Assembly (NCBI RefSeq): GCF_023806465.1
Contig: NZ_JAMSLS010000005.1
Span: forward strand, 1-64,000
Reading direction: 5' to 3'
DNA from: Thermomicrobium sp. CFH 73360
GTDB taxonomy: Bacteria > Chloroflexota > Chloroflexia > Thermomicrobiales > Thermomicrobiaceae
Length of the DNA: 64,000 bases
Part shown: one piece after another, positions 1 to 64,000 of the stretch
How positions within the stretch are numbered: position 1 is the first letter of the stretch
Layout: each line of letters opens with the position of its first letter
The notes under the pieces: generated by a model
Told to the model about the DNA's origin: nothing
What the model saw: only the letters and a program-made list of their open reading frames with translations
Database searches by the model: none
Made by a program: the position numbers and the translations under genes

Positions 1-601
1 CTCTCCATCCCAGCACGCTCCACTCCAACCGCGCGCCCTCATCGGAACGCCGGTTGGCTGCGTGTCACTCCATCCCGATCGCCGCATGACGATCGGTCGA
101 CGGGGCACTCTCGCGAACCACACCTCAGTTGTCAAGGTGCTCGCCTCACGGCGCTCGGGTCTTTCGTCGAACCCATCGTCATAGTATAGCGATGGGCGTG
201 CCACGTTGTCAAGACCCGCTTCTCCAAGCCGCGTCATTCCCACGCGGCGAAGGTACATATTACTCGTCTCACCCTTCCCTGTCAAGGGCTACAGCGGGCG
301 TCACTTCGCTCGCGTCTCTGCTTCGTCGAGCAGCCCCGCCTACCCAGCGCCTCAGGCCGAAAAGAGAGCTCCGGGCACGGGATCACCTACCGACCGCGAC
401 TGCCGCGGAATACCCCTCTCTCCGCAGAGAACAACACGATGACGGTTCCGCCACCACGCCGTCCACTCGCGACTTCTCCGCAAACGCGTCACCCGCACCT
501 CGAGACGTGCCCAAACACGCCCACCTTTTGTGTCCCCAGCGACTACAGATAGCCGAAGCGTCACCGCGCTCGGCGCGCCATCCCCGATAAGACACGGAGT
601 G
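1..601. other. no gene recognised
   Basis: Open frames here on both strands have arginine/serine/proline-rich, low-complexity translations typical of non-coding GC-rich DNA. I see no credible ribosome binding site, domain or RNA gene. The segment lies downstream of the isochorismatase-like gene on the minus strand. Confidence 0.5.
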
Positions 602-1216
602 TCAGCTTCTCGCTGATACCCCAACTTGCACACCCTCCGCACGTGTCAGCGTCCCTCGGAACAAGAACGCTGTCTGCCGATTCGCTGCCTCCATATCGAA
701 GGGATGTAATGCCGACGTCGCATCCACAGGAATGATCACGTGATACCACCGGAGCGCCGCACTCGCCGCCGTATAGTGCACGCAGATCGAGGCGACCGTA
801 CCGCAGATGATCAAGTGTTCAATCCGCCGTAGCCGGAGCTCGTGGTCAAGCGGTGTACCATAGAAAGCGTCGTACCGCCGCTTCTGGAGGACAAGTTCAC
901 CGTCCTGGGGCGCAAGCTCGTCGACGAACTGCCAGCCCCATGTCCCCGCCAGGCAGTGCTCACCCCAGATCGGAAACTCGGGATCCCCTGGATAGTGGGT
1001 ATCTTGGGTGAACACCGTGAACATTCGGTGCTCACGCGCCAGCGCGAGGAGATGCTGAATCTTGGGGATCGTGGCTGGAGCATCGGGGACAAACAGTTTC
1101 CCCTCCGGTTTCACGAAATCGTTCTGCATGTCAACGACAATCAACGCAGTTGTCACCGGGTCGATGAGAACTTCGGGCACAAGCTCATAGGCCGGGACTT
1201 CCACCGTGCGGCTCAT
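602..1216 (-). CDS. isochorismatase-family cysteine hydrolase
   Basis: A 204-residue protein of the isochorismatase-like fold, the family of nicotinamidases, N-carbamoylsarcosine amidases and isochorismatases, likely cytosolic. The catalytic triad is visible as Asp29 in VVDMQNDF, Lys112 in QKRRYDAF and Cys145 in GTVASICVHYTA. The cis-peptide segment before the nucleophile (ICGTVA) is conserved. The start is an ATG preceded by GGGAGGGTGACAC. The substrate cannot be assigned; the pattern fits amide or carbamoyl hydrolysis better than true isochorismatase, because no carrier-protein domain is present. The next gene upstream on the same strand is a membrane-anchored protein with no evident link. 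Confidence 0.85.
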   Translation of the reverse strand: MSRTVEVPAYELVPEVLIDPVTTALIVVDMQNDFVKPEGKLFVPDAPATIPKIQHLLALAREHRMFTVFTQDTHYPGDPEFPIWGEHCLAGTWGWQFVDELAPQDGELVLQKRRYDAFYGTPLDHELRLRRIEHLIICGTVASICVHYTAASAALRWYHVIIPVDATSALHPFDMEAANRQTAFLFRGTLTRAEGVQVGVSARS

Positions 1217-1252
1217 GTGTCACCCTCCCTGTCTCGATCACACTGGCATTCC

Positions 1253-2194
1253 TCAGTCTCCGAGGCTCGGATCGTAATCTGCACTCCACTCGTGGAGCGT
1301 GCCAGACGGTCCCTCCCAGTACAGATTCCCAGCTTCATCCTGCCAGGTCGGCTCCGGATTCTCGCCGCTCAGCATTTGGCTCCACTCCTCGGCCATCCAC
1401 GTGTTGAATGCGTCGTGGTCACTGTCGTAGGGGACTCCACCCCCGACATCTGGCAGATCCGACCAAAGATCGCTCGCCGAACCATCCCATGTCGCTCCTG
1501 CATAGGGATCTTGGAAATCTGCCAGCGGAACATCAGTCTCAAGATCACTCCAGTTCCAGGCCGCGGGCACACCAAAATCGTTCTTGCCCTGCCAGTACTC
1601 CTCCGTCCACACCTCGGGCACCGGACCACCTTCCAACGGTCCTGGCGAGGCAAAAAGTTCGCTTGTCACCTCCGGCAACACCGCTGAAATGTCTTGCACA
1701 TAAAGCGCAAGCGCCCCATACGGTGCCACAAAACTCATGACGTACCCATTCCAACCATCAGTGACGATCCAGAGCACTCCTTCGTACGGCTGCCCCTGCT
1801 GCACCGCCGCGTACGCCAGTTGCACCGCCGGCCAACCATCCAAGGCGACCCAGCGGACGTCATAGGCCACGAGCGCCTCGTTCTGCTGCTGAAGCCTGAG
1901 ATAGATGATCCCTGCATACTGCAACGGGTTCATCGGTTGCGGCAGCGGCTCTTGGAACCAAAACAAACCCGGTTGGAACGGCACTTCTTCGTTCGTATCT
2001 ACAACAAGTGCCGATTGCCCCTGGGCTGTTTGCACCGTTCGCCAGTTGCTTGCCTGGATTCGAGTCGGCGTTGGAGTCGATGAGACGGAACGCCCAAGAT
2101 ACCAGAGACCTGCGGCTGCAAGAACACCCAGACATGTGCAGACGACAGCAAGCACAGCCCCAGCACTGAGAAACAGCCAACCGCGGCGCGACAC
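1253..2194 (-). CDS. membrane-anchored protein of unknown function
   Basis: A 313-residue protein with one N-terminal hydrophobic segment (about residues 7-30) and a long, acidic, Trp/Tyr-rich extracytoplasmic part; the C-terminal third is rich in W, D, G and P. The frame stays open upstream to 2461, but that would run into the divergent HMG-CoA lyase gene. I chose the GTG at 2194 because GGAAGGGAGG lies six bases before it and the hydrophobic anchor follows directly. No known domain is recognised. The TPTPT stretch after the anchor looks like a linker, so the protein is probably surface-exposed. Confidence 0.65.
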   Translation of the reverse strand: MSRRGWLFLSAGAVLAVVCTCLGVLAAAGLWYLGRSVSSTPTPTRIQASNWRTVQTAQGQSALVVDTNEEVPFQPGLFWFQEPLPQPMNPLQYAGIIYLRLQQQNEALVAYDVRWVALDGWPAVQLAYAAVQQGQPYEGVLWIVTDGWNGYVMSFVAPYGALALYVQDISAVLPEVTSELFASPGPLEGGPVPEVWTEEYWQGKNDFGVPAAWNWSDLETDVPLADFQDPYAGATWDGSASDLWSDLPDVGGGVPYDSDHDAFNTWMAEEWSQMLSGENPEPTWQDEAGNLYWEGPSGTLHEWSADYDPSLGD

Positions 2195-2281
2195 CGCTAC
2201 CCTCCCTTCCGGCTCTTCCTCCCTCAAGACGTGGGCGGTCAGCCAGCAGTATACTCTCGAGAAATCGCGGAGGTGACCATC

Positions 2282-3229
2282 GTGACAACCAAAAGTGACA
2301 CTTCCGTGAAGGTCATCGAGGTCGGACCGCGCGACGGCCTGCAGAACGAACCACTCCCCGTCCCCACCGAGGTGAAGGTCGCCTTTATCGATGCACTGAG
2401 CGAGGCCGGTTTTCCTATCATCGAGTGCACGAGTTTTGTGTCGCCGGCTGCTGTCCCTCAACTCGCCGATGCTGAAGAGGTCATGCGTCGCATTCGCCGT
2501 CGCGCCGGAACACGCTATCTAGTCCTCGTCCCAAATGAGCGCGGACTCGAGCGCGCACTCGCCGTCGGCTGTGACGCGGTGGCACTCTTTGCCGCCGCAA
2601 CGGAAGCGTTCTCGCAGGCCAACCTGCGGGCCTCAATCGCTGACACGCTCGCCCGGTACGCCACGGTTACGGTCCGCGCCCAGGCTGCTGGCTGCTGGGT
2701 GCGCGGATACGTCTCTGTTGCCTTCCACTGTCCGTATAGTGGCCCCGTCGCGCCTGAGCAAGCGATCACTGTGGCGCTTCGGCTCCTGGAGTTCGGCTGT
2801 GATGAACTCGCGATCGCCGATACCATCGGCCGAGCGACACCCGACGACGTTGCGCGCCTACTGGAAAAACTCCTCCGGGAAGTCCCCGCAGAGCGTGTGG
2901 CGGTGCACCTTCACGATACCACTGGGAAAGCCCTGGACAACGTGGCGGTCGCGCTCTCCGCTGGCATCCGCGCCGTTGATGCCGCTCTCGGCGGCCTCGG
3001 TGGTTGCCCCTTCGCCCCCGGCGCGCCCGGCAACTTAGCAACAGAAGCGTTGCTCGACTTCCTCGACACCTTGGGTTACGCTCATGGCATCGACCGACGA
3101 GCACTGCGAGACGCCTGGTTGACACTCCAGCAGGGCGCCCCAGAACTGGTCCAGCGCGGAGCAGCGCGAGCCAGCGCACGGTCGGTCGACCCAACTGTCG
3201 CGGAAGAACTACGGGAGGGCGGTGCGTGA
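2282..3229 (+). CDS. hydroxymethylglutaryl-CoA lyase
   Basis: A 315-residue DRE-TIM-metallolyase that cleaves 3-hydroxy-3-methylglutaryl-CoA to acetyl-CoA and acetoacetate, the last step of leucine breakdown. The N-terminal signature EVGPRDGLQNE carries the catalytic Arg and metal-binding Asp. HLHDTTGKALDN supplies metal-binding histidines, and GCPFAPGAPGNLATE contains the active-site loop Cys242. The start is the GTG at 2282, eight bases after GGAGG; the ATG at 2231 has no binding site and overlaps the divergent gene. The stop overlaps the ATG of the next gene (TGATG), so the two are translationally coupled. Confidence 0.9.
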   Translation: MTTKSDTSVKVIEVGPRDGLQNEPLPVPTEVKVAFIDALSEAGFPIIECTSFVSPAAVPQLADAEEVMRRIRRRAGTRYLVLVPNERGLERALAVGCDAVALFAAATEAFSQANLRASIADTLARYATVTVRAQAAGCWVRGYVSVAFHCPYSGPVAPEQAITVALRLLEFGCDELAIADTIGRATPDDVARLLEKLLREVPAERVAVHLHDTTGKALDNVAVALSAGIRAVDAALGGLGGCPFAPGAPGNLATEALLDFLDTLGYAHGIDRRALRDAWLTLQQGAPELVQRGAARASARSVDPTVAEELREGGA

Positions 3230-3633
3230 TGTCAAACTTTCCGCCATCAGTCGAGCGACAACTGCGGGATGAACCAGTCATCTGGCTTGCGACGGTACGG
3301 CAGGATGGTCAGCCCCAGGTTGTCCCGGTTTGGTTTCTCTGGGAGGGCCAGCATGTGCTGATCTACTCACTGCCACGGAGCCAGAAGGTTCGCAACATCC
3401 AGAGCAACCCACGCGTTTCTCTTCACTTTACCAGTGACCGGTGGGCGAGCCATGTGACGCGCTTCGATGGCTCGGCCGAGCTTGTGCCCGATCCTCCACC
3501 AGTGACCGCTGTTCCCGCATACCTCGCAAAGTACAGCGAGGCAATCACCCGACTGGGAATGACCGCACCCCAGTTCGCAGCTGAGTACAGTGCGCTGATC
3601 CGTGTCCGTCTAGAGCATTTGGTGCACTGGTAA
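3229..3633 (+). CDS. PPOX-class split-barrel flavin/F420-binding protein
   Basis: A 134-residue protein of the pyridoxamine-5'-phosphate oxidase-like split beta-barrel family. The segment VIWLATVRQDGQPQVVPVWFLWEGQ is the usual first barrel strand pair, and SQKVRNIQSNPRVSLHF is the typical cofactor-phosphate binding region. The length matches small F420H2-dependent or FMN-binding members common in Actinobacteria and Chloroflexota. The start overlaps the HMG-CoA lyase stop by one base, which implies co-translation. Assignment to F420 rather than FMN is inference, supported by cofE in the window at 6.6-7.3 kb. Confidence 0.8.
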   Translation: MSNFPPSVERQLRDEPVIWLATVRQDGQPQVVPVWFLWEGQHVLIYSLPRSQKVRNIQSNPRVSLHFTSDRWASHVTRFDGSAELVPDPPPVTAVPAYLAKYSEAITRLGMTAPQFAAEYSALIRVRLEHLVHW

Positions 3634-3772
3634 GTATCTCAGTAGGGCCAAACGACAGGTTGTCCCGTCGCCGACTCTGCTCCCAATTGCTTGGCTGGGC
3701 AGTGTTCACTGGTGCTCCTGACCGGAGAAGCCCACGGGCATCGCTGGCGAGTCTTCCTGTGTGCGTGATCTC

Positions 3773-4690
3773 TCAAAGAGGGCGCTCGTCGGTCGTTTCG
3801 CTTGGCACGACGAAGAGGGGGACGCGCGTGGCAGTCACAAGTCGCTCTGTCACACTGCCCAGAAGCCAGCGGGTCATCCCGCCTCGCCCGCGTGTCGTCA
3901 GCACCACGAGGTCCGGCCGCTCGCGTTCCACCGCAGCGACGAGTTCCCTTTTCGGCTCCCCGCTCAACATTTGGATTCGTACGTCGAGATGGCCTGGCAC
4001 CCGAGTCCGCACGTCCTCGAGATAGGCAAGCGCTTCCTGTTCCAGCTGGCGTACCATTTCTTGCGCCGCTGCTGCGATCGGTCGCCCACGCCATTCCAGC
4101 AGCACTTCGCGATAGGTCTCCGCAACTCGGACAAGGGTCATACGAGCCTGCGCACGCTCCGCGAGTGCGCACGCGTACGGTAACGCCCGTTCAGCACGCT
4201 CCGAACCGTCAAGTGGTACCAGCACGTGTTCTAAGCGCTCGAGTGGAGCACCACCCACACGGACCACCAGCACTGGACAAGGCGCCGTCCGAAGCACGCG
4301 ATCGGCAATGCTCCCCAGCACTGCGCGGCCAAGTCCACCTCGACCATGACTTGCGACGACAAGCACGGGTGCTGGCCAGCGCGTTGCCTCCGCGACGAGT
4401 TCCTCTTCCGCTCGCCCCAGACGCACAACGGCACGCGCCGGTAGACCGAGTTGCTCAAGCACCGCCAGTTGCTCGGCAAGAAACTCTTCAGCTGCGACGT
4501 CAAGACGTGACTCTTCAGGGGAGAGCCAAACCACCTCACCCCGCATCGGGTCGTAGAAGGGGCGCATCGTCTCAAGCACGCGGACAACGACCACTGGTGC
4601 GAGAAAGAGCCGTGCGAGGAGCGCCGAGGCAGGTAACACCGCGTCCGCCGCCGTCGAGCCGTCATGAGCTGCAAGAACCGTTTCGATCAT
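3773..4690 (-). CDS. universal stress protein with two UspA domains
   Basis: A 305-residue cytosolic protein made of two tandem UspA domains (roughly 1-145 and 150-300). Each domain ends in an ATP-binding-type glycine motif: SHGRGGLGRAVLGS in the first and TRGRGGMTRWLLGS in the second, followed by the final strand LVVR or FVVP. Such proteins bind ATP and act in stress tolerance. The gene stands alone, divergent from the formamidase gene with about 135 bases between starts. Confidence 0.9.
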   Translation of the reverse strand: MIETVLAAHDGSTAADAVLPASALLARLFLAPVVVVRVLETMRPFYDPMRGEVVWLSPEESRLDVAAEEFLAEQLAVLEQLGLPARAVVRLGRAEEELVAEATRWPAPVLVVASHGRGGLGRAVLGSIADRVLRTAPCPVLVVRVGGAPLERLEHVLVPLDGSERAERALPYACALAERAQARMTLVRVAETYREVLLEWRGRPIAAAAQEMVRQLEQEALAYLEDVRTRVPGHLDVRIQMLSGEPKRELVAAVERERPDLVVLTTRGRGGMTRWLLGSVTERLVTATRVPLFVVPSETTDERPL

Positions 4691-4825
4691 CTACGTTCCT
4701 CATTCCATCCTCACTCCGAAGAATAGGAGGTCCGCCGTCCAAAGGCAAAGGAGACGCTTCCCAACGAGCGCACATGGTCGTATGCTGGCAGTGGATCGCG
4801 TCTTTCACGGGGAAGGAGGGGAACC

Positions 4826-5950
4826 ATGGTCCAGCAGCGGCGGATTGAAATCGATCCTCTGCGGCCACTTGCGACGCAACCTGGTAAGGGCCATAACCGC
4901 TGGCACGAGGCGATTCCACCTGCACTGGAAGTCGAACCGGGCGAACCGGTCGCACTAGAGACCTGGGACGCTTTCGACGCACAACTGTCGCCCCGCTCAA
5001 CCATTCACGATGTCGCCAAAGCTGACCTGGGGCGCGTACACCCGCTCACCGGCCCGGTGTACGTCAAAGGCGCGCAACCAGGCGACCTCCTTGAAGTCAA
5101 GATCCTCGACATCGAAGCTGATCCATGGCGGCACTGGGGCTACACTGTACAGGTCCCTGGATTCGGTTTTCTCCGCGATCAGTTTCCGCAGCCTTATATC
5201 ATCCACTGGCACCTTTACCCAAACTATGCTGAATCACCTCAGCTGCCGGGTGTGCGCATCCCTCGCTGCCCGCACCCAGGGACAATCGGCGTCGCACCGT
5301 CACGCGAACTCCGTGAGGAAGCAACGCGACGGGAGGCGGAACTCGCCGCGCGCGGTGGTTTCGCGCTTCCACCTGATCCGCAGGGGGCCGTTCCCTCAAG
5401 CGAGCCGATCGCGTCGGAGGGGCTTCGCACGATCCCACCGCGAGAGAATGCGGGGAATGTCGATATCAAGCAGCTGACTCCTGGGGCGAGTCTCTTCATT
5501 CCCGTTTGGGTTGAAGGCGCCCTCTTCTCGGTCGGTGATGTTCATTTTGCTCAAGGCGATGGCGAAGTCTGTGGTACCGCGATTGAAATGTGCTCGGTTG
5601 TCCACGTAGAGTTCCGCATTCACAAAGGAGAAGCACGCCGACGCGGTATCCGGACACTCCAGTTCCTGCGCGATGGCTACTTCACGGCACCAGAGATGGC
5701 GGCACCACGCCGCTTCTACGCAACAACCGGTATCTGTGTCCGCAATGGTCGTAATGAATCGGAAGATCTGACGCTCGCTGCACGCGACGCCTTGTTCCGG
5801 ATGATCGAATATCTCCAGCGTCGCGGGTTCACCGCACAGCAGGCCTATGCGCTCTGCAGCGTCGCCGTGGACCTGCGCGTCTCGGAGACGGTCGATGTGC
5901 CCAACGTCATGGTGACGGCCCTCTTGCCGCTCGATATCTTTGTAGGGTAA
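4826..5950 (+). CDS. formamidase/acetamidase (FmdA/AmdA family)
   Basis: A 374-residue amidase of the FmdA/AmdA family, which hydrolyses formamide or acetamide to the acid and ammonia. Family features visible include the N-terminal NRWHEAIPPALEVEPGEPVALETWDAFDAQ, the segment GPVYVKGAQPGDLLEVKI, the metal/active-site stretch VGDVHFAQGDGEVCGTAIEM, and the C-terminal LCSVAVDLRVSETVDVPN. The start is the ATG seven bases after AGGAGG. A strong hairpin lies 38 bases after the stop. Formamide cannot be told from short aliphatic amides by sequence alone. Confidence 0.88.
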   Translation: MVQQRRIEIDPLRPLATQPGKGHNRWHEAIPPALEVEPGEPVALETWDAFDAQLSPRSTIHDVAKADLGRVHPLTGPVYVKGAQPGDLLEVKILDIEADPWRHWGYTVQVPGFGFLRDQFPQPYIIHWHLYPNYAESPQLPGVRIPRCPHPGTIGVAPSRELREEATRREAELAARGGFALPPDPQGAVPSSEPIASEGLRTIPPRENAGNVDIKQLTPGASLFIPVWVEGALFSVGDVHFAQGDGEVCGTAIEMCSVVHVEFRIHKGEARRRGIRTLQFLRDGYFTAPEMAAPRRFYATTGICVRNGRNESEDLTLAARDALFRMIEYLQRRGFTAQQAYALCSVAVDLRVSETVDVPNVMVTALLPLDIFVG

Positions 5951-5988
5951 CCCATCGAGCGGTGCCTCACCTGCACCAGAGCGGAGGA

Positions 5989-6017
5989 TGCAGCGCGGGG
6001 AGCCCCCCCGCGCTGCA
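5989..6017. terminator. strong bidirectional terminator hairpin
   Basis: A perfect 12-bp inverted repeat, TGCAGCGCGGGG and its complement, with a five-base loop (AGCCC) sits between the convergent formamidase and OsmC genes. No clear U-run follows, so efficiency is uncertain, but its position between two convergent 3' ends fits a shared terminator. Confidence 0.7.
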
Positions 6018-6067
6018 CACGGCCCGTGCCCCACCGGCGCCATAAGAATAGGTGGTGCAGTGGGGAC

Positions 6068-6499
6068 TCAACTCACGAGACGCGCCGTCACGACGATTTC
6101 CCCAACACCGCCGAGTGCCTTTCCGACCGGGCACCACGTCTTGGTCTGCTCCGCGATCTCGCGAAACTTGGCCTCGTCGATGCCGGGGACTCTGCCCTCA
6201 GTCTCCAGCTCGATGCGGTCGATGGCAAACCCGCCCTCGACCTGCTGGATCCGCACCCGTGCGGTGGTTCGGATGTGCTCAGGGGTGTAACCGTGCTGCC
6301 CGAGGAGTGCCGAGAGCGCCATGCTGTAGCACCCGGCATACGCGGCCCCGATCAACTCCTCCGGGTTCGTTCCCGACTCGTCACCGAAGCGGGTTCCGAC
6401 AGAGAAGGGAACCGAGAAGGCACCGCTTCCGACAGCCATTGTCCCCTTGCCGGTCTGCAGCGCCCCTTCCCACGTCGCCGTCGCCGTCCGCACCGGCAT
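6068..6499 (-). CDS. OsmC-family peroxiredoxin
   Basis: A 143-residue OsmC/Ohr-type thiol peroxidase that reduces organic hydroperoxides. The two redox cysteines are Cys57 in AAYAGCYSMAL and Cys123 in TKTWCPVGKAL, and the conserved GTNPEELIGAA that positions the active site is present. The Cys57 context resembles the OsmC subfamily more than Ohr. The start ATG at 6499 follows GAAAGGGGG; the longer frame upstream overlaps the cofE gene and lacks a binding site. It is encoded next to F420 genes on the same strand, 73 bases after cofE. Confidence 0.9.
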   Translation of the reverse strand: MPVRTATATWEGALQTGKGTMAVGSGAFSVPFSVGTRFGDESGTNPEELIGAAYAGCYSMALSALLGQHGYTPEHIRTTARVRIQQVEGGFAIDRIELETEGRVPGIDEAKFREIAEQTKTWCPVGKALGGVGEIVVTARLVS

Positions 6500-6572
6500 T
6501 GTCTTCCCCCTTTCAGTCGGCAGATTTCCAAACGCGAGCGGAGTATAACCTGCTCGCCGGCACTCCGCAACG

Positions 6573-7328
6573 TCACCGGAACAGGTCGCGCTCTGGGGGC
6601 ATGACGAGCTCTCGAGCAGTGCCATCGCCCGGTTCATAGGCAAAGCCACGGATGATCGCCGCCGGACATCCCTCGGTCTTGCCCATCACCAGCTCCGCTG
6701 CCGCGGCAAGTTCGTCAGCAACCGCGATGACGGTGACCCGGAGCTCGTTGCCATGTGGGTCGCGCAGTCCCCGGTAGTCGCGCAGCGGCCGCAGACCGGC
6801 TACCCCAATAGCCACGTTCACGATCCCGTTCCGCCAGGCTCGACCGAAGGTGTCGGAGATGATGACCGCCGGTTCCCATCCCGTGAGCTCACACAGCTCA
6901 CGCCGGATGGTAGCCGCCGACCGGTCCGGATCCAGGGGGAGGAGTGCGGCGTAGCCGGGGGTGACGTTCGAAAGATCGACGCCGGCATTCGCACAGACGA
7001 AGCCGTGACGCGTCTCGGCGATGATGAGACCGCGATCCATCCGCACGATCCGTACACTTTCGCGGAGCACGAGTTCGACCTGACGCGGATCACGCTCCCA
7101 CCGTGCCGCGTACTCAATGGCCAGTGGTGAAGGCTCGACGTCAGCTAACCGGACAAGGCGACCCTCTGCCTTGGAGACGACCTTCTGGGTGACAACGAGA
7201 ACATCGCCAGGTTCGCCAGCAAGGCTGCTCGCCGCCATTCCAGCCAGCACCAGCTCGGCAACGGAGTCCCCCGGACGGGCCTCCGGGATGCCTTGGATCG
7301 GGATGATGCGCAGTTCACCCGACCCCAT
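6573..7328 (-). CDS. cofE: coenzyme F420-0:L-glutamate ligase
   Basis: A 251-residue GTP-dependent ligase that adds glutamate residues to F420-0 to make mature F420. The family landmarks are RIIPIQGIPEARPGDSVAELV at the N-terminus, VVTQKVVSKAEGR, the nucleotide/metal region NAGVDLSNVTPGYAALLP, VIISDTFGRAWRNG, and the C-terminal GKTEGCPAAIIRG. It is the stand-alone archaeal CofE length, without the nitroreductase-like C-terminal half of actinobacterial FbiB. The start ATG at 7328 lies only four bases after the stop of the upstream PPOX-fold gene, so the pair forms an operon. Confidence 0.93.
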   Translation of the reverse strand: MGSGELRIIPIQGIPEARPGDSVAELVLAGMAASSLAGEPGDVLVVTQKVVSKAEGRLVRLADVEPSPLAIEYAARWERDPRQVELVLRESVRIVRMDRGLIIAETRHGFVCANAGVDLSNVTPGYAALLPLDPDRSAATIRRELCELTGWEPAVIISDTFGRAWRNGIVNVAIGVAGLRPLRDYRGLRDPHGNELRVTVIAVADELAAAAELVMGKTEGCPAAIIRGFAYEPGDGTARELVMPPERDLFR

Positions 7329-7332
7329 CGCC

Positions 7333-7746
7333 TCAGTCCTGAGGGAAGCCGTGAGCGAGCACCCGCTCGATGTGAAGGAGCAGCGTGACCCGCCGCTGCG
7401 ACCGGAATTGGGGAATCCACGACTCGGCTTCTCGCTCACCCACATACCGAACGGCCAGGCGCGCTATATCCGCCTGAGATCGTTCCGCATCGTCCACCAG
7501 CGTAACCCGACCGATGAGCGTCACATAACGATAGCCGTCCGCGACACAGAGGGAGGCACGTGGGTCACGAGCCAGGTCAGCAAGCTTGGCTCGCCCCTCC
7601 GCGGTATTCATCAGGATCGTCTCCTCGTCCACGAGCGCATACCACATCACCGACTGACGCGGGGTACCGTCTGGTGCAATCGTCGCCAGGATGCCAAAGC
7701 GCGGGGCGGTGAGAAACTCACGGAGTGTGGAACCGAGTTTGGACAT
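7333..7746 (-). CDS. PPOX-class F420-dependent oxidoreductase-like protein
   Basis: A 137-residue split-barrel protein. PRFGILATIAPDGTPRQSVMWYAL and GRAKLADLARDPRASLCV are the two cofactor-binding segments of the F420/FMN-binding PPOX family. It resembles the FDOR-B type F420H2-dependent reductases. Its stop lies four bases from the cofE start, so it is the first gene of a PPOX-cofE operon; the coupling to an F420 biosynthesis gene supports F420 as cofactor. The start ATG at 7746 gives the usual N-terminus; 18 upstream codons are open but lack family similarity. Confidence 0.85.
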   Translation of the reverse strand: MSKLGSTLREFLTAPRFGILATIAPDGTPRQSVMWYALVDEETILMNTAEGRAKLADLARDPRASLCVADGYRYVTLIGRVTLVDDAERSQADIARLAVRYVGEREAESWIPQFRSQRRVTLLLHIERVLAHGFPQD

Positions 7747-8032
7747 CGCGCGCTCGTCCTTCCGCGTCGGACCATGCTCGCCAGCTCCGGAGGATGACAC
7801 GATGGGGCCGTCAACGGCAACCCTGATCGGTGCTCATCAAAGGAGCGTCCATCACTGCGGAACGACGGGCGTTCTAACGGTACTGCCTGCTCACTCCTGA
7901 CGTAGGCAGGAGGAACCCTCACGCAGTTCCACCTCGGCCGCAGCGGTTGGACGCTCGGGCGACCCGATTGTGGTCCAGTAACACTTGCACGCGACCACAC
8001 GCTCAGCCATCATCCTGAGCGAAGGAGGACGC

Positions 8033-8908
8033 GTGGCGGATCACCTCCACCCCACCATCATCACACTCGACGGACTTCCCCTCTTCGTTCTGGCAGCCGG
8101 CGAGAACCGCCTGCCAGTGGTGATCTTGCACGGCTTCGCCTCGAGCGCCATCGCGTGGCAGCCGGTCATCCGGGCACTCGCCGCCGACCGCCTGGTCGTC
8201 GCCTACGATCGGCCAGGCTTCGGGCTCACGCGTGTCCCCATCGACCGCTGGCATGGCCTGGATCCGTATGCACCCTCAACGCAGGTGCCTATCGCGCTGG
8301 CGCTACTCGATCACCTCGGTATCGAGCGTTGCGTCGTGCTCGGCCACTCGATGGGTGGTCGGTTCGCCGCTGCACTCGCCCAGGCAGTGCCCGAGCGAGT
8401 GGCTGGGCTGGTTCTCGTGGCACCGGCGTGGGAGAGCCCGAGTGCACCCCGTCTTGCCCCGCTCGTCCGCAGCCCTGTCAGCTCCGCGCTTGGCCGTAGA
8501 CTCCTCCGGCTAATCAGTCCACTTGCCCTCCGACTGGCTCAGCGAGCGATCTGGGCTGGTCCTCCCCCGGCAGGAGGCATCGATCAGAGCTCTGTGGCAG
8601 CGAGCCTGGTCGGATGGGATACAGCACTCTGGCGACTGACCGCAGCGACCCTCGCAGAAGCGCACGCGACGCCACCAGAAGCGCTGGTAGTCCCAACGCT
8701 CGTCATGCTGGGTGCGCGCGATCGCATCGTCCCCCCGTCACTGACACTTCAGCTAGTGGAACGGTGGCGCTTGCGGGGCTGCTCGGCGCGGGTGGAACAC
8801 TTTGAGCGGAGCGGCCATCTCCCACACATTGAAGAATTCGAGCGGTTCATCGCGGTCCTCCGGACCTTCCTTGCGGAGGTGGAAGATGAGACGACTCCAC
8901 ATCGGTGA
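8033..8908 (+). CDS. alpha/beta hydrolase
   Basis: A 291-residue alpha/beta-fold hydrolase. The oxyanion region VVILHGFASSAIAW is followed by the nucleophile elbow GHSMGG (Ser106), an acid in MLGARDRIVP and the catalytic His in SGHLPHIEE. The start is the GTG at 8033 following GAAGGAGG. The gene overlaps the peroxiredoxin-like gene by 23 bases, so they are co-translated. The cap domain (about residues 140-195) is hydrophobic; substrate unknown. Confidence 0.87.
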   Translation: MADHLHPTIITLDGLPLFVLAAGENRLPVVILHGFASSAIAWQPVIRALAADRLVVAYDRPGFGLTRVPIDRWHGLDPYAPSTQVPIALALLDHLGIERCVVLGHSMGGRFAAALAQAVPERVAGLVLVAPAWESPSAPRLAPLVRSPVSSALGRRLLRLISPLALRLAQRAIWAGPPPAGGIDQSSVAASLVGWDTALWRLTAATLAEAHATPPEALVVPTLVMLGARDRIVPPSLTLQLVERWRLRGCSARVEHFERSGHLPHIEEFERFIAVLRTFLAEVEDETTPHR

Positions 8909-9350
8909 GCAGGCGCCGGAGTGGGAGGGAACGACTACGGCCGGCCAACGCATCGGTCGTGAGACGCTGCGAGGCCAGCCGGTCGTGATCGTACTCATGC
9001 GCGGGCTCCGTTGACCGTACTGCCGGCGGCATCTGGCGCAGTTGCGCCAGGACTATTCCAAGTTTCGGCAGCAGGGTGTCGAGATTGTGGCAATCGCCCC
9101 CGATGGTCCGCGCGCCCTCGTCCGCTACTGGGAGCAAGAGGGAATCCCGTTTCCGGGCGTCCCGGATCCGGAGCACCGGATCGCGGAGCGCTTCGGACAG
9201 GAAGTCAAGTTGACTCGCCTCGGGCGGCTACCGGCGGTCATCGTCGTCGACGCCGAGAGTATCGTCCGCGCCGCCTGGTACGGCGAGTCAATGCGCGACA
9301 TTCCGGGAAACGATGAGCTGCTCGTGGCACTGTGTTCACTAGCCCAATAA
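8886..9350 (+). CDS. peroxiredoxin-like protein, candidate selenoprotein (UPYC)
   Basis: A thioredoxin-fold AhpC/TSA-type protein, 154 residues if the TGA at 9012-9014 is read through as selenocysteine. ATG 8886 is preceded by GGAGG with six-base spacing and yields the normal family N-terminus (IGEQAPEWEGTTTAGQRI). After VVIVLMRGLR comes TGA, then PYCRRHLAQLRQDYSKF, where relatives have a CPYC-type redox motif; the TGA is therefore at the first Cys (residue 43), with the resolving Cys46 present. The downstream part is a clean continuation (VEIVAIAPDGPRALVRYW and so on) to the stop at 9350. A hairpin lies 25 nt after the TGA. The alternative is a pseudogene with a single nonsense change, but no other lesion is visible and Cys-to-TGA needs a transversion. 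Confidence 0.75.
9033..9050 (+). promoter_or_regulatory. SECIS-like hairpin after the peroxiredoxin TGA
   Basis: A 7-bp perfect stem (CTGGCGC with GCGCCAG) closes the loop AGTT; an eighth A-T pair would leave just GT at the tip. There are 25 nt between the TGA and the loop, and a G is among the first two loop bases. This agrees with the known bacterial SECIS design (stem-loop directly after UGA, within the coding region, guanine in the apical loop). That it binds SelB is inference. Confidence 0.6.
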
Positions 9351-9909
9351 GGGTTGGAGCTGACGCCCTACACGAGCACGATCGTGGACACCCCAGGCTG
9401 CTCATCGCACTTGCTCGGATACGCTGCGACGGCACGCGAGTGCTCTCCGAAGCGAGGTGCGCACGGGCCTGTGGGCTCCAGCAACCACGCTTGCGTTTCA
9501 CAACCCCGGCCGCACGAGTGACCTGCCCCCACCGATCTCGGTGCCGAGGGGTGCTTCCTCCGCGCCTCCTCAAAAGGCCAAGTGCACTCCGCACCGGACA
9601 TCTGCTCCGGAGGGTGACACAGCAGCGACTGCTCCAGACACTCAAACGCAGAGCACCTCTCCCGTTCCCAATAGTGAAATGCCGAGATTGACAAGTTCCA
9701 CTGAGAGCACAACGCTGCATAATACGTGTGCTTCATGCCTAAATCAGGTTTCGGGACTAGTTGCCAGAGAGGAGTGCGGCTCAGCCCGTACGTATGGGGA
9801 GCGTAAAGAGTGGCCAAGGGCAGGAGGCAACGGACGATTCCCGGTACCGGCACGAGGCACAGAAGCTTGGCAGCTCTCCGACATTGGCCAGGTTGTTGGG
9901 AGGTAGCGG
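9351..9909. other. no gene recognised
   Basis: About 560 bases between the peroxiredoxin-like gene and the dehydratase. Open frames are present on both strands but read as low-complexity, with no credible start signals or domains. I see no RNA gene or clear terminator. Confidence 0.5.
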
Positions 9910-11610
9910 ATGCGACGTCTTCGAAGTGCGTTGCCTGAAGGAAGCCCACGTTGGGCGGCACGCCTCGCCCATTGGCGCGTACTGGGTCTGGAGCCAGATG
10001 CGCTCGAGAAGCCGAAGATTGCCGTCGTGAACTCGTCAGCAGAACTCGCCGTGTGCTACAGCCACCTCGACACCGTCGCGCAGCGGGTCAAAGCGGCGAT
10101 CCGCCGCGCCGGGGGTATTCCGTTTGAGATCCGCACGGTGGCTCCCAGTGATTTCATCACGAGCGTTGGCGCCGCTGGGGGATACATCCTTTCGGCCCGC
10201 GACCTCATCGCCTTCGACATCGAGGTGATGGTCGAGGGTGCGATGCTCGATGGGATGATCTGCCTCTCCTCGTGCGACAAAACGCTCCCCGGTCACCTGA
10301 TCGCCGCAGCGCGACTGGACATCCCAACGCTGATCCTCCCCTGCGGTTACCAGCCCCACGGTCACTGTGCCGGTGAGCCCGTCGATGTCGAAGACATCTT
10401 CATCCGCGCATCACAGTACCTGATTGCCCCCGATCCAGACTTGCTTTCCTGGATCCGCGCTTGCGCGCCGTGCTCAATTGCAGGGCCTGGCGTCTGCTCC
10501 GGCCTGGGTACAGCCAACACGATGCACATGCTCGCCGAGGCCTTGGGAATGGCACTCTTTGGCACAACCCCGGTTCGTGCGCTCAGCCCCAAATTCTGGG
10601 AGACGGTCGAGCGTGCCGGATCACGTATCGTGGAGCTGGTGATGCACGATGTCCGACCGAGCCGCATACTGAGCCCGTCCGCTTTCCGCAACGCGATTGC
10701 AGTGCTTCTGGCGATCGGAGGATCCCTCAACGCAGTTAAACACTTGCAAGCTATCGCCACGGCGGGGAACATCGACATCGATGTGTTCGCAGAACTACAG
10801 GCGCTCTACGAGCGGGTACCGCTGCTCACCGAAGTGCGTCCGAACGGAACGACCTCGATTGAGGACCTCGAACGGGCCGGTGGCACCGCTGCAGTCCTCC
10901 GCGAACTCAGCCCGCTCCTCGACCTCCGCTGCGACACTATCGACGGCCGCTCCCTCGGGGAACTCGTGGGAAGCATGGAGTCGATCGATCCGCACGTTAT
11001 CGGCTCACTGGCGTACCCGAAGCGTCCACGTAGCACCCTCATGCCGGTCGAGGGTTCGCTCGCTCCCCGTGGGGCGCTCGTCCGCTCGACCGCGTGGGTA
11101 CAGGAGCGGCGTGACCGACGCTTCATCGGTCAGGCCATGCTATTCGACGATCAAAGCAGCGTTCTCGCCGCTCTAAAGGCACAACGCATTCCGCCGGGTA
11201 CAGCAATCATCCTCCGCGGCCTCGGACCCCGCGGTCAGGCCGGCATGGGCATGGCGGGAACAGCGGCGCTGGCTCTGGCGAGTTCCCCCCTCGTTGAGAG
11301 CTGCATCCTCATCACCGACGGTCAGATCTCGGGGCTGATCAATCGCGGCCTCGTCGTGGCGGAGGTCACCCCTGAGGCCGTCAGCGAAGCGTCACCGCTC
11401 GGTCGACTGCGCGATGGAGACCGCATCGCGGTCGATCTCGAACAGCGGCGGGTCGATGTCCTCGTTGACGACACAATCTTGTGGCAACGCGAGCCATTTC
11501 AACAGAACGAGCCACCACCACGCGGATGGCTAGCGGTGTACGCGACGCTCGTGCGTGACGTCCGGGACGGGGCACTCGTCGATGGAAGGCGAGAGAGGAG
11601 GGAGTCATAG
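9910..11610 (+). CDS. IlvD/Edd-family dehydratase
   Basis: A 566-residue iron-sulfur dehydratase of the family that includes dihydroxy-acid dehydratase, 6-phosphogluconate dehydratase and sugar-acid (arabonate/xylonate) dehydratases. Cluster ligands fit the family spacing: Cys49 in ELAVCYSHLD, Cys122 in CLSSCDKTLPG and Cys196 in GVCSGLGTANTM. The C-terminal barrel has the expected TDGQISG segment. The start is ATG after GGGAGG. Divergence around the first and third cysteines (CYSHLD, CSGLGTANTM instead of CGGMYTANTM) and the neighbouring catabolic genes argue for a catabolic sugar-acid or related role rather than branched-chain synthesis; this is inference. Confidence 0.85.
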   Translation: MRRLRSALPEGSPRWAARLAHWRVLGLEPDALEKPKIAVVNSSAELAVCYSHLDTVAQRVKAAIRRAGGIPFEIRTVAPSDFITSVGAAGGYILSARDLIAFDIEVMVEGAMLDGMICLSSCDKTLPGHLIAAARLDIPTLILPCGYQPHGHCAGEPVDVEDIFIRASQYLIAPDPDLLSWIRACAPCSIAGPGVCSGLGTANTMHMLAEALGMALFGTTPVRALSPKFWETVERAGSRIVELVMHDVRPSRILSPSAFRNAIAVLLAIGGSLNAVKHLQAIATAGNIDIDVFAELQALYERVPLLTEVRPNGTTSIEDLERAGGTAAVLRELSPLLDLRCDTIDGRSLGELVGSMESIDPHVIGSLAYPKRPRSTLMPVEGSLAPRGALVRSTAWVQERRDRRFIGQAMLFDDQSSVLAALKAQRIPPGTAIILRGLGPRGQAGMGMAGTAALALASSPLVESCILITDGQISGLINRGLVVAEVTPEAVSEASPLGRLRDGDRIAVDLEQRRVDVLVDDTILWQREPFQQNEPPPRGWLAVYATLVRDVRDGALVDGRRERRES

Positions 11611-11665
11611 CTGCACGTTCGGTGGATCGCAATCCTGGTACCACCCTGCTGAAGGAGGATCGACC

Positions 11666-12418
11666 ATGGCGATCTTGAGCCGTTGGCCACGAGCAATCTT
11701 CTACGACTCTAAGACGACGCTGTTCGACTGGGCGTGGAGCTGGCGGACCGCTGCTCGGCAGTACATTGATCAATACGGCCTCTCGCTGTCCGTTGACGAC
11801 TTCGTGGAACAATGGGTCAAGTCCTTTGAGGGCTTTCAGCGAACCGCGGCATTCGGCAAGTACACGCCGATCACGCATGTCTCCATCAAGAACGCGCTAG
11901 CGATGACCTATCGCCTGCTCGGCATCGACGGCGACGCGGAGCGGGATATGGAGGTCTTCAAGGCTTTGCAATACGATGTCCCACTCTTTCCTGACACAGA
12001 GGAAGCGCTTACCGCCCAACAGGCACTCGGGGTCAAGATCATCATCTACTCTGACGTGGAAAGCGAGTATCTCGAGACGTACGTCCGCAAGTTCCAGCGA
12101 TTTCGGCCGGACTTTGTCGGCACGACGGAACAGGCCGGTGTACACAAGCCGAACCCCCGCACCTACCGCTGGGTCTTGCACCAGATGAATCTCGAACCCC
12201 GCGACGTGATCTATTGCGCTGCGCCCGAGTTCGATATCCAAGGCGCCATGGCGACCGGAATGATCGCAGCAAAACTGTTCCGAAAGGAGGGACGGTTGTC
12301 AAAGGTGACCCATGCGCCCAGCGATCTTCTGCCCGATTTCGAGATCGAAAGCTTGTACGATCTCACAACGCTCATCGAGCTCAATCGCTACCCAGAGCGG
12401 TATCACCGAACCGATTAG
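11666..12418 (+). CDS. HAD-superfamily hydrolase, haloacid-dehalogenase-like
   Basis: A 250-residue protein with the layout of type II haloacid dehalogenases: motif I nucleophile Asp14 in IFYDSKTTLFDW, a helical cap, motif II in IIIYSDVESEYL, a Lys in GVHKPNPRTYRW (motif III) and acidic residues in IYCAAPEFDIQGAMATG (motif IV). Motif I reads D-S-K-T-T where dehalogenases have D-x-Y-G-T and phosphatases D-x-D-x-T, so the residue two after the nucleophile is Lys. The start ATG follows GAAGGAGG. It sits 55 bases after the dehydratase gene, probably in the same transcript. Confidence 0.8.
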   Translation: MAILSRWPRAIFYDSKTTLFDWAWSWRTAARQYIDQYGLSLSVDDFVEQWVKSFEGFQRTAAFGKYTPITHVSIKNALAMTYRLLGIDGDAERDMEVFKALQYDVPLFPDTEEALTAQQALGVKIIIYSDVESEYLETYVRKFQRFRPDFVGTTEQAGVHKPNPRTYRWVLHQMNLEPRDVIYCAAPEFDIQGAMATGMIAAKLFRKEGRLSKVTHAPSDLLPDFEIESLYDLTTLIELNRYPERYHRTD

Positions 12419-12883
12419 GGAGATCCCGCATCATGCGTGATCTTTGGCGAGCCTGTTTCAAACGACTTGGAGGACACCTTGAGGGTCCGCGTGCCAAAGC
12501 TCGAACTGCGGCTCGGATCGTCGCTCCGTCAGTCGCAACGCCTGTGACGCTGTCCCGGATATGGATGTGCTGCTATCTGCAGAGACACTGAGCGAGCATC
12601 GTTCGTAGGACACGAGGGATGATGTGCGCCTGTACTTGCCCCCGTTACGATCCGCATGCGCGTTGCGCTGAACAACGCCCAGTGTGGGATGGGCGGATGC
12701 GACCTTGTACGCAAAAAGCGTCGGGCGATCTCCAACTTCGTAGCCAACGACCCGCCCAAAATGATGCTGAAACCTATCAGAACGCGGCGTGATCGCGGGC
12801 AGTACGGTGTTCCCAATGCGTTCCTTGAGAGTGATCTCCGTGCTGGTTCTGCTCAGCACGGTTAGTCTGAGGAAGGAGCGGAC
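12419..12883. other. no gene recognised
   Basis: A 465-base gap between the HAD gene and the FAD oxidoreductase. A minus-strand frame of 133 codons exists but has no family resemblance or ribosome binding site. The end of the gap holds the binding site (GGAAGGAG) of the next gene. Confidence 0.45.
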
Positions 12884-14242
12884 ATGACGAACACCTCACA
12901 TTTCGCGGTGATTCGGCGCGATATGCCGGACCGTCCGACCCTCCAAGCCGACGTCTGTGTCGTCGGGGCCGGGATGAGCGGTGTCACCTGCGCGACGCTG
13001 TTGGGTCGCCACGGTCGCACAGTAGTACTGGTCGACGCCTGCCCCTGGGTGGGCGGTCAAGCTGTGGGGGTCCCGATTGGGACGATCGGTGGGCTCTTTT
13101 CCTGCGGGCCGGATTCCTACCTCCTTACGACGATCTTTGCCACCGAATTGCTCGAGGAACTCGACCAACGCGACGCCGTCTTTTACCAGCGCTCGCGACG
13201 CGCGAGGACGGTCAATGTCGTCTACGACGACGTGGAGCTGATGCGCATTTTCGAGCGAAAACTCCGCCATGCAGGGGTGAGGATGATTCTCGGCGGCGTA
13301 CTCGCCGCGGTAGAGCGCGAGGGACGCTTGATCCGTAAGGTCCGTCTTGAGACCCGGTTCGGTCCCTGCGACGTCGAGGCACGCGCCTTCGTCGATACGT
13401 CCGGTGACGCCGCCCTCACCTGGCTAGCCGGACTTTCCTGTCGGACGGCCATATTCCCAATCTTTGGAACGCAGATCGTCATCGTAGAGGGAGTCAATTA
13501 CGACCATGTCCGTGAGCCTCATGAGGTGCAGTGGGAGGCTGAACGCCTTCTCAACGAGCGGGGACGGGACTACGGCCTCACCCGCGAGAAGGGGGTCATC
13601 TTTCCTCTGCCGAGCCGCAAGATGGCGGTGTTGAACGTGACGCATCTTGCCACCCCGCTGGATCCGGTTGCGTTCTGGGAGGCAGCGGCACCGGCTCGCG
13701 ACGAGGGAGAGCAGGCCTTTCAACTCCTCGCGAAGGAGTATCCCGCAGCCTTCGGGCAAGCGCGCATCCGGAGTATGGGGCACCCTGGCATTCGGCAAAC
13801 GCGCTCCATCGTCGGACGGTACATGCTCACGGCCGAAGACGTGGTAGCGGGGACACGTTTCGAGGACGCAGTCGCCCGCGTCGCCTGGCCGATTGAACTG
13901 CACGACACGGCATCCGGCTACCGGTGGGAGCCGTTTCCTGACGGTCATGTCCACTATGTCCCGCTGCGTTCGCTCATCCACAATGAAGCGGACAACCTGA
14001 TCGCAGCAGGTCGTTGCGTCGATGCGGATCCCTACGCGTTATCCAGTATCCGCGTGATGGGGCCCTGCATCGCCATGGGTGCCGCAGCAGCAGAGGCCGT
14101 GGACCTTTTCCTCAATGGAATTCCATCCCTGCACGAGGTTCCCCCAACAGCCGTTCAGGAACGCGTGCGCCCTAACCTCGAAGGACAGATGGAGTGGCCC
14201 ACTGAAGTCGCCACTCGGCCACGCGCGAGCGAGCTCGCGTGA
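12884..14242 (+). CDS. FAD-dependent oxidoreductase
   Basis: A 452-residue flavoprotein. The N-terminal dinucleotide-binding fold is clear: ADVCVVGAGMSGVTCATLLGRHGRTVVLVD, followed by WVGGQAVGVPIG, the glycine-rich segment typical of the FAD-dependent oxidoreductase group that includes hypothetical dehydrogenases near aromatic or sugar catabolism. The segment FVDTSGDAALTWLAGL is the second FAD contact, and the C-terminus carries AGRCVDADPYALSSIRVMGPCIAMGAAAAEA. The start ATG follows GAAGGAG. The gene lies 44 bases before the LigM-like gene and probably works with it. Confidence 0.85.
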   Translation: MTNTSHFAVIRRDMPDRPTLQADVCVVGAGMSGVTCATLLGRHGRTVVLVDACPWVGGQAVGVPIGTIGGLFSCGPDSYLLTTIFATELLEELDQRDAVFYQRSRRARTVNVVYDDVELMRIFERKLRHAGVRMILGGVLAAVEREGRLIRKVRLETRFGPCDVEARAFVDTSGDAALTWLAGLSCRTAIFPIFGTQIVIVEGVNYDHVREPHEVQWEAERLLNERGRDYGLTREKGVIFPLPSRKMAVLNVTHLATPLDPVAFWEAAAPARDEGEQAFQLLAKEYPAAFGQARIRSMGHPGIRQTRSIVGRYMLTAEDVVAGTRFEDAVARVAWPIELHDTASGYRWEPFPDGHVHYVPLRSLIHNEADNLIAAGRCVDADPYALSSIRVMGPCIAMGAAAAEAVDLFLNGIPSLHEVPPTAVQERVRPNLEGQMEWPTEVATRPRASELA

Positions 14243-14286
14243 CGAAGCGACGGTGATGCACGTCTGGCCGTTGGACGGAATCGGAA

Positions 14287-15706
14287 ATGGCCGCCGCTGA
14301 GCAGCGCCCTAGGAGCCTTCAGGACCTTCTCGACCAAACGCCCAAGTTCGTGGACTCCCTTTTCGCGAATCCGAAGGGGGTGCTCCGCGCGATCTTCCGC
14401 AGCTTCCCACCTGACCAATTACCGCCAGAATACACGAATTGGCGGGATGAGCAGCGAGCCCGCCGCCAGTCAGTCGCACTCCTCGACCAATCGTTCCATA
14501 TGACACATTTGTGGCTCCGTGGACCGGATGCCCGAGCGTTAGCAGAATTTCTCGGGGTCAACACGTTCCGTCATTTCGGGCCTGGTCGAGCGAAGAACCT
14601 CGTTGCCTGTACGCCAGACGGGTATGTCATCGGCGATAATGTGCTCTATGGTCTCACCGACGAAGAACTGCTCTTCGTCGCTGGTGAGCCGGTTCTCAAC
14701 TGGATCGAATACCATGCGCGAGCGGGAGGGTTTCAAGTCAACCTCGACCGTGACCCCTTGTGGACACTGAATTCGACCGGTCGTCGCTCCGTCTATCGCT
14801 TTCAGTTGGAAGGCCCTCGGGCACCGGAGTTCCTCGCATCACTTTGCATACATCCGTTCCCGGAACTCGGCCTCTTTCGCCACGCAGAAGTTCTCCTCGC
14901 AGGCTACCGGGTCCGCATTCTGCGACATAGTATGGCGGGTGTTCCGGGGCTCGAACTTTCAGGGCCGTGGGACGAGCGTGAGGGGGTGCGTAGTGCAATT
15001 GTCGAGGCTGGCCGGAAATTCGGCCTTCGCCTCGTCGGCTCCTTCTCCTACCTTTCGAACGGTGGGCTCGAGTCCGGTTGGATCCCACGCCCGCTCCCAG
15101 CGATCTACACGAGTTCAGCACTACGCCCGTATCGTGAGTGGCTTCCAGCGACCAGTTTTGAGGCAACGAGTGCGTTAGGTGGAAGCTTCTCATCGCCAAC
15201 TCTCGAGGACTACTATCTTACCCCCTTCGAACTCGGATTAGGACATCTCGTGAAATTCGATCACGACTTTGTTGGCCGCCAAGCATTAGAAGCACAGGCC
15301 GCATCGCACTAAGGTCACTTTGGTTTGGAACCCGGACGATGCACTGCGAATTCTCCGCTCCTGGTGCGAGAACGGGCCAACAGGCAAATACCTCGATCTT
15401 CCTTGGCTACACTACGCGACGTGGCAATACGACGAGGTGCTCGACCTTCGCGGGAGCCGTATCGGCTTGGCTCTTTATGCTGGTTATAGCGCGAATGAAC
15501 GAGCGATCCTGGCACTTGCGATTGTCGACGAGTCCTTCAGCCGCCCCGGAACCGAGGTCGTCCTCTCATGGGGGGACAGCGCTCCAGGGACGCCGCGCAA
15601 CGCATGGATCGAGCAACATGACGTTCTACCGGTTCGGGCAACAGTCCATCCCGCCCCAATAAGTCAGGCAACTCGCAAGTACCGCACTCGTCTGCCAGGA
15701 TCTTAA
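14287..15706 (+). pseudogene. LigM-like tetrahydrofolate O-demethylase, split by a frameshift
   Basis: A GcvT-superfamily protein resembling LigM/DesA aromatic O-demethylases, which move a methyl group from vanillate-type methoxyaromatics to tetrahydrofolate. Residues 1-341 (14287-15312) carry the family blocks LPPEYTNWRDEQ, LLDQSFHMTHL, FQLEGPRAPEFL, ESGWIPRPLPAIYTS and LVKFDHDFVGRQALEA, and then hit TAA. The C-terminal barrel continues one frame over as KVTLVWNPDDALRIL and YAGYSANERAILALAIVD to the stop at 15706. A one-base loss near 15306-15310 (GCATCGCACTAAGG) explains the split. Apart from this shift the gene looks intact, so a recent mutation or a sequencing error are both possible. Confidence 0.75.
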
Positions 15707-16185
15707 GAACGGTCGGTTCCTTTAGAGCTGCACTCCAGTAAGAGGCTCTCAGGCCATCCTTGAACTGGAGGCTACCTGTGTACGCAGCCACTGGCTCGAG
15801 ATGATCGGGGTCACCGGCCTAGCGTGTGAGGATGCGCCTCCTCTCGGCTGCTGGTAGTGCCACCACTCCCCAGCACCTTTGATCCGGCAATCTACTATGG
15901 GCGTCGTGGCCCACTCGCAACCAGCCGACCTACGCTTGGCGAGCGCTGTTCCGACGACGTTCGCAACGCGGTACAACAGCAGGGCTTCGCTGCGGTCTCG
16001 TCGACACCAACACTGTCTTCGAAAATTCCACTGCTGCCGCGCCAGACAGACATGTACAAACGTCATGCGAGGGGCAGTAACGCCCGGGGTAAATGGATGC
16101 AGCTACGGTTTCAAGGACCTCGCACAACGACTGGAGTCACAGCTGGAGCTGCATTTGACTTCTCTTGGTCTCGCGACCCTTCCCC
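15707..16185. other. no protein gene recognised
   Basis: About 480 bases between the demethylase gene and tRNA-Lys. Open frames cross it on both strands without domain similarity or ribosome binding sites. Nothing else is recognised. Confidence 0.45.
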
Positions 16186-16261
16186 TGGTAGGCCGGGTGG
16201 GACTCGAACCCACAGCCCGCGGATTAAAAGTCCGCTGCTCTGCCAGTTGAGCTACCAGCCC
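16186..16261 (-). tRNA. tRNA-Lys (anticodon TTT)
   Basis: Read on the minus strand, the sequence folds as a standard cloverleaf: acceptor GGGCTGG with CCGGCCT (ending in a G-U pair), D-arm GCTCAACTGGCAGAGC, anticodon arm GCGGA-CTTTTAA-TCCGC, T-arm GTGGG-TTCGAGT-CCCAC, discriminator A and an encoded CCA. The anticodon loop CTTTTAA gives TTT, decoding AAA/AAG lysine. Confidence 0.95.
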
Positions 16262-16639
16262 CTACGTCTCCGGCAGACTGCCCGCCGGACTCATCCTAAG
16301 TGTAGCCGATCTCGGCCCCTGTGTGCATCCCTTCTCTCATCTCCGCGAGCACCGCACGCCAAGAGTTCTGCTGCTCTCGCCGCTCCTGTCGCTCACTTCA
16401 CGACGTTGGAACTTAGACTAAAGAGCTCGCACGATGCCCGCCCGACGAGCACCTCTCGCACTTACTCAGCTGGCAGTCCGGCGCACGGATCCGTCACAGT
16501 CGCCGAACAGGGCAGGTCTTGCATCTGCTGTGGTCGACGCCGTAGAGCGCTACCCACATCACGCACTGCTTGTCGCCGCTACGGCGACACAACCGCTCCG
16601 CTTCGGGTAGTCTTGAGAAAGCCAAGGAAGGAGCCAGTG
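16262..16639. other. no gene recognised
   Basis: About 380 bases upstream of the tRNA-Lys and of the plus-strand small gene at 16640. They should hold promoters for both, but no convincing -35/-10 pair stands out. Confidence 0.4.
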
Positions 16640-16897
16640 ATGATGCCGCTCAATGAAACCCAGGCCCGCGCTCTCGCACTAGAGGCTCTCGATCAGCTCG
16701 GTGGACCACGCACCGTCTATCGATCACCCCGTCACCCATTTTCGCCAGCGGGTACCCGCACACTCCGGATCGGTGCATACGATATCCGCATCCGATACGG
16801 CGAAATCAGCTCACCAGCCGTGGTTGAACTGGCTGGATACGTCTTTGAGATCCGTGACGACGACCTTATCCTTTTATTCGCGCCCCCACAGCCATGA
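16640..16897 (+). CDS. small hypothetical protein
   Basis: An 85-residue protein without transmembrane segments. The start is one of two adjacent ATGs (16640, 16643) after GGAAGGAG. The C-terminal half (IRIRYGEISSPAVVELAGYVFEIRDDDLILLF) predicts a small beta-rich fold. Its stop overlaps the ATG of the DUF92 gene, so the two are translated together. No function can be assigned. Confidence 0.7.
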   Translation: MMPLNETQARALALEALDQLGGPRTVYRSPRHPFSPAGTRTLRIGAYDIRIRYGEISSPAVVELAGYVFEIRDDDLILLFAPPQP

Positions 16898-17730
16898 ACC
16901 ACCACCTGACGCGATTGCCGCTACGTCTTGCTCTTGGTGGGGGTCTCGCGACTCTCGTTGGGCTGCTCGCCTATCGATACCGTGCCCTCGACGGCGGCGG
17001 TGCACTAGCCGCAGCTGGGACCGGAACACTCGTCTTCGCCGCTGGTGGTCTGTCCTGGTCGGCTTCGATGTTCGGTTTTTTCATCGCCGCCAGCACGCTC
17101 ACTCGTCTCGGTGGGACACGCAAGCGCTCCCTCGCCGCCCTCCGTCGCGAGGCGAGTCGACCACGGACCGCGACGCAAGTCTTGGCCAACGGCGGGGTTG
17201 CCGCCACACTTGCCGCGCTCCAAATCCTTCACCCCGGTGACCGCGACTACACGCTGCCCTATCTCGCTGCTCTCGCGGCCGCTTCCGCCGATACGTGGGC
17301 AACTGAGCTTGGTGTGCTGAGTCCCAGCCCACCACGCTCGCTTCGTACCGGACGTCCCGTCCCACCAGGTACCTCCGGTGCCATCTCCCCTCTCGGATCC
17401 CTTGCCATGGTCGCTGGTGCCTTCTTCGTCGCCCTCCTCGCCCCGCGCAGACTCCCACGCTGGCCAGTGGTCACGGCCGGGAGTCTCGGGGCCATCCTCG
17501 ATAGCCTCCTTGGGGCAATGCTCCAAGCTCGCTACCACTGCCCGCACTGCCAATGCATCCTGGAAAATCCACAGCATGACTGCACCGGCCGTGTCCGACG
17601 TGTCAGTGGACTGCCTGGTATGACCAACGACCTCGTCAACGCGCTTGCGACGTTCGCCGCCGCACTCCTTGCGCTTTTGCTCACTCCAGGTCAAGAGAGG
17701 AGCCGCCGGAGCGCCTCCACTGGCTCGTAG
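16894..17730 (+). CDS. DUF92 integral membrane protein
   Basis: A 278-residue polytopic membrane protein of the DUF92 family, whose plant member VTE6 is a phytyl-phosphate kinase. The signature ASADTWATELGVLSPSPPRSLRTGRPVPPGTSGAISPLG is the conserved cytosolic loop, flanked by hydrophobic helices. A CPHC motif and a further Cys lie near QARYHCPHCQCILENPQHDC before the last helices (NDLVNALATFAAALLALLL). It overlaps the preceding small gene and converges with the HemQ gene, sharing 40 bases at their 3' ends. A role in prenyl-alcohol phosphate recycling is inferred from the family. Confidence 0.85.
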   Translation: MNHHLTRLPLRLALGGGLATLVGLLAYRYRALDGGGALAAAGTGTLVFAAGGLSWSASMFGFFIAASTLTRLGGTRKRSLAALRREASRPRTATQVLANGGVAATLAALQILHPGDRDYTLPYLAALAAASADTWATELGVLSPSPPRSLRTGRPVPPGTSGAISPLGSLAMVAGAFFVALLAPRRLPRWPVVTAGSLGAILDSLLGAMLQARYHCPHCQCILENPQHDCTGRVRRVSGLPGMTNDLVNALATFAAALLALLLTPGQERSRRSASTGS

Positions 17731-18356
17731 CGCTTTCCGAGGAAGATCGGGGTGTCCAGCTGCGTATACTTCCGTACCTCGGCTGCCCGAAGACGCTGCA
17801 CCATCGTGATTAACGTCCCAACGTCATCGTCCTCGAGAGCCACGATGAACTCCTGATCCTGAACACCAAAGGAATTGACCGTGTTGGTCAGCACACTCGG
17901 AAACTCGTCACCGAGCCGCCCATGCTCGGCCATAAGACGCCGTCGCTCCTCAAACGGCAAGAGATACCACTCTGGCGTCTTCACGAAGGGATAGACGCTG
18001 AGATACCGCTTCGGCGGTACTCCACGGAGAAACGCCGGGCCATGGGTCGGATCATACTGCGAGGATCCTGCCATACCGAAGTAGGCATAGCGGAGCTGCA
18101 GCGCTCGGCCAACCGCTGTTCGCCGCAGCGCAAGGGCGAGCTCCTGGACATCGGCTGGATCGTGCCCTAGGACCCACAAAATGAGATCGACATCCGGGCG
18201 GAAGCCCACCGAGAGATATGCTCCGCGGAGCTGCGTCCCCTCACTGCGTTCAAAGAACTGCACATAGTCGGCGATCGCCGACTCCACATCGCTCGGGACA
18301 CGCTCGCGGTCCAGCGCGGCCAGCCAGAAGACGGTATAGCGTGGCGTCTTGCCCAT
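17691..18356 (-). CDS. hemQ: coproheme decarboxylase (HemQ, chlorite-dismutase family)
   Basis: A 221-residue member of the chlorite dismutase-like family. Coproheme decarboxylases convert coproheme III to heme b in the coproporphyrin-dependent pathway. Tyr122 and Lys126 in VYPFVKTPEWY match the catalytic Tyr and conserved Lys of Gram-positive HemQ, and His145 in LMAEHGRLG fits the proximal heme ligand; the Arg of true chlorite dismutases is not evident. The start ATG at 18356 follows GAGGAG; a further 16 upstream codons lack a binding site. No other heme gene is adjacent. Confidence 0.9.
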   Translation of the reverse strand: MGKTPRYTVFWLAALDRERVPSDVESAIADYVQFFERSEGTQLRGAYLSVGFRPDVDLILWVLGHDPADVQELALALRRTAVGRALQLRYAYFGMAGSSQYDPTHGPAFLRGVPPKRYLSVYPFVKTPEWYLLPFEERRRLMAEHGRLGDEFPSVLTNTVNSFGVQDQEFIVALEDDDVGTLITMVQRLRAAEVRKYTQLDTPIFLGKRYEPVEALRRLLS

Positions 18357-18696
18357 CTTGTCGCTCCTCGCTCCGTCCCATTCCACGCAACGCGACTCCG
18401 CCACCTCGGGCAGATTCTGCCAAATCTCCCGAAATTGGTCGAGCCTCGAATTGATTCAGCGGACACGCTGTGCCCTTCGCCTCACAGGAGAGACGGAGAC
18501 GGCCACCCCCCACCGTGGCGGGCAAGCGACCTCCAGAGGCCGCATGAAGCCAGCCGTCGCCCTGCAGACCATGCCGCCCCTTGTGTCGCCCTGCCAGGAG
18601 CGCAAGTGTCACAAGCGTTTCCCCTCCGCCTGCGCGGAGAAGCTTTGCAGCCTTTTCGTTGTCACTGTAACGGTGAGATTGGCCACACCGCAGGTG
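18357..18696. other. no gene recognised
   Basis: About 340 bases between the M16 peptidase stop and the HemQ start, both on the minus strand. Frames on both strands look like shadows. It should contain the HemQ promoter, not identifiable by eye. Confidence 0.4.
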
Positions 18697-21387
18697 TTAC
18701 CGCTGCGGCTCCGAGGCCGAGAGCACGGTCTCCTGGCTCGGGCCAACGACGACGATGTGTAGACGCTTTGGATCGAAGTAACGCAGCGCCGCGTCACGGA
18801 CCATTGTCTCGTCGATACCAGCAAGGAGCTCGGGCAACCGCTCCAAATAGTCTAACCCCAGCCCATAGAACGCGAGGTCAAGCAGTGCCCCAGCCACTCC
18901 GCCGGCTGTCGCGAGCCCGAGCACAATCGTTCCAGCGAGCGCCGTCTTGGCGTCGGCAAGCTCTCGTGCTTCCGGCCCCTCGTCACGGAATCGCTCAATT
19001 TCTTCCACAATCTCCGCAATGACGCGCTCCACATGGACCGGCGCAACTCCTGCGTAGGCGCTCCAGTAGCCGGGTCCCACACCCGTCTCCAACGTGCTCG
19101 CCGCATAATACGCCAGGCCAGAGCGTTCACGCACCCGCGCACCAATCCGGCCCATAAGGCCAAGCCGTCCCAAGACAACATTGGCGAGGCGGAGTGCCTC
19201 AAAGTCCGGATGCTGCCGTGGCACCGCGACAATACCGAGCGCCACATCCGCCTGCTGCTTCGCTGGCAGCGACTCACTGCGACGCTGCCCCGTTACCGAC
19301 GCTTCCACAGGCGGGATCGTCAGGCGCGGTGCCTCTCCCTGCCAAGACACCAGCGCCTGCTCAATCGACGCCCGCACCCGGCCAAGGTTTACCCCACCTG
19401 CCACCGCAACCACTGCCCCTGCCGGACGATAGAACGTCTCGTGAAAGGCCCGCACCTCTTCAGATGAGAGCGTCTCCAGCGTTTCCGCGGTTCCGAGCAC
19501 CCGATGGTGATACGGATGACCAGGTGGGTAAATCAAAGCGCGCAACAGCGCATCGGCTCGCGCACGCGTGCTTTGTTCCGCTTGCCGTAAGGCAGTGAGC
19601 GCCTGCTGTCGAACGCTCTCCAACTGCTCGGCCGGGAATGCTGGCTCCAACAGCACTTCGGCAAAGAGCGGCAACGCCGCATCGAGCGCCTCGACGAGGC
19701 AGCTCAGGCTCACGTCAACAGCGTCCCGACCGACCCCGACTGTCAGCGTGGCACCCAGCCGATCCAGCTCCTCGTTCAGTGATGCCTCGTTGCGTCGCCG
19801 CGTTCCACGCGACAAGAGCTGCCCAGTCACAGAGGCGAGCCCCGGTCGTTTCTCATCGCGCGCGGCACCGGCTGGTATGCGGACGCTGACGACCGCCAGA
19901 CGGCTCGCTGAGACCTCCTGCCCAACGAAGTACGCTCCGTTCGCCAAGTAGTCGGCAGTTGGTGCCAGCTGCACCCGTGGAAGCACAACCGGTTCGGCAG
20001 GATTGTCAGGTACCTCACGGAACCAGGACCGCGGCGCCACTGTCTCCGGCTCTGCCAGCGGGACGCATCGCGCTCCTACAACGCTTGCTTGTCCCAGGCT
20101 CCCCTCGTCTTCTGGGCTCGGCTCAAGCCAACCGACGGTGCGGTGCTCCGGTCGCAGATAGGTGTTTGCGACACGCAGGAGGTCGTCGCTCGTCACCGCC
20201 TCGATCTCCCACCACAGCTGTTCTGGTGAGCGCTCGGGACACACGACTGCGAGCGACCCGAGAAGTGCCGCGCGGCTCTGCGCGCTCTCATTTGCCGCAG
20301 CGAACTGGACCGCAAGCTGGCGCTTCGCGCGTGCGAGCTCCTCCTCACTGACCGGATCCTCTCGGATACGCCGCACCACGTCATCGACGAGCTGCTCGAC
20401 GTGCCGCGGTTCAACCAGCGGGGTCAACGTCGCTGAAATCGTGAAGAGGAAAGGATCCAGAGTGAGCGACATACTCGAGACAGCGGCAGTACAGAGCCCT
20501 GGGGCGACAAGTGCACGGTAAAGGCGTGCGCTCCGTCCCATCCCACTACCGCCGAAGGCGACCGGCTTCCCACCCGAAAGCACCGCATCGAGCACAAGCA
20601 GCGCCGGAATGTCGGGATGCGATGCTGCTGGCACACGCCAGGCCATGAGTAGCTGCGCTGTCGGAGCTGGGCGGCGTACTGTCACCCGCCGCTCGCCCCA
20701 CTGCTCCGGCTCAGTCACCCGCAGTGCTGGCGGCAGCCTGCCGGCTGGTATCCCACCAAAGTGGTGCTCGACTGCTTGGAGCGCAGCGACAGGCTCGACG
20801 TCACCGACGACAACCAGGATCGCGTTATTCGGCTGATAAAACGTGCGATAGTGCTGATACAGCTCATCACGGGTGATGTGGAGCAAGTCTTCCCGGTAGC
20901 CGATCACCGGATGCCCATACGGATGGGCACGGAAAGCTGCCGCGACAACTTCTTCGCGGAGATACGTACCAGGTTGGTTCTCGCTTCCGGCACGCTCAGA
21001 GAGAATGACCGTCCGTTCGCGTTCCACTTCCGCCGGATCGAAGCTCGCCGCGACCATACGGTCCGCTTCGATCTCGAGTGCGAGTTCCCATCCTGGCGTC
21101 GGCAGTGTCTCAAAGTAGGCCGTGTAGTCCAGCCAGGTGAAGCCATTCAGTATCCCACCCCAGCGGTTCACCTGCCGGAAGATCGAGCCGGGTGGGAAGC
21201 GCGGGGTCCCCTTGAAGAGCATGTGCTCAACCCAATGGGAGACTCCAGTCAGCCCCGGCGGCTCGTTTCGGCTCCCCACCCGGTACCAAATCCAGCACGA
21301 GACGACCGGCGCGTGCCGCAGCGACTGGACAAGAACGGTTAATCCGTTCTCAAGCCGCGTTGCGACAACGGGGGATCCTTCTTGCAT
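18697..21387 (-). CDS. M16-family zinc peptidase, fused two-unit form
   Basis: An 896-residue protein with two successive M16 units (about 1-435 and 450-890), equal to a pair of pitrilysin-like subunits fused head to tail. The first unit has the inverted zinc motif HxxEH as HWVEHMLFKGTP, near residue 47, with downstream acidic residues in the helix ALEIEADRM as further ligands. The second unit (VSVRIPAGAARDEKRPGLASVTGQLL) lacks HxxEH and is the inactive partner, as is usual. No signal peptide is visible, so the enzyme is probably cytosolic or exported by another route. It degrades peptides; the exact substrate is unknown. Confidence 0.9.
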   Translation of the reverse strand: MQEGSPVVATRLENGLTVLVQSLRHAPVVSCWIWYRVGSRNEPPGLTGVSHWVEHMLFKGTPRFPPGSIFRQVNRWGGILNGFTWLDYTAYFETLPTPGWELALEIEADRMVAASFDPAEVERERTVILSERAGSENQPGTYLREEVVAAAFRAHPYGHPVIGYREDLLHITRDELYQHYRTFYQPNNAILVVVGDVEPVAALQAVEHHFGGIPAGRLPPALRVTEPEQWGERRVTVRRPAPTAQLLMAWRVPAASHPDIPALLVLDAVLSGGKPVAFGGSGMGRSARLYRALVAPGLCTAAVSSMSLTLDPFLFTISATLTPLVEPRHVEQLVDDVVRRIREDPVSEEELARAKRQLAVQFAAANESAQSRAALLGSLAVVCPERSPEQLWWEIEAVTSDDLLRVANTYLRPEHRTVGWLEPSPEDEGSLGQASVVGARCVPLAEPETVAPRSWFREVPDNPAEPVVLPRVQLAPTADYLANGAYFVGQEVSASRLAVVSVRIPAGAARDEKRPGLASVTGQLLSRGTRRRNEASLNEELDRLGATLTVGVGRDAVDVSLSCLVEALDAALPLFAEVLLEPAFPAEQLESVRQQALTALRQAEQSTRARADALLRALIYPPGHPYHHRVLGTAETLETLSSEEVRAFHETFYRPAGAVVAVAGGVNLGRVRASIEQALVSWQGEAPRLTIPPVEASVTGQRRSESLPAKQQADVALGIVAVPRQHPDFEALRLANVVLGRLGLMGRIGARVRERSGLAYYAASTLETGVGPGYWSAYAGVAPVHVERVIAEIVEEIERFRDEGPEARELADAKTALAGTIVLGLATAGGVAGALLDLAFYGLGLDYLERLPELLAGIDETMVRDAALRYFDPKRLHIVVVGPSQETVLSASEPQR

Positions 21388-21435
21388 CGCCTCGTACCTT
21401 CCATCTACTCCCGGCTGACGTCTTGCGCACTCGTC

Positions 21436-24219
21436 TTAGGCCTCCGCACGGAGTAACCGTCGCAAGACGTAGGTGAGAATCCCCCCATGGCAGTAGTACT
21501 CGATCTCCATCTCGGTATCGAGCCGAGCGATCGCCTGGAACTCAATGACCTTGCCGTCGTCGCGTTCAGCGCGCACTGTCAGGAGCTTGCGCGGCTCAAG
21601 TCCATCCGCAATACCCGTGATCGTGAAGCGCTCACTCCCGTTCAGGCCGAGCGACTCCGCGTTCTGCCCCGGCAGATACTGCAACGGCAGGACGCCCATG
21701 CCAACCAGGTTGCTGCGGTGGATCCGCTCAAAGCTCTCGGCAAGCACTGCCCGCACACCGAGCAGCATTGGCCCCTTCGCCGCCCAGTCACGCGAACTCC
21801 CGCTCCCGTACTCTTTCCCGGCAATGACGAGGAGTGGCGTTCCTGCCATCTGATAGCGCATCGCCGCCTCGTAAATCGTTACCAACTCCCCACTCGGGAA
21901 ATGGGTCGTCCAGCCGCCCTCGCGCCCCTGAGCAAGCCGGTTGCGCAAGCGGATATTCGCAAACGTGCCACGCACCATCACCTCGTGGTTCCCGCGTCGC
22001 GCACCGTAACTGTTGAAGTCCTTCGGCTGCACGCCCCGCGCGATGAGGTATTGCCCGGCTGGGCTATTGACAGGGATCGAACCAGCCGGCGAGATGTGGT
22101 CAGTGGTCACCGAATCTCCCAGCCACGCCAGGACGCGCGCACGCTCGATGTCATGCAGCGGCGGTGGCTCAAGGGCAAGATCCTGGAAGAAAGGTGGCTC
22201 CTGGATGTAGGTCGAGTTCGGATCCCATTCGTAGAGGTCCCCAGTTGGCACCGGAAGGGAACGCCAGCGCTCGTCGCCGGTGAACACTTCCCGATACCGT
22301 TCGACGAAGAGCTCCGGTCCGATCGCTTTCTCCATTGCTTCGCGGATCTCCTCCGGCGTCGGCCAGACGTCGCGGAGATACACTGGTTCCCCGTTGGGGT
22401 CATAGCCGAGCGGCTCAGTCGTGAGGTCGATGTCCACGCGCCCAGCGATGGCGAAGGCGACAACCAGTGGTGGCGAGGCCAGATAGGCTGCCCGCACTTG
22501 TGGGTGGATGCGTCCCTCGAAGTTGCGGTTCCCGCTCAGGACCGCCGCGACGACCAGTTCATGCTCCTGCACTGCCTTCGCGATCGGCTCGGGCAGCGGC
22601 CCACTGTTCCCGATACAGGTCGTGCATCCGTACCCGACGAGATGAAAGCGCAATGCCTCCAGATAGGGCATGAGACCAGCCCGCTCCAGATAGGCTGTCA
22701 CCACTCCAGAACCCGGGGCAAGGCTTGTCTTCACCGCCGGATTAGTATCCAGTCCACGCTCGACTGCCTTCTTCGCCAGGATGCCCGCCCCCAGCATCAC
22801 TTCAGGATTCGAGGTGTTCGTACAGCTCGTGATTGCCGCGATCACCACCGAGCCATGGGTGAGTTCCACATGCCGCCCATCCAGATGGACATCGACCACC
22901 TTGCGTTGCTGGCCGACCGGCACAACCGGCTCGCTCGGCTCTTCCGCTTCGTTCACCGTCCCACCCTCCCAGTCGAACCGCTCCTGATCCGTCTGAGACT
23001 GGGAGAACTGTTCCGGGAAGGCCGCCCGCAGACTTGCTGGGAGCTCGGAGAGCCGGACACGGTCCTGCGGTCGACGTGGTCCAGCGAGGCTCGGCTCCAA
23101 CATCGCAAGATCCAGCTCAACCACCTGATCGAACACCGGTTCAGGCCCATCGGCAGTGCGGAAGAGGCCTTGCTCCTTCGCGTAGGCTTCGACCAACCGA
23201 ACGTGCCCCTCGCTCCGCCCAGTGAGCTTCAGGTAGCCGAGCGTCTCATCGTCAATCGGGAACATGACCGCGGTCGCACCCATCTCTGGAGCCATGTTGG
23301 AGATCGTCGCCCGATCCGGGAGGCTCAGGTGCCGCAGACCCGGCCCAAAGACCTCGACGAACTTACCAACGACTCCCACTTGCCGCAGAAGCTGCGTGAT
23401 GGTGAGCACAAGGTCGGTCGCCGTCACCCCACCTGGCGGCTCATTGACGAGACGGAGCCCGACGACTTCTGGGAGGAGCAGATAGATTGGCTGGCCGAGG
23501 AGTACCGCTTCAGCCTCGATCCCACCGACTCCCCAGCCCAACACCCCAAGGGCATTGATCATTGTCGTGTGGGAATCCGTCCCAACAAGCGTATCTGGGA
23601 ATGCAACCGCTTCTCCGTCATGCTGCCGCACCGCGACGACTGATGCCAGGTACTCCAGGTTGACCTGATGCACAATACCTGTTCCCGGCGGGACCACACG
23701 GAAATTGCGGAACGCCTGCTGTGCCCAGCGCAGGAGCGCGTAGCGTTCGCGGTTTCGCTCGTACTCTCTCTCGACGTTCCGCTGGAACGCCACCGTTGTC
23801 CCGAAGACATCGACCTGCACCGAGTGGTCAATCACCAGGTCGACTGGAACCAGTGGGTTAATACGCGCCGGATCACCACCAAGTCGAGCAACAGCGGTTC
23901 GCATCGCCGCGAGGTCAACGACCGCTGGCACACCAGTAAAGTCCTGGAGGAGCACACGGGCTGGCAAGAACGGGAATTCTCGGGCTGCCTTCTCACCCGG
24001 CCGCCAACTCGCCACGAGCGCCACATCCTCCTCACTGAATGGCGGCGTTCCCGCGTAGCGGAGAACGTTCTCAAGGAGGACTTTCACAGTGAACGGCAAC
24101 TGCTCCAGCGGCACCGCGAGCCGGTCCGCGATCGCTGCCAGCCGGAAATAGGTCACACGCCCTTCTGGCGTCTCTAGCATGCCCCTCGCCCCAAACGGAT
24201 CGTTCCCTCGCGTCACCAT
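21436..24219 (-). CDS. acnA: aconitate hydratase (AcnA/IRP type)
   Basis: A 927-residue aconitase of the AcnA/IRP1 type that isomerises citrate and isocitrate in the TCA cycle. Seen in order: [14 protein letters not shown], the Q-D-F-T-G-V-P-A block, [21 protein letters not shown], the cluster Cys in [17 protein letters not shown], the pair in [15 protein letters not shown], and the C-terminal swivel domain with [14 protein letters not shown]. Length is normal. A linker around 395-430 rich in acidic residues is slightly longer than in short homologues. Monocistronic, 48 bases before the M16 gene on the same strand. Confidence 0.95.
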
Positions 24220-24917
24220 CGCCGCTCTCCCTCTACCGCTCCCGTCGATTCACTTACGACGTGAGGCCGCTCCTTGTCTTTCCTAACTCTACTCCGGATC
24301 GTCACCGCACGGCAGTCTCACAGCCACCGAACTGTCGAGGTCGATGTCTAAGTTTTCCCGACAGACACGGCGACCATGTTGCGTTACACTGACGTTCGCA
24401 GCGCCAGGCACGAACGGCTTCATGCCGAGAGGTGATCGGTGCGCTGCACTGAATTGCCGGCTCGGTCTTCCTCTCGAGTCGGTACACGAATACCCTCTCT
24501 GCACCTCCAGTTTCCCCCTCTCTACCCCTCTCTTCGGGGCGGTACCCACCAGGCCGCCCCGCCCTCATGCTTGGCATGCGCCATCACACCGTTAGCCACA
24601 GCGGGCTGCAACCCTCTTCACCCTCCGATACAGTGGTGTTCTTCCCTCTCTTGCCAAGGGAGGGTGACTCCCTCACCTCTCCTGCGCACAGTCAACGTCC
24701 CGCGAGCGGCAGAGACCGAGCGATCACCGCTGCGATGAGCGTCATCTCACGCCTCCATGGTCTGTTTTGCGAACAGATCACCGGAGAGGAGTACAGCGGC
24801 GTTCGGCCGCCCACATCTCCGTCTCACAGTTGGCGCCGACCGCCAGCAGTACGAGCTCCGGCACGTGCACTGAATGGAGAGAGGGAGAAGTCTCCGGAGT
24901 TGGGCGATCAGACCCGA
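24220..24917. other. intergenic region without recognised gene
   Basis: About 700 bases upstream of aconitase and downstream of the CO dehydrogenase operon. It is pyrimidine-rich on the plus strand, with several CCCTCTC tracts. Open frames are low-complexity. No tRNA, riboswitch or clear terminator is seen, although the segment must hold the aconitase promoter. Confidence 0.5.
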
Positions 24918-25934
24918 CTAGCGGGGTGTCGACGCAAGATATGACTCTGGATCCGTTTCAAAGAGCCGTCGACAGGCTGGGCAACAGAAGTAGTAGCGCT
25001 GGCCGCGATATTCAGCAACGTGACGTGTCGTACGCGGATCGACAGTCATCCCGCACACCGGATCGATTGCCTCGGCAGCTGCCTCTTCCGGCACGGCTGC
25101 GACTGCACCCTCGGGGCGCCAGGCACTGCGCCAATCCTGCTTGCGCGCAATAAGTTCCGCAAGCACACTGACCGCAATCTCCTCCGGGCTCGTCGCACCG
25201 ATATCAAGTCCGGCTGGCGCCTTCACTCGCTCGAGCAACTCGCCAGGCACGGTCGACGCAAGTGCTGCGCGGATGGCCGCGAAGCGCTTCCGACTGGCGA
25301 CAAGTTCTACCAGTGGTACCCCGGCGCGGAGTGCCGCTTCGATCGCGTCCTCATCGTAGGCCCCCAAGCTGGCGACGATCGCGACACTTGGTCGCCGTCG
25401 CGGTCGCTCGCCGGGGTCGAGGCCATCGACCCACTCGTTGGCCTCCGCCGGGGCACCTGGCGCCCCGGGCCGGAAGGCAACAACGTAGTACCCCATTGCA
25501 CTGCCAAGGCGCAGGAGGGCATCAGCGACGGGACTTTCGCCGTAGATCAACAGTTGCGCCGCAGGAAGGAACGGTTCCAAGAAAATCTCCAAGGCTCCTT
25601 CGCTGTGGCAGGTCATCGGTGCCACCACCACTCCTGGTCGGATGGGCGCGCCTTCAGCTCCTGCCGGGTCGATGCGGAGGATTCGTGCCTGCCCATCATG
25701 CAGCGCAGCAATCGCTTCCCGCATCACCGCTGGCTGGGCACAGCTTCCACCAACCCATCCAAAGAGTGCACCGTCTGCGGTGACGATTCCCTTCGCCCCT
25801 GGTTTGGCTGACGTCGGGCTTTGACTCCACACGACGGTCGCAAGGACGAAGGGAATACCTCGCTCACGGAGCTCCACCGCGAGCATGAAAAGATCGCGCC
25901 CCAGTTGTGTCCGGTCACCACTTGAACGCGTCAT
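24918..25934 (-). CDS. XdhC/CoxI-family molybdoenzyme maturation factor fused to a YHS domain
   Basis: A 338-residue protein. Residues 1-285 are XdhC/CoxI-like: the N-terminal XdhC block (FVLATVVWSQSPTSAKPGAKGIVTADGALFGWVGGSC) and a Rossmann-type domain (QLLIYGESPVADALLRLGSAMGY). Such proteins handle the molybdenum cofactor and its sulfuration for xanthine dehydrogenase-type enzymes. Residues about 288-335 form a YHS metal-binding domain (DPVCGMTV and YYFCCPACRRLFETDPESYL) with four cysteines. The gene follows coxL by 77 bases and is read in the same direction. The fusion suggests that Mo-cofactor handling is joined to metal delivery, which is inference. Confidence 0.85.
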   Translation of the reverse strand: MTRSSGDRTQLGRDLFMLAVELRERGIPFVLATVVWSQSPTSAKPGAKGIVTADGALFGWVGGSCAQPAVMREAIAALHDGQARILRIDPAGAEGAPIRPGVVVAPMTCHSEGALEIFLEPFLPAAQLLIYGESPVADALLRLGSAMGYYVVAFRPGAPGAPAEANEWVDGLDPGERPRRRPSVAIVASLGAYDEDAIEAALRAGVPLVELVASRKRFAAIRAALASTVPGELLERVKAPAGLDIGATSPEEIAVSVLAELIARKQDWRSAWRPEGAVAAVPEEAAAEAIDPVCGMTVDPRTTRHVAEYRGQRYYFCCPACRRLFETDPESYLASTPR

Positions 25935-26011
25935 CGCACACTGTTACTCGCTCGCCACCAAAAGTGGACAGTGGGAGGGAGCGGGAGACCACCCGCACCC
26001 TCCCTTCGGTC

Positions 26012-28357
26012 TTACTCCGCCACGCCCTTTTCCTGGAGGATACGGTAGACCTTCGCCGGCGTGATCGGGATATCGATGTGCCGCACGCCCAGATGGCTCA
26101 GTGCATCGACGACCGCGTTGACGATGGCCGGCGGCGCGCCAATCGTCGGACTCTCACCAACGCCCTTCGCCCCCAACGGGTGATGCGGTGAGGGCGTGAC
26201 CGTCTTTGCCGTCTTCCAGTGCGGCGTCTCCACCGCCGTCGGCAGGAGGTAGTCCATAAAGGTACCGGTGAGCATCGTCCCGTTCTCGTCGTAGACAATC
26301 TCCTCGAAGAGCGCTGGCGCCATACCCATCGTCAGCCCACCATGGATCTGCCCTTCGACAATCATCGGGTTGATGATTGTCCCGCAGTCATCGACGGCGA
26401 GGAACTCGCGAATCTTGACTTGTCCTGTCCCGCGGTCAATGTCCACGACGCAGACATAGGCACCAAAGGGGAAGGTCAGATTGGGCGGATCATAGTAGCA
26501 CTCCGCCTCGAGCCCCGGCTCAAGACCAAACGGGAAGTTGGTATAGGCTGCAAAAGCGATCTCCTGCATCGTCTTATAGCGGTCGGGTGCGCCCTTGACC
26601 CGGAAGGCGTAGTCTTTCCATTCCAGGTCATCCGGGCTGACCTCGAGGAGATGCGCTGCGATGAGTCGCGCCTTTTCGCGGATCTTGCGCGCTGCCACCG
26701 CTGTCGCTGCACCGGCCGTCGGGGTGCTCCGGCTGGCATAGGTACCTAGTCCGTAGGGCGCCGTATCCGTGTCTCCGTGCTCGACAGTGATGTACTCAAC
26801 CGGAATCCCGAGCTCCTCGGCGACAATCTGTGCGAACGTCGTCTCGTGCCCCTGCCCTTGCGTCTGGACACCGATCCGCACGATGACGGCGCCGGTCGGA
26901 TGCACCCGGATCTCGGCACTGTCAAACATCTTGATGCCGAGAATGTCGAAGGTATGCGATGGGCCGGCACCGACGATTTCGGTAAAGGTCGAGATTCCAA
27001 TTCCCATCAGCTCGCCGCGAGCACGGCGCTCAGCCTGTTCCCGCCGGAGCTCCTGGTACCCGATCATATCCAGTGCTTTCTGCAGCGCGGCCGGATAATT
27101 GCCGCTGTCGTACTCCCAGCCGGTCGGCGACTTGTACGGGAACTGGTGTGGCTGGATGAAATTCTTGAAGCGGATCTCGGCCGGATCCATGCCAAGCTCA
27201 TGAGCCAAGAGATCAACCATTCGTTCAATCGTGTGCACTGCTTCGGTCACGCGGAACGAGCAGCGGTAGGCAACACCTCCGGGCGGCTTGGTCGTATACA
27301 CCCCGTCGACCTGAATGTGTGCCGCCTCCATGTCATAAGACCCAGTACAGACGCTGAAGAGGCCAGCCGGGAAACGCGAGGGATTCGCTGCTGCATCGAA
27401 CGCGCCGTGGTCGGCCACCACGTGGACACGCAACCCACGGATCTTCCCATCACGGGTCGCAGCGAGTTCGGCGTGGATGTGGTAGTCTCGCGCAAAGGAA
27501 TCGGCCTGCAGGTTTTCGGAGCGATCCTCGATCCACTTGATTGGCTTCTTGTGCTTCAACGTCGCATACGTGGCGATAACATACCCCGGATAGACCGGCA
27601 CCTTCCCACCAAATCCACCGCCGATATCCGGCGAGATGATGCGGATCTTGTGCTCCGGAATGCCGGTCACGAGTGAAAAGACGGTGCGATGCGCATGCGG
27701 TGCCTGCGAGGTCATCCAGATCGTCAACTTATCGGTTGCCGGATCGTAGTTCGCCACACACCCACAGGTTTCAATCGAGGCCACATGGATGCGCGGGATG
27801 TACAGATCCTGCGCGACGACAACTTCGGCCTCTTGGAAGGCACGATCCGTCTTCTCTTTGTCGCCGGCCTCCCAATGCCAGATATGGTTCGACTTCTGCT
27901 CGCGATCCGGGCGGACCAACGGTGCATCAGGCTTCAACGCCTCGAATGGGTTGAGCACCGGCGGAAGCGGCTCATACTCCACCTCGACGGCCAGCACGGC
28001 ATCCGCCGCAGTATAACGATCGGTCGCGATGACCGCAGCCACCTCCTGGGCGTAGTACACGACCCGGTCGGTCGGCAGCACCATTTGCCGGTCACCCATG
28101 AGTGTCGGCATCCAAGCGAGGTTCGCCTTCGCGAGTTCCTCGCCAGTAATCACATCAATGACACCCGGCATCGCTAACGCTTTGGAGACATCGATCCGCT
28201 TGATCCGGGCATGTGCGTGTGGGCTCCGCACGATATCCATGAAGAGCATGCCGGGCAACTTGATATCGTCCACGTAGGTGCCCTTACCCCGGATGAAGCG
28301 CGGATCTTCCTTGCGCTTTACGGGCATCCCGATCCCACGAACTGCTGTCGCTGTCAT
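26012..28357 (-). CDS. coxL: aerobic carbon-monoxide dehydrogenase large subunit, form I
   Basis: A 781-residue molybdopterin-cytosine-dinucleotide subunit that oxidises CO to CO2. The active-site loop reads AYRCSFR with Cys366 (codon 27262-27260), the form I signature in which Cys binds the copper of the Mo-S-Cu centre. The catalytic Glu is Glu735 in GVGESPTIG. Other family blocks are PDIGGGFGGK, TQGQGHETTFAQIVAEELG and DTDTAPYGLGTYASRSTP. The start ATG at 28357 follows GGGAGGAG and lies four bases after the coxS stop. Form II loops (AYRGAGR) are excluded. High confidence in CO oxidation. Confidence 0.96.
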   Translation of the reverse strand: MTATAVRGIGMPVKRKEDPRFIRGKGTYVDDIKLPGMLFMDIVRSPHAHARIKRIDVSKALAMPGVIDVITGEELAKANLAWMPTLMGDRQMVLPTDRVVYYAQEVAAVIATDRYTAADAVLAVEVEYEPLPPVLNPFEALKPDAPLVRPDREQKSNHIWHWEAGDKEKTDRAFQEAEVVVAQDLYIPRIHVASIETCGCVANYDPATDKLTIWMTSQAPHAHRTVFSLVTGIPEHKIRIISPDIGGGFGGKVPVYPGYVIATYATLKHKKPIKWIEDRSENLQADSFARDYHIHAELAATRDGKIRGLRVHVVADHGAFDAAANPSRFPAGLFSVCTGSYDMEAAHIQVDGVYTTKPPGGVAYRCSFRVTEAVHTIERMVDLLAHELGMDPAEIRFKNFIQPHQFPYKSPTGWEYDSGNYPAALQKALDMIGYQELRREQAERRARGELMGIGISTFTEIVGAGPSHTFDILGIKMFDSAEIRVHPTGAVIVRIGVQTQGQGHETTFAQIVAEELGIPVEYITVEHGDTDTAPYGLGTYASRSTPTAGAATAVAARKIREKARLIAAHLLEVSPDDLEWKDYAFRVKGAPDRYKTMQEIAFAAYTNFPFGLEPGLEAECYYDPPNLTFPFGAYVCVVDIDRGTGQVKIREFLAVDDCGTIINPMIVEGQIHGGLTMGMAPALFEEIVYDENGTMLTGTFMDYLLPTAVETPHWKTAKTVTPSPHHPLGAKGVGESPTIGAPPAIVNAVVDALSHLGVRHIDIPITPAKVYRILQEKGVAE

Positions 28358-28361
28358 CGCT

Positions 28362-28862
28362 TCACGCTCCTCCCACATGGACGGTCGCGCCTTCGCGCAT
28401 TTTGCGGGCTGCATACTGGATGGCTTTGACAATGTTGACGTACCCAGTACATCGACAGAGATTGCCGGAAATGGCCTTGCGGATCTCTTCTTCCGTTGGA
28501 TCCGGATTCTCGTTGAGCAGTGCGACGGCGGTCATCATCATCCCGGGTGTACAGAAGCCACACTGGAGCCCATGCTCTTCCCAGAAGCCCTCTTGCACCG
28601 GATGCAGCTGTCCGTCGCGTTCCAAACCCTCGACGGTGAGAATTTCGCCACCGTCGACCTGCACCGCGAAGACCGTGCAGGACTTGACCGGCCGACCGTT
28701 CCAGAGCACCGTGCAAGCGCCGCAACTCGTCGTATCGCAACCGATATGTGTCCCGGTCAGATTCAGCACGTCGCGCAGGAAGTGCACCAGCAGCAACCGA
28801 GGCTCGACCTCGGCAGTATAGGTACGACCATTCACTGTTACCTGGATCGGCAACGTTTCCAC
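28362..28862 (-). CDS. coxS: carbon-monoxide dehydrogenase small [2Fe-2S] subunit
   Basis: A 166-residue electron-transfer subunit with two [2Fe-2S] clusters. The plant-ferredoxin-type site is [11 protein letters not shown] with a later Cys in SCTVFAVQ; the C-terminal helical site is [11 protein letters not shown] and GNLCRCTGY. The start is GTG at 28862 after GAAAGGGGG. It sits 12 bases after coxM and four bases before coxL, the standard M-S-L order. Confidence 0.96.
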
Positions 28863-28874
28863 CTTTTCCCCCTT

Positions 28875-29750
28875 TCAGGCATTCGCCTGAGCGCGTTCCA
28901 GAGCCCGGCGCAAGGCGCGCAGCGTCATCGTCCGAGCAACTGCACGCTTATAGTCCGCTGGCCCGCGCAAGTCGCTGACTGGATCGGTCGCCTGGGCCGC
29001 CAGTTCCGCAGCATGTCGGAAGAGTTCCTCGCTTGGTTGCTGGCCAAGCAGCGCACGCTCCGCATCGAGTGCCCGCAATGGCTTGTACGCCAGATTCGTA
29101 AGCCCGATGCCGGCCTGCGTGATCCGCCCCGCTTCGTCAAGCGCGAGGAACACCGCTGCCGCGGCGATCGCATAGTCGCCGACCTTGCGCTCAAACTTGA
29201 GATATGCTCCGCCCGATCGCGGCGGTGGGGCCGGGATGCGAATCTCCGTCAAGAGTTCGTCCGGTTGGAGCGCAGTCACGAACGTGTCAACGAAGAAGTC
29301 ATCGATTGGGATAATACGCTCTCCGTTCGGTCCACGCGCGACCACCTGCGCGCGCAGCGCGAGCATCGTTGCCGGATGGTCATTCGCTGGATCGCCATGG
29401 GCCAAGTTACCACCGACTGTCGCGAGATTGCGGACCAGCGGGTCCGCGATCACTTCAGCCGTGTCGTGCAGGATGGGATAGCGTTGACGCACAAGCGACG
29501 AGCGCTCGAGCGTGGACTCCCGCACCAGTGCACCGAGATGGAGCATCCCGTCGCGCTCCTCAATGAAGTCGAGTCCAGGAATCGCATTGATATCAAGAAG
29601 ATAAGTCGGCTCAGCAAGCCGAAACTTCATCATCGGGATCAGACTCTGCCCCCCACTCAAAATCTTCGCATCGGTTCCCAGTTGGGAGAGCAGTGCAACA
29701 GCCTCGTCCACGGAGCGAACCCTGCGGTACCGGAATGGCCCCGGAATCAT
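28875..29750 (-). CDS. coxM: carbon-monoxide dehydrogenase medium FAD subunit
   Basis: A 291-residue FAD subunit that passes electrons from the iron-sulfur subunit towards the respiratory chain. The FAD-binding motifs are AKILSGGQSLIPMMK (residues about 29-43) and ATVGGNLAHGDPANDHPA (about 110-127). The C-terminal CO dehydrogenase flavoprotein domain follows. The start ATG at 29750 follows AAAGGAG with seven-base spacing; the frame continues upstream without similarity. First gene of the operon. Confidence 0.95.
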   Translation of the reverse strand: MIPGPFRYRRVRSVDEAVALLSQLGTDAKILSGGQSLIPMMKFRLAEPTYLLDINAIPGLDFIEERDGMLHLGALVRESTLERSSLVRQRYPILHDTAEVIADPLVRNLATVGGNLAHGDPANDHPATMLALRAQVVARGPNGERIIPIDDFFVDTFVTALQPDELLTEIRIPAPPPRSGGAYLKFERKVGDYAIAAAAVFLALDEAGRITQAGIGLTNLAYKPLRALDAERALLGQQPSEELFRHAAELAAQATDPVSDLRGPADYKRAVARTMTLRALRRALERAQANA

Positions 29751-30187
29751 CGTTCGGCTCCTTTCGTTCCGGATCGATCGCCGTGTCCTCGCGCTCCCGA
29801 GCGCAGCCACCAGCTGGGCCGACAGATGATCGGCCAGCGTACTAGAGACGCACGAACCTTTAGGGCTCGGCCACAACTGTGTTACTGGGTTCCTCTCCTC
29901 ACAAGAGGAGTGTAACAGGCAGGCGCCGAGTGGGGAAACAGTCCGATCAGTGGTCTTCTCACCCTCCGTTCGGAGGGTAAGATCACCGGATCGGAGGAGG
30001 TCAGCGTCTCAAGGCGCAGGGTGAGGACGCATAAGTGTACTAGCCCTCTTGGTGTCTCGTGTCGAATCTTCCTCTTTCCGCGTGCGACACAGTGCCTGAC
30101 GATACCGGTCATCACCAGCGCTGGCGCGCAACACAGCGAGAATCACACAATGAGGCGGTGATCCTACCCACCGCACCTAGCGTCCGC
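29751..30187. promoter_or_regulatory. cox operon upstream region with a strong hairpin
   Basis: About 440 bases separate coxM from the S9 peptidase stop. Within it, 29961-29978 forms a perfect 8-bp inverted repeat (ACCCTCCG and CGGAGGGT) around TT, extendable by flanking TCT/AGA, likely a terminator for the upstream peptidase gene. A second small inverted repeat (CTCCTC, GAGGAG) lies near 29892-29910. The cox promoter should be here; I cannot place its boxes with confidence. Confidence 0.45.
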
Positions 30188-32185
30188 TTACTGCGCCGCA
30201 AGCGACACCGGCGCGGCAGTTCGCTCCGGCGCTGGGAAGTCAAGATGCTCTGCGAACCAGGCAAGAATGCGCGTCAAGAGGTCGCGCTGATGCTGCCGCT
30301 CTTCAAACCCGTGCTTCTCTCGGGGATAGGTGACCAGGGTGGCCGGCTTCCCGAGCAACTGCAGCGCTCGATAGAACTGGATACTCTCGCAGACACTGAC
30401 GCGCTCGTCCTCTTCACCATGCGCGATGAGTATCGGCGTCGACACGCGCGATACATAGCGGATAGGTGACCGTTCCCAGTACGGTTCCGGATCCTCAGAC
30501 GGAGTCTGCGCAAAATATGAGAGATTGGCAGAAGGAATATCACCCAAATTATTGTCGCTGATCAGATTACAGAGTCCGGCACCCATAAATGCGGCCCGAA
30601 AGCGATTCGTCTGTGTGACTGTCCAAGCGGTCAAGTAGCCTCCCCAGCTCCAACCGGAGACACCCAACCGCTGAGGATCAGCCAGGCCCTGTGCGACCAG
30701 AAAGTCCACCCCCGCGAGAACATCACGGAATTCTCCCCCGGCGACGTCACCGAAGAGCGCATTCACCCACTCCGTCCCTCGCCCGGTGCTCCCGCGCGGG
30801 TTCGGGAGCAGAACGGCACAACCGCGCGAGGCGAGTGGCTGGGCCCAGTCATGCCAAGAAGCGGCGAATTCATTGGCCCACAGGCTCGTTGGACCACCGT
30901 GGATCTGAACGACAAGCGGGTACGGGGGCTTTACTTCGCCCCGCGGCAAAACCAGCAGCCCCTGCACCTGGACGCCGGGGTCACTCTGCCACTCAATCAC
31001 GCGTACAGGGCACAGCTTGGCTTCAATCTCAGCATGAAGCTGGGTAAGACGATGAAATTCTTCAGAATCAGACCCCTTCAGTGGATCAAACTGGGATATG
31101 TCGTGCGGAGCGCGCCACCCCCACACATCCGGCACGTGCTCCCCGTCCGACCATACCCCAGCCCACCGCTCACCATCCGCACTCCCGCTTACCGGCCCGT
31201 GCCAACTCCCTTCAACCCGCGGACACAGCAACTGCCGCTCTCCGTCCCACCCCAGGCGATAAACCCGCGCGTTCACCCCTTCATACCCAACCATGACCAG
31301 CTGCTCTCCACCACGGTAGGGGCCCAGATGTTCTACCGTTCCTGGATAGCTGGGTGTAAGGCACTCCGCCTCTCCTCCATCAACACGCCGCCGAAACACA
31401 TACTCACCGTGCACCACTCGCCCAGCCGGCCCCCGATAGGCCAGCCACTCTCCGTCCGCTGACCACACGAGATCCTCTGCAAGCCCTCGCACCCGGAACA
31501 GCTCCCGGAAGCTGCCCCCCTCGACTTCTAGCTCGGCAACTGCGGTTTCCCGATTCAGGTCATCCACTCGCGGCGACCAGCTGATCGCGAGCGCCACACG
31601 CCGACTGTCCGGCGCCCACGCATACCCCCACACCTGGACCCGTTCCGGGGAGACCAGACACGCCTGCCTCGTCGCAAGGTCCAGAATCCAGAGACGCCGA
31701 TACTTCCAATTGGTATCCCAGACCCACGCATCGTCGCGCCGCTCTCGACGCTGTTTTTCTTCCTCCGTCTCCGGCTCCACCATCAGGAAGGAGAGATACC
31801 GACCATCAGGCGCCCAGCGCAGTTCGGCGATTTCACCAGATTGCTCAAAAACGCGAATCGCCTCCCCACCGTCGCGCGGCATGACGTAGACACTCGCCTT
31901 CCCGCGCTCGGCACGGTCTGAAAGGAACGCCAGAAGCCGCCCGTCTGGAGACCAGCGCGGTTGCTCGTCGTGCCACAACCTACTGGTGAACTGCCGTGGC
32001 TCACCACCATCGAACGGCACTATCCAAATACTGCTCTCCCAGTGCTCTCCCTCTCGACTCACTGGCCGCACCACGTAGGCGACAAGCCCCCCATCAGGGG
32101 ACATGTGCACGTCCGATGGCCGTCGCATTGTCACTAGTTCATCAACGGTGAGCAGATCACTCCGCATTTCCTTCTCGCCTGTCAC
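30188..32185 (-). CDS. S9 prolyl-oligopeptidase-family serine peptidase
   Basis: A 665-residue acylaminoacyl-peptidase-like enzyme. The N-terminal half is a beta-propeller of WD-like repeats (for example PDGRLLAFLSDRAERGKASVYVM, APDGRYLSFLM). The C-terminal hydrolase has the nucleophile Ser513 in VSGWSWGGYLTAW, an Asp in GEEDERVSV and the His in KHGFEER. No signal peptide. Start: GTG at 32185 has GGGAGG five bases ahead, whereas ATG at 32167 has its purine tract too close; both give a normal protein. It overlaps the MobA-like gene by 29 bases, which indicates co-translation. Confidence 0.9.
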   Translation of the reverse strand: MTGEKEMRSDLLTVDELVTMRRPSDVHMSPDGGLVAYVVRPVSREGEHWESSIWIVPFDGGEPRQFTSRLWHDEQPRWSPDGRLLAFLSDRAERGKASVYVMPRDGGEAIRVFEQSGEIAELRWAPDGRYLSFLMVEPETEEEKQRRERRDDAWVWDTNWKYRRLWILDLATRQACLVSPERVQVWGYAWAPDSRRVALAISWSPRVDDLNRETAVAELEVEGGSFRELFRVRGLAEDLVWSADGEWLAYRGPAGRVVHGEYVFRRRVDGGEAECLTPSYPGTVEHLGPYRGGEQLVMVGYEGVNARVYRLGWDGERQLLCPRVEGSWHGPVSGSADGERWAGVWSDGEHVPDVWGWRAPHDISQFDPLKGSDSEEFHRLTQLHAEIEAKLCPVRVIEWQSDPGVQVQGLLVLPRGEVKPPYPLVVQIHGGPTSLWANEFAASWHDWAQPLASRGCAVLLPNPRGSTGRGTEWVNALFGDVAGGEFRDVLAGVDFLVAQGLADPQRLGVSGWSWGGYLTAWTVTQTNRFRAAFMGAGLCNLISDNNLGDIPSANLSYFAQTPSEDPEPYWERSPIRYVSRVSTPILIAHGEEDERVSVCESIQFYRALQLLGKPATLVTYPREKHGFEERQHQRDLLTRILAWFAEHLDFPAPERTAAPVSLAAQ

Positions 32186-32858
32186 CGACCCCTCCCTTCT
32201 CACGTTCCGGCAACCGGGTAAGGAGACACCCCTCCGTGCGGGCTCGGCCCTCCCAGGCCTCCCGTACGGCACGATAGTCCTCTTCCGTATCGATGTCTCG
32301 TGGCATTGGCTCGTCGAATTCCACCCACAGCACCCGATCCCGGTACCGATCCACCAGTTTCCACGCTGCCTTCTCCCCGCGGAGGGCTACCAGTTCCCCG
32401 AACAGCTCCTTCCCAAAGACGAGCGGATGTCCCTCCCCATCCCGGTACCGCGTCGCCGCGAGCGGCGCACCTGACGCAGACCAAACCTTCACCACCTGCT
32501 CTATCGTCTCTGCCCTCAGTCCTGGTTGGTCCCCTAGGACAATCACGACGCCGTCCAGCCGAGAGTCCCCCAGTGCCGTCAACCCGCTCCGGTACGATGC
32601 AGCGCAGCCCTCATTCTCAGCCTCCGGGAGCACCACGCGCGCACAACCGAGTGACTCACCTGGCTGCACACCCAATTGCTCCGCAACCTCGAGGCGCAGA
32701 ACCACCACAACCGCCGTCAGGCTCGGCGTGCGACACACCTCGTCAATGACTGTCTCGATCAGCGTTCGGCTATCCCACGGCAAGAGCTGCTTTGGTCGGC
32801 CCAAACGCTCCGAACGGCCTCCAGCAAGGACAACTGCACCAATCCGCACAATCACCAC
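32157..32858 (-). CDS. MobA-like NTP transferase (molybdenum cofactor cytidylyl/guanylyltransferase family)
   Basis: A 233-residue nucleotidyltransferase. The N-terminus GAVVLAGGRSERLGRPKQLLPW is the diagnostic NTP-binding motif, and VIVLGDQPGLRAETIEQV is the second conserved block. The layout fits MocA/MobA-type enzymes that attach CMP or GMP to molybdopterin. CO dehydrogenase needs molybdopterin cytosine dinucleotide, and a cox operon lies 2.4 kb downstream, so a MocA role is attractive but inferred. Several in-frame GTG codons could start it; the first is four bases after the response-regulator stop. Confidence 0.82.
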   Translation of the reverse strand: MVIVRIGAVVLAGGRSERLGRPKQLLPWDSRTLIETVIDEVCRTPSLTAVVVVLRLEVAEQLGVQPGESLGCARVVLPEAENEGCAASYRSGLTALGDSRLDGVVIVLGDQPGLRAETIEQVVKVWSASGAPLAATRYRDGEGHPLVFGKELFGELVALRGEKAAWKLVDRYRDRVLWVEFDEPMPRDIDTEEDYRAVREAWEGRARTEGCLLTRLPEREKGGVGDRREGNAE

Positions 32859-32862
32859 ACCT

Positions 32863-33504
32863 TTAGCTCAGCCAACCACGCCGGTTCGCGATCATCACCG
32901 CCTCGAGGCGATTCCGAGCTCCCAAGCGGCGCAACACCTCTTGGACGTATCCTTTCACAGTGTTCTCGCTCAGGAATAACCGTTCAGCAATCTCGCGGTT
33001 GGAAAGCCCTTGCGCCATCAGACGCAACACTGAGAACTGGTGCGGCGAGAGGGGTACCTCGCTCGGAGTTTCACGGCTTCGTAGCCGTTCGATGACAGCT
33101 GTCGCCACGCGCGGATCGAGCACTGCCTCGCCGCGAGCGATCGCCTTGAGGCTCTCCTTTAAGTCAAAGTGCACAATATCCTTCAAAACGTACCCTTGTG
33201 CCCCTGACACCAGACACCGGTAAACCAGTTCGTCCTCACCAAAGGCGCTCAAGATCAGGATGCGCACGCCGGGAACGCGTTCTCGAATGAGACGGCACAC
33301 GTCATCACCCTGCATCGAAGGCAAGCGCACGTCGACGATCACGACGTCAGGCCGCAGCGTATCCACCATCGCCACTCCGCTCGGCCCATCCGCCGCCTCG
33401 CCGACGACCTCGAACTCTGGGTCTCCTTCCAGGATATGCTTGACCCCGCTGCGCACAATCTCGTGATCGTCAATGATCGCGATGCGGAGCGGTCTCTCCT
33501 TCAT
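32863..33504 (-). CDS. NarL/LuxR-type response regulator
   Basis: A 213-residue two-component regulator. The receiver domain (1-125) has IIDDHE acidic residues, phospho-acceptor Asp58 in VIVDVRLPS, and Lys in VLKDI. The C-terminal LuxR-type helix-turn-helix reads LSPHQFSVLRLMAQGLSNREIAERLFLSENTVKGYV. It starts ten bases after the kinase gene stop and is followed within four bases by the MobA-like gene. It probably controls its own operon or the neighbouring CO oxidation genes; the target is unknown. Confidence 0.93.
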   Translation of the reverse strand: MKERPLRIAIIDDHEIVRSGVKHILEGDPEFEVVGEAADGPSGVAMVDTLRPDVVIVDVRLPSMQGDDVCRLIRERVPGVRILILSAFGEDELVYRCLVSGAQGYVLKDIVHFDLKESLKAIARGEAVLDPRVATAVIERLRSRETPSEVPLSPHQFSVLRLMAQGLSNREIAERLFLSENTVKGYVQEVLRRLGARNRLEAVMIANRRGWLS

Positions 33505-33514
33505 GTTTGCTCAC

Positions 33515-34753
33515 CTACCATCGTGGTTCCGCCGGTATCACCACCCGGACCACAAAACCACCGTCTTCACCGTTTTGCAGGTGCAGCTCACCCCCCACTG
33601 ACTCAGCCCGGCGCCGCATCGATCGTAGCCCCACATGCCCAAGCTGATTGGCGCATTGGGTGAGCAACGTTGGGGGCACGCCTCGTCCGTTGTCCTGGAC
33701 CACCAGCGTCACCGTGTGGTCAGTGAAGTGCAGGCTCAAGATCGCCAGATCCGCTTCGGAATGACGCCGGACATTGGTGAGTGCCTCGCTCGCGATCAGG
33801 AGGATCGTATCCTCCAGAGTGTGTGGGAGACGTCGCGGCTTCCCTTCGAGGACCAGCTCGACCTGCAACTCCTCGCTCCGGTACGCCTCCACAAGCCGCC
33901 GGAGCTCTTCGACCAGTTCCCGCCCACTCTCCGGGAACTCCGCCAGGTCGTACACCACCCGGCGCACTTCGGCCGCTCCGCGGGCCGCGAGCTCGCGGAT
34001 ACGATCGAGGCTCCGTCGCACAGGCTCTGGTACACCTGGCTGCTCGCGACACCAAGTCGCCTCGATCCCGATTCCGAACATCATCTGTGCCACCCGGTCA
34101 TGGAGTTCCGCTGCGATCCGGTTGCGCTCCTGGTGGAGCAGCGCTTCCACCCGAGCTGCATCGAGCCGCGCGTGCAGCTGTTGGAGATCCGCGATCATTT
34201 GCCGTTGCCGCTCGTAGAGACGCGCATTTTCGATCGCAACCGCTACTTGATTCGCGAAGGTACTCAAAAGACGCTCGTGCCCTGCATCGTATCCACCCGG
34301 ACGATTGGCAACCCCAATCATTCCGATCGTCTGCTCCCGCACTCTCAGCGGTACGCCAAGAAACGTCTCTACCGGCGGATGACCGCGCGGTGCGCCACGA
34401 TGCAACGGATCGTTCCGTACATCGTTGGAAATATTCGGCCGGCCTTCGAGGATCACGATGCCGAAGATCGTTCGCCGAATCGGAATTTTCCGAAATCGCT
34501 CATAAAAATCTGGTCGATCTGGCACGAAGCCGCGGATTGCGGCCACATCCATCGTCTCGGGTCCGTCGACGAGCCCCACAAAGCCGAAGGTGGACGCGGT
34601 CAGTGCCAAGCAATACTCGAGCGCCCGGTCCATGACTGCGCCGAGCTCCCGCAATCCGGCAATTTCGACCGAGATGGCGTAGAGCGACTCCAGTTGCGCT
34701 TGCCAATCGTCACGGTCGGCCAGGGGGACTCGACCCTGCGAGCGCTCGATCAT
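33515..34753 (-). CDS. GAF-domain sensor histidine kinase (NarX/DegS type)
   Basis: A 412-residue soluble kinase without transmembrane segments. A GAF sensor domain spans about 20-185 (LTASTFGFVGLVDG, FLGVPLRVREQTIGMIGVANRPGGY), a HisKA_3 dimerisation domain about 205-275 has the phospho-acceptor His218 in ERNRIAAELHDRVAQ, and the ATPase domain is about 300-408 (SEALTNVRRHSEA, VQDNGRGVPP). The GAF domain suggests sensing of a soluble ligand or gas inside the cell. The start ATG follows GGAGGTGG. First gene of an operon with the cognate regulator. Confidence 0.92.
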   Translation of the reverse strand: MIERSQGRVPLADRDDWQAQLESLYAISVEIAGLRELGAVMDRALEYCLALTASTFGFVGLVDGPETMDVAAIRGFVPDRPDFYERFRKIPIRRTIFGIVILEGRPNISNDVRNDPLHRGAPRGHPPVETFLGVPLRVREQTIGMIGVANRPGGYDAGHERLLSTFANQVAVAIENARLYERQRQMIADLQQLHARLDAARVEALLHQERNRIAAELHDRVAQMMFGIGIEATWCREQPGVPEPVRRSLDRIRELAARGAAEVRRVVYDLAEFPESGRELVEELRRLVEAYRSEELQVELVLEGKPRRLPHTLEDTILLIASEALTNVRRHSEADLAILSLHFTDHTVTLVVQDNGRGVPPTLLTQCANQLGHVGLRSMRRRAESVGGELHLQNGEDGGFVVRVVIPAEPRW

Positions 34754-34872
34754 TGGCCACCTCCAGCACCCCGCAGTGTACCATGAGGTCGGCGAAATGC
34801 TGCCGTGCTCCGGACATTACTTGCGGAACACGCTGCGCAGTGAGATGCGCGGGACGGGAAGGGAGTTGGGAT

Positions 34873-36018
34873 ATGTCCGCACGCGATTGGCTCCACGAGC
34901 GGCTAGCCGATCGACCTCTCTTCGATCACTCCTGCACCCCGCCCCAGCGGCTTGCTTCCCGCATCCCTGCCGGATATTTCCACCGTTGCTTCCTGCCTGA
35001 CGCTCTGCCGGACGCACAGCGCTCGGCTCCTTTTACGCTTCCCTATCGCCTCGCACTTCGCTGGCTCGCTGAACTCCTTGGTTGCGACCCAACCGAACAA
35101 GCTGTCCTTGCCGCCCGTGCTGAACGCTCTCTTGATGAGTACGAACGGGTCCTCGCGGATGACGCGCGCCTTGGCCCTTGTTGTGCCATCGTTGCCGAAG
35201 ACGAAATGACCCGCTCCCCTACCGAGTGGGCAGCGATCATCCAACGCCCCGTCGGATCTCTCGTTCCGATCGAGTCGCTTGCCGAACGGCTCCTCCCGCA
35301 CTGCTCCTCCTGGGACGAACTCCGTACCCTTTTCGCGCAATCCCTCGCCGAGGCAGTCGGTCGCGGCGCGCTCGGCTTTGTCAGCGACTTCCCGCAGCGA
35401 ACGTCGCTCGCCATCCAGCCGGTGGATGTCGCCACGGCCGACCGCTCGTTTCACGAAGTCCGCGCCGAGATCGACGCCGGTTCATTTGGGCAGCTGCAGC
35501 ATCGGAGACTCCTCTCCGCACTGTTCTGGGTCGCGCTCGAGGTCGCCGCAGAACTGAGCCTTCCCTTCCAGATTCTTCTGGCTCAGGGATCAGCCCGAGA
35601 TCCCCACGCAGACGATCCGTCGCTCTTTCAGATCGTTCTCGATGAACCACGCTATCAGCACGTCCCGCTTGTCTTCGTGAGTGCCGTTCGCCTGCATCCG
35701 CACGCACTCGTCCTCGCCCGCCGCTATCCGCACCTGTACCTTGATCCTGGTCCAGCATTCTTGAGCCGTCCTAGCGAGGCACCTGTGCTGCTGCGCGAAC
35801 TCCTCGCGAGTGTCCCCACGACCAAGCTGCTCGCCTCTACGGGTGGCCAGTTCCTTCCAGAGCGCCAATGGTTCGTCGCGCGGATCTGGCGCCACGCGAT
35901 CGTCCGTGCCTTCGGCGCATTGATCGATGAGGGGCTCTTAACGCTCGCCGACGCTGAGACGGATGCCACCTTGCTCCTTTACGGGAATGCCCAGCGCATC
36001 TATCGTTTCCCATCGTAG
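34873..36018 (+). CDS. amidohydrolase-family protein
   Basis: A 381-residue protein resembling amidohydrolase_2-type TIM-barrel enzymes. The C-terminal half is most typical: LYLDPGPAFLS, KLLASTGGQFLPERQWFVARIWRHAIVRAFGALID and the closing YGNAQRIYRF. Near the N-terminus, where these enzymes usually have a metal-binding HxH, the sequence is FDHSCTPP, so the second His is replaced by Cys. That may mean altered metal use or loss of activity. The start ATG at 34873 follows GGGAG. The gene is followed 16 bases later by an M24 peptidase, probably as an operon. Confidence 0.7.
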   Translation: MSARDWLHERLADRPLFDHSCTPPQRLASRIPAGYFHRCFLPDALPDAQRSAPFTLPYRLALRWLAELLGCDPTEQAVLAARAERSLDEYERVLADDARLGPCCAIVAEDEMTRSPTEWAAIIQRPVGSLVPIESLAERLLPHCSSWDELRTLFAQSLAEAVGRGALGFVSDFPQRTSLAIQPVDVATADRSFHEVRAEIDAGSFGQLQHRRLLSALFWVALEVAAELSLPFQILLAQGSARDPHADDPSLFQIVLDEPRYQHVPLVFVSAVRLHPHALVLARRYPHLYLDPGPAFLSRPSEAPVLLRELLASVPTTKLLASTGGQFLPERQWFVARIWRHAIVRAFGALIDEGLLTLADAETDATLLLYGNAQRIYRFPS

Positions 36019-36034
36019 AAGCAGGGGGTCATGT

Positions 36035-37135
36035 ATGCGCACTGAACTTGAGCACCGGCTCGCCCGCTCACGCTCGCTCCTTGCCGAGCATGGCATCGAT
36101 GCCGCGCTCATCGGTCCCTCCGCAGACTTCCGGTATCTCACTGGGCAACCAGCAAGCCCGAGTGAGCGACTGCTCGCGCTCGTGCTTCCCTGCGACGGTG
36201 AGCCGGTTCTCGTCGTTCCAGAACTCGAAGCGCCACGATTCGCAGAGGTGGGTGTTGGCACCGTACTGCGTTGGAAGGACGGCGAAGATCCTCTTCAACT
36301 TCTCGCGTCTCAGCTCGAACGATTCGCTGCGCACACAATCGGCATCAACGATGAGTTTTGGGCCGCATTTCTCCTCCCTCTTCAGGAGCAGCTGCCGAAT
36401 CGCCGCTTCGTCCGTGTCAGCCCTCTGCTCCAGACCCTCCGCATCGTCAAGAGCCCTGCTGAACTGGTCCTCCTCCGCGAGGCCGTCGCTCGCGTCGACG
36501 CCGCCTGGGCACGCTTCTGCGCGAGCGAGCAGCTCGTCGGGAGAACAGAACAGCAGATCGCGTGGCGTCTGACCGAACGGCTACTCGAAGCGGGACTTGA
36601 CCACGTCGAATTCTGTATCGTCGCCAGCGGCCCGAACGCCGCCTCACCGCACCATTCGACCAGTGATCGCATCGTCCAACCTGGTGATCCTGTGGTCATC
36701 GACATTGGAGGTCCATACCAAGGCTACTACGCAGACATGACGCGGACGCCGGTCGCTGGTTCGCTCCGCGACCCCGATTTCGCAGCCGCGTACGAGGCCG
36801 TGCTTGAAGCACAACAGGCTGCCTTCGCAGCCATGCGTCCTGGCGTGCCCTGCGAGGAGATCGACCAGATCGCCCGTGAGGTGCTCGCCCAACACGGCCT
36901 CGCCGAAGCGTTCATTCACCGCCTCGGGCATGGACTGGGGCTCAGCGTTCACGAGCCTCCGTATCTCGTCCAAGGCAACCGGGACATGCTGCAGCCCGGG
37001 ATGGTCGTGACCGACGAGCCCGGCGTCTACTTTCCAAACCGCTGGGGACTCCGCATTGAAGACGTCGTTATCATCACAGAAGAAGGCGCAGAGCGACTTA
37101 CCGCCTCTCCCCATGAGTTGCTTGAGCTGCCGTGA
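36035..37135 (+). CDS. Xaa-Pro aminopeptidase-like M24 peptidase
   Basis: A 366-residue pita-bread metallopeptidase. The N-terminal creatinase-like domain (1-140) is followed by the M24 catalytic domain. The five metal ligands are visible: Asp in VVIDIGGPYQ, Asp in YYADMTRTP, His in RLGHGLGLSVHEPP, Glu in VTDEPGVYF and Glu in LRIEDVV. It removes N-terminal residues before proline. The start ATG at 36035 follows AGGGGGT. It probably shares a transcript with the preceding amidohydrolase gene. Confidence 0.92.
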   Translation: MRTELEHRLARSRSLLAEHGIDAALIGPSADFRYLTGQPASPSERLLALVLPCDGEPVLVVPELEAPRFAEVGVGTVLRWKDGEDPLQLLASQLERFAAHTIGINDEFWAAFLLPLQEQLPNRRFVRVSPLLQTLRIVKSPAELVLLREAVARVDAAWARFCASEQLVGRTEQQIAWRLTERLLEAGLDHVEFCIVASGPNAASPHHSTSDRIVQPGDPVVIDIGGPYQGYYADMTRTPVAGSLRDPDFAAAYEAVLEAQQAAFAAMRPGVPCEEIDQIAREVLAQHGLAEAFIHRLGHGLGLSVHEPPYLVQGNRDMLQPGMVVTDEPGVYFPNRWGLRIEDVVIITEEGAERLTASPHELLELP

Positions 37136-37139
37136 CACA

Positions 37140-39500
37140 TTAACGCGCCGTATGCTTGTCAGCGACCGCAACCGCATTCCCGCCGCGCCGCTTGGCAGCA
37201 TACAGCGCTTCGTCGGCCGCACGGAGCAGCATGTCTGGCGTATCGCCATGCTGTGGAGAGACGGCAATGCCCAACGAGATTGTGAGATGAACAAGCTCAT
37301 CACGAACCTGGAACGGCAAACCGGCTATCGCGTGACGCAGTCGCTCCGCAACTTCTTCCGCCACCTCGAGATTCACGTCAGCGAGCACCACTGCGAACTC
37401 GTCACCCCCGTAGCGCGCGACGAGATCACTCGGGCGCAGCGACTGCGCGAGGCGTTGCGCCACCGCTTGTAGCATCGAGTCTCCAAAGAGATGCCCCTTC
37501 TCGTCGTTGAGGGTCTTGAATCCGTCAAAATCAATGAGGATCACCACTACGCTCTCCACCCGGCGATCGCGGAGTGCACGTCGCAGGTGCTCAAGCAGTG
37601 CACGCCGGTTCGGCAATCCAGTCAGCGGATCACTCAGTGCCTGGCGCTCTAGCTGCTCCGTCAGTTCCACTTGACGCATCAGGAGCTCCAGATGTACGGC
37701 AATATTCAGTGCCAACCGGAGATCCTCCTGGTCAAGCCGGTGTCCCCTCCTGCTCTCGATGTTAAGGACACCAATCGGCTTACCATTCCGGCGGAGCACT
37801 GCCACCACTTCGCTCTCCATCGGGAGATCCGGCTGCGGATCGAAGTAGTCCGGATCCTGGCGCACATCCACCACCAACTGGGCCCGGTTCTCCCGCACTG
37901 CTCGACCCGTTACTCCTCGATCGGCCCGCCATTCGTTGTAGGTCAGGCCACCTTCGACACGAACTGCCCGCCCCACGAAGCGCGACCCATCCGGGCTGAG
38001 CAAGGCTAAGCCGACCAGCCCATATCCGAACTCCCGTTGTAATCGATCAGCCACTATCTGAAAGGCCGCATCGAGATTGCGGTCCTCACTAACCATCCGC
38101 GTCAAATCGTGCAGCAGCTCAAGCTCCATCAGGCGACGCCGTTCCAGTGTCACGTCCTGAAGGACAAGCTGTACCTGCGGCTCCCACCGAGCACCGGTTC
38201 CAGGAAGTTCGACAATCCGCGCATGAAACTCAAGAATCCGAAGCCGCTTGTCAAGGGACAGCACCGGGATGACCGCCCCAACAGATGGTGCCCCCACTGG
38301 ACGCTGACACCACTCGTCCCATGGTAGTGGAGCAAGAGTTCGGACCACCTCTGGCAGTCGTACACCAAGAAGGCGCTCCGGACGCTCATAACCGAGGAGC
38401 CGAGCCGCCGAACCATTCGCCAGCCGCACACTTCCATCCATTGCGCACAGGAGATTCCCAACCGGTTGCTCCTCAACAAGCGCACGATACAGTTGCTGGT
38501 TCAAGAGGAGTTCCCGGCGAGTTTCAGCGACCGTCCAGGCCACTGCCAACGCTTCGGCTGCCGAGTCGTACAATTGCATATCAGCACGGTCGAAATCTTC
38601 CATCCGCCGAAGATAGACTGAGAACAAGGCAACGACCCGTCCGGCGCGCCGGATCGGCACTACGATCCCTGCCTCGAGCCCGGTCTCGCGGCGGATTTCT
38701 GGGGCTGTGACCACTCGCTCATCACTGGATCCTTCCCGCATATCGACAGGTCGGACAGCTGACTCCAATACTCGGTGCACGAGCTCCGCCGCTCGCCCAT
38801 GCGCCTGCCGCTCGACCTCACGTAGAAACGCCGCTGGGAGCCCGATGGCACCCGCATTGAGAAGTGCGTCGTTCTCCCAGTCGACCCGCCATACCGCCAA
38901 CGCCGGAACTTCGAGAATTCTCTGCAGAAGCAGAAGACTCTGCATCAGCCACTCGGGTGTCAGTTCAGCCAGCAAAGTGAGGTCGGCTTCCACCTGCCGC
39001 AACGCATTGAGCTTGACAAGCTGACGGCGCTCCCGATCGCGCTCCCGCTCCAGTACCGACTTGGCCAATGCGACGATCCGCTCCAGGTCGACGACTGTGA
39101 TCGGATCGTACAGCACTGCACCACAGCCAGCAGCCAAAAACTCCGGCGTCGTCCCTGACTCACCGTGCACCATCGCCACGAACAAGAGCCCGGACCGTGC
39201 CTGCGTCGAGAGGTCGAGCGCATAACGGCTGAGCTGCGCTCCATCAACCAGAACAACGGTCGGTTTCTCAACAAGTGCCGAGGTGAACGATTCAGGCCAT
39301 TCCTCCAGCGTCACCACTTGGCCGACCCCAAGTGCTTCTGCCAAACGCACTACGGCAGCTCGTCGCACTGGATCTTGGTCGATAATGATCAGATTGAGAT
39401 CGCTCGACCTCTCCACGTTTATCGCCTCATTTCCCGGCGCAAGTGATCTCGGTTCCACCGAGCGTACTTCCATCTTACCCGACCATTTGTCAGTCACCAC
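37140..39500 (-). CDS. diguanylate cyclase with receiver-like, GAF and PAS domains
   Basis: A 786-residue signalling protein. Order: a receiver-like domain (about 35-150, LNLIIIDQDPVRRAAVV; degenerate phosphorylation site), GAF (about 165-330), PAS (about 345-465, LVEEQPVGNLLCAMDGSVRLANGSAARLLGY), a second GAF (about 480-615) and GGDEF (about 620-780). The active site is intact: DPLTGLPNRRAL and ARYGGDEFAVVLAD. No EAL domain, so it should make c-di-GMP. The GTG at 39500 overlaps the MFS stop by one base; an ATG at 39473 is an alternative start. The protein has no membrane anchor. Confidence 0.9.
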   Translation of the reverse strand: MVTDKWSGKMEVRSVEPRSLAPGNEAINVERSSDLNLIIIDQDPVRRAAVVRLAEALGVGQVVTLEEWPESFTSALVEKPTVVLVDGAQLSRYALDLSTQARSGLLFVAMVHGESGTTPEFLAAGCGAVLYDPITVVDLERIVALAKSVLERERDRERRQLVKLNALRQVEADLTLLAELTPEWLMQSLLLLQRILEVPALAVWRVDWENDALLNAGAIGLPAAFLREVERQAHGRAAELVHRVLESAVRPVDMREGSSDERVVTAPEIRRETGLEAGIVVPIRRAGRVVALFSVYLRRMEDFDRADMQLYDSAAEALAVAWTVAETRRELLLNQQLYRALVEEQPVGNLLCAMDGSVRLANGSAARLLGYERPERLLGVRLPEVVRTLAPLPWDEWCQRPVGAPSVGAVIPVLSLDKRLRILEFHARIVELPGTGARWEPQVQLVLQDVTLERRRLMELELLHDLTRMVSEDRNLDAAFQIVADRLQREFGYGLVGLALLSPDGSRFVGRAVRVEGGLTYNEWRADRGVTGRAVRENRAQLVVDVRQDPDYFDPQPDLPMESEVVAVLRRNGKPIGVLNIESRRGHRLDQEDLRLALNIAVHLELLMRQVELTEQLERQALSDPLTGLPNRRALLEHLRRALRDRRVESVVVILIDFDGFKTLNDEKGHLFGDSMLQAVAQRLAQSLRPSDLVARYGGDEFAVVLADVNLEVAEEVAERLRHAIAGLPFQVRDELVHLTISLGIAVSPQHGDTPDMLLRAADEALYAAKRRGGNAVAVADKHTAR

Positions 39501-40819
39501 TAGGACTTTCTTCCCAAATCGGACAGCGTTCCTGATCGTATGCCTGCCGGAGCGCTGCTGTGTTCACCGTGCATTCTCGCGGGATGCACCTCAGTGAGTT
39601 CCTCACCGCGGTATCGCCACAGATCGAGCGCCCACCAGCGACTCGCGAGCGCGACCACGACACATCCGATCCCACCCAACGCCATCGCACCCGCTGGCCC
39701 CACAACGCTGGCAAGGAGACCCGCTTGGAACTGCCCCAGGCGTGGCCCACCAGCAGCAAAGACCGAGGCGAGTGCACCGATCCGGCCACGATAGGCATCC
39801 GGCGTCGCCAGCTGCCGGACGGTATGCCGTAGCGCCATACTGACGGCATCGAGCCCACCAGAGAGAGCGAGCAGCGTGAGGGAGAGCCAGAACGAGCGGC
39901 TCACTCCGAAGAAGGCAAGGGACGCACCGTACCCCACAACCACCCAAACCATCACTCGCCCGGGATGCTTCGGCATTGAAAGGAACGCAAAAAGAGCTGC
40001 TCCCGCAATAGCGCCGATACTCGGCGCGGCAAAAAGGAGCCCGAGGCCTTCCGGTCCCACTCCGAGCACGTCCCGGGCAAAGACTGGCAGGAGCCCCGTC
40101 GCAGATGCCAGAACAACAGCGAAGAAGTCGAGCAGCATGAGTTGCCAGAGGACGGGCCGTCGCCGCACGAAGGCGAGACCATCCGTAAACGCTTCCCAAC
40201 CACGCCGTTCCGGTTGGGGAATCGGAATGTCGCGCCGCATCAGCAGGAGAGCAGCCACGACAGCGAAATAGCTCAGCGCATCAGCCCAGAATGCTGCCGC
40301 AACCCCCAACCGCGCGATCACGAGGCCACCAAGTGCAGGTCCAGCGACCGCCGCAACGTCCCACGCCAGCACGTTCAGTGTCAAGGCGTTCGCCAATCGC
40401 TCGCGTGGAACTAACGCCGGAATCAGGGCCTGTCGGGCTGGTGCATCGAACGCCATCGCCGCGGCAGAGGCAAAAGCAAAGGCGTACAACAGTGGTAGTA
40501 CTGTCCACCCCAAGCTGACACAGACGGCAAGGCCGGCCAACAACGCCGCCGCAACTGTCTGCGTCACCAGCAAGAGTCTCCGGCGATCCACTTGGTCGGC
40601 CAGTGTCCCGCCGAACAGTGAGAGGCTGATCGTCGGAATCGCGCGCGCCAGCGCGATACCACCGAGCTGGGCCGGCGAGCCAGTCAGCTCATACACGAGC
40701 CAGCTCAGCGCGACTGTCTGCATCTGTGTGCCAAGCATGGAGACAAATTGCCCGGCCCAGAGTAGGCGGAAGTCACGGAAGCGCAAGGCAGCCAGCGCTT
40801 CCGTCCACCGAACAGCCAC
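39500..40819 (-). CDS. major facilitator superfamily exporter (MFS_3 type)
   Basis: A 439-residue membrane protein with about 12 hydrophobic helices, resembling the EntS-like group of drug or siderophore exporters. FRDFRLLWAGQFVSMLGTQMQTVALSWLVYELTGSP is the typical first helix region, and GGTLADQVDRRRLLL is the MFS loop 2-3 motif. I chose GTG at 40819 because GGAGGGAGGAGG lies just ahead of it; the ATG at 40840 would put that site inside the gene. Coupled to the diguanylate cyclase gene downstream (one-base overlap). Confidence 0.88.
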   Translation of the reverse strand: MAVRWTEALAALRFRDFRLLWAGQFVSMLGTQMQTVALSWLVYELTGSPAQLGGIALARAIPTISLSLFGGTLADQVDRRRLLLVTQTVAAALLAGLAVCVSLGWTVLPLLYAFAFASAAAMAFDAPARQALIPALVPRERLANALTLNVLAWDVAAVAGPALGGLVIARLGVAAAFWADALSYFAVVAALLLMRRDIPIPQPERRGWEAFTDGLAFVRRRPVLWQLMLLDFFAVVLASATGLLPVFARDVLGVGPEGLGLLFAAPSIGAIAGAALFAFLSMPKHPGRVMVWVVVGYGASLAFFGVSRSFWLSLTLLALSGGLDAVSMALRHTVRQLATPDAYRGRIGALASVFAAGGPRLGQFQAGLLASVVGPAGAMALGGIGCVVVALASRWWALDLWRYRGEELTEVHPARMHGEHSSAPAGIRSGTLSDLGRKS

Positions 40820-40916
40820 CGCCCTCCTCCCTCCAACCATAGTCGGTAGAGCAGCGTATCATGAATACCGCCTACCGGGTTGGTACACTCCGATGGGTTG
40901 ATGGGAGGAATCTTCA

Positions 40917-41369
40917 GTGCAGCCAGGTGTCATACGCGTCGTACTCTACACAATCCTCGGTGCCGCCCTGACGGTGCTGGTCATTGGTGTACCCACTGCC
41001 CTCGTGCCGAATCCGATCTTCGGGCGGATGATTCCACCTGACACGGTCGACTATCTCGTGTTTGGCATCACGGTCGTACTGGCCGCGGCGCTGGCTGCTA
41101 CCTACGCTTGGCCCGCTGCCTGCCCACTTCCGGAGCGTCGGCTTGTCGCTGGCACCATTACCACCTACTTTGCCGTTGGCTGCCCCACGTGCAATAAGCT
41201 GGTCTTGCTGCTTCTGGGTAGCGGTGGGGCACTGCAGTGGTTCGCACCGCTCCAACCGGTGCTCGGGCTGTTGGGAATCGTGCTCCTGGCATCCTCGCTT
41301 GTCTACCGGGCACGCGTGATTTGGCCCACCCGCATGGGTCACGCAGATTCGGTCGAACCCTCTGTCTAA
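40917..41369 (+). CDS. small four-helix membrane protein with a CPTC motif
   Basis: A 150-residue protein with about four hydrophobic segments (around 8-32, 45-66, 78-105 and 113-132). The third begins FAVGCPTCNKLVLLLLG, placing a CxxC pair at a membrane edge. The start is GTG after GGAGGAATCTTCA. Family unknown to me; a thiol-redox, metal or electron-transfer role is possible, but nothing nearby supports one. It is divergent from the MFS gene. Confidence 0.7.
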   Translation: MQPGVIRVVLYTILGAALTVLVIGVPTALVPNPIFGRMIPPDTVDYLVFGITVVLAAALAATYAWPAACPLPERRLVAGTITTYFAVGCPTCNKLVLLLLGSGGALQWFAPLQPVLGLLGIVLLASSLVYRARVIWPTRMGHADSVEPSV

Positions 41370-41924
41370 CCTGTACTCACCTCGGGTTAGGTCTGCCGAG
41401 CGCCTTCTCGCCAGCCCTGCCTCGCTTCCTTTCCCCCGGCTCGCGGCCGGCGTGTCCGCCAATCCCACACGGCACGCTTTTGAATACCAGCCGTCATCGC
41501 ATGTGACCCGCTCTCGCCACCACTGCGCGGTCTCTGTGAAACTCACCGTTTCGACCGGTACGTCTGCGTTTTCCACGGCACGCCCACTGGCAGAACAGTA
41601 GTTGCCGCAAACCGCGTTCTGCTCCGCTGACGTTGCCCAACACCAGAGAGCCCCTGTCCGCTTTTCTGTCCACTTTGCTCGGCAGGCCACTCACACCACC
41701 ATCAGCCAAGAGGCATTTCCCATGGTAAATGCTGGATGTTCAGCCACTGGAGACGACTGCCGGTTAGATCTGCTCAGGGGAGCACGTACCGTATTCGTCC
41801 CCCGCAACCTGCGGGATGGTTCCTGACGCGAATGGCGCCATGCGCACGGCAACCCCGCCGCACTACACAACCTTGCACGCCACTGAGAAGCTGCGTATAC
41901 TCTTCCTGGTGGTGAGCGGGTCAT
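41370..41924. other. no gene recognised
   Basis: About 555 bases between the CPTC membrane protein and tRNA-Lys. Minus-strand frames of 70-258 codons cross it but have neither start signals nor domain similarity, and their composition is that of shadow frames. It should carry the tRNA promoter. Confidence 0.45.
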
Positions 41925-41997
<73 letters not shown>

Positions 41998-42017
41998 CCG
42001 CAAAAAATCAAGGAAAT

Positions 42018-42039
42018 CGCCCCGGGCCACCCCGGGGCG
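42018..42039 (-). terminator. rho-independent terminator (minus strand)
   Basis: A 9-bp perfect stem (CGCCCCGGG with CCCGGGGCG) around a four-base loop, followed in the minus direction by GATTTCCTTGATTTTTTG, which supplies a U-run. It lies 44 bases after the stop of the 45-residue minus-strand gene and faces the tRNA 3' end. Confidence 0.75.
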
Positions 42040-42082
42040 AACGGTTTCTGACGACCAATCTGACGACCATACCGCGGGCGGG

Positions 42083-42220
42083 TTACCCGCGTGCTCCCAC
42101 TTCGGCACGAACCTCCTCACGAAGCCGGCCCGCGACGAACTGTGCAAGCCGCTGCAACACGCGGTCAAGGCGTTCCTCATCTGGGACGGAGAAAAGCGCA
42201 TCAGACGGTATAGTCATCGC
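42083..42220 (-). CDS. small element-encoded protein (45 residues)
   Basis: A 45-residue, mostly helical charged protein (VPDEERLDRVLQRLAQFVAGRLREEVRAE). The ATG at 42220 follows GGGGAGCG with good spacing, and it overlaps the stop of the HTH gene upstream, so the two form an operon. It is followed by a terminator. Small proteins of this kind occur beside regulators in integrative elements; function unknown. Confidence 0.55.
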   Translation of the reverse strand, partial: AMTIPSDALFSVPDEERLDRVLQRLAQFVAGRLREEVRAEVGARG

Positions 42221-42543
42221 TCCCCATTCCCAGCTACACTTGTCGTAGAGGGGGTTGACCATGAACGCCCAAGACACCGACACGGGTTACAAACGACCGC
42301 TACATGCCGACATAGAGCACTGGGATCCGTACCTAGGGCACTGGCCTTGGCCAACGAAAACTCGGACCAGATCTCCGGGAAGACATACAGCGCCCGTAGC
42401 AGGATCCTGGGGCCCATCTCTCGCTGCCCATGCCGGATCCGGGACCGTGCTGGTCCAGAAATCCCAAGCACTTTGGCCATCTCGGCATTGTTCAGTCCCA
42501 TCTCCTCCTGTAGCGCGACGAGCTTTGCCGTTATCACCCTCAT
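42214..42543 (-). CDS. XRE-like helix-turn-helix protein, Cro-like position
   Basis: A 109-residue protein whose residues 1-60 form an HTH domain of lambda-repressor type (LVALQEEMGLNNAEMAKVLGISGPARSRIRHGQREMGP). The start ATG at 42543 follows GAAGGAG. The C-terminal third has irregular composition (CNPCRCLGRSW), so a late frameshift is possible. It is divergent from the repressor-like gene at 42808, in the place of a Cro-type or excision regulator. Confidence 0.65.
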   Translation of the reverse strand: MRVITAKLVALQEEMGLNNAEMAKVLGISGPARSRIRHGQREMGPRILLRALYVFPEIWSEFSLAKASALGTDPSALCRHVAVVCNPCRCLGRSWSTPSTTSVAGNGER

Positions 42544-42807
42544 ACCGCTCCTTCCTGTGCCCATCGTACAATACAGTGTGCTTTACGTCCAGTCCGCGGT
42601 GGTTCGAGATGTCGAGAGAATCGTGTAGCCATTGCCGATGGCGCGATGCGGCTACAAGCGTGGGGTGGCCCACGAGTCCTCGACTGATCTGATGCATGGA
42701 AGGAGGCTGCCATTATCGGTCATGCCGTACGTCTTGCACAACATTCCCGATCCAACTGCACGAAAATCGCGTACCGTCCGTCACTGGATTCCCCTACCGT
42801 TGAAGGT
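42544..42807. promoter_or_regulatory. divergent control region between two HTH genes
   Basis: A 264-base gap between the starts of two divergent HTH genes, the layout of a phage or ICE genetic switch. An AT-rich stretch at about 42564-42590 (ACAATACAGTGTGC) could hold the leftward promoter. I see no convincing operator dyads, so this is called on position only. Confidence 0.35.
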
Positions 42808-43254
42808 ATGAAACGGGAGCGACGACCAGAGGACGTCTCATTTGGAAAGCGCCTGAGGCGATTTCGTGAGGCTCTCGGCCTCAGTCGCAAGGAACTGGCT
42901 GCGTTCGTTCATGTCAGCCCGGATACCATCGCTGTCTACGAGAATGGTTGGCGCGGCCCGAGTCGCGAGGTCCTGCAACGTCTCGCAGACGCCCTCGGTG
43001 TGCGGACTGATGCCCTCCTTGGATCCGAACCAGAAGAACAAACTCTCAAAGCACTCCACCTCCGCCGCGGAAAGGAACTCATCGGCCGCGCCGACACTTA
43101 TTACGAAAATCTGCTAGAATTGTTTGAGTTTCGCGAGTGGATCGAGCAAAGCCGGTTACCAACTCATGTCCGATCACACCTCATGCGTGCGATCGCAGAG
43201 GCTATCCAGGAGTACGAGGCGCTCCAGGATAAGGACACGCGGGACCGTAGCTAA
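42808..43254 (+). CDS. XRE-family transcriptional repressor, CI-like position
   Basis: A 148-residue protein with a full HTH_3 domain at residues 12-68 (FGKRLRRFREALGLSRKELAAFVHVSPDTIAVYENGWRGPSREVLQRLADALGV) and a helical C-terminal tail without a LexA-type peptidase. Such repressors are cleaved by a partner ImmA-like protease, and that gene follows directly. The start ATG has GAAGGT close ahead. Intact, unlike its neighbours. Confidence 0.8.
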   Translation: MKRERRPEDVSFGKRLRRFREALGLSRKELAAFVHVSPDTIAVYENGWRGPSREVLQRLADALGVRTDALLGSEPEEQTLKALHLRRGKELIGRADTYYENLLELFEFREWIEQSRLPTHVRSHLMRAIAEAIQEYEALQDKDTRDRS

Positions 43255-43271
43255 TAGGGGGTAACGCGAGC

Positions 43272-43850
43272 ATACATCTGCGCGGCGATGCGCTACAACG
43301 GCTCCAGGAGTTCATCGGCCGCTACGACCTGCACCGTCGCTGCTCCCTACCGGTTCCCATCGAAGAGGCAGCAGAAGCCGAGGGGTTTCAGCTCCGTATG
43401 ACGCCACGGCTCTGGCCACTGAACGGGTTCGCCATCACGATCGGTCCAGTCCGCCGCATGGAGATCAGTGCCGACCTCTCTCGTTCCTGGCGCCGTTGGG
43501 TCATCGCGCACGAGCTGGCACATGTCATCCTGGGAGATCCCTCGGTCCTCCATTTGTGCGCAGCCGACGATTCCCTGTTGACTCACTGGTTGCGCGAGCG
43601 GATCGAACGCCGAGCAAACCATGCTGCAGCCTACCTCCTGATCCCTGAATGGGTCGTTCGTGAGACACGGAGCCTAGAGCAAATTGCGGCGCGCTGCTCG
43701 GTGCCAAACACCCTTGCCGCGATCCCCCTACTCGGTGAACTTCCGAGTTCACTCGCACATGACCTGAGCCAGCCGATTATGCAGGCACGGCGTCGACACA
43801 CGGACACGGTTCTGGTCCAGGATGTCTCCGCGGAGGTGTGTCATGTCTGA
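43272..43850 (+). CDS. ImmA/IrrE-type metallopeptidase with ATA at the expected start
   Basis: A COG2856-type zinc peptidase of 192 residues. The active-site motif is IAHELAHVILGD (HExxH) with further ligands expected in the helix after RRANHAAAYLLIP. In ImmA systems this enzyme cuts the partner repressor, encoded just upstream. The frame opens at 43251 with no ATG, GTG or TTG until 43398, which would remove about 40 family-like residues (HLRGDALQRLQEFIGRYDL). GGGGGT stands nine bases before an ATA at 43272, so the natural start appears to have changed from ATG to ATA. It may still be translated weakly, or from 43398. Confidence 0.65.
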   Translation: MHLRGDALQRLQEFIGRYDLHRRCSLPVPIEEAAEAEGFQLRMTPRLWPLNGFAITIGPVRRMEISADLSRSWRRWVIAHELAHVILGDPSVLHLCAADDSLLTHWLRERIERRANHAAAYLLIPEWVVRETRSLEQIAARCSVPNTLAAIPLLGELPSSLAHDLSQPIMQARRRHTDTVLVQDVSAEVCHV

Positions 43851-44196
43851 GCAAGCCCGAGAACTCTATCTCCCAGAGCATCTCGTTCGCACCTTGCCAT
43901 CCGCGGTCCGAAACACGCTCTGCCGCCTGCCAGCGGAACGACAACAAGAATTCGTCGACTATTACCGGCGGCGCCGTAAGAGCCTCGGTACGGCATACCT
44001 GCTGTGGCTTCTGCTCGGTTGGCATTACGCCTATCTTGGACGCTGGGGTTGGCAGATTCTGTTCTGGCTGACCGCCGGCGGCTTCCTCGTCTAGTGGTTC
44101 ATCGACCTCTTTCGCCTCCCCAGTCTCGTCTCGCAGTACAACGAAGAGGTGGCTACCACTATCGTGCGCGATCTGGCGATCATGAGTCAGGTCTAA
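43843..44196 (+). pseudogene. TM2-domain membrane protein with an in-frame TAG
   Basis: A 117-codon gene starting at ATG 43843 (GGAGG six bases ahead), overlapping the ImmA stop. The TM2 domain is clear: AYLLWLLLGWHYAYLGRWGWQILFWLTAGG, then TAG at 44092-44094, then WFIDLFRLPSLVSQYNEEV to the stop at 44196. Relatives have W or another large residue at the TAG position. A TGG-to-TAG change is the simplest reading. The first helix pair would still be made. Confidence 0.75.
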
Positions 44197-44239
44197 ACCT
44201 AGGTGAACACCGTACTACATTGGAAAGGCTGATTAGTGA

Positions 44240-45165
44240 ATGCCACGCCGTGGCCGATTTGAGGGGACACTCTATCACCGTGCCGATGGTCGCTGGGAGG
44301 CGAAGGTCGGTCTGGGTTTCATCAATGGTCGTTGGGTCCGCAAGTCGATCTACGGGCGCACCCGACGGGAGGTCCAAGAAAAACTCACCATCCTCCTTGC
44401 AAACGTCCAACGCAGCCTACCGGTCCTCGACGAACGCACAACCGTCGGCGAGTTCCTCACCCAGTGGCTCACTGCCATTCGCACCCGCCTGTGCCCCAAG
44501 ACCTTTCGGTCCTACGAGCAGATCGTTCGTTGACACCTTGTCCCCGTGCTCGGCGCCATACCACTTGCCAAGCTGCAACCGCACCGCGTGCAGTAGTTCG
44601 TGTCGTCACGGCTTGAACGTGGTCTGTCCCCACGAACGGCGGACTATTGCCGCATCGTCCTCCGTGGTCCGCTCAAGGACGCGGTCAAGAGGGGCTCTGT
44701 TGCCTGCAACTTTGTTGCACTGACGGATCCACCGCAGCGCGATCCTGCCCAGCATCGCGCCTGGATTGTCGAAGAGGCACGCCGTTTCGTCGCTACCGTC
44801 CGCGGGGCTCGACTCGAGGCGCTCTATACCGTCGCGTTGGCATTGGGCCTTCATCAAGGCGAGCTGCTGGGGCTCTCATGGGACAATGTCGACCTCGAGC
44901 ACAGGCTTCTGTGCGTCATCCAACAGCTGCAGTGGATCGGGAGGAAACCAGTGTTGCTACCACTGAAAAGTGGCTCGTCAGGACGCTTGCTTCGGGTTCC
45001 TGAGGCCCTGCGCGCTGCGCTGCGCCGTCATCGCGCTCGGCAGCGCGAAGAGCGCGACTGGCTGCTTGTCCGGCGTGGATTGGGTACAAATGGAACCTCG
45101 TGTTCACCACCTCCCGTGGTACGCCCCTGGATCCCAAAAAGGTCTGCTCCTAGTTCCACCGTTGG
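44240..45165 (+). pseudogene. tyrosine recombinase (integrase) remnant
   Basis: An integrase with an N-terminal AP2-like arm-binding domain (GTLYHRADGRWEAKVGLGFINGRWVRKSI), a core-binding domain (TVGEFLTQWLTAIRTRLCPKTFRSYEQIV) and part of the catalytic domain (EALYTVALALGLHQGELLGLSWDNVDLEH). Lesions: TGA at 44531-44533, TAG at about 44594-44596, a frameshift near 45085, a further stop near 45142, and loss of everything after about 45165, including the catalytic Tyr. The box I Arg (usually GLRxGE) is His in GLHQGE. It cannot be functional. Confidence 0.85.
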
Positions 45166-45448
45166 TGCATGCGTGCGAAAGAATGGCTCGTAGCGGAGCT
45201 GACTCAGTAAGCCAAGCAAACATCATGGCATTGGCAACCATCCCTATGAACTCAGGCCGATTGATCGCGCTGAAGGTCTCATCGAACTTGGCGAGTACCG
45301 CATTGATGCCTGCAGGACGACCACTCCCAGCCAAAAGCTCGACAGTCTCGAGCAGCTGCTCGATCACGTCGGCCTGGTCAACAACCCGCACCAGAAGACG
45401 CTCCAGCCGTTCCTGCTGCTCCGGAGTTCCATGGAGACCCATAGCCAT
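45160..45448 (-). pseudogene. DUF1641 protein, frameshifted and truncated
   Basis: The reading frame from 45448 gives a DUF1641-type helical protein (LVRVVDQADVIEQLLETVELLAGSGRPAGINAVLAKFDETFSAINRPEFIGMVANAMM). Near 45215 it shifts: the family sequence LGLLSQLRYEPFF continues one frame over, and then stops matching at about 45160, where the integrase remnant begins. DUF1641 genes commonly follow sulfide:quinone-reductase-like genes, as here (23-base gap). It is broken at two places. Confidence 0.7.
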
Positions 45449-45471
45449 CTCTTACCCACTCATGACACCCC

Positions 45472-46633
45472 CTAGTGCCCGAAGAGGTTCGCAAACCGGT
45501 ACCGCTCAAAGCCGACCTTGACCGCTCGAAAGGCCCGCATCCCACCCAGCAACCAGCAATCCGGTACTGTTGAACGGCCAAAAACCTTATCGGTAAAGTT
45601 GCACCAGACCGCGGCGCCGATATACCCTGTATCCATCACGCAGATTCCCACCATCTTGTACAACTCGCCAAGGAACGCCCCACGCTCCCGATCAATGATC
45701 TGGCCGATCACATGCTCTGCTTGGAAGTGTGCAAAGACACCGGCCATACCGAGCCTGATCGTGGGGGCTACCACATCGCCGATTCCCCACACCGTCTCGA
45801 ACCGAGGTGAACGCATCGAGGGAAGCAGAACGTCCATGTAGCCGTCCGCTGTTGTCAATAGCGAGTTCCTTATCGCCATCGCCTCGGGGCTCCGATGATG
45901 TGGCACCACGATGGCAAAAGTTGTACGCTAACTCCCGCCCGTCAGCCGCAACAATCACCCTTCTCCCAGGATCGTCCCGCACGTAGACGAAGCCCCGTTC
46001 AAAGTGCACCCCAAAGTCGTTGAGGAACCGGCGGAATCCCTCCACCATCTGCGGGCCGAACGTCTCCATCGGATCTTTCCAGGGATGGAACACCGTGATG
46101 TGCGTGCGCTCCACCACCCCGCGCTGCTCAGCAAGGTACTTCAGCATAAATGCGACTTCGAACGGCGCCGGCGGACACCGATACGGCCAGGAGAGCGGTC
46201 CTACCACCACCCGCCCACCAGCGAAGGTGCGCAACCGCTCGCGAAGTGCCAGCGCTGGGGCAAGCTCCCACGGGGCCTCGCATCCAGCCACGTCCGGCGT
46301 CTGCACGAGCTCCGCCCCTAACGCGACAATCAGGTAGTCGTACTCTACATTCCCCTGGTCGGTCTCGACGGTCTGCGTCTCCGGTCGGATACCTGTCACA
46401 GTCGCTCGCATAACACGTGTCCCGTAGCGTCGCTCCAGGGCCGCTAACGGGCGCCGAATCTCCTCTGGCTCCCGCTTTCCGACCGCTACCCAGAGATAAC
46501 TGGGACGAAACTCGTGCCACTCGCTCCGGTCGATCAGCACAACCTCAAACTCGCCCGGTCGCGCCCATTTGCCAAGCCGACTGGCGGCAACTGCCCCACC
46601 TGACCCTCCTCCGAGAATGACGACGCGTTTCAT
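45472..46633 (-). pseudogene. sulfide:quinone-reductase-like FAD protein with one frameshift
   Basis: A 387-codon FAD/NAD-type oxidoreductase like the SQR/FCC group. Part one (46633 to about 45925) has VVILGGGSGGAVAASRLGKW, the YDYLIVALGAE segment and a CPPAPFE block after LSWPYR. Part two (about 45922-45472) has GIGDVVAPTIRLGMAGVFAHFQAEHV and ends in FANLFGH. They join if one base is removed from the four-A run near 45922-45925, restoring NFAIVVPHHRSPEAM. No other lesion is seen, so either recent inactivation or a homopolymer sequencing error is possible. The start ATG follows GAGAGGGG. Confidence 0.75.
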
Positions 46634-46672
46634 AACCACCCCTCTCAAGACCCACGCGCCTGAGGGCTCCGG

Positions 46673-46816
46673 CTACTCAACAGACGGGGTTTCGCACTTT
46701 ATCTTCACCGGATCCTTCCGCTCTCGCAGCATAAATCGTGAGAACCAAAACGGCAACGCGTTTGAGTGAAGGCGTTGTGTCGTCATTGGGTAATCAATCG
46801 GAAAGAGTGTCTTCAT
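46673..46816 (-). CDS. possible small protein upstream of the SQR-like gene
   Basis: A 47-residue frame (FPIDYPMTTQRLHSNALPFWFSRFMLRERKDPVKIKC) with a sensible composition, ending 39 bases before the SQR-like start on the same strand. The ATG at 46816 has only a weak binding site. It could be a small first gene of the SQR operon or a remnant; no family is recognised. Confidence 0.35.
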   Translation of the reverse strand: MKTLFPIDYPMTTQRLHSNALPFWFSRFMLRERKDPVKIKCETPSVE

Positions 46817-47204
46817 GAGCACCGGTGGAGCCCCATCCCGTGCCATGGAAAGGCAATATGCTTCCGAACGCAACGATCTCACCCACTGCGGAAGAAGTTG
46901 ATCTGACGGGTTTCCTTTTGCCCGGCCGACGAACTACTCCACGGCGTTTTCCTCATTTGAGAGGCACCCTGAAAAGACTCTTCTCGCGGTTTCGCTGGTT
47001 GCTCACACCAGCTGCAATCCCAAAGCAGTCTCTTCACGAACCAGTCGTGACGTCGCTTTCCTACTTGCATCCCCCAATCCCCTGCACGGGAGTGACGCGA
47101 TACACTCGTGCTGCAGTGTTCATCAGCCCCGGAGATCCCCGAACACCGACATAGCCGCAGGCTCTGCCCGTGAATGGTGGGAAAGGCGGAGACCGATAAG
47201 CCGG
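46817..47204. other. no gene recognised
   Basis: About 390 bases between the small frame and the dienelactone-hydrolase remnant. Open frames are unconvincing, no RNA gene is seen, and the region is less GC-rich than its surroundings around 46840-47060. Confidence 0.4.
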
Positions 47205-47873
47205 ATGATTGTCTTCCCGAGCGACAGTATCGAGACACCCGGCCACCTCGCACTTCCAGCATGAACCCCCATGCCAGGCGTCGTCGTGATTCAGGAGTGG
47301 TGGGGGCTTGAACCGCAGATGAAAGACGTCACTGATCGGTTCGCTGCCGAGGGTCTCGTCGCCCTTGCACCCATCCTCTACCATGCCAAGATCGGGACGG
47401 AGCTTGACGAGGCGCGTCATCTGGCCATGGAACTCGAGGGCGAGCAGGCAGTCGCAGAACTCGTTGCGGCAGCTCGGTTCCCCTTTCCCGCGACGATGTC
47501 GTTGGCTCCACCGTCAACGTGGTCGACTTCTACACGGGTGGCACGCTTTCCTTACTCGCCACCTACGCGAGTGCCTTCTTCGGGACTCCCGCCGTCTTTA
47601 CCTGGGCGTAACCCCAATTCGATCGAACAAGTGCGATCACTGCATTGCCCACTGCTCGGTCGCTCCGGCGAGGCGGATCTGGATATTTCGCCGAGTGAGG
47701 TAGAACGACTTCGTCGTTTCCTCGAGGCCGCGGCCACGCAGTTTGAACTCTAGAGCTACTCAAGCGCGCCACACGCCTTCTTCAATGACACGCGTGCCAG
47801 CTATCGTCCTGAGGCTGCAATCGAGGTATGGCGTCGTACGCTCGTCTTTCTCCGGCGCCATCTGGCCCGCTGA
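47205..47873 (+). pseudogene. dienelactone hydrolase remnant
   Basis: A 223-codon former dienelactone hydrolase. Recognisable blocks: PGVVVIQEWWGLEPQMKDVTDRFAAEGLVALAP, then in a shifted frame VVDFYTGGTLSLLATYASAFFGTPA (the nucleophile region, normally GFCxGG), then back in frame HCPLLGRSGEADLDISPSEVERLRRFLEAAATQFEL, and finally [19 protein letters not shown] ending at 47873. Lesions: TGA at 47262, TAG at 47751, at least two compensating frameshifts between about 47476 and 47600, and Tyr in place of the catalytic Cys. Clearly dead. Confidence 0.85.
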
Positions 47874-48290
47874 CACACACTCGTGCGCCGTGGCGGCCAT
47901 CGGCAGAGCCGGATCTCCTTTCTCGAACAGTGGTAAAAGGCGACGGTGCCACACTGGTGAGCTCACCGTACTGCCCCGGAAGGCACCAAGAAACTCGCAA
48001 TCTTCAACACCGCTCCTCAGCATTTCTCGCGTGCGGTTATTCGAGGTATCCCTCCTTCGAACCACCGACCACTGCAACTGAAACCGGTTGCTGCCACCAG
48101 AAGCGGATCTCCGCTCGTGAGAAATTCCGTTGGCCGCGTCTCGTCACTGCGAATCCGCACCAAGCGCATCGGCCATTCACAAGAAAGAATGCGCACTCCC
48201 TCAGGAAAACTCCCATACCAGTCGTCACGCTTGGGGTGGCACAATGCACACAGCGGACTGCTGCGTTGGTTCTCTGCGGGAGGCTATCGC
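47874..48290. other. no gene recognised
   Basis: About 415 bases between the hydrolase remnant and the PCYCGC lipoprotein gene. Frames on either strand lack domain resemblance. The last 12 bases contain the binding site of the lipoprotein gene (GCGGGAGGC). Confidence 0.4.
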
Positions 48291-48755
48291 ATGACGAACC
48301 GCTGGACCATAACCCGACGCCACTTCCTGATCGGTCTCGCCACGATGCCCGTCCTTGTTGCGTGTGGGCAAGGATCCTCCTCCAGTGATTCGGAACTCGT
48401 CGCGTGGCCTTCCCGGGATCGCTGGCCACCGATCTTCTACCAAGCCTCACCGGAAGCCCAGGAGGCGTACCGTTACGCGGCTGCACACCCCGAAATCCTC
48501 CAGTACTTCCCTTGCTACTGCGGCTGCGGTGAGCAGGGACACCGCTCGGTCCTGGACTGTTCGATTGAGGAGTTCCGTCCAGACGGTTCGGTTGTGCTGG
48601 GTCGCATGACCTTTGGCTGAGCGATCTGCATCGACATCACGCGTGACGTGATGCGGCTCACAGCTGAAGGGCGACCACTTCGGGAGATCCGTGCCTATAT
48701 TGACCAGACCTACAGCAGCTACGGTCCTGGCACGGACACGCCATGGCCGCCATGA
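48291..48755 (+). CDS. PCYCGC-motif lipoprotein, candidate selenoprotein (UAIC)
   Basis: A secreted lipoprotein of 154 residues if TGA at 48618-48620 is read as selenocysteine. The N-terminus has a twin-Arg-like RRHFLIGLATMPVLVAC signal with lipobox Cys25. The family hallmark FPCYCGCGEQGHRSVLDC (Cys75, 77, 79, 90) follows. Family members end in a second thiol motif, CGxC followed by an [IL]-[DE]-I-type helix; here it reads G-TGA-AIC-IDITRDV, so the TGA is the first Cys (residue 110) and Cys113 is retained. Translation then continues sensibly (GRPLREIRAYIDQTYSSY) to TGA at 48753. A hairpin follows the first TGA. No frameshift is seen. Family function is unknown; the cysteines suggest metal or redox chemistry outside the cell. 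Confidence 0.7.
48635..48653 (+). promoter_or_regulatory. SECIS-like hairpin after the PCYCGC-gene TGA
   Basis: A 6-bp stem (CATCAC with GTGATG), extendable by one G-C pair, encloses GCGTGAC or, with the extra pair, the loop CGTGA. The loop begins 20-21 nt after the TGA and has G within its first two bases, followed by T. This is the expected geometry of a bacterial SECIS element. SelB binding is inferred. Confidence 0.55.
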
Positions 48756-48972
48756 GGTGACTGACGCCGTTGCATCCCGATCCGCAGGACCGCCTGGTGC
48801 TTCGCCTTCGCGGCTCTCCGGGCAACCCAAAGAGGGATCAACGTCCTGTTTGTCTGCTCCACTCTGCGGCATGCTGCCACGGAACACCTCGTGGCAGCAT
48901 GCGCTCTCCGGCATTACCTTGGTCACCTACCTCCACCCAGCATGACCTGATCGCCGCCGGTGCGGGGGTCGC

Positions 48973-49815
48973 TCATGGCGCATCGTCCGCATAGTAGGCA
49001 AGACCAAGCAACCCCGGGCCGGTGTACAGGGCCATCGCCGGGCTGAACGAAGTCACATACTGCTCAACCGTTCGGAAACGCTGCGCGATCTCGTGCGCCA
49101 ACGCCTCGGCCTCCCAAGGCGTACCGGCGTGCAGCACCGCAACGTGCAGCGGACGGTCACCAACGTCGCGCTCCATGCGACGCAGCATGGCGTCAATGGC
49201 TCGCTTCCGAGTGCGCACTCGCTCGAGCGACACGATCTCACCGCCCCGCAGGGTGAGGATCGGCTTGACCTGTAAGAGATCGACCGCGAGCTTGGCAAGC
49301 CAGGGCGCACGTCCGCTACGCACCAGAAAACTCACCGTCTCCAGCACGGCGAAGAAGCGCAGCCGCGGGCGAAGCTCTTCGACCCGCTGCACAACTGAAC
49401 GCAGACCGGCACCACGCTCGGCACAACGCGCCGCCTCGAGAACCAGGAAACCCTCCGCCATCGTCGCTGCACCACTGTCGATCACTGTGATCGGCACGCC
49501 GGTCACCATGCCGGCCGCCGCAACGGCAGCCTGGTACACGCCAGTGACCCCCGACGAGACATGAATCGAGACAATTCCCTCCACGGTTCGACTCAGCGCC
49601 TCGTAGACCTCCACAAACTCACCAACCGCCGGTTGCGACGTCGTGACAATCTCCCCCGCGGCCAGCCATGCGAACGCTTCCTCAACCGAGACATCGACCC
49701 CATCCCGGTAGACGCGCTCGCCTCGCACGATGCGTACTGGAACGACTCGGATCCCGTACCGCTCGGCCAGCTCTGCAGGCAAGCAAGCGACGCTATCGGT
49801 GACAATCCCGAGCAT
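48973..49815 (-). CDS. fakB: DegV-family fatty-acid-binding protein (FakB)
   Basis: A 280-residue DegV protein. FakB proteins bind a free fatty acid and present it to the kinase FakA for phosphorylation. Seen: the N-terminal IVTDSVACLPAELAERYGIRVVPVRIV, the carboxylate-binding Ser/Thr pair in VTTSQPAVGEF and IHVSSGVTGVYQAA, and the C-terminal domain FAVLETVSFLVRSGRAPWLAKLAVDLLQVKPIL. The gene follows the PlsY gene by six bases and is divergent from fakA, so the three form a complete exogenous fatty-acid route. Confidence 0.88.
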   Translation of the reverse strand: MLGIVTDSVACLPAELAERYGIRVVPVRIVRGERVYRDGVDVSVEEAFAWLAAGEIVTTSQPAVGEFVEVYEALSRTVEGIVSIHVSSGVTGVYQAAVAAAGMVTGVPITVIDSGAATMAEGFLVLEAARCAERGAGLRSVVQRVEELRPRLRFFAVLETVSFLVRSGRAPWLAKLAVDLLQVKPILTLRGGEIVSLERVRTRKRAIDAMLRRMERDVGDRPLHVAVLHAGTPWEAEALAHEIAQRFRTVEQYVTSFSPAMALYTGPGLLGLAYYADDAP

Positions 49816-49821
49816 CCGTCA

Positions 49822-50463
49822 CTACTCCCCCACCTCCGGCGGCCACCGTTCCTCGTCCCGGTCGTACCAGAAGCGTCGCCAAAGCACCTCGCGGCGGAGC
49901 GCTGGATCTCGTGGTAACCTTCGGCGGTTCGCCTCCAGCCGCTTGAGAACTGTGATCAGCAGCATGCCAGCGCTGCCACGTAGGGCAGCATCTGACCCGC
50001 CACTGAAAATGATGACCCCAGGAAGTACTGCCAGTCCGAAGAGCGCCAGGACAGGCGTTCGACCTACCAGACGCCCAATCGCAAGCGCTGCCAAGAGGAC
50101 GAGCACTCCTGCCGGAAACACCACCAGAAGCATCCCCAGAAACGGACTCAGGCCGCGTCCCCCGCGAAGCCCCAGCCACGGAGACCAGTTGTGCCCGATC
50201 ACAGCTGCCAGCCCACAGGCGACCGCCATCCCCGCTCCTCCTCCAAACTGGTACGGCAGGTACGCAGCCAGTCCACCCTTCGTGACATCGACGAGCCCAA
50301 CAGGCACGATGGCCCACCGTGCCACCGCGTAATACACGCCCGATCCACTGACGGTCGGAAACCGTTCTCGAAGGTCAGTTCCTGCGAGGAGATATGCCGC
50401 GATCTGGGCCGTCGGAATGGAACCGAGCAGAAATCCGGTGACCAGCAGGACAATCGTGTCCAT
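49822..50463 (-). CDS. PlsY-like glycerol-3-phosphate acyltransferase
   Basis: A 213-residue polytopic membrane acyltransferase of the PlsY family, which moves an acyl group from acyl phosphate to glycerol-3-phosphate. Motif 1 is GSIPTAQIAAYLLAGTDLRE with SGSGVYYA replacing the usual GSGNxGATN, motif 2 is DVTKGGLAAYL, and motif 3 is GHNWSPWLGLRGGRGLSPFLG. A charged C-terminal tail of about 40 residues follows. Operon with fakB. Motif 1 departs from the classic sequence, so it may be a paralogue rather than the main PlsY. Confidence 0.82.
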   Translation of the reverse strand: MDTIVLLVTGFLLGSIPTAQIAAYLLAGTDLRERFPTVSGSGVYYAVARWAIVPVGLVDVTKGGLAAYLPYQFGGGAGMAVACGLAAVIGHNWSPWLGLRGGRGLSPFLGMLLVVFPAGVLVLLAALAIGRLVGRTPVLALFGLAVLPGVIIFSGGSDAALRGSAGMLLITVLKRLEANRRRLPRDPALRREVLWRRFWYDRDEERWPPEVGE

Positions 50464-50578
50464 ATCGGCACCACATCTACGAAGAACGCCATATATAGTA
50501 TAGGAGATATGGTGAATGCTCGGAACTAGTGTGAGGGAACTCTCCCTGACTCAGCCGCTTGAGGAAGAGGAGCGGCCG

Positions 50579-52147
50579 ATGTCCGAGCAAGAGAAAGACG
50601 AAACCGCGATGATCAGCCAGGCTCCTGCGCTCGTATGGGATGAGGCAACTTTTCTGGCTGCATTGGATGCGGCAGTGACGGCCCTCGGCGACCATGCTGC
50701 CAGCCTCGATGCGCTCAATGTTTTTCCAGTGGCCGATGGAGACACCGGTACCAACCTCCTCCTGACTGCACGAGCAGCACTCCGCGCCGCACGCAACGTG
50801 GCAGGTGAAGGGCTGCCAGCAGTCACGGAGGCTGCGGCGCGAGCCGCCCTGCGTGCGGCACACGGGAATTCCGGTGTGATCTTGAGCCAGGTTTTCCGCG
50901 CCCTCGCGGAGACGACGCGAGAACATACGGTACTGGACGCCTTCGCCTTCAGTGACGCGCTCACTCGCGCTGACGCGCTCGCCCGTCGTGCGCTGCTTCA
51001 TCCCATCGAGGGCACGATGATCACGGTGCTGCGTGCTGTGGCCGAAACAGCGGTACGCGTCGCTGAGACAGGGGGCACACTTGCGGACCTGTTCCTAGCC
51101 GTGCGGAGGGCCGCCGTCGCAGCAGTCGCTCGGACTCCCGAGTTCCTCACGGTGCTGCGCGAACGTGGTGTGGTTGACTCAGGCGCCCAGGGTCTCGCGG
51201 TGATCTTCGACGCCTGGACAGCATTGGCCTGCGGTGAGGAGATGGAGCTCCGACCGCTCCCTGTCCCATCGAAACCAGTTCCTCGATCAGATAAGCCGAC
51301 AACCGGTTATTGCCTGAACGCGCTCCTGTATTGCGATGGCACCCCGCGCGAAAGGATCGCACAGGAACTCGCTCGCTACGGAGAGTCGATTGAGGTCATC
51401 GGTGACGGCGATCTCCTGCGTGTCCATTTACACACCACCATGCCGGACACGGTACAGGGGTTCCTGCGTCACGTGGGTCAGATACGGTCGATCATCATCG
51501 ACAGTTTTAGTGGCGAGCCTGCTGTGGTTCCCCTCACCGAGCCTCGGCAGTCCATCCTTGTTGTCCTCTCAGCCGCCCCTGGGATCGTCACCTTGGCGCA
51601 TCGCCTTGGGGCATACGGGATCACGACGAACCGGAAGCCCCTGTCAGCGAGTTCGCTCATGAGCCACCTCGCCAAGCTCCCTGTGGAACAGATCGTCGTG
51701 CTTCCTAGTAGTGACACCGACGTGGAGATGGCACAACAAGCCGCACGCACGCTTCACCCACGACTCGCTGTATTGCCTGTGCGGTCACTTGCGGCACAGC
51801 TCGTGGCTCTTTCCTTCCTTGACCCAGAACGCGACCTGGACGAGACAGTGCGAGAGATCCAAGCTGTATTGGCCCGTCTGCGTACGGTTGATATTCTGGC
51901 GAGTACAACTGGTCGTGACGGGGGAGACAATGTCCTAGGTCGCATGACTAGCCTCCCAGCAGTAGCACTCCAAGCACTTTCCTCTCTTGATCCCGAGGAT
52001 GCCGAGCTGTGCTCCATCGTCATCGGGGAGACCGTCGGCCGTATCGAGCCCGTTCGGCAGGCTATCCTGGAACGCTGGCCACACCTGCAGATTGAGCTCT
52101 TCTGGGGGCATCAGCCTGCTCCACCCTTGTCTATCGCCCTCGAATGA
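50579..52147 (+). CDS. fakA: fatty acid kinase catalytic subunit (FakA, DAK-type)
   Basis: A 522-residue protein of the FakA/YloV family. An N-terminal DAK2-type kinase domain (about 20-215) has the nucleotide-metal motif NVFPVADGDTGTNLLLT, HGNSGVILSQVFRA and RGVVDSGAQGLAVIFD; a middle domain (GYCLNALLYCDGTPRERIAQELARYGESIEVIGDGDLLRVHLHT) and a C-terminal DegV-like region (about 320-520) follow. It phosphorylates FakB-bound fatty acids to acyl phosphate. The start ATG at 50579 follows GAGGAAGAGGAG. Its divergence from plsY-fakB suggests a shared control region. Confidence 0.92.
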   Translation: MSEQEKDETAMISQAPALVWDEATFLAALDAAVTALGDHAASLDALNVFPVADGDTGTNLLLTARAALRAARNVAGEGLPAVTEAAARAALRAAHGNSGVILSQVFRALAETTREHTVLDAFAFSDALTRADALARRALLHPIEGTMITVLRAVAETAVRVAETGGTLADLFLAVRRAAVAAVARTPEFLTVLRERGVVDSGAQGLAVIFDAWTALACGEEMELRPLPVPSKPVPRSDKPTTGYCLNALLYCDGTPRERIAQELARYGESIEVIGDGDLLRVHLHTTMPDTVQGFLRHVGQIRSIIIDSFSGEPAVVPLTEPRQSILVVLSAAPGIVTLAHRLGAYGITTNRKPLSASSLMSHLAKLPVEQIVVLPSSDTDVEMAQQAARTLHPRLAVLPVRSLAAQLVALSFLDPERDLDETVREIQAVLARLRTVDILASTTGRDGGDNVLGRMTSLPAVALQALSSLDPEDAELCSIVIGETVGRIEPVRQAILERWPHLQIELFWGHQPAPPLSIALE

Positions 52148-52623
52148 CGCCACGCAAAGTTACTGCTGCCCCTTCTCGACCGCAAACGCGACGCAACTTC
52201 TCATGCAGGACTCGGTAAATTACACACCAACAGTGTGCCGCTCTTTTGCTCGTCCTGAGTCCTCGCTCGAGGCGCTGCACCACTACTTTGGTGAGAGACC
52301 GCAACTCGGGAACGCTGCCGCCCATTCTCTGTGCGATCCATGAGAGTACTCAGCGTAGGAACACGCTCCCGAATACTGGCGGCGAGATCATCATCCGTCC
52401 GAGATCACCGGTACCCCGTGGCGAAGCACGGCCCTGAAGACCAAGTAGACACCAAAACACACCCAGGCATCCGCAAACTGACTCATTCTCAGCTCAAGCG
52501 AGAAAGAGGGGGTTGTGACAGTCCCTGCAGCGCTCACTAGACTGGTGACGACTTATCTGACGACTCGATGAGAGGTGAAGTGGCGAATCTCGTACGGCGT
52601 GACGGAAGGGACGAGACGAGAGT
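52148..52623. other. no gene recognised
   Basis: About 475 bases between fakA and the sugar permease pseudogene. No open frame here is convincing. It should contain the transporter promoter, which I cannot place. Confidence 0.4.
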
Positions 52624-53544
52624 ATGGTCTCGGCTGCTGTACCGCGAGTCGCCGCTCGGCGCAGTGTTGTAAGACGTGTACGCTGGGAAATTTGGCTCCT
52701 CCTTCCGGCAACGCTGTATATCTTCCTCCTCATCGGCTTTCCCCTCGTTCTTTCGATCTATTACAGCCTCAGCCACATCTCTGTTGGACGGCGGGACTAT
52801 TCGTTCGCTGGTCTCGCCAATTTTGGTGCAATTCTTGCCGATGAGATCTTTCGACAGGCGCTGAGGAACACCGTGCTGATCACGATCGTGGTGTTGATTG
52901 CTGTTCTCGTTCTTTCGACCATCCCCGCTACCGCGCTGGCAGAACGGTTTCCAGGTAAACCGGTCATCCGCTATCTCTTGCTTCTCCCCTGGGCATCCCC
53001 GGTTGTGATGAGCACTATCGCGTGGAAATGGATCTTTGACTCGCAGTACAGCGTCATTAACTGGATGGCCCGCAAGCTCCATCTTCTTGGCCCCTATGAA
53101 TTTCCCCAGTGGCGGGGGATTCCGAGTCTTACCATTATTTCGATCATCATCGTGCAGGTCTAGCGCATCCTCCCCTTCGCGACTGTGATCACGCTCGCAG
53201 GAACTAGTGCCGTGCCTCGAGAACTCATCGAGGCCGCACTCGTCGATGGCGCAGGCTTCTTCACACGTCTTTTCCGGATTACCCTACCGCTCGTTCGACC
53301 GATCCTCGGTGTGGCGATCCTGTTTACGGCTCTCTTCACCTTCACCGATATGGCGGTCGTCTGGATCCTGACTCGCGGTGGCCCTTATGACACAAGTCAT
53401 GTGCTGTCCAGTTGGGCTTTCCAGGTCGGGATCGTCGCCGGTGATCTCGCACAAGGCGCGGCGATCGCGCTCTTCATGCTACCGGTTCTCGCCATCGTCG
53501 CTGTGTGGGTCCTGCGGTTGTCGCATCGGGAGGTGACAGAGTGA
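52624..53544 (+). pseudogene. sugar ABC transporter permease 1 with an in-frame TAG
   Basis: A 306-codon MalF/UgpA-type inner-membrane permease with six hydrophobic helices. The ABC-interaction loop is EAALVDGAGFFTRLFRITLPLVRP. A single TAG at 53161-53163 interrupts IISIIIVQV-TAG-RILPFATVI, where family members usually have Trp (VQVWRNLPF). The rest is in one frame with normal length. The stop overlaps the GTG of the second permease gene. One nonsense change is the only lesion. Confidence 0.8.
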
Positions 53545-54392
53545 CAGCGACCGCCGACATCCGGCGCTTATTTCTGCGGCTCTTGCTTGTCGCTGTTCTG
53601 GCAATCTTCCTAGCGCAAGCACTCTTCCCCTTTGTGTGGATGGCAATCACTGCTTTCAAGCGCGATAGCGATCTCTACAATCCGACGAACAATCCTTTTC
53701 TCTTCAACGAGCCACCAACGCTCGCGCACTTTCGTCTTCTGTTTAAGGAGACGATGTTTCCTCGTTGGATTATGAATACGGCAGGGGCTGGGCTGGCTGC
53801 GGTTCTGATCACACTCGTTTTGGCGCTCCCAGCAGGCTATGCACTGGCGCGCCTCCGCGGACGGGTGGGGCAGAACCTGGGAATCGCGGTCTTCCTCACC
53901 TACCTCATCCCGCCGACACTACTTTTCCTCCCGCTTTCGCAGATCGTCAGCAGCATCGGGCTGCTGGACAATACGTGGTCGCTGGTCCTCACCTATCCCA
54001 GCCTCGCGGTTCCCTTCGTCTCCTGGCCGCTCATGGGCTTCTTCCGCTCCCTCCCGCAAGAACTAGAAGAGGCAGCCTTGGTCGACGGCGCAACACGCTT
54101 CACCGCTTTTTACCGTATCCTGCTGCCACTTGCCGTCCCGGGAATCTTGACCACTGTCATCTTCACCTTCACGCTCGCCGTCAACGAATTCATCTACGCG
54201 CTCACCTTTGTCTCGATCTCTGGCCTGAAGACGGTGAGCGTCGGCGTACCGACCGATCTCATTCGTGGTGACATCTGCTTCTGGGGTGCCATCATGGCCT
54301 CGGCGCTTGTCGTCAGCCTTCCCGTCGCCTTGCTCTATAACGCGTTCCTCGACCGATTTGTGGAGGGTTTGACCGCCGGTGCCTTGCGATGA
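53541..54392 (+). CDS. sugar ABC transporter permease 2 (MalG type)
   Basis: A 283-residue inner-membrane permease with six helices. The coupling loop EEAALVDGATRFTAFYRILLPLAVPGI is intact, as is the family N-terminal block FPFVWMAITAFKRDSDLY. The start GTG at 53541 follows GGGAGGTG and overlaps the stop of permease 1. It is the only undamaged gene of this transporter. No ATP-binding subunit is encoded nearby; such transporters often use a shared ATPase encoded elsewhere. Confidence 0.88.
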   Translation: MTATADIRRLFLRLLLVAVLAIFLAQALFPFVWMAITAFKRDSDLYNPTNNPFLFNEPPTLAHFRLLFKETMFPRWIMNTAGAGLAAVLITLVLALPAGYALARLRGRVGQNLGIAVFLTYLIPPTLLFLPLSQIVSSIGLLDNTWSLVLTYPSLAVPFVSWPLMGFFRSLPQELEEAALVDGATRFTAFYRILLPLAVPGILTTVIFTFTLAVNEFIYALTFVSISGLKTVSVGVPTDLIRGDICFWGAIMASALVVSLPVALLYNAFLDRFVEGLTAGALR

Positions 54393-54456
54393 AGTCTGGG
54401 GGTTTGGCTATCCAATCGGATTGGGTTCGGTGTCGTTACGTGAGGAGGGTCGAGCC

Positions 54457-55901
54457 ATGCATCGCTTCACCCGGCGTCACCTGCTTGTTTTGTTGAGCAG
54501 CATGGCTGCCGCCGGGCTGCTGGCCAGCTGTGCTGGCGGCCAAGCAACGCCGACCTCAGCCCAAGCTGGTGGACAAGCGACTCCGACGCGCGCCCGCTGC
54601 TAGTCCAACGGCTGCCGCCCAGGCCAGTCCAACTGCGCCCAGTGCTACTCCAGCGGTTGCAGCGACACCGACGCGATCCGGGCCGGCCACGCTCAAGATC
54701 TTGCAGTAGAGCCACTTCGTCCCGGACTATGACAAGTGGTTCGACCAGTGGGTCCAAGAGTGGGGCGCAAAAAAAACAACGTTCAAGTCGTCTCTGACGA
54801 CTCACCTACGCCGATATTCCTGCTCGGGCTGCCGAAGTGTCAGCACAAAGTGGTCACGACCTATTCGCCTTCGGGTTCCCACCCTCACAATACGAAACTG
54901 AAGTCGTTCCGCTGAACGACCTGATCAAAGAGCTGAAGCAGGAATACGGGGGCTATTACCCACTCCTTGAGCGCTCCTGCTACAACCCCAAGGCCGACGT
55001 CTGGTACAGCTTCATGGCCTTCTGGGCTGCTGACCCGATTCTCTACCGAAAAGACCTCTTCGACCAGGTTGGGAAGACGCCTGACACGTGGCAGGACATC
55101 CTCGAGGCCGGCCATCAACTCAAGCAGATGGGGAATCCGATCGGCATCGGTTTCTCGCCGGAAATCGATACCGGTATGGCGATGCGTACGATTATGTGGG
55201 GCTTTGGCACGTCGATCCAGGATGCGAATGGCAACGTGGTCATCAATAGGCCAGAGACACTTGAGGCCCTAAAGTTCGCCAAGCAGCTTTTCCAAGACGC
55301 CGAAACCGAAGAGGTGCTGGCGTGGGACGCAACCTCAAATAACCGGTTCCTTGTCTCCGGACGCGGCGAGCTAATCCTCAATGCAATTTCGGCCACGCGC
55401 ACTGCCGAGGCAACATACCCTGACCTTGCACCCAAAATCGCGATTGCCAAGACTGCCGCAGGCCCCCGCGACCGGAAGGGTAGCGCACACTGGTATAACT
55501 GCTTCGTCATCTGGAAATTCTCCCCCAACGTCGATGTTGCCAAGTCGTTCTTGAAGGATCTGGTTGCTGCTTACCAAGACGCTTTCAAAGCCTCCAAGTT
55601 CTACAATATTCCTTCCTTCCCCAAGGCGGTTCCCGACTGGCAACAGCAGGTCCAGAATGATCCCAAAGCGAATCCACCAGACAAGTACGCTATGCTTGCG
55701 ACCGCTCCCGATTGGACAGTGAATGTCGGCTGGCCTGGCTACATGAACGCCGCCGAGGCAGAAATCTTCGATCGTTGGATCATCAACGATCTGTTCACCA
55801 AGGTGGCCACGGGCAAAGCGTCCCCGCAAGATGCTCTCGCTGAGGCAGAGCGTCAGATTCAAGATATCTTCAAGAAGTGGAAGGACCGCGGCCTCATTTG
55901 A
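54457..55901 (+). pseudogene. sugar ABC transporter substrate-binding lipoprotein, multiply broken
   Basis: A family-1 solute-binding lipoprotein of about 480 codons. The start (54457) gives RRHLLVLLSSMAAAGLLASCAGG with a lipobox Cys. Lesions, in order: frame change near 54588 in an Ala/Pro/Thr linker, TAG at 54707-54709 in LKILQ-TAG-SHFVPDYDKWF where Trp is usual, frame change at the eight-A run 54769-54776, and frame change near 54805. From about 54806 (YADIPARAAEVSAQSGHDLFAF) to 55901 the frame is intact. The mature protein cannot be made as it stands. Confidence 0.85.
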
Positions 55902-55924
55902 CCGGCACCACACGAGGCGCGTGT

Positions 55925-55950
55925 GGCCGCCCTGGGTGTCCAGGGCGGCC
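55925..55950 (+). terminator. terminator after the sugar transporter
   Basis: An 11-bp perfect stem (GGCCGCCCTGG with CCAGGGCGGCC) around GTGT, followed by TCATATTTCT. It begins 24 bases after the stop of the binding-protein gene, so it ends the transporter transcript. Confidence 0.8.
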
Positions 55951-56294
55951 TCATATTTCTGTCTTCTGCTTTGCACTCCCAGTCGGCGCGACGACTTGTA
56001 CCACCAACGCTGGCCGCGTCCGCCCCGCGGCGAGTCTCAACACACGCCGAACCGCGGGGGCCGACTTCGCTCCAGATGGCCTATCGTCATCAACAATACT
56101 TGTTCTGTCGCCTCCTCACACGCAGAACAGTCTATGGCCTTTTCCGAGGCACAACGCAAGAGGCTCGGCATCTCACCCACCGATCCACAGCTCAGTTCAA
56201 GGCCCTGTTGGGGAAAGCGAGTCTATGCAACGCTCACAGTGCTTGCGCCTTACGGCCTGTACGGCAGTCACCGCCGCCAGCCCTTCTTTTGCCA
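55951..56294. other. no gene recognised
   Basis: About 345 bases between the transporter terminator and the convergent minus-strand hypothetical gene. Nothing further is recognised. Confidence 0.45.
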
Positions 56295-56636
56295 TTAATC
56301 CCCTTGCAATGAAGAACCCCTCCGCTCGCGTCCACGCAACCAGCGAACGAAGCGCAGCCAGGCCAGCTCGCGCTCGCTGAAACGCGGTACCTGTTCGGGG
56401 CTCACGGGTGTCTCAACAATTCGACGCCGCGGCAACTGTGCCGCTAAGCTCCACGCGACCGCATCGGTCCGCTCGCCTAAACGGAGACGTGGGACAAGGA
56501 CTGTTTCCCCACCGTCAGTGAGGAGCACGATCCCGTCACGTACTTCGGCCCACCCCACCACCGGTACGCCACAACGCCACAGCGCTGCGATCAGCTCACT
56601 CAGCCCCGTCGTCCGCACCGCTCCACCCGATTCCAT
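56295..56636 (-). CDS. small hypothetical protein
   Basis: A 113-residue basic protein without membrane segments. It begins with an ATG that has AAGAAGGG upstream. The first half (AALWRCGVPVVGWAEVRDGIVLLTDGGETVLVPRLRL) looks like a small beta-rich domain. It lies 136 bases after the U32-like gene on the same strand and may belong to the end of that operon. No function can be assigned. Confidence 0.5.
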   Translation of the reverse strand: MESGGAVRTTGLSELIAALWRCGVPVVGWAEVRDGIVLLTDGGETVLVPRLRLGERTDAVAWSLAAQLPRRRIVETPVSPEQVPRFSERELAWLRFVRWLRGRERRGSSLQGD

Positions 56637-56772
56637 CGGACGCCCTTCTTACTCGAGAGCGTCGGCAACGCTCGAGTGGACCATGTTAGGACATTTGTAC
56701 TGTTTCCTGCAGACCCTTCGCCTGCGCTGTACCGGACTCAGTAGGTTGTCCCTCGCCAGAGTCACCTTTCCC

Positions 56773-57708
56773 CTACGCCTCCACAACTGGAATAGCCAGC
56801 CCCGCTGCTCCGGGTCGAGACCCCACGGCATCCGGATAATAGCGGTGAAGAATCATCAGCCCAATGGCGGCTCGCCGCACCCGCTCCCGACCCAGTTGCA
56901 CTGCAAGGTCCTCAAGGTGCCTCCCGGACGGATAGATGTTCGGCGCATTACGAAGCCCAAACTTGAGGTAGACCGGTGCGCACACCCGCACCAGTTCGGC
57001 AATCTCGTAATGTCTTACGAACCCGCCGACGTCATCCGGCACCTCAACATACACATCAAGCGGAACGTCGACCGCTGCGCGGATCGCTGCGAGCTGCGCC
57101 AGCGTGAGGTCGGTCACCACGTTGTAGGTATCGGCTCCGAGCTGCACGAGCAGCTTGACCGACGCGGGGTTCGCTGCACCCATGAGGACACTGACCTTGA
57201 ACTGCATGTCCCGTGGCAGCTCACCAGCGCGTCGCATCTCGCCCGCCACCCAGAGCGCACCCTCGTCGGCCAGGAGGACACTGCGAATCCCTCGTTCGGC
57301 CGCCCGCCGCACGTCTTCAAGGCAATGCACGAGCTGTTCTTGGCCGCGCAGCTTGGCGCTCACCATCGCCCCCACGCTTGCTCGCGCCATTCCGCCGATG
57401 TCCCATCCCGCACTTGGGCGCGCGAAGAGGCTGAGTTCCATCCCCTCCGCGGCTGCGAGGTACCCCATTTCGCGGATTTCCTCATCAGTGAGCAGCATGA
57501 CGCCGCTTCCCTGCGAGATGCGGTGCACGACGACGCCGTAACGCCTCGCCTCTTCAATGACCGCGGCGAGTACACGCGGCCCCTCCGTACTCGGAATCTC
57601 GACCCGGTACTGCGCACCGTCGGGAAACCGTTTGGTACTCGTCGGTAGTTCGTGCAGATCGCCTCGTGGCAGCCCCAACCGCTCCAAGAACGCTCGCGTC
57701 CGCTCCAC
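56773..57708 (-). CDS. TIM-barrel protein resembling U32-family peptidases
   Basis: A 311-residue protein with a repeating alpha/beta pattern typical of a TIM barrel: GIRSVLLADEGALWVAGEMRRAGELP, LVQLGADTYNVVTDLTLAQLAAIRAAVDVPLDVYVEVPDDVGGFVRHYEIAELV. The loose similarity is to U32-family proteins, many of which are not proteases. The start is GTG at 57708. It is 21 bases downstream of the permease gene, inside a sugar-acid operon, so a role in carbohydrate breakdown is more likely than proteolysis. Confidence 0.6.
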   Translation of the reverse strand: MERTRAFLERLGLPRGDLHELPTSTKRFPDGAQYRVEIPSTEGPRVLAAVIEEARRYGVVVHRISQGSGVMLLTDEEIREMGYLAAAEGMELSLFARPSAGWDIGGMARASVGAMVSAKLRGQEQLVHCLEDVRRAAERGIRSVLLADEGALWVAGEMRRAGELPRDMQFKVSVLMGAANPASVKLLVQLGADTYNVVTDLTLAQLAAIRAAVDVPLDVYVEVPDDVGGFVRHYEIAELVRVCAPVYLKFGLRNAPNIYPSGRHLEDLAVQLGRERVRRAAIGLMILHRYYPDAVGSRPGAAGLAIPVVEA

Positions 57709-57729
57709 CCTTCGCCACCCCCATGCGCC

Positions 57730-58800
57730 TTAGCTGCGAGCGCGCCGCACCCGCGCTCGTCGCCGCTTCTGCCAGATATCAAGCGCAACTGCCAAGATGA
57801 TGACCGTCCCCGTCACCGCCTGCTGCGCGTACGTGCTCACGCCCAGTAAGACCATGCCGTTCTCCAGCACACCCATGATCGCCGCCCCAAGCACGGCCCC
57901 AAGAACCGTTCCCTCGCCACCCATGAGGCTCGTTCCACCGATGATTGAGGCCGCGATGACCGGCAGTTCGAACCCCAGTCCCGCCGACGGTTGTGCCGAT
58001 ACAAGTCGGGCAACGAGGATCAGTCCAGCCAGTGCAGCCAGTGTGGAACACAGGATGTACACCAAGAGCCTCACCCGTTCGACCGGAATGCCCGCCAGCC
58101 GGGCAGCCTCTGGGTTCCCCCCGACCGCGTAGATGTACCGCCCATACGTCGTGAAGCCGAGGAAGATCGTCCCAAGGATGGTCAAGACGACCATGATGAC
58201 GACTGGAACCGGTACGATCCAAATATATCCTTGACCAAGCCAGATGAAGGCTTGGTAGTCGTAGGGAACCGTCACTGGATAGCCCTTGGTCAACACGTAG
58301 ACGAGGCCCCGCCCGATGCTGAGCGTCCCCAACGTCGCGATGAAGGGCGGCAGCCCCACGCGCGTAATCAACAGGCCATTAACGAGCCCGACCAGGGCGC
58401 CCACAGCGAGGCCAGCCAGCACCGCCACCGGCAATGGTGCTCCGCGCTCGAGCAACATCCCGGTCGAAAGGCCAGCGAGCGCCAGCACCGAGCCGACGGA
58501 AAGATCGATTCCACCGGTGAGAATGACCATCGTCTGACCGATGGCCACGATCGCCGTGAGCGAGAAGGCCCGTGCCACACCAAAGAGGTTCCCCGTTGTC
58601 AGAAATGCGTCAGTGGTCACGGAGAGGAAGAGGCCGAGGACGAGCAGCGCAACCAGGATGTTGAATTCCCGCAGCCCGGTCAACCGCTGCAAGACCCGGC
58701 GGCCCCATGTTCCTGGCTTGACCGGTGACCACACGGAGGTTCGTTCGGCTTGGCCGATCTCCGCTGTGACGGCTTCCTGTCGTGGCGCACGCGGATCCAT
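57730..58800 (-). CDS. ribose/monosaccharide-type ABC transporter permease (RbsC family)
   Basis: A 356-residue inner-membrane permease. The family signature GQTMVILTGGIDLSVGSVLALAGL and the later NGLLITRVGLPPFIATLGTLSIGRGLVYVLTKGYP are clear, with about ten hydrophobic segments. The start ATG at 58800 follows GGTGAGG and lies four bases after the metal-dependent hydrolase stop. It works with the RbsA-type ATPase and RbsB-type binding protein of the same operon. Confidence 0.93.
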   Translation of the reverse strand: MDPRAPRQEAVTAEIGQAERTSVWSPVKPGTWGRRVLQRLTGLREFNILVALLVLGLFLSVTTDAFLTTGNLFGVARAFSLTAIVAIGQTMVILTGGIDLSVGSVLALAGLSTGMLLERGAPLPVAVLAGLAVGALVGLVNGLLITRVGLPPFIATLGTLSIGRGLVYVLTKGYPVTVPYDYQAFIWLGQGYIWIVPVPVVIMVVLTILGTIFLGFTTYGRYIYAVGGNPEAARLAGIPVERVRLLVYILCSTLAALAGLILVARLVSAQPSAGLGFELPVIAASIIGGTSLMGGEGTVLGAVLGAAIMGVLENGMVLLGVSTYAQQAVTGTVIILAVALDIWQKRRRARVRRARS

Positions 58801-58804
58801 CGCC

Positions 58805-59641
58805 TCACCGCCCCACTGTCTGTACCGGCTGGACGAGTACCGGTCGCGCAACCTGGAGGACCAAGACGTTCACCGGCAACTGCCGGTCATGCACATACCG
58901 CACCAGTGCGCCTGGATCAGCCAGATTCGCGGCGAACATGTCGTAGTGCAACGGCACCAGGAGCTCCGCACCGATCCCAACGGCGAGGTGGGCGGCTTCC
59001 CGCACGTCGAGGTTGCCAACGATGTCCTCGCGCTCCCGGAACCAATCGCGGCCATTGATCGGTAACAGCACGATCTGCGGTCCGAGCGAGCGTAGCGCTT
59101 CTTCAAGCCCCTCATACGCGATCGTGTCCCCCGCATGGTAGAGCCGCACACCACCGAAATCCACGACATACCCCAGAAACCGCGGCACCCCATCCACCTC
59201 GCCAAAGCTGTAGGCATCAGCAGTATGGAGTCCGTGTTTCGCCGGCACTGGCCACACAGTCACGCCGGCCAGCTCATACGCACGGCCAGGGCGCACGCCG
59301 CGCACCCGTCCTTCCGGTACACCCGCCGCCACGAGCTGCGGCATAACCGGTTCCGGGCAGGCGAAGAGCGCCATCGGCGCAGCCGCTGCGATCCCAGCAC
59401 ACGCCGCACCATCAAGGTGATCCCAATGCTCGTGCGTCACGAGCACAAGATCAACCATCGTGAGTTCGTTAGGAGTTATTGGCGGTGGTACCAACCGATC
59501 AGGATGTGGTGAGAGAAACGGATCGATCAGAACAATACGGCCCCCACCTGCCAGCGCGACGCTCGCCTGTCCCAACCGCACCAAACCGACGGCATGCTCG
59601 CGCGCTGCGAGATCACCCAGCATCTGACCAAGCGTGCCCAT
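58805..59641 (-). CDS. metallo-beta-lactamase-fold hydrolase, UlaG-like
   Basis: A 278-residue metal-dependent hydrolase. The zinc motif HxHxDH is seen as VTHEHWDHLDG, with a further His in VPAKHGLHT, Asp in YHAGDTIAY and His in PLHYDMF. UlaG-type relatives hydrolyse sugar-acid lactones. Set between a dehydratase of the mandelate racemase family and a sugar permease, a lactonase role is plausible but not proven. The start ATG at 59641 follows AAGGGGG. Confidence 0.82.
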   Translation of the reverse strand: MGTLGQMLGDLAAREHAVGLVRLGQASVALAGGGRIVLIDPFLSPHPDRLVPPPITPNELTMVDLVLVTHEHWDHLDGAACAGIAAAAPMALFACPEPVMPQLVAAGVPEGRVRGVRPGRAYELAGVTVWPVPAKHGLHTADAYSFGEVDGVPRFLGYVVDFGGVRLYHAGDTIAYEGLEEALRSLGPQIVLLPINGRDWFREREDIVGNLDVREAAHLAVGIGAELLVPLHYDMFAANLADPGALVRYVHDRQLPVNVLVLQVARPVLVQPVQTVGR

Positions 59642-59651
59642 GCTGCCCCCT

Positions 59652-60806
59652 TCAGGAGCGCTCCGCCTGCCGACGGTGCCAGTCTTCGGCGAAGAGGTTG
59701 AAAAAGACACGCCGGCGCGGGTACCGCTCGAGCACTGCGTGATCGAGTTCCACACCAAGCCCTGGTCCGCTTGGCAACGGGAAGTAGCCGTCCACGACCT
59801 CCGGCACCCCCGGTGCAGCGGCCTTCACGTGTGCCTCGGCGAAGTCGTTGAAGTGCTCCTGAATCTTGAAATTCGTCGTACAGGCCGCTAGGTGCAAGTT
59901 GGCAGCTGTTCCCACCGGCCCACAGACGTTGTGCGGCGCAACCAGGATGTAATAGGCGTCCGCCCAGGCTGCCAGCTTCTTCGTCTCTAGGAGCCCGCCG
60001 AGGTGCGTGATGTCCGGCTGGATAATGTCCGCTGCCTGCAGTTCGAACAACTCGCGGAAGTCGTAGCGCGTGTGGATTCGCTCTCCAGTCGCTACCGGTA
60101 CGGAGACCTGCTCCGCCACCTTCTTCAGCGCCGCGAGGTTGTGCGGAGGAACCGGCTCCTCGATCCAGCCAGGACGGTATGGTTCCAGTAGTCGCGCCAT
60201 CTCAACGGCGGTCACCGGGTTGAAACGCCCATGCATCTCGATCAAAATCTCGACGTCTGGCCCAACGGCTTCCCGCACTGCCTCGACTAGGGCAACCACT
60301 CGCCGCTTCTCTTCCAGGTCGAGCTCGTAGTATCCCGCACCGAACGGATCAAGCTTCAGTGCTCGGTACCCACGCTCAACGACTCGTCGGGCCGCCTCGG
60401 CGAACTCCTCTGGTGTTCGCTCAACGGTGTACCAGCCGTTGGCATACGCCTTGATCTGGTCGCGCACCGCACCACCGAGCAGCTGGTAGACTGGTAGACC
60501 CAGTGCCTTCCCCATGATGTCCCAGCACGCGATTTCGATGGCCGCAATGCCGGACATCATTATGTAATCTGGTCGCGCATAGTCATTGCGCATCATCCGG
60601 AAGACTAGGTCCTCGATACGGAACGGGTCACTCCCCAGCACGTGGTTCGGGACCGCCTCGGCCAGGTAGCCCAGCAAGGCATCCGTGTGATTCAACATCC
60701 GGGCTTCGCCGACCCCAGTAATGCCCTCGTCGGTGTGGACTTCAACGAAGGTCAAGTTGCGCCAGGCCGTCCCCAACACGTACGTCTTCACATCGACAAT
60801 TCGCAC
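59652..60806 (-). CDS. mandelate racemase/muconate lactonizing-type sugar-acid dehydratase
   Basis: A 384-residue enolase-superfamily enzyme, closest in form to galactonate- and related sugar-acid dehydratases. The N-terminal capping domain (MRIVDVKTYVLGTAWRNLTFVEVHTDEGITGVGEA) precedes the barrel, with metal ligands expected in IEMHGRFN, WIEEPVPPHN and ATGERIHTRYDFRE. A late His in VAPHNVCGPVGTAA is the likely general base or acid. The exact sugar acid cannot be told. Operon member, 15 bases after the ATPase gene. Confidence 0.87.
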   Translation of the reverse strand: MRIVDVKTYVLGTAWRNLTFVEVHTDEGITGVGEARMLNHTDALLGYLAEAVPNHVLGSDPFRIEDLVFRMMRNDYARPDYIMMSGIAAIEIACWDIMGKALGLPVYQLLGGAVRDQIKAYANGWYTVERTPEEFAEAARRVVERGYRALKLDPFGAGYYELDLEEKRRVVALVEAVREAVGPDVEILIEMHGRFNPVTAVEMARLLEPYRPGWIEEPVPPHNLAALKKVAEQVSVPVATGERIHTRYDFRELFELQAADIIQPDITHLGGLLETKKLAAWADAYYILVAPHNVCGPVGTAANLHLAACTTNFKIQEHFNDFAEAHVKAAAPGVPEVVDGYFPLPSGPGLGVELDHAVLERYPRRRVFFNLFAEDWHRRQAERS

Positions 60807-60821
60807 GAGTCGCTCCTTCCC

Positions 60822-62327
60822 TCACACTGTCACCTGGTGCCCCGTCGCCGCAGCCAGGACGCCCTCTTCCGTCGCCTCCTCGCGCGGGAATTCGGCCACA
60901 ATGCGGCCACCACTCATGACCAGAACCCGGTGACTCATACTCAGCACTTCCGGAAGCTCCGACGAGATCAGCAGAATCCCCATACCGGCCTCGGCGAGCT
61001 CGGCAATGAGTGTGTGAACCTCCGCTTTCGCCCCAACGTCGATCCCACGCGTCGGCTCGTCGAGGATCAACACCTTCGGATTGGTCGCCAACGCCCGCGC
61101 TAACACAACCTTCTGCTGGTTCCCTCCGCTCAGATTCATCACCCGCTGCTCAAGTGACGGCGTTCGGATCCGGAGACGTTCGACGAAAAGCTGGGTGATC
61201 CGCTCCTCAGCACGGCGAGAGGGAAACCCCAACCATCCTAGTTGTGCGAGGACCGGCAAGGTCACGTTCTCCCGCACCGAAAGGATCAGCACCAGCCCCT
61301 GCAACTTGCGGTCCTCCGGGACGAGGACGATCCCGTGTCGTGCGGCATCGCGCGGATTCCGGATCGTCACCAACCGACCATCGATGCGGATCTCCCCACG
61401 ATCGACCGGGTCCACCCCAAAGAGGCACCGTGCGAGCTCCGTGCGTCCAGCCCCGACGAGCCCAGCCAAGCCAACGATCTCCCCTCCCCGCACCCTCAGG
61501 CTGACGTCATGCAGGACACCCGAGCGACAGAGGCCGCGCACCTCTAACCGAATGGGACCAGGCGTCGAGCGGACCGCCCGGTAATACGCCGAAAGATCGC
61601 GTCCAACCATCATCCGAATCAGTCCCTCACGCGTCGCCTCACCGATTGGCAGCGTCCCCACTACCCGGCCGTCACGGAGCACCGTGACCCGATCGGCGAG
61701 GGCGAAGATTTCCTCCAAGCGATGGGAGATGTAGATGACTGCGACACCCTGTGCGCGTAAGCCACGCAAAATTTCAAACAGTCGCTCTGTTTCTTGGAGC
61801 GAGAGCGAACTCGTCGGCTCGTCGAGGATCAACACCCGCACGTCTTGCGAAAGCGCTCGCGCGATTTCGACCAGCTGCTTCTGGGCCACGCTCAACTCGC
61901 GGACTTGCCACTGTGGGTCGATTCGGACACCGACACGCTCCAGCACGCGCGCCGCGTCGCGCCACAGGCGCGGCCAGTCCACGCTTCCGGGAAGCCCCGG
62001 CCGCTCCGGCAGTCGCCCAAGGAACACGTTCTCCCCGACCGACAAGGTGTCGATGACGCTGAGCTCCTGGTAGATGATCCCAATACCTTGCGCGAGAGCC
62101 TGACGCGGATCGGAGAATCGAACCCGTCGGCCGTCGAGCAGGATTTCTCCTTCGTCAGGCTGGAGCGCACCGGAGAGGATCTTCATCAGCGTCGATTTCC
62201 CCGCCCCATTCTCCCCGACGACTGCCAGTATCTCTCCGGGCGAGACACACAGCGACACGCGCTCCAAGGCGACGACACCGGGGAACCGTTTACTGATGTT
62301 GCGCGCTTCAAGGACCGGAACGGTCAT
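60822..62327 (-). CDS. monosaccharide ABC transporter ATP-binding protein (RbsA/MglA family)
   Basis: A 501-residue ATPase with two tandem ABC domains. The first has Walker A GENGAGKST and signature LSVAQKQLVEIARAL with Walker B VLILDEPTSSLS. The second has LVGAGRTELAR in place of a canonical Walker A, as is normal for this family, and signature LSGGNQQKVVLARALATNPKVLILDEPTRGID. The start ATG at 62327 follows GAAGGGGAAG. It powers the RbsC-type permease encoded downstream. Confidence 0.95.
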   Translation of the reverse strand: MTVPVLEARNISKRFPGVVALERVSLCVSPGEILAVVGENGAGKSTLMKILSGALQPDEGEILLDGRRVRFSDPRQALAQGIGIIYQELSVIDTLSVGENVFLGRLPERPGLPGSVDWPRLWRDAARVLERVGVRIDPQWQVRELSVAQKQLVEIARALSQDVRVLILDEPTSSLSLQETERLFEILRGLRAQGVAVIYISHRLEEIFALADRVTVLRDGRVVGTLPIGEATREGLIRMMVGRDLSAYYRAVRSTPGPIRLEVRGLCRSGVLHDVSLRVRGGEIVGLAGLVGAGRTELARCLFGVDPVDRGEIRIDGRLVTIRNPRDAARHGIVLVPEDRKLQGLVLILSVRENVTLPVLAQLGWLGFPSRRAEERITQLFVERLRIRTPSLEQRVMNLSGGNQQKVVLARALATNPKVLILDEPTRGIDVGAKAEVHTLIAELAEAGMGILLISSELPEVLSMSHRVLVMSGGRIVAEFPREEATEEGVLAAATGHQVTV

Positions 62328-62389
62328 CGCTTCCCCTTCACCGTCATAGCGGTGGGCCAGGGGCGCTCCAGTCCCCTGGCCCTGATGGC

Positions 62390-63441
62390 TCACTTCGTGT
62401 AGCTGTTGAGGTTCTCCTTCGTCACAACAGTGACGCCGGTATCGATATTCTGGAACGGAGGCTTGGCCTTTCCAGTCAGAATGTCATAAGCCCACTGCAC
62501 GGTCAACACACCCATCTGAACCGGACGCTGCACCATCGTTGCTGCGATAATTCCTTCGTCAATCGCCCGCTTCGTCTCCTCCAAATCGTCAAAAGCGACG
62601 ATGACCAGCTTTCCGATCCGCTCCTGAAACTCGGGCGACTTGAGCACTTGGGCAAGTGTTGGCCCACCCGTTGCGCTCACGCAGGCGATGCCATTGAGAT
62701 CCGGATGTGCCCGCAGCATCGCCTCACTGACCGAGAGCCCCTTCTGGAGATCATCGTCGGTAGCCTGGACGTCAACGACCTGAATGTTCGGTCCGACCCC
62801 TTCCTTGAATCCCTCAATACGCGATTCAGGTTGAGCGCACCAAGCCCGCCAGTGATGATCCCGACCTTCCCTTGTCCGTTGAGAAGTTTGACCATCGTCC
62901 GGCCAGCAGCTTTGTTATCCGTGCCGATGTACATGACACGCTGGCTGTTCGGGGAATCCGCGTCGAAGGTCATCATCAGAATGCCCTGCTTCATCCCCTC
63001 AGCGATAACCGGCTCGACCGACTTCGGCTCGTTCGGCGAGATCGAGATGGCATGCACCTTCTTGCGGATCAGGTCCTCGATCATCGAGACCTGTTGGGCT
63101 GGATCGGCCTGCTGTGGCGCCACCCACTGGAAGTCCACGCCCAGTTCCTTGGCCTTCTGCTCGCCACCCTTCCGAACATCCTCAAAGAACGGGTGCACGA
63201 GCTTCGGCACCATCGCGACCGTGATCTTCGTCCCCGGGGCGACTGTCGGGACCGGCCCGGCTGCAGCCGCAGTCGTCGGTGTTGCGGCTTGAGCCGGCGT
63301 TGGACTCGCCGCCGGCACGGCCGTCGGCGTGGCCTGGCCACCCCCGCATGCACCGAGAAGCGACAGTCCCGCACCACCAACCAATACCGAACGCAGCAGC
63401 TGCCGCCGCGTTACGAGTCTCCGCATCGTCCGCTCATCCAT
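62390..63441 (-). pseudogene. monosaccharide-binding lipoprotein (RbsB type) with one frameshift
   Basis: A solute-binding protein of about 350 codons for the RbsAC-type transporter. The N-terminus has RRQLLRSVLVGGAGLSLLGAC (lipobox Cys) and an Ala/Pro/Thr linker; the body reads ITVAMVPKLVHPFFEDVRKG, ISISPNEPKSVEPVIAEGM and GIITGGLGALNLN. Near 62826 one base is missing: the next frame continues as RIEGFKEGVGPNIQVVDVQATDDDLQKGLSVSEAMLRAHPDLNG to the stop at 62390. As the only lesion in an otherwise intact operon, it may be a sequencing error or a recent mutation. The start ATG at 63441 has GGGAGG eight bases ahead. Confidence 0.8.
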
Positions 63442-63541
63442 GACCATCTCCTCCCGACTCGTCGATACTTTGCCCATCGAGTCATCAGATCGCCTGATGA
63501 CGTGATGCTCGATCTCCAACGTCACCTCCCCCCACTACGAC

Positions 63542-64000
63542 TCAGCTGTCAGCGACGAGCGCCGAGTGCCACGGAGGCAACTCTGGCTGCCAGGTCCCCT
63601 GCGAAATCTCCCGGTACCCGAGCCGCTGCGAGAGTTCCCGCGCTCCCTCCCAGACTAAGCGTGAAAGCTCCAAGAAGCGCTCCGGCGTATCACGCACGAC
63701 CGGGAACGAAATACTCATCGCCGCCACCATTCGGCCGCGATGGTCGTAGATCGGCGCCGCCACACAGCGGACATCAGGGTTGGATTCGCAGTTGTCCCAC
63801 GCGATCCCTCGCGCCCGCGTCCGTGCCAGCTCTGCCCGTAGAGCATCCACCGAACGGAGACTGTTTCGCGTCATGCCCGGGAGCTCCCGCACACCGGCAA
63901 ACCGCTCGGCAAACTCCTCTTCACTCAGGCCGGAGAGCAACATCTTGCCAACCGCGGTGCAGTGTGCCGGTAGTCGGCGACCGATCGCTGAGACAAGGCG
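63542..64000 (-). CDS. IclR-family transcriptional regulator, C-terminal part
   Basis: The gene runs off the window; about 152 C-terminal codons are visible, beginning RLVSAIGRRLPAHCTAVGKMLLSGLSEEEF, the classic IclR effector-binding domain entry, and continuing with RTRARGIAWDNCESNPDVRCVAAPIYDHRGRMVAAMSIS. IclR proteins sense small carboxylates or sugars and control adjacent catabolic operons. It lies 100 bases upstream of the binding-protein gene on the same strand. The HTH domain is outside the window. Confidence 0.9.
   Translation of the reverse strand, partial: RLVSAIGRRLPAHCTAVGKMLLSGLSEEEFAERFAGVRELPGMTRNSLRSVDALRAELARTRARGIAWDNCESNPDVRCVAAPIYDHRGRMVAAMSISFPVVRDTPERFLELSRLVWEGARELSQRLGYREISQGTWQPELPPWHSALVADS

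Follow-up and report, generated by a model that had tools for sequence, protein, structure and literature searches.

OS_HP4 has been entered in two listings of selenoprotein families, and the source common to both is reportedly the 2007 study of the Olavius symbionts (Olavius algarvensis). One of these listings gives 'CYCXC family protein (OS_HP4), PF13798, UxxC' among selenoprotein families (PMC13188914), and in the other OS_HP4 is also entered with UxxC (PMC9312934). The corresponding NCBIfam model, NF041379 (OS_HP4_CYCXC equivalog), bears the name 'CYCXC family (seleno)protein'. A PCYCGC lipoprotein described from Parageobacillus thermoglucosidasius has, besides its lipobox Cys and the PCYCGC block, four other conserved Cys (PMC13068155). 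No functional lead for the PF13798 family was found in the literature searched.

Here we describe a PCYCGC gene with an in-frame TGA from a Thermomicrobia-type Chloroflexota genome, for which the first-pass annotation had suggested a possibly new selenoprotein family. Since PF13798/OS_HP4 is already on record as a UxxC family, the gene is a new, divergent member and not a new family. It shares with CYCXC/OS_HP4 the Pfam family (PF13798) and the UxxC placement of Sec, a likeness taken from the listings, but its product carries an N-terminal TAT/lipobox signal and its host is of the Thermomicrobia type. The match to NF041379 (60.8 bits) was under the curated cut-off of 90, which places the protein outside NCBI's narrower equivalog. 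With the Cys PCYCGC lipoproteins such as that of P. thermoglucosidasius it has in common the lipobox Cys, PCYCGC and the four further Cys; in contrast, those proteins have Cys and not Sec at the distal pair, and most Cys genes are without a SECIS-type hairpin.

The PCYCGC gene and its surroundings

The window, i.e. the whole stretch of 64,000 nucleotides that was analysed, carries the PCYCGC selenoprotein CDS at 48291-48755 of the forward strand (154 residues plus the stop, TGA 48753-48755), with a Shine-Dalgarno-like GGGAGG, judged by its letters alone, at 48278-48283 (+), 7 nt 5' of the ATG. The translation begins MTNRWTITRRHFLIGLATMPVLVAC, and the signal region (48291-48365, +) contains a twin-arginine motif (TRRHFLIG) and the lipobox LVAC with Cys25, followed by the PCYCGC block. 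The TAT model TIGR01409 scored slightly below its cut-off on this region (13.6 vs 16.7 bits). The PF13798 profile matched residues 41-153 with 95.2 bits (gathering cut-off 25), thereby spanning the in-frame TGA at codon 110 (48618-48620, +), around which the frame reads ...MTFG-TGA-AIC-IDITRDVMRL... up to the terminal TGA at 48753. This codon aligns with the Cys of Cys homologues, so that the distal CxxC of PF13798 appears here as UxxC, with TGA replacing the first Cys and Cys113 following the putative Sec110. The open reading frame was present as it had been described, a PCYCGC lipoprotein with TGA at the distal CxxC, and its family-like sequence continues past the TGA for 44 more codons to a normal stop.

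Alignment of 24 homologues showed C75, C77, G78 and C79 of the CYCGC motif (residues 75-79; 48513-48527, +) to be invariant, and the lipobox Cys was conserved in more than 90% of the alignment. The invariant Cys/Sec/His positions among the aligned homologues number seven, C110 and C113 included. The gene product would be an exported (the route presumed), lipid-anchored selenoprotein of the PF13798 family.

A sulfide:quinone-reductase-like (SQR-like) FAD gene at 45472-46648 (-) has a frameshift near 45905; it is intact (386 aa) in the congeners G006 and G001, and the window copy is either a pseudogene or an assembly error. A dienelactone hydrolase-like remnant at 47271-47870 (+) is interrupted by shifts of frame and by a stop. 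Pieces of an integrase-like ORF in two frames (44240-45193, +), with tRNA-Lys(ctt) not far away at 41925-41999, are possibly the remnant of an integrated element.

Conservation of the TGA and the Sec machinery

A search of 61 genomes, the window's own plus those of 60 relatives, found a PCYCGC gene in 16. The TGA is kept in the window genome and in five further congeners, that is in 6/6 congeners with a homologue, the congener proteins being 72-95% identical to that of the window; in the rest of the order most homologues have TGA and three have Cys. In a survey of the phylum 33 of 301 genomes had the family, with TGA as well as uninterrupted forms. A scan of named genomes, from which the best 80 loci were retained, included TGA forms in records with Gemmatimonadales, Rokubacteria and Deltaproteobacteria in their titles as well as in Bacillota, e.g. 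Salirhabdus, Melghiribacillus and Paludifilum. The combined set of 109 distinct homologues divides at the aligned column into 43 with TGA (Sec) and 66 with Cys; the TGA homologues are spread over several phyla, no Trp was seen at this column, and every homologue without TGA has Cys. Checking the column in relatives, as the first-pass annotation had proposed, therefore gave TGA in the congeners and Cys in non-TGA homologues.

The same data bear on the worry that the TGA is a Cys codon (TGC/TGT) altered by a mistake in sequencing or assembly. A frameshifted gene does lie close by in the window assembly, but the error is refuted by the occurrence of the same TGA in independent assemblies of the five further congeners, and its probability is negligible.

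On the tree of Sec and Cys forms at least 11 changes are needed, of which the starred branches force 3, many of the forks being unresolved. One Cys form, L058 (genome G135), lies within a Sec clade, with L066 (G306) belonging to the same genus, and its hairpin has lost pairing (CATCACGCGCGACGTCATG); Cys and lost pairing inside a Sec clade are consistent with a recent Sec-to-Cys change.

The window genome was found to encode SelA (541.8 bits), SelB (361.8 bits) and SelD (358.7 bits by profile score, with a TGA of its own in UAGK), along with tRNA-Sec with anticodon TCA (UCA in RNA), thereby confirming that the Sec machinery is all present. SelB was over the cut-off in 37 of the 43 PCYCGC genomes, Sec and Cys kinds alike, and in this set its presence did not separate the two kinds; the Sec genomes under the cut-off (G047, G048, G188) are drafts, 77-82% complete. 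The Sec-specific tRNA, together with the SECIS, argues against decoding of the TGA as some other amino acid, for instance Trp, by a recoded genome or by readthrough. We found no support for such a reading, homologues that lack the TGA all have Cys in its place, and the PCYCGC gene itself and other window genes terminate in TGA; decoding as Trp is extremely unlikely.

A SECIS-type hairpin after the TGA

The hairpin CATCACG-CGTGA-CGTGATG at 48635-48653 (+) was present as first described. It starts 14 nt after the TGA and consists of a 7-bp stem and a 5-nt loop, CGUGA (48642-48646). No element was reported at this position by Rfam at gathering scores. Across 39 distinct TGA segments the stem was paired in 96.0% of cells, and both-side changes occurred in 5 of the 7 pairs. 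Double-changed cells numbered 27 against a shuffle mean of 6.7, and slid registers failed; shared ancestry inflates counts of this kind, here and below, but stem changes nevertheless recur in distant phyla, such as CATAGCC/GGCTATG in Salirhabdus and TATCGTG/CACGATG in an Anaerolineae MAG.

Since the hairpin lies in coding sequence, synonymous recodings of each gene served as the control for stability. The mean hairpin energy of TGA genes was -8.0 kcal/mol as compared to -2.8 kcal/mol in their own synonymous recodings (p 9e-13), and for Cys genes the difference was slight (-2.8 vs -2.0 kcal/mol, p 0.002). Taken individually, 73% of TGA genes and 3% of Cys genes reached p<=0.05. Thus, the hairpin is maintained by compensatory changes and synonymous codon choice in TGA genes, and hardly in Cys genes. 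The residue at Sec+8, which is encoded by the loop, is Arg in 41/41 Sec genes and in 5/65 Cys genes, where it is mostly Gln. As the loop coincides with the Arg codon, this amino acid of the protein appears to be set by the RNA element. In translation, the hairpin, which begins 14 nt downstream of the UGA, would be recognised by SelB with Sec-tRNA(UCA), and insertion of selenocysteine at the UGA would yield U-x-x-C in place of the C-x-x-C found in most relatives.

If the TGA were a true stop, the product would be a truncated 109-residue lipoprotein or the gene would be decaying, as the broken genes nearby (the frameshifted SQR-like gene and the hydrolase remnant) might suggest. However, the family-like sequence after the TGA is under purifying selection, with dN/dS of 0.08-0.22 among congeners; dS in this part falls below that before the TGA, to some extent because of the hairpin. 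The TGA stands at exactly the same column in several phyla, the hairpin covaries and the genome has Sec machinery; a true stop is very unlikely. We rejected a true stop, a sequencing error and a recoded Trp on the congener TGA, post-TGA selection, SECIS, Sec machinery and the Cys column taken together. Decoding of the TGA as selenocysteine, proposed in the first-pass annotation, is borne out by the homologues, the SECIS covariation and the Sec machinery, and we put the probability of the predicted Sec decoding and placement in the PF13798 family at about 0.93.

A DUF1573-like gene near the PCYCGC gene in 26 loci reads ...EGC-TGA-PP... (e.g. L106:9292-9798, L103:9251-9805 and L089:9452 onward); 12 nt past this TGA lies a hairpin, for instance ACCATCG-GTT-CGATGGT, or GTCATCG-GTG-CGATGAC in L089. 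In L136 the gene has Cys at the TGA position and is without such a hairpin. It is a candidate GCU-motif selenoprotein, weakly related to OS_HP2; in those loci that were inspected by eye, the PCYCGC partner was a Cys form.

CcmH likeness, gene neighbourhoods and possible function

An AlphaFold2 model of the PCYCGC protein was confident (mean pLDDT 89), and Foldseek found no match to it in PDB below E 1. On the question of a CcmH-like three-helix fold, the two best structural matches were CcmH N-terminal domains, namely 2hl7 with Z 4.5 (75 residues) and 2kw0 with Z 4.0 (72 residues), for which the Foldseek E values were 1.4 and 2.2. The N-terminal domain of CcmH, a thiol oxidoreductase of cytochrome c maturation, has CxxC and a 'GkS..EI..Y...YG' stretch as PCYCGC does, and in G141 a CcmH gene lies directly upstream of the Sec PCYCGC gene; in contrast to CcmH, the PCYCGC protein has an additional CYCGC cluster. 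Pfam CcmH (PF03918) was not found in the window protein, PCYCGC being the sole match at E <= 1. CcmH homology was unconfirmed by hhalign with small and deeper alignments (10-14% probability), and a profile search of PDB sequences gave weak saposin/ferredoxin matches only (E 0.006 to 0.8). The likeness to CcmH is a lead on working mode only.

Copper-type genes were present near 8/19 Sec loci and 35/38 Cys loci and in 1/40 background windows, which came from nine Chloroflexota genomes and were not matched one-to-one with the PCYCGC loci. In Anaerolineae loci the genes that follow PCYCGC encode a cupredoxin of the CuA type, a membrane protein with Fer4_5 and a fusion of COX2 with cytochrome c, and in the Sec genome G141 the row reads CcdA, thioredoxin-like, CcmH, PCYCGC, Fer4_5/COX2 protein and COX2/cytochrome c protein. 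Neither the window nor its nearest long-flank relatives (L073-L075, L080) had the copper/cytochrome neighbours, so the role in this organism is one that we infer.

The PCYCGC selenoprotein is most likely an extracytoplasmic selenol/thiol redox protein, of which we infer the chemistry and the substrate. Outside the membrane, the selenol would most likely make the attack in a thiol/selenol redox centre, with the UxxC pair presumably catalytic, and the second invariant Cys/His set (C75, C77, C79, H84, C90) would be suited to a disulfide or a metal. The same selenoprotein could instead use its Cys/Sec sites mainly as a copper/soft-metal site, as a chaperone or sensor and not a redox catalyst. The seven invariant Cys/Sec/His positions speak for this, as do the Bacillaceae Sec genes, which adjoin a PF02583 metal-sensing repressor and CopA, and the Paludifilum Sec gene, which lies near SCO1/SenC, YtkA, DUF1775 and CopC-CopD. 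However, the neighbouring CcdA, CcmH and thioredoxin-like genes point to thiol redox, and UxxC is taken as a redox motif in reviews (PMC13188914); we regard a mainly metal-binding site as possible at well below even odds. The metal-binding and redox readings are compatible and non-exclusive.

For the redox protein, family neighbours suggest as likely substrates those cysteines of respiratory proteins that lie at copper or haem sites, in cupredoxins of the CuA type and in c-type cytochromes. A role in copper- or haem-site maturation, suggested by the family neighbourhoods, is tentative, at somewhat less than an even chance. The joint reading is speculative and rather unlikely to hold as a whole: PCYCGC proteins would be a CcmH-like class that serves copper (CuA) and haem sites outside the cytoplasm, as selenol/thiol reductants or as chaperones, in a CcdA-TlpA-CcmH relay, Sec and Cys having been exchanged repeatedly in several phyla and the SECIS loop dictating Arg.

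The predicted Sec decoding is about as well supported as computation permits. The Sec form of the barely described PF13798 family is thereby documented, with a covarying SECIS, in a Thermomicrobia-type genome and in several phyla, and in annotation Sec genes of this kind are readily cut short at the UGA. For the family, the neighbourhoods give a testable lead, namely that it may act in copper- or haem-site maturation.
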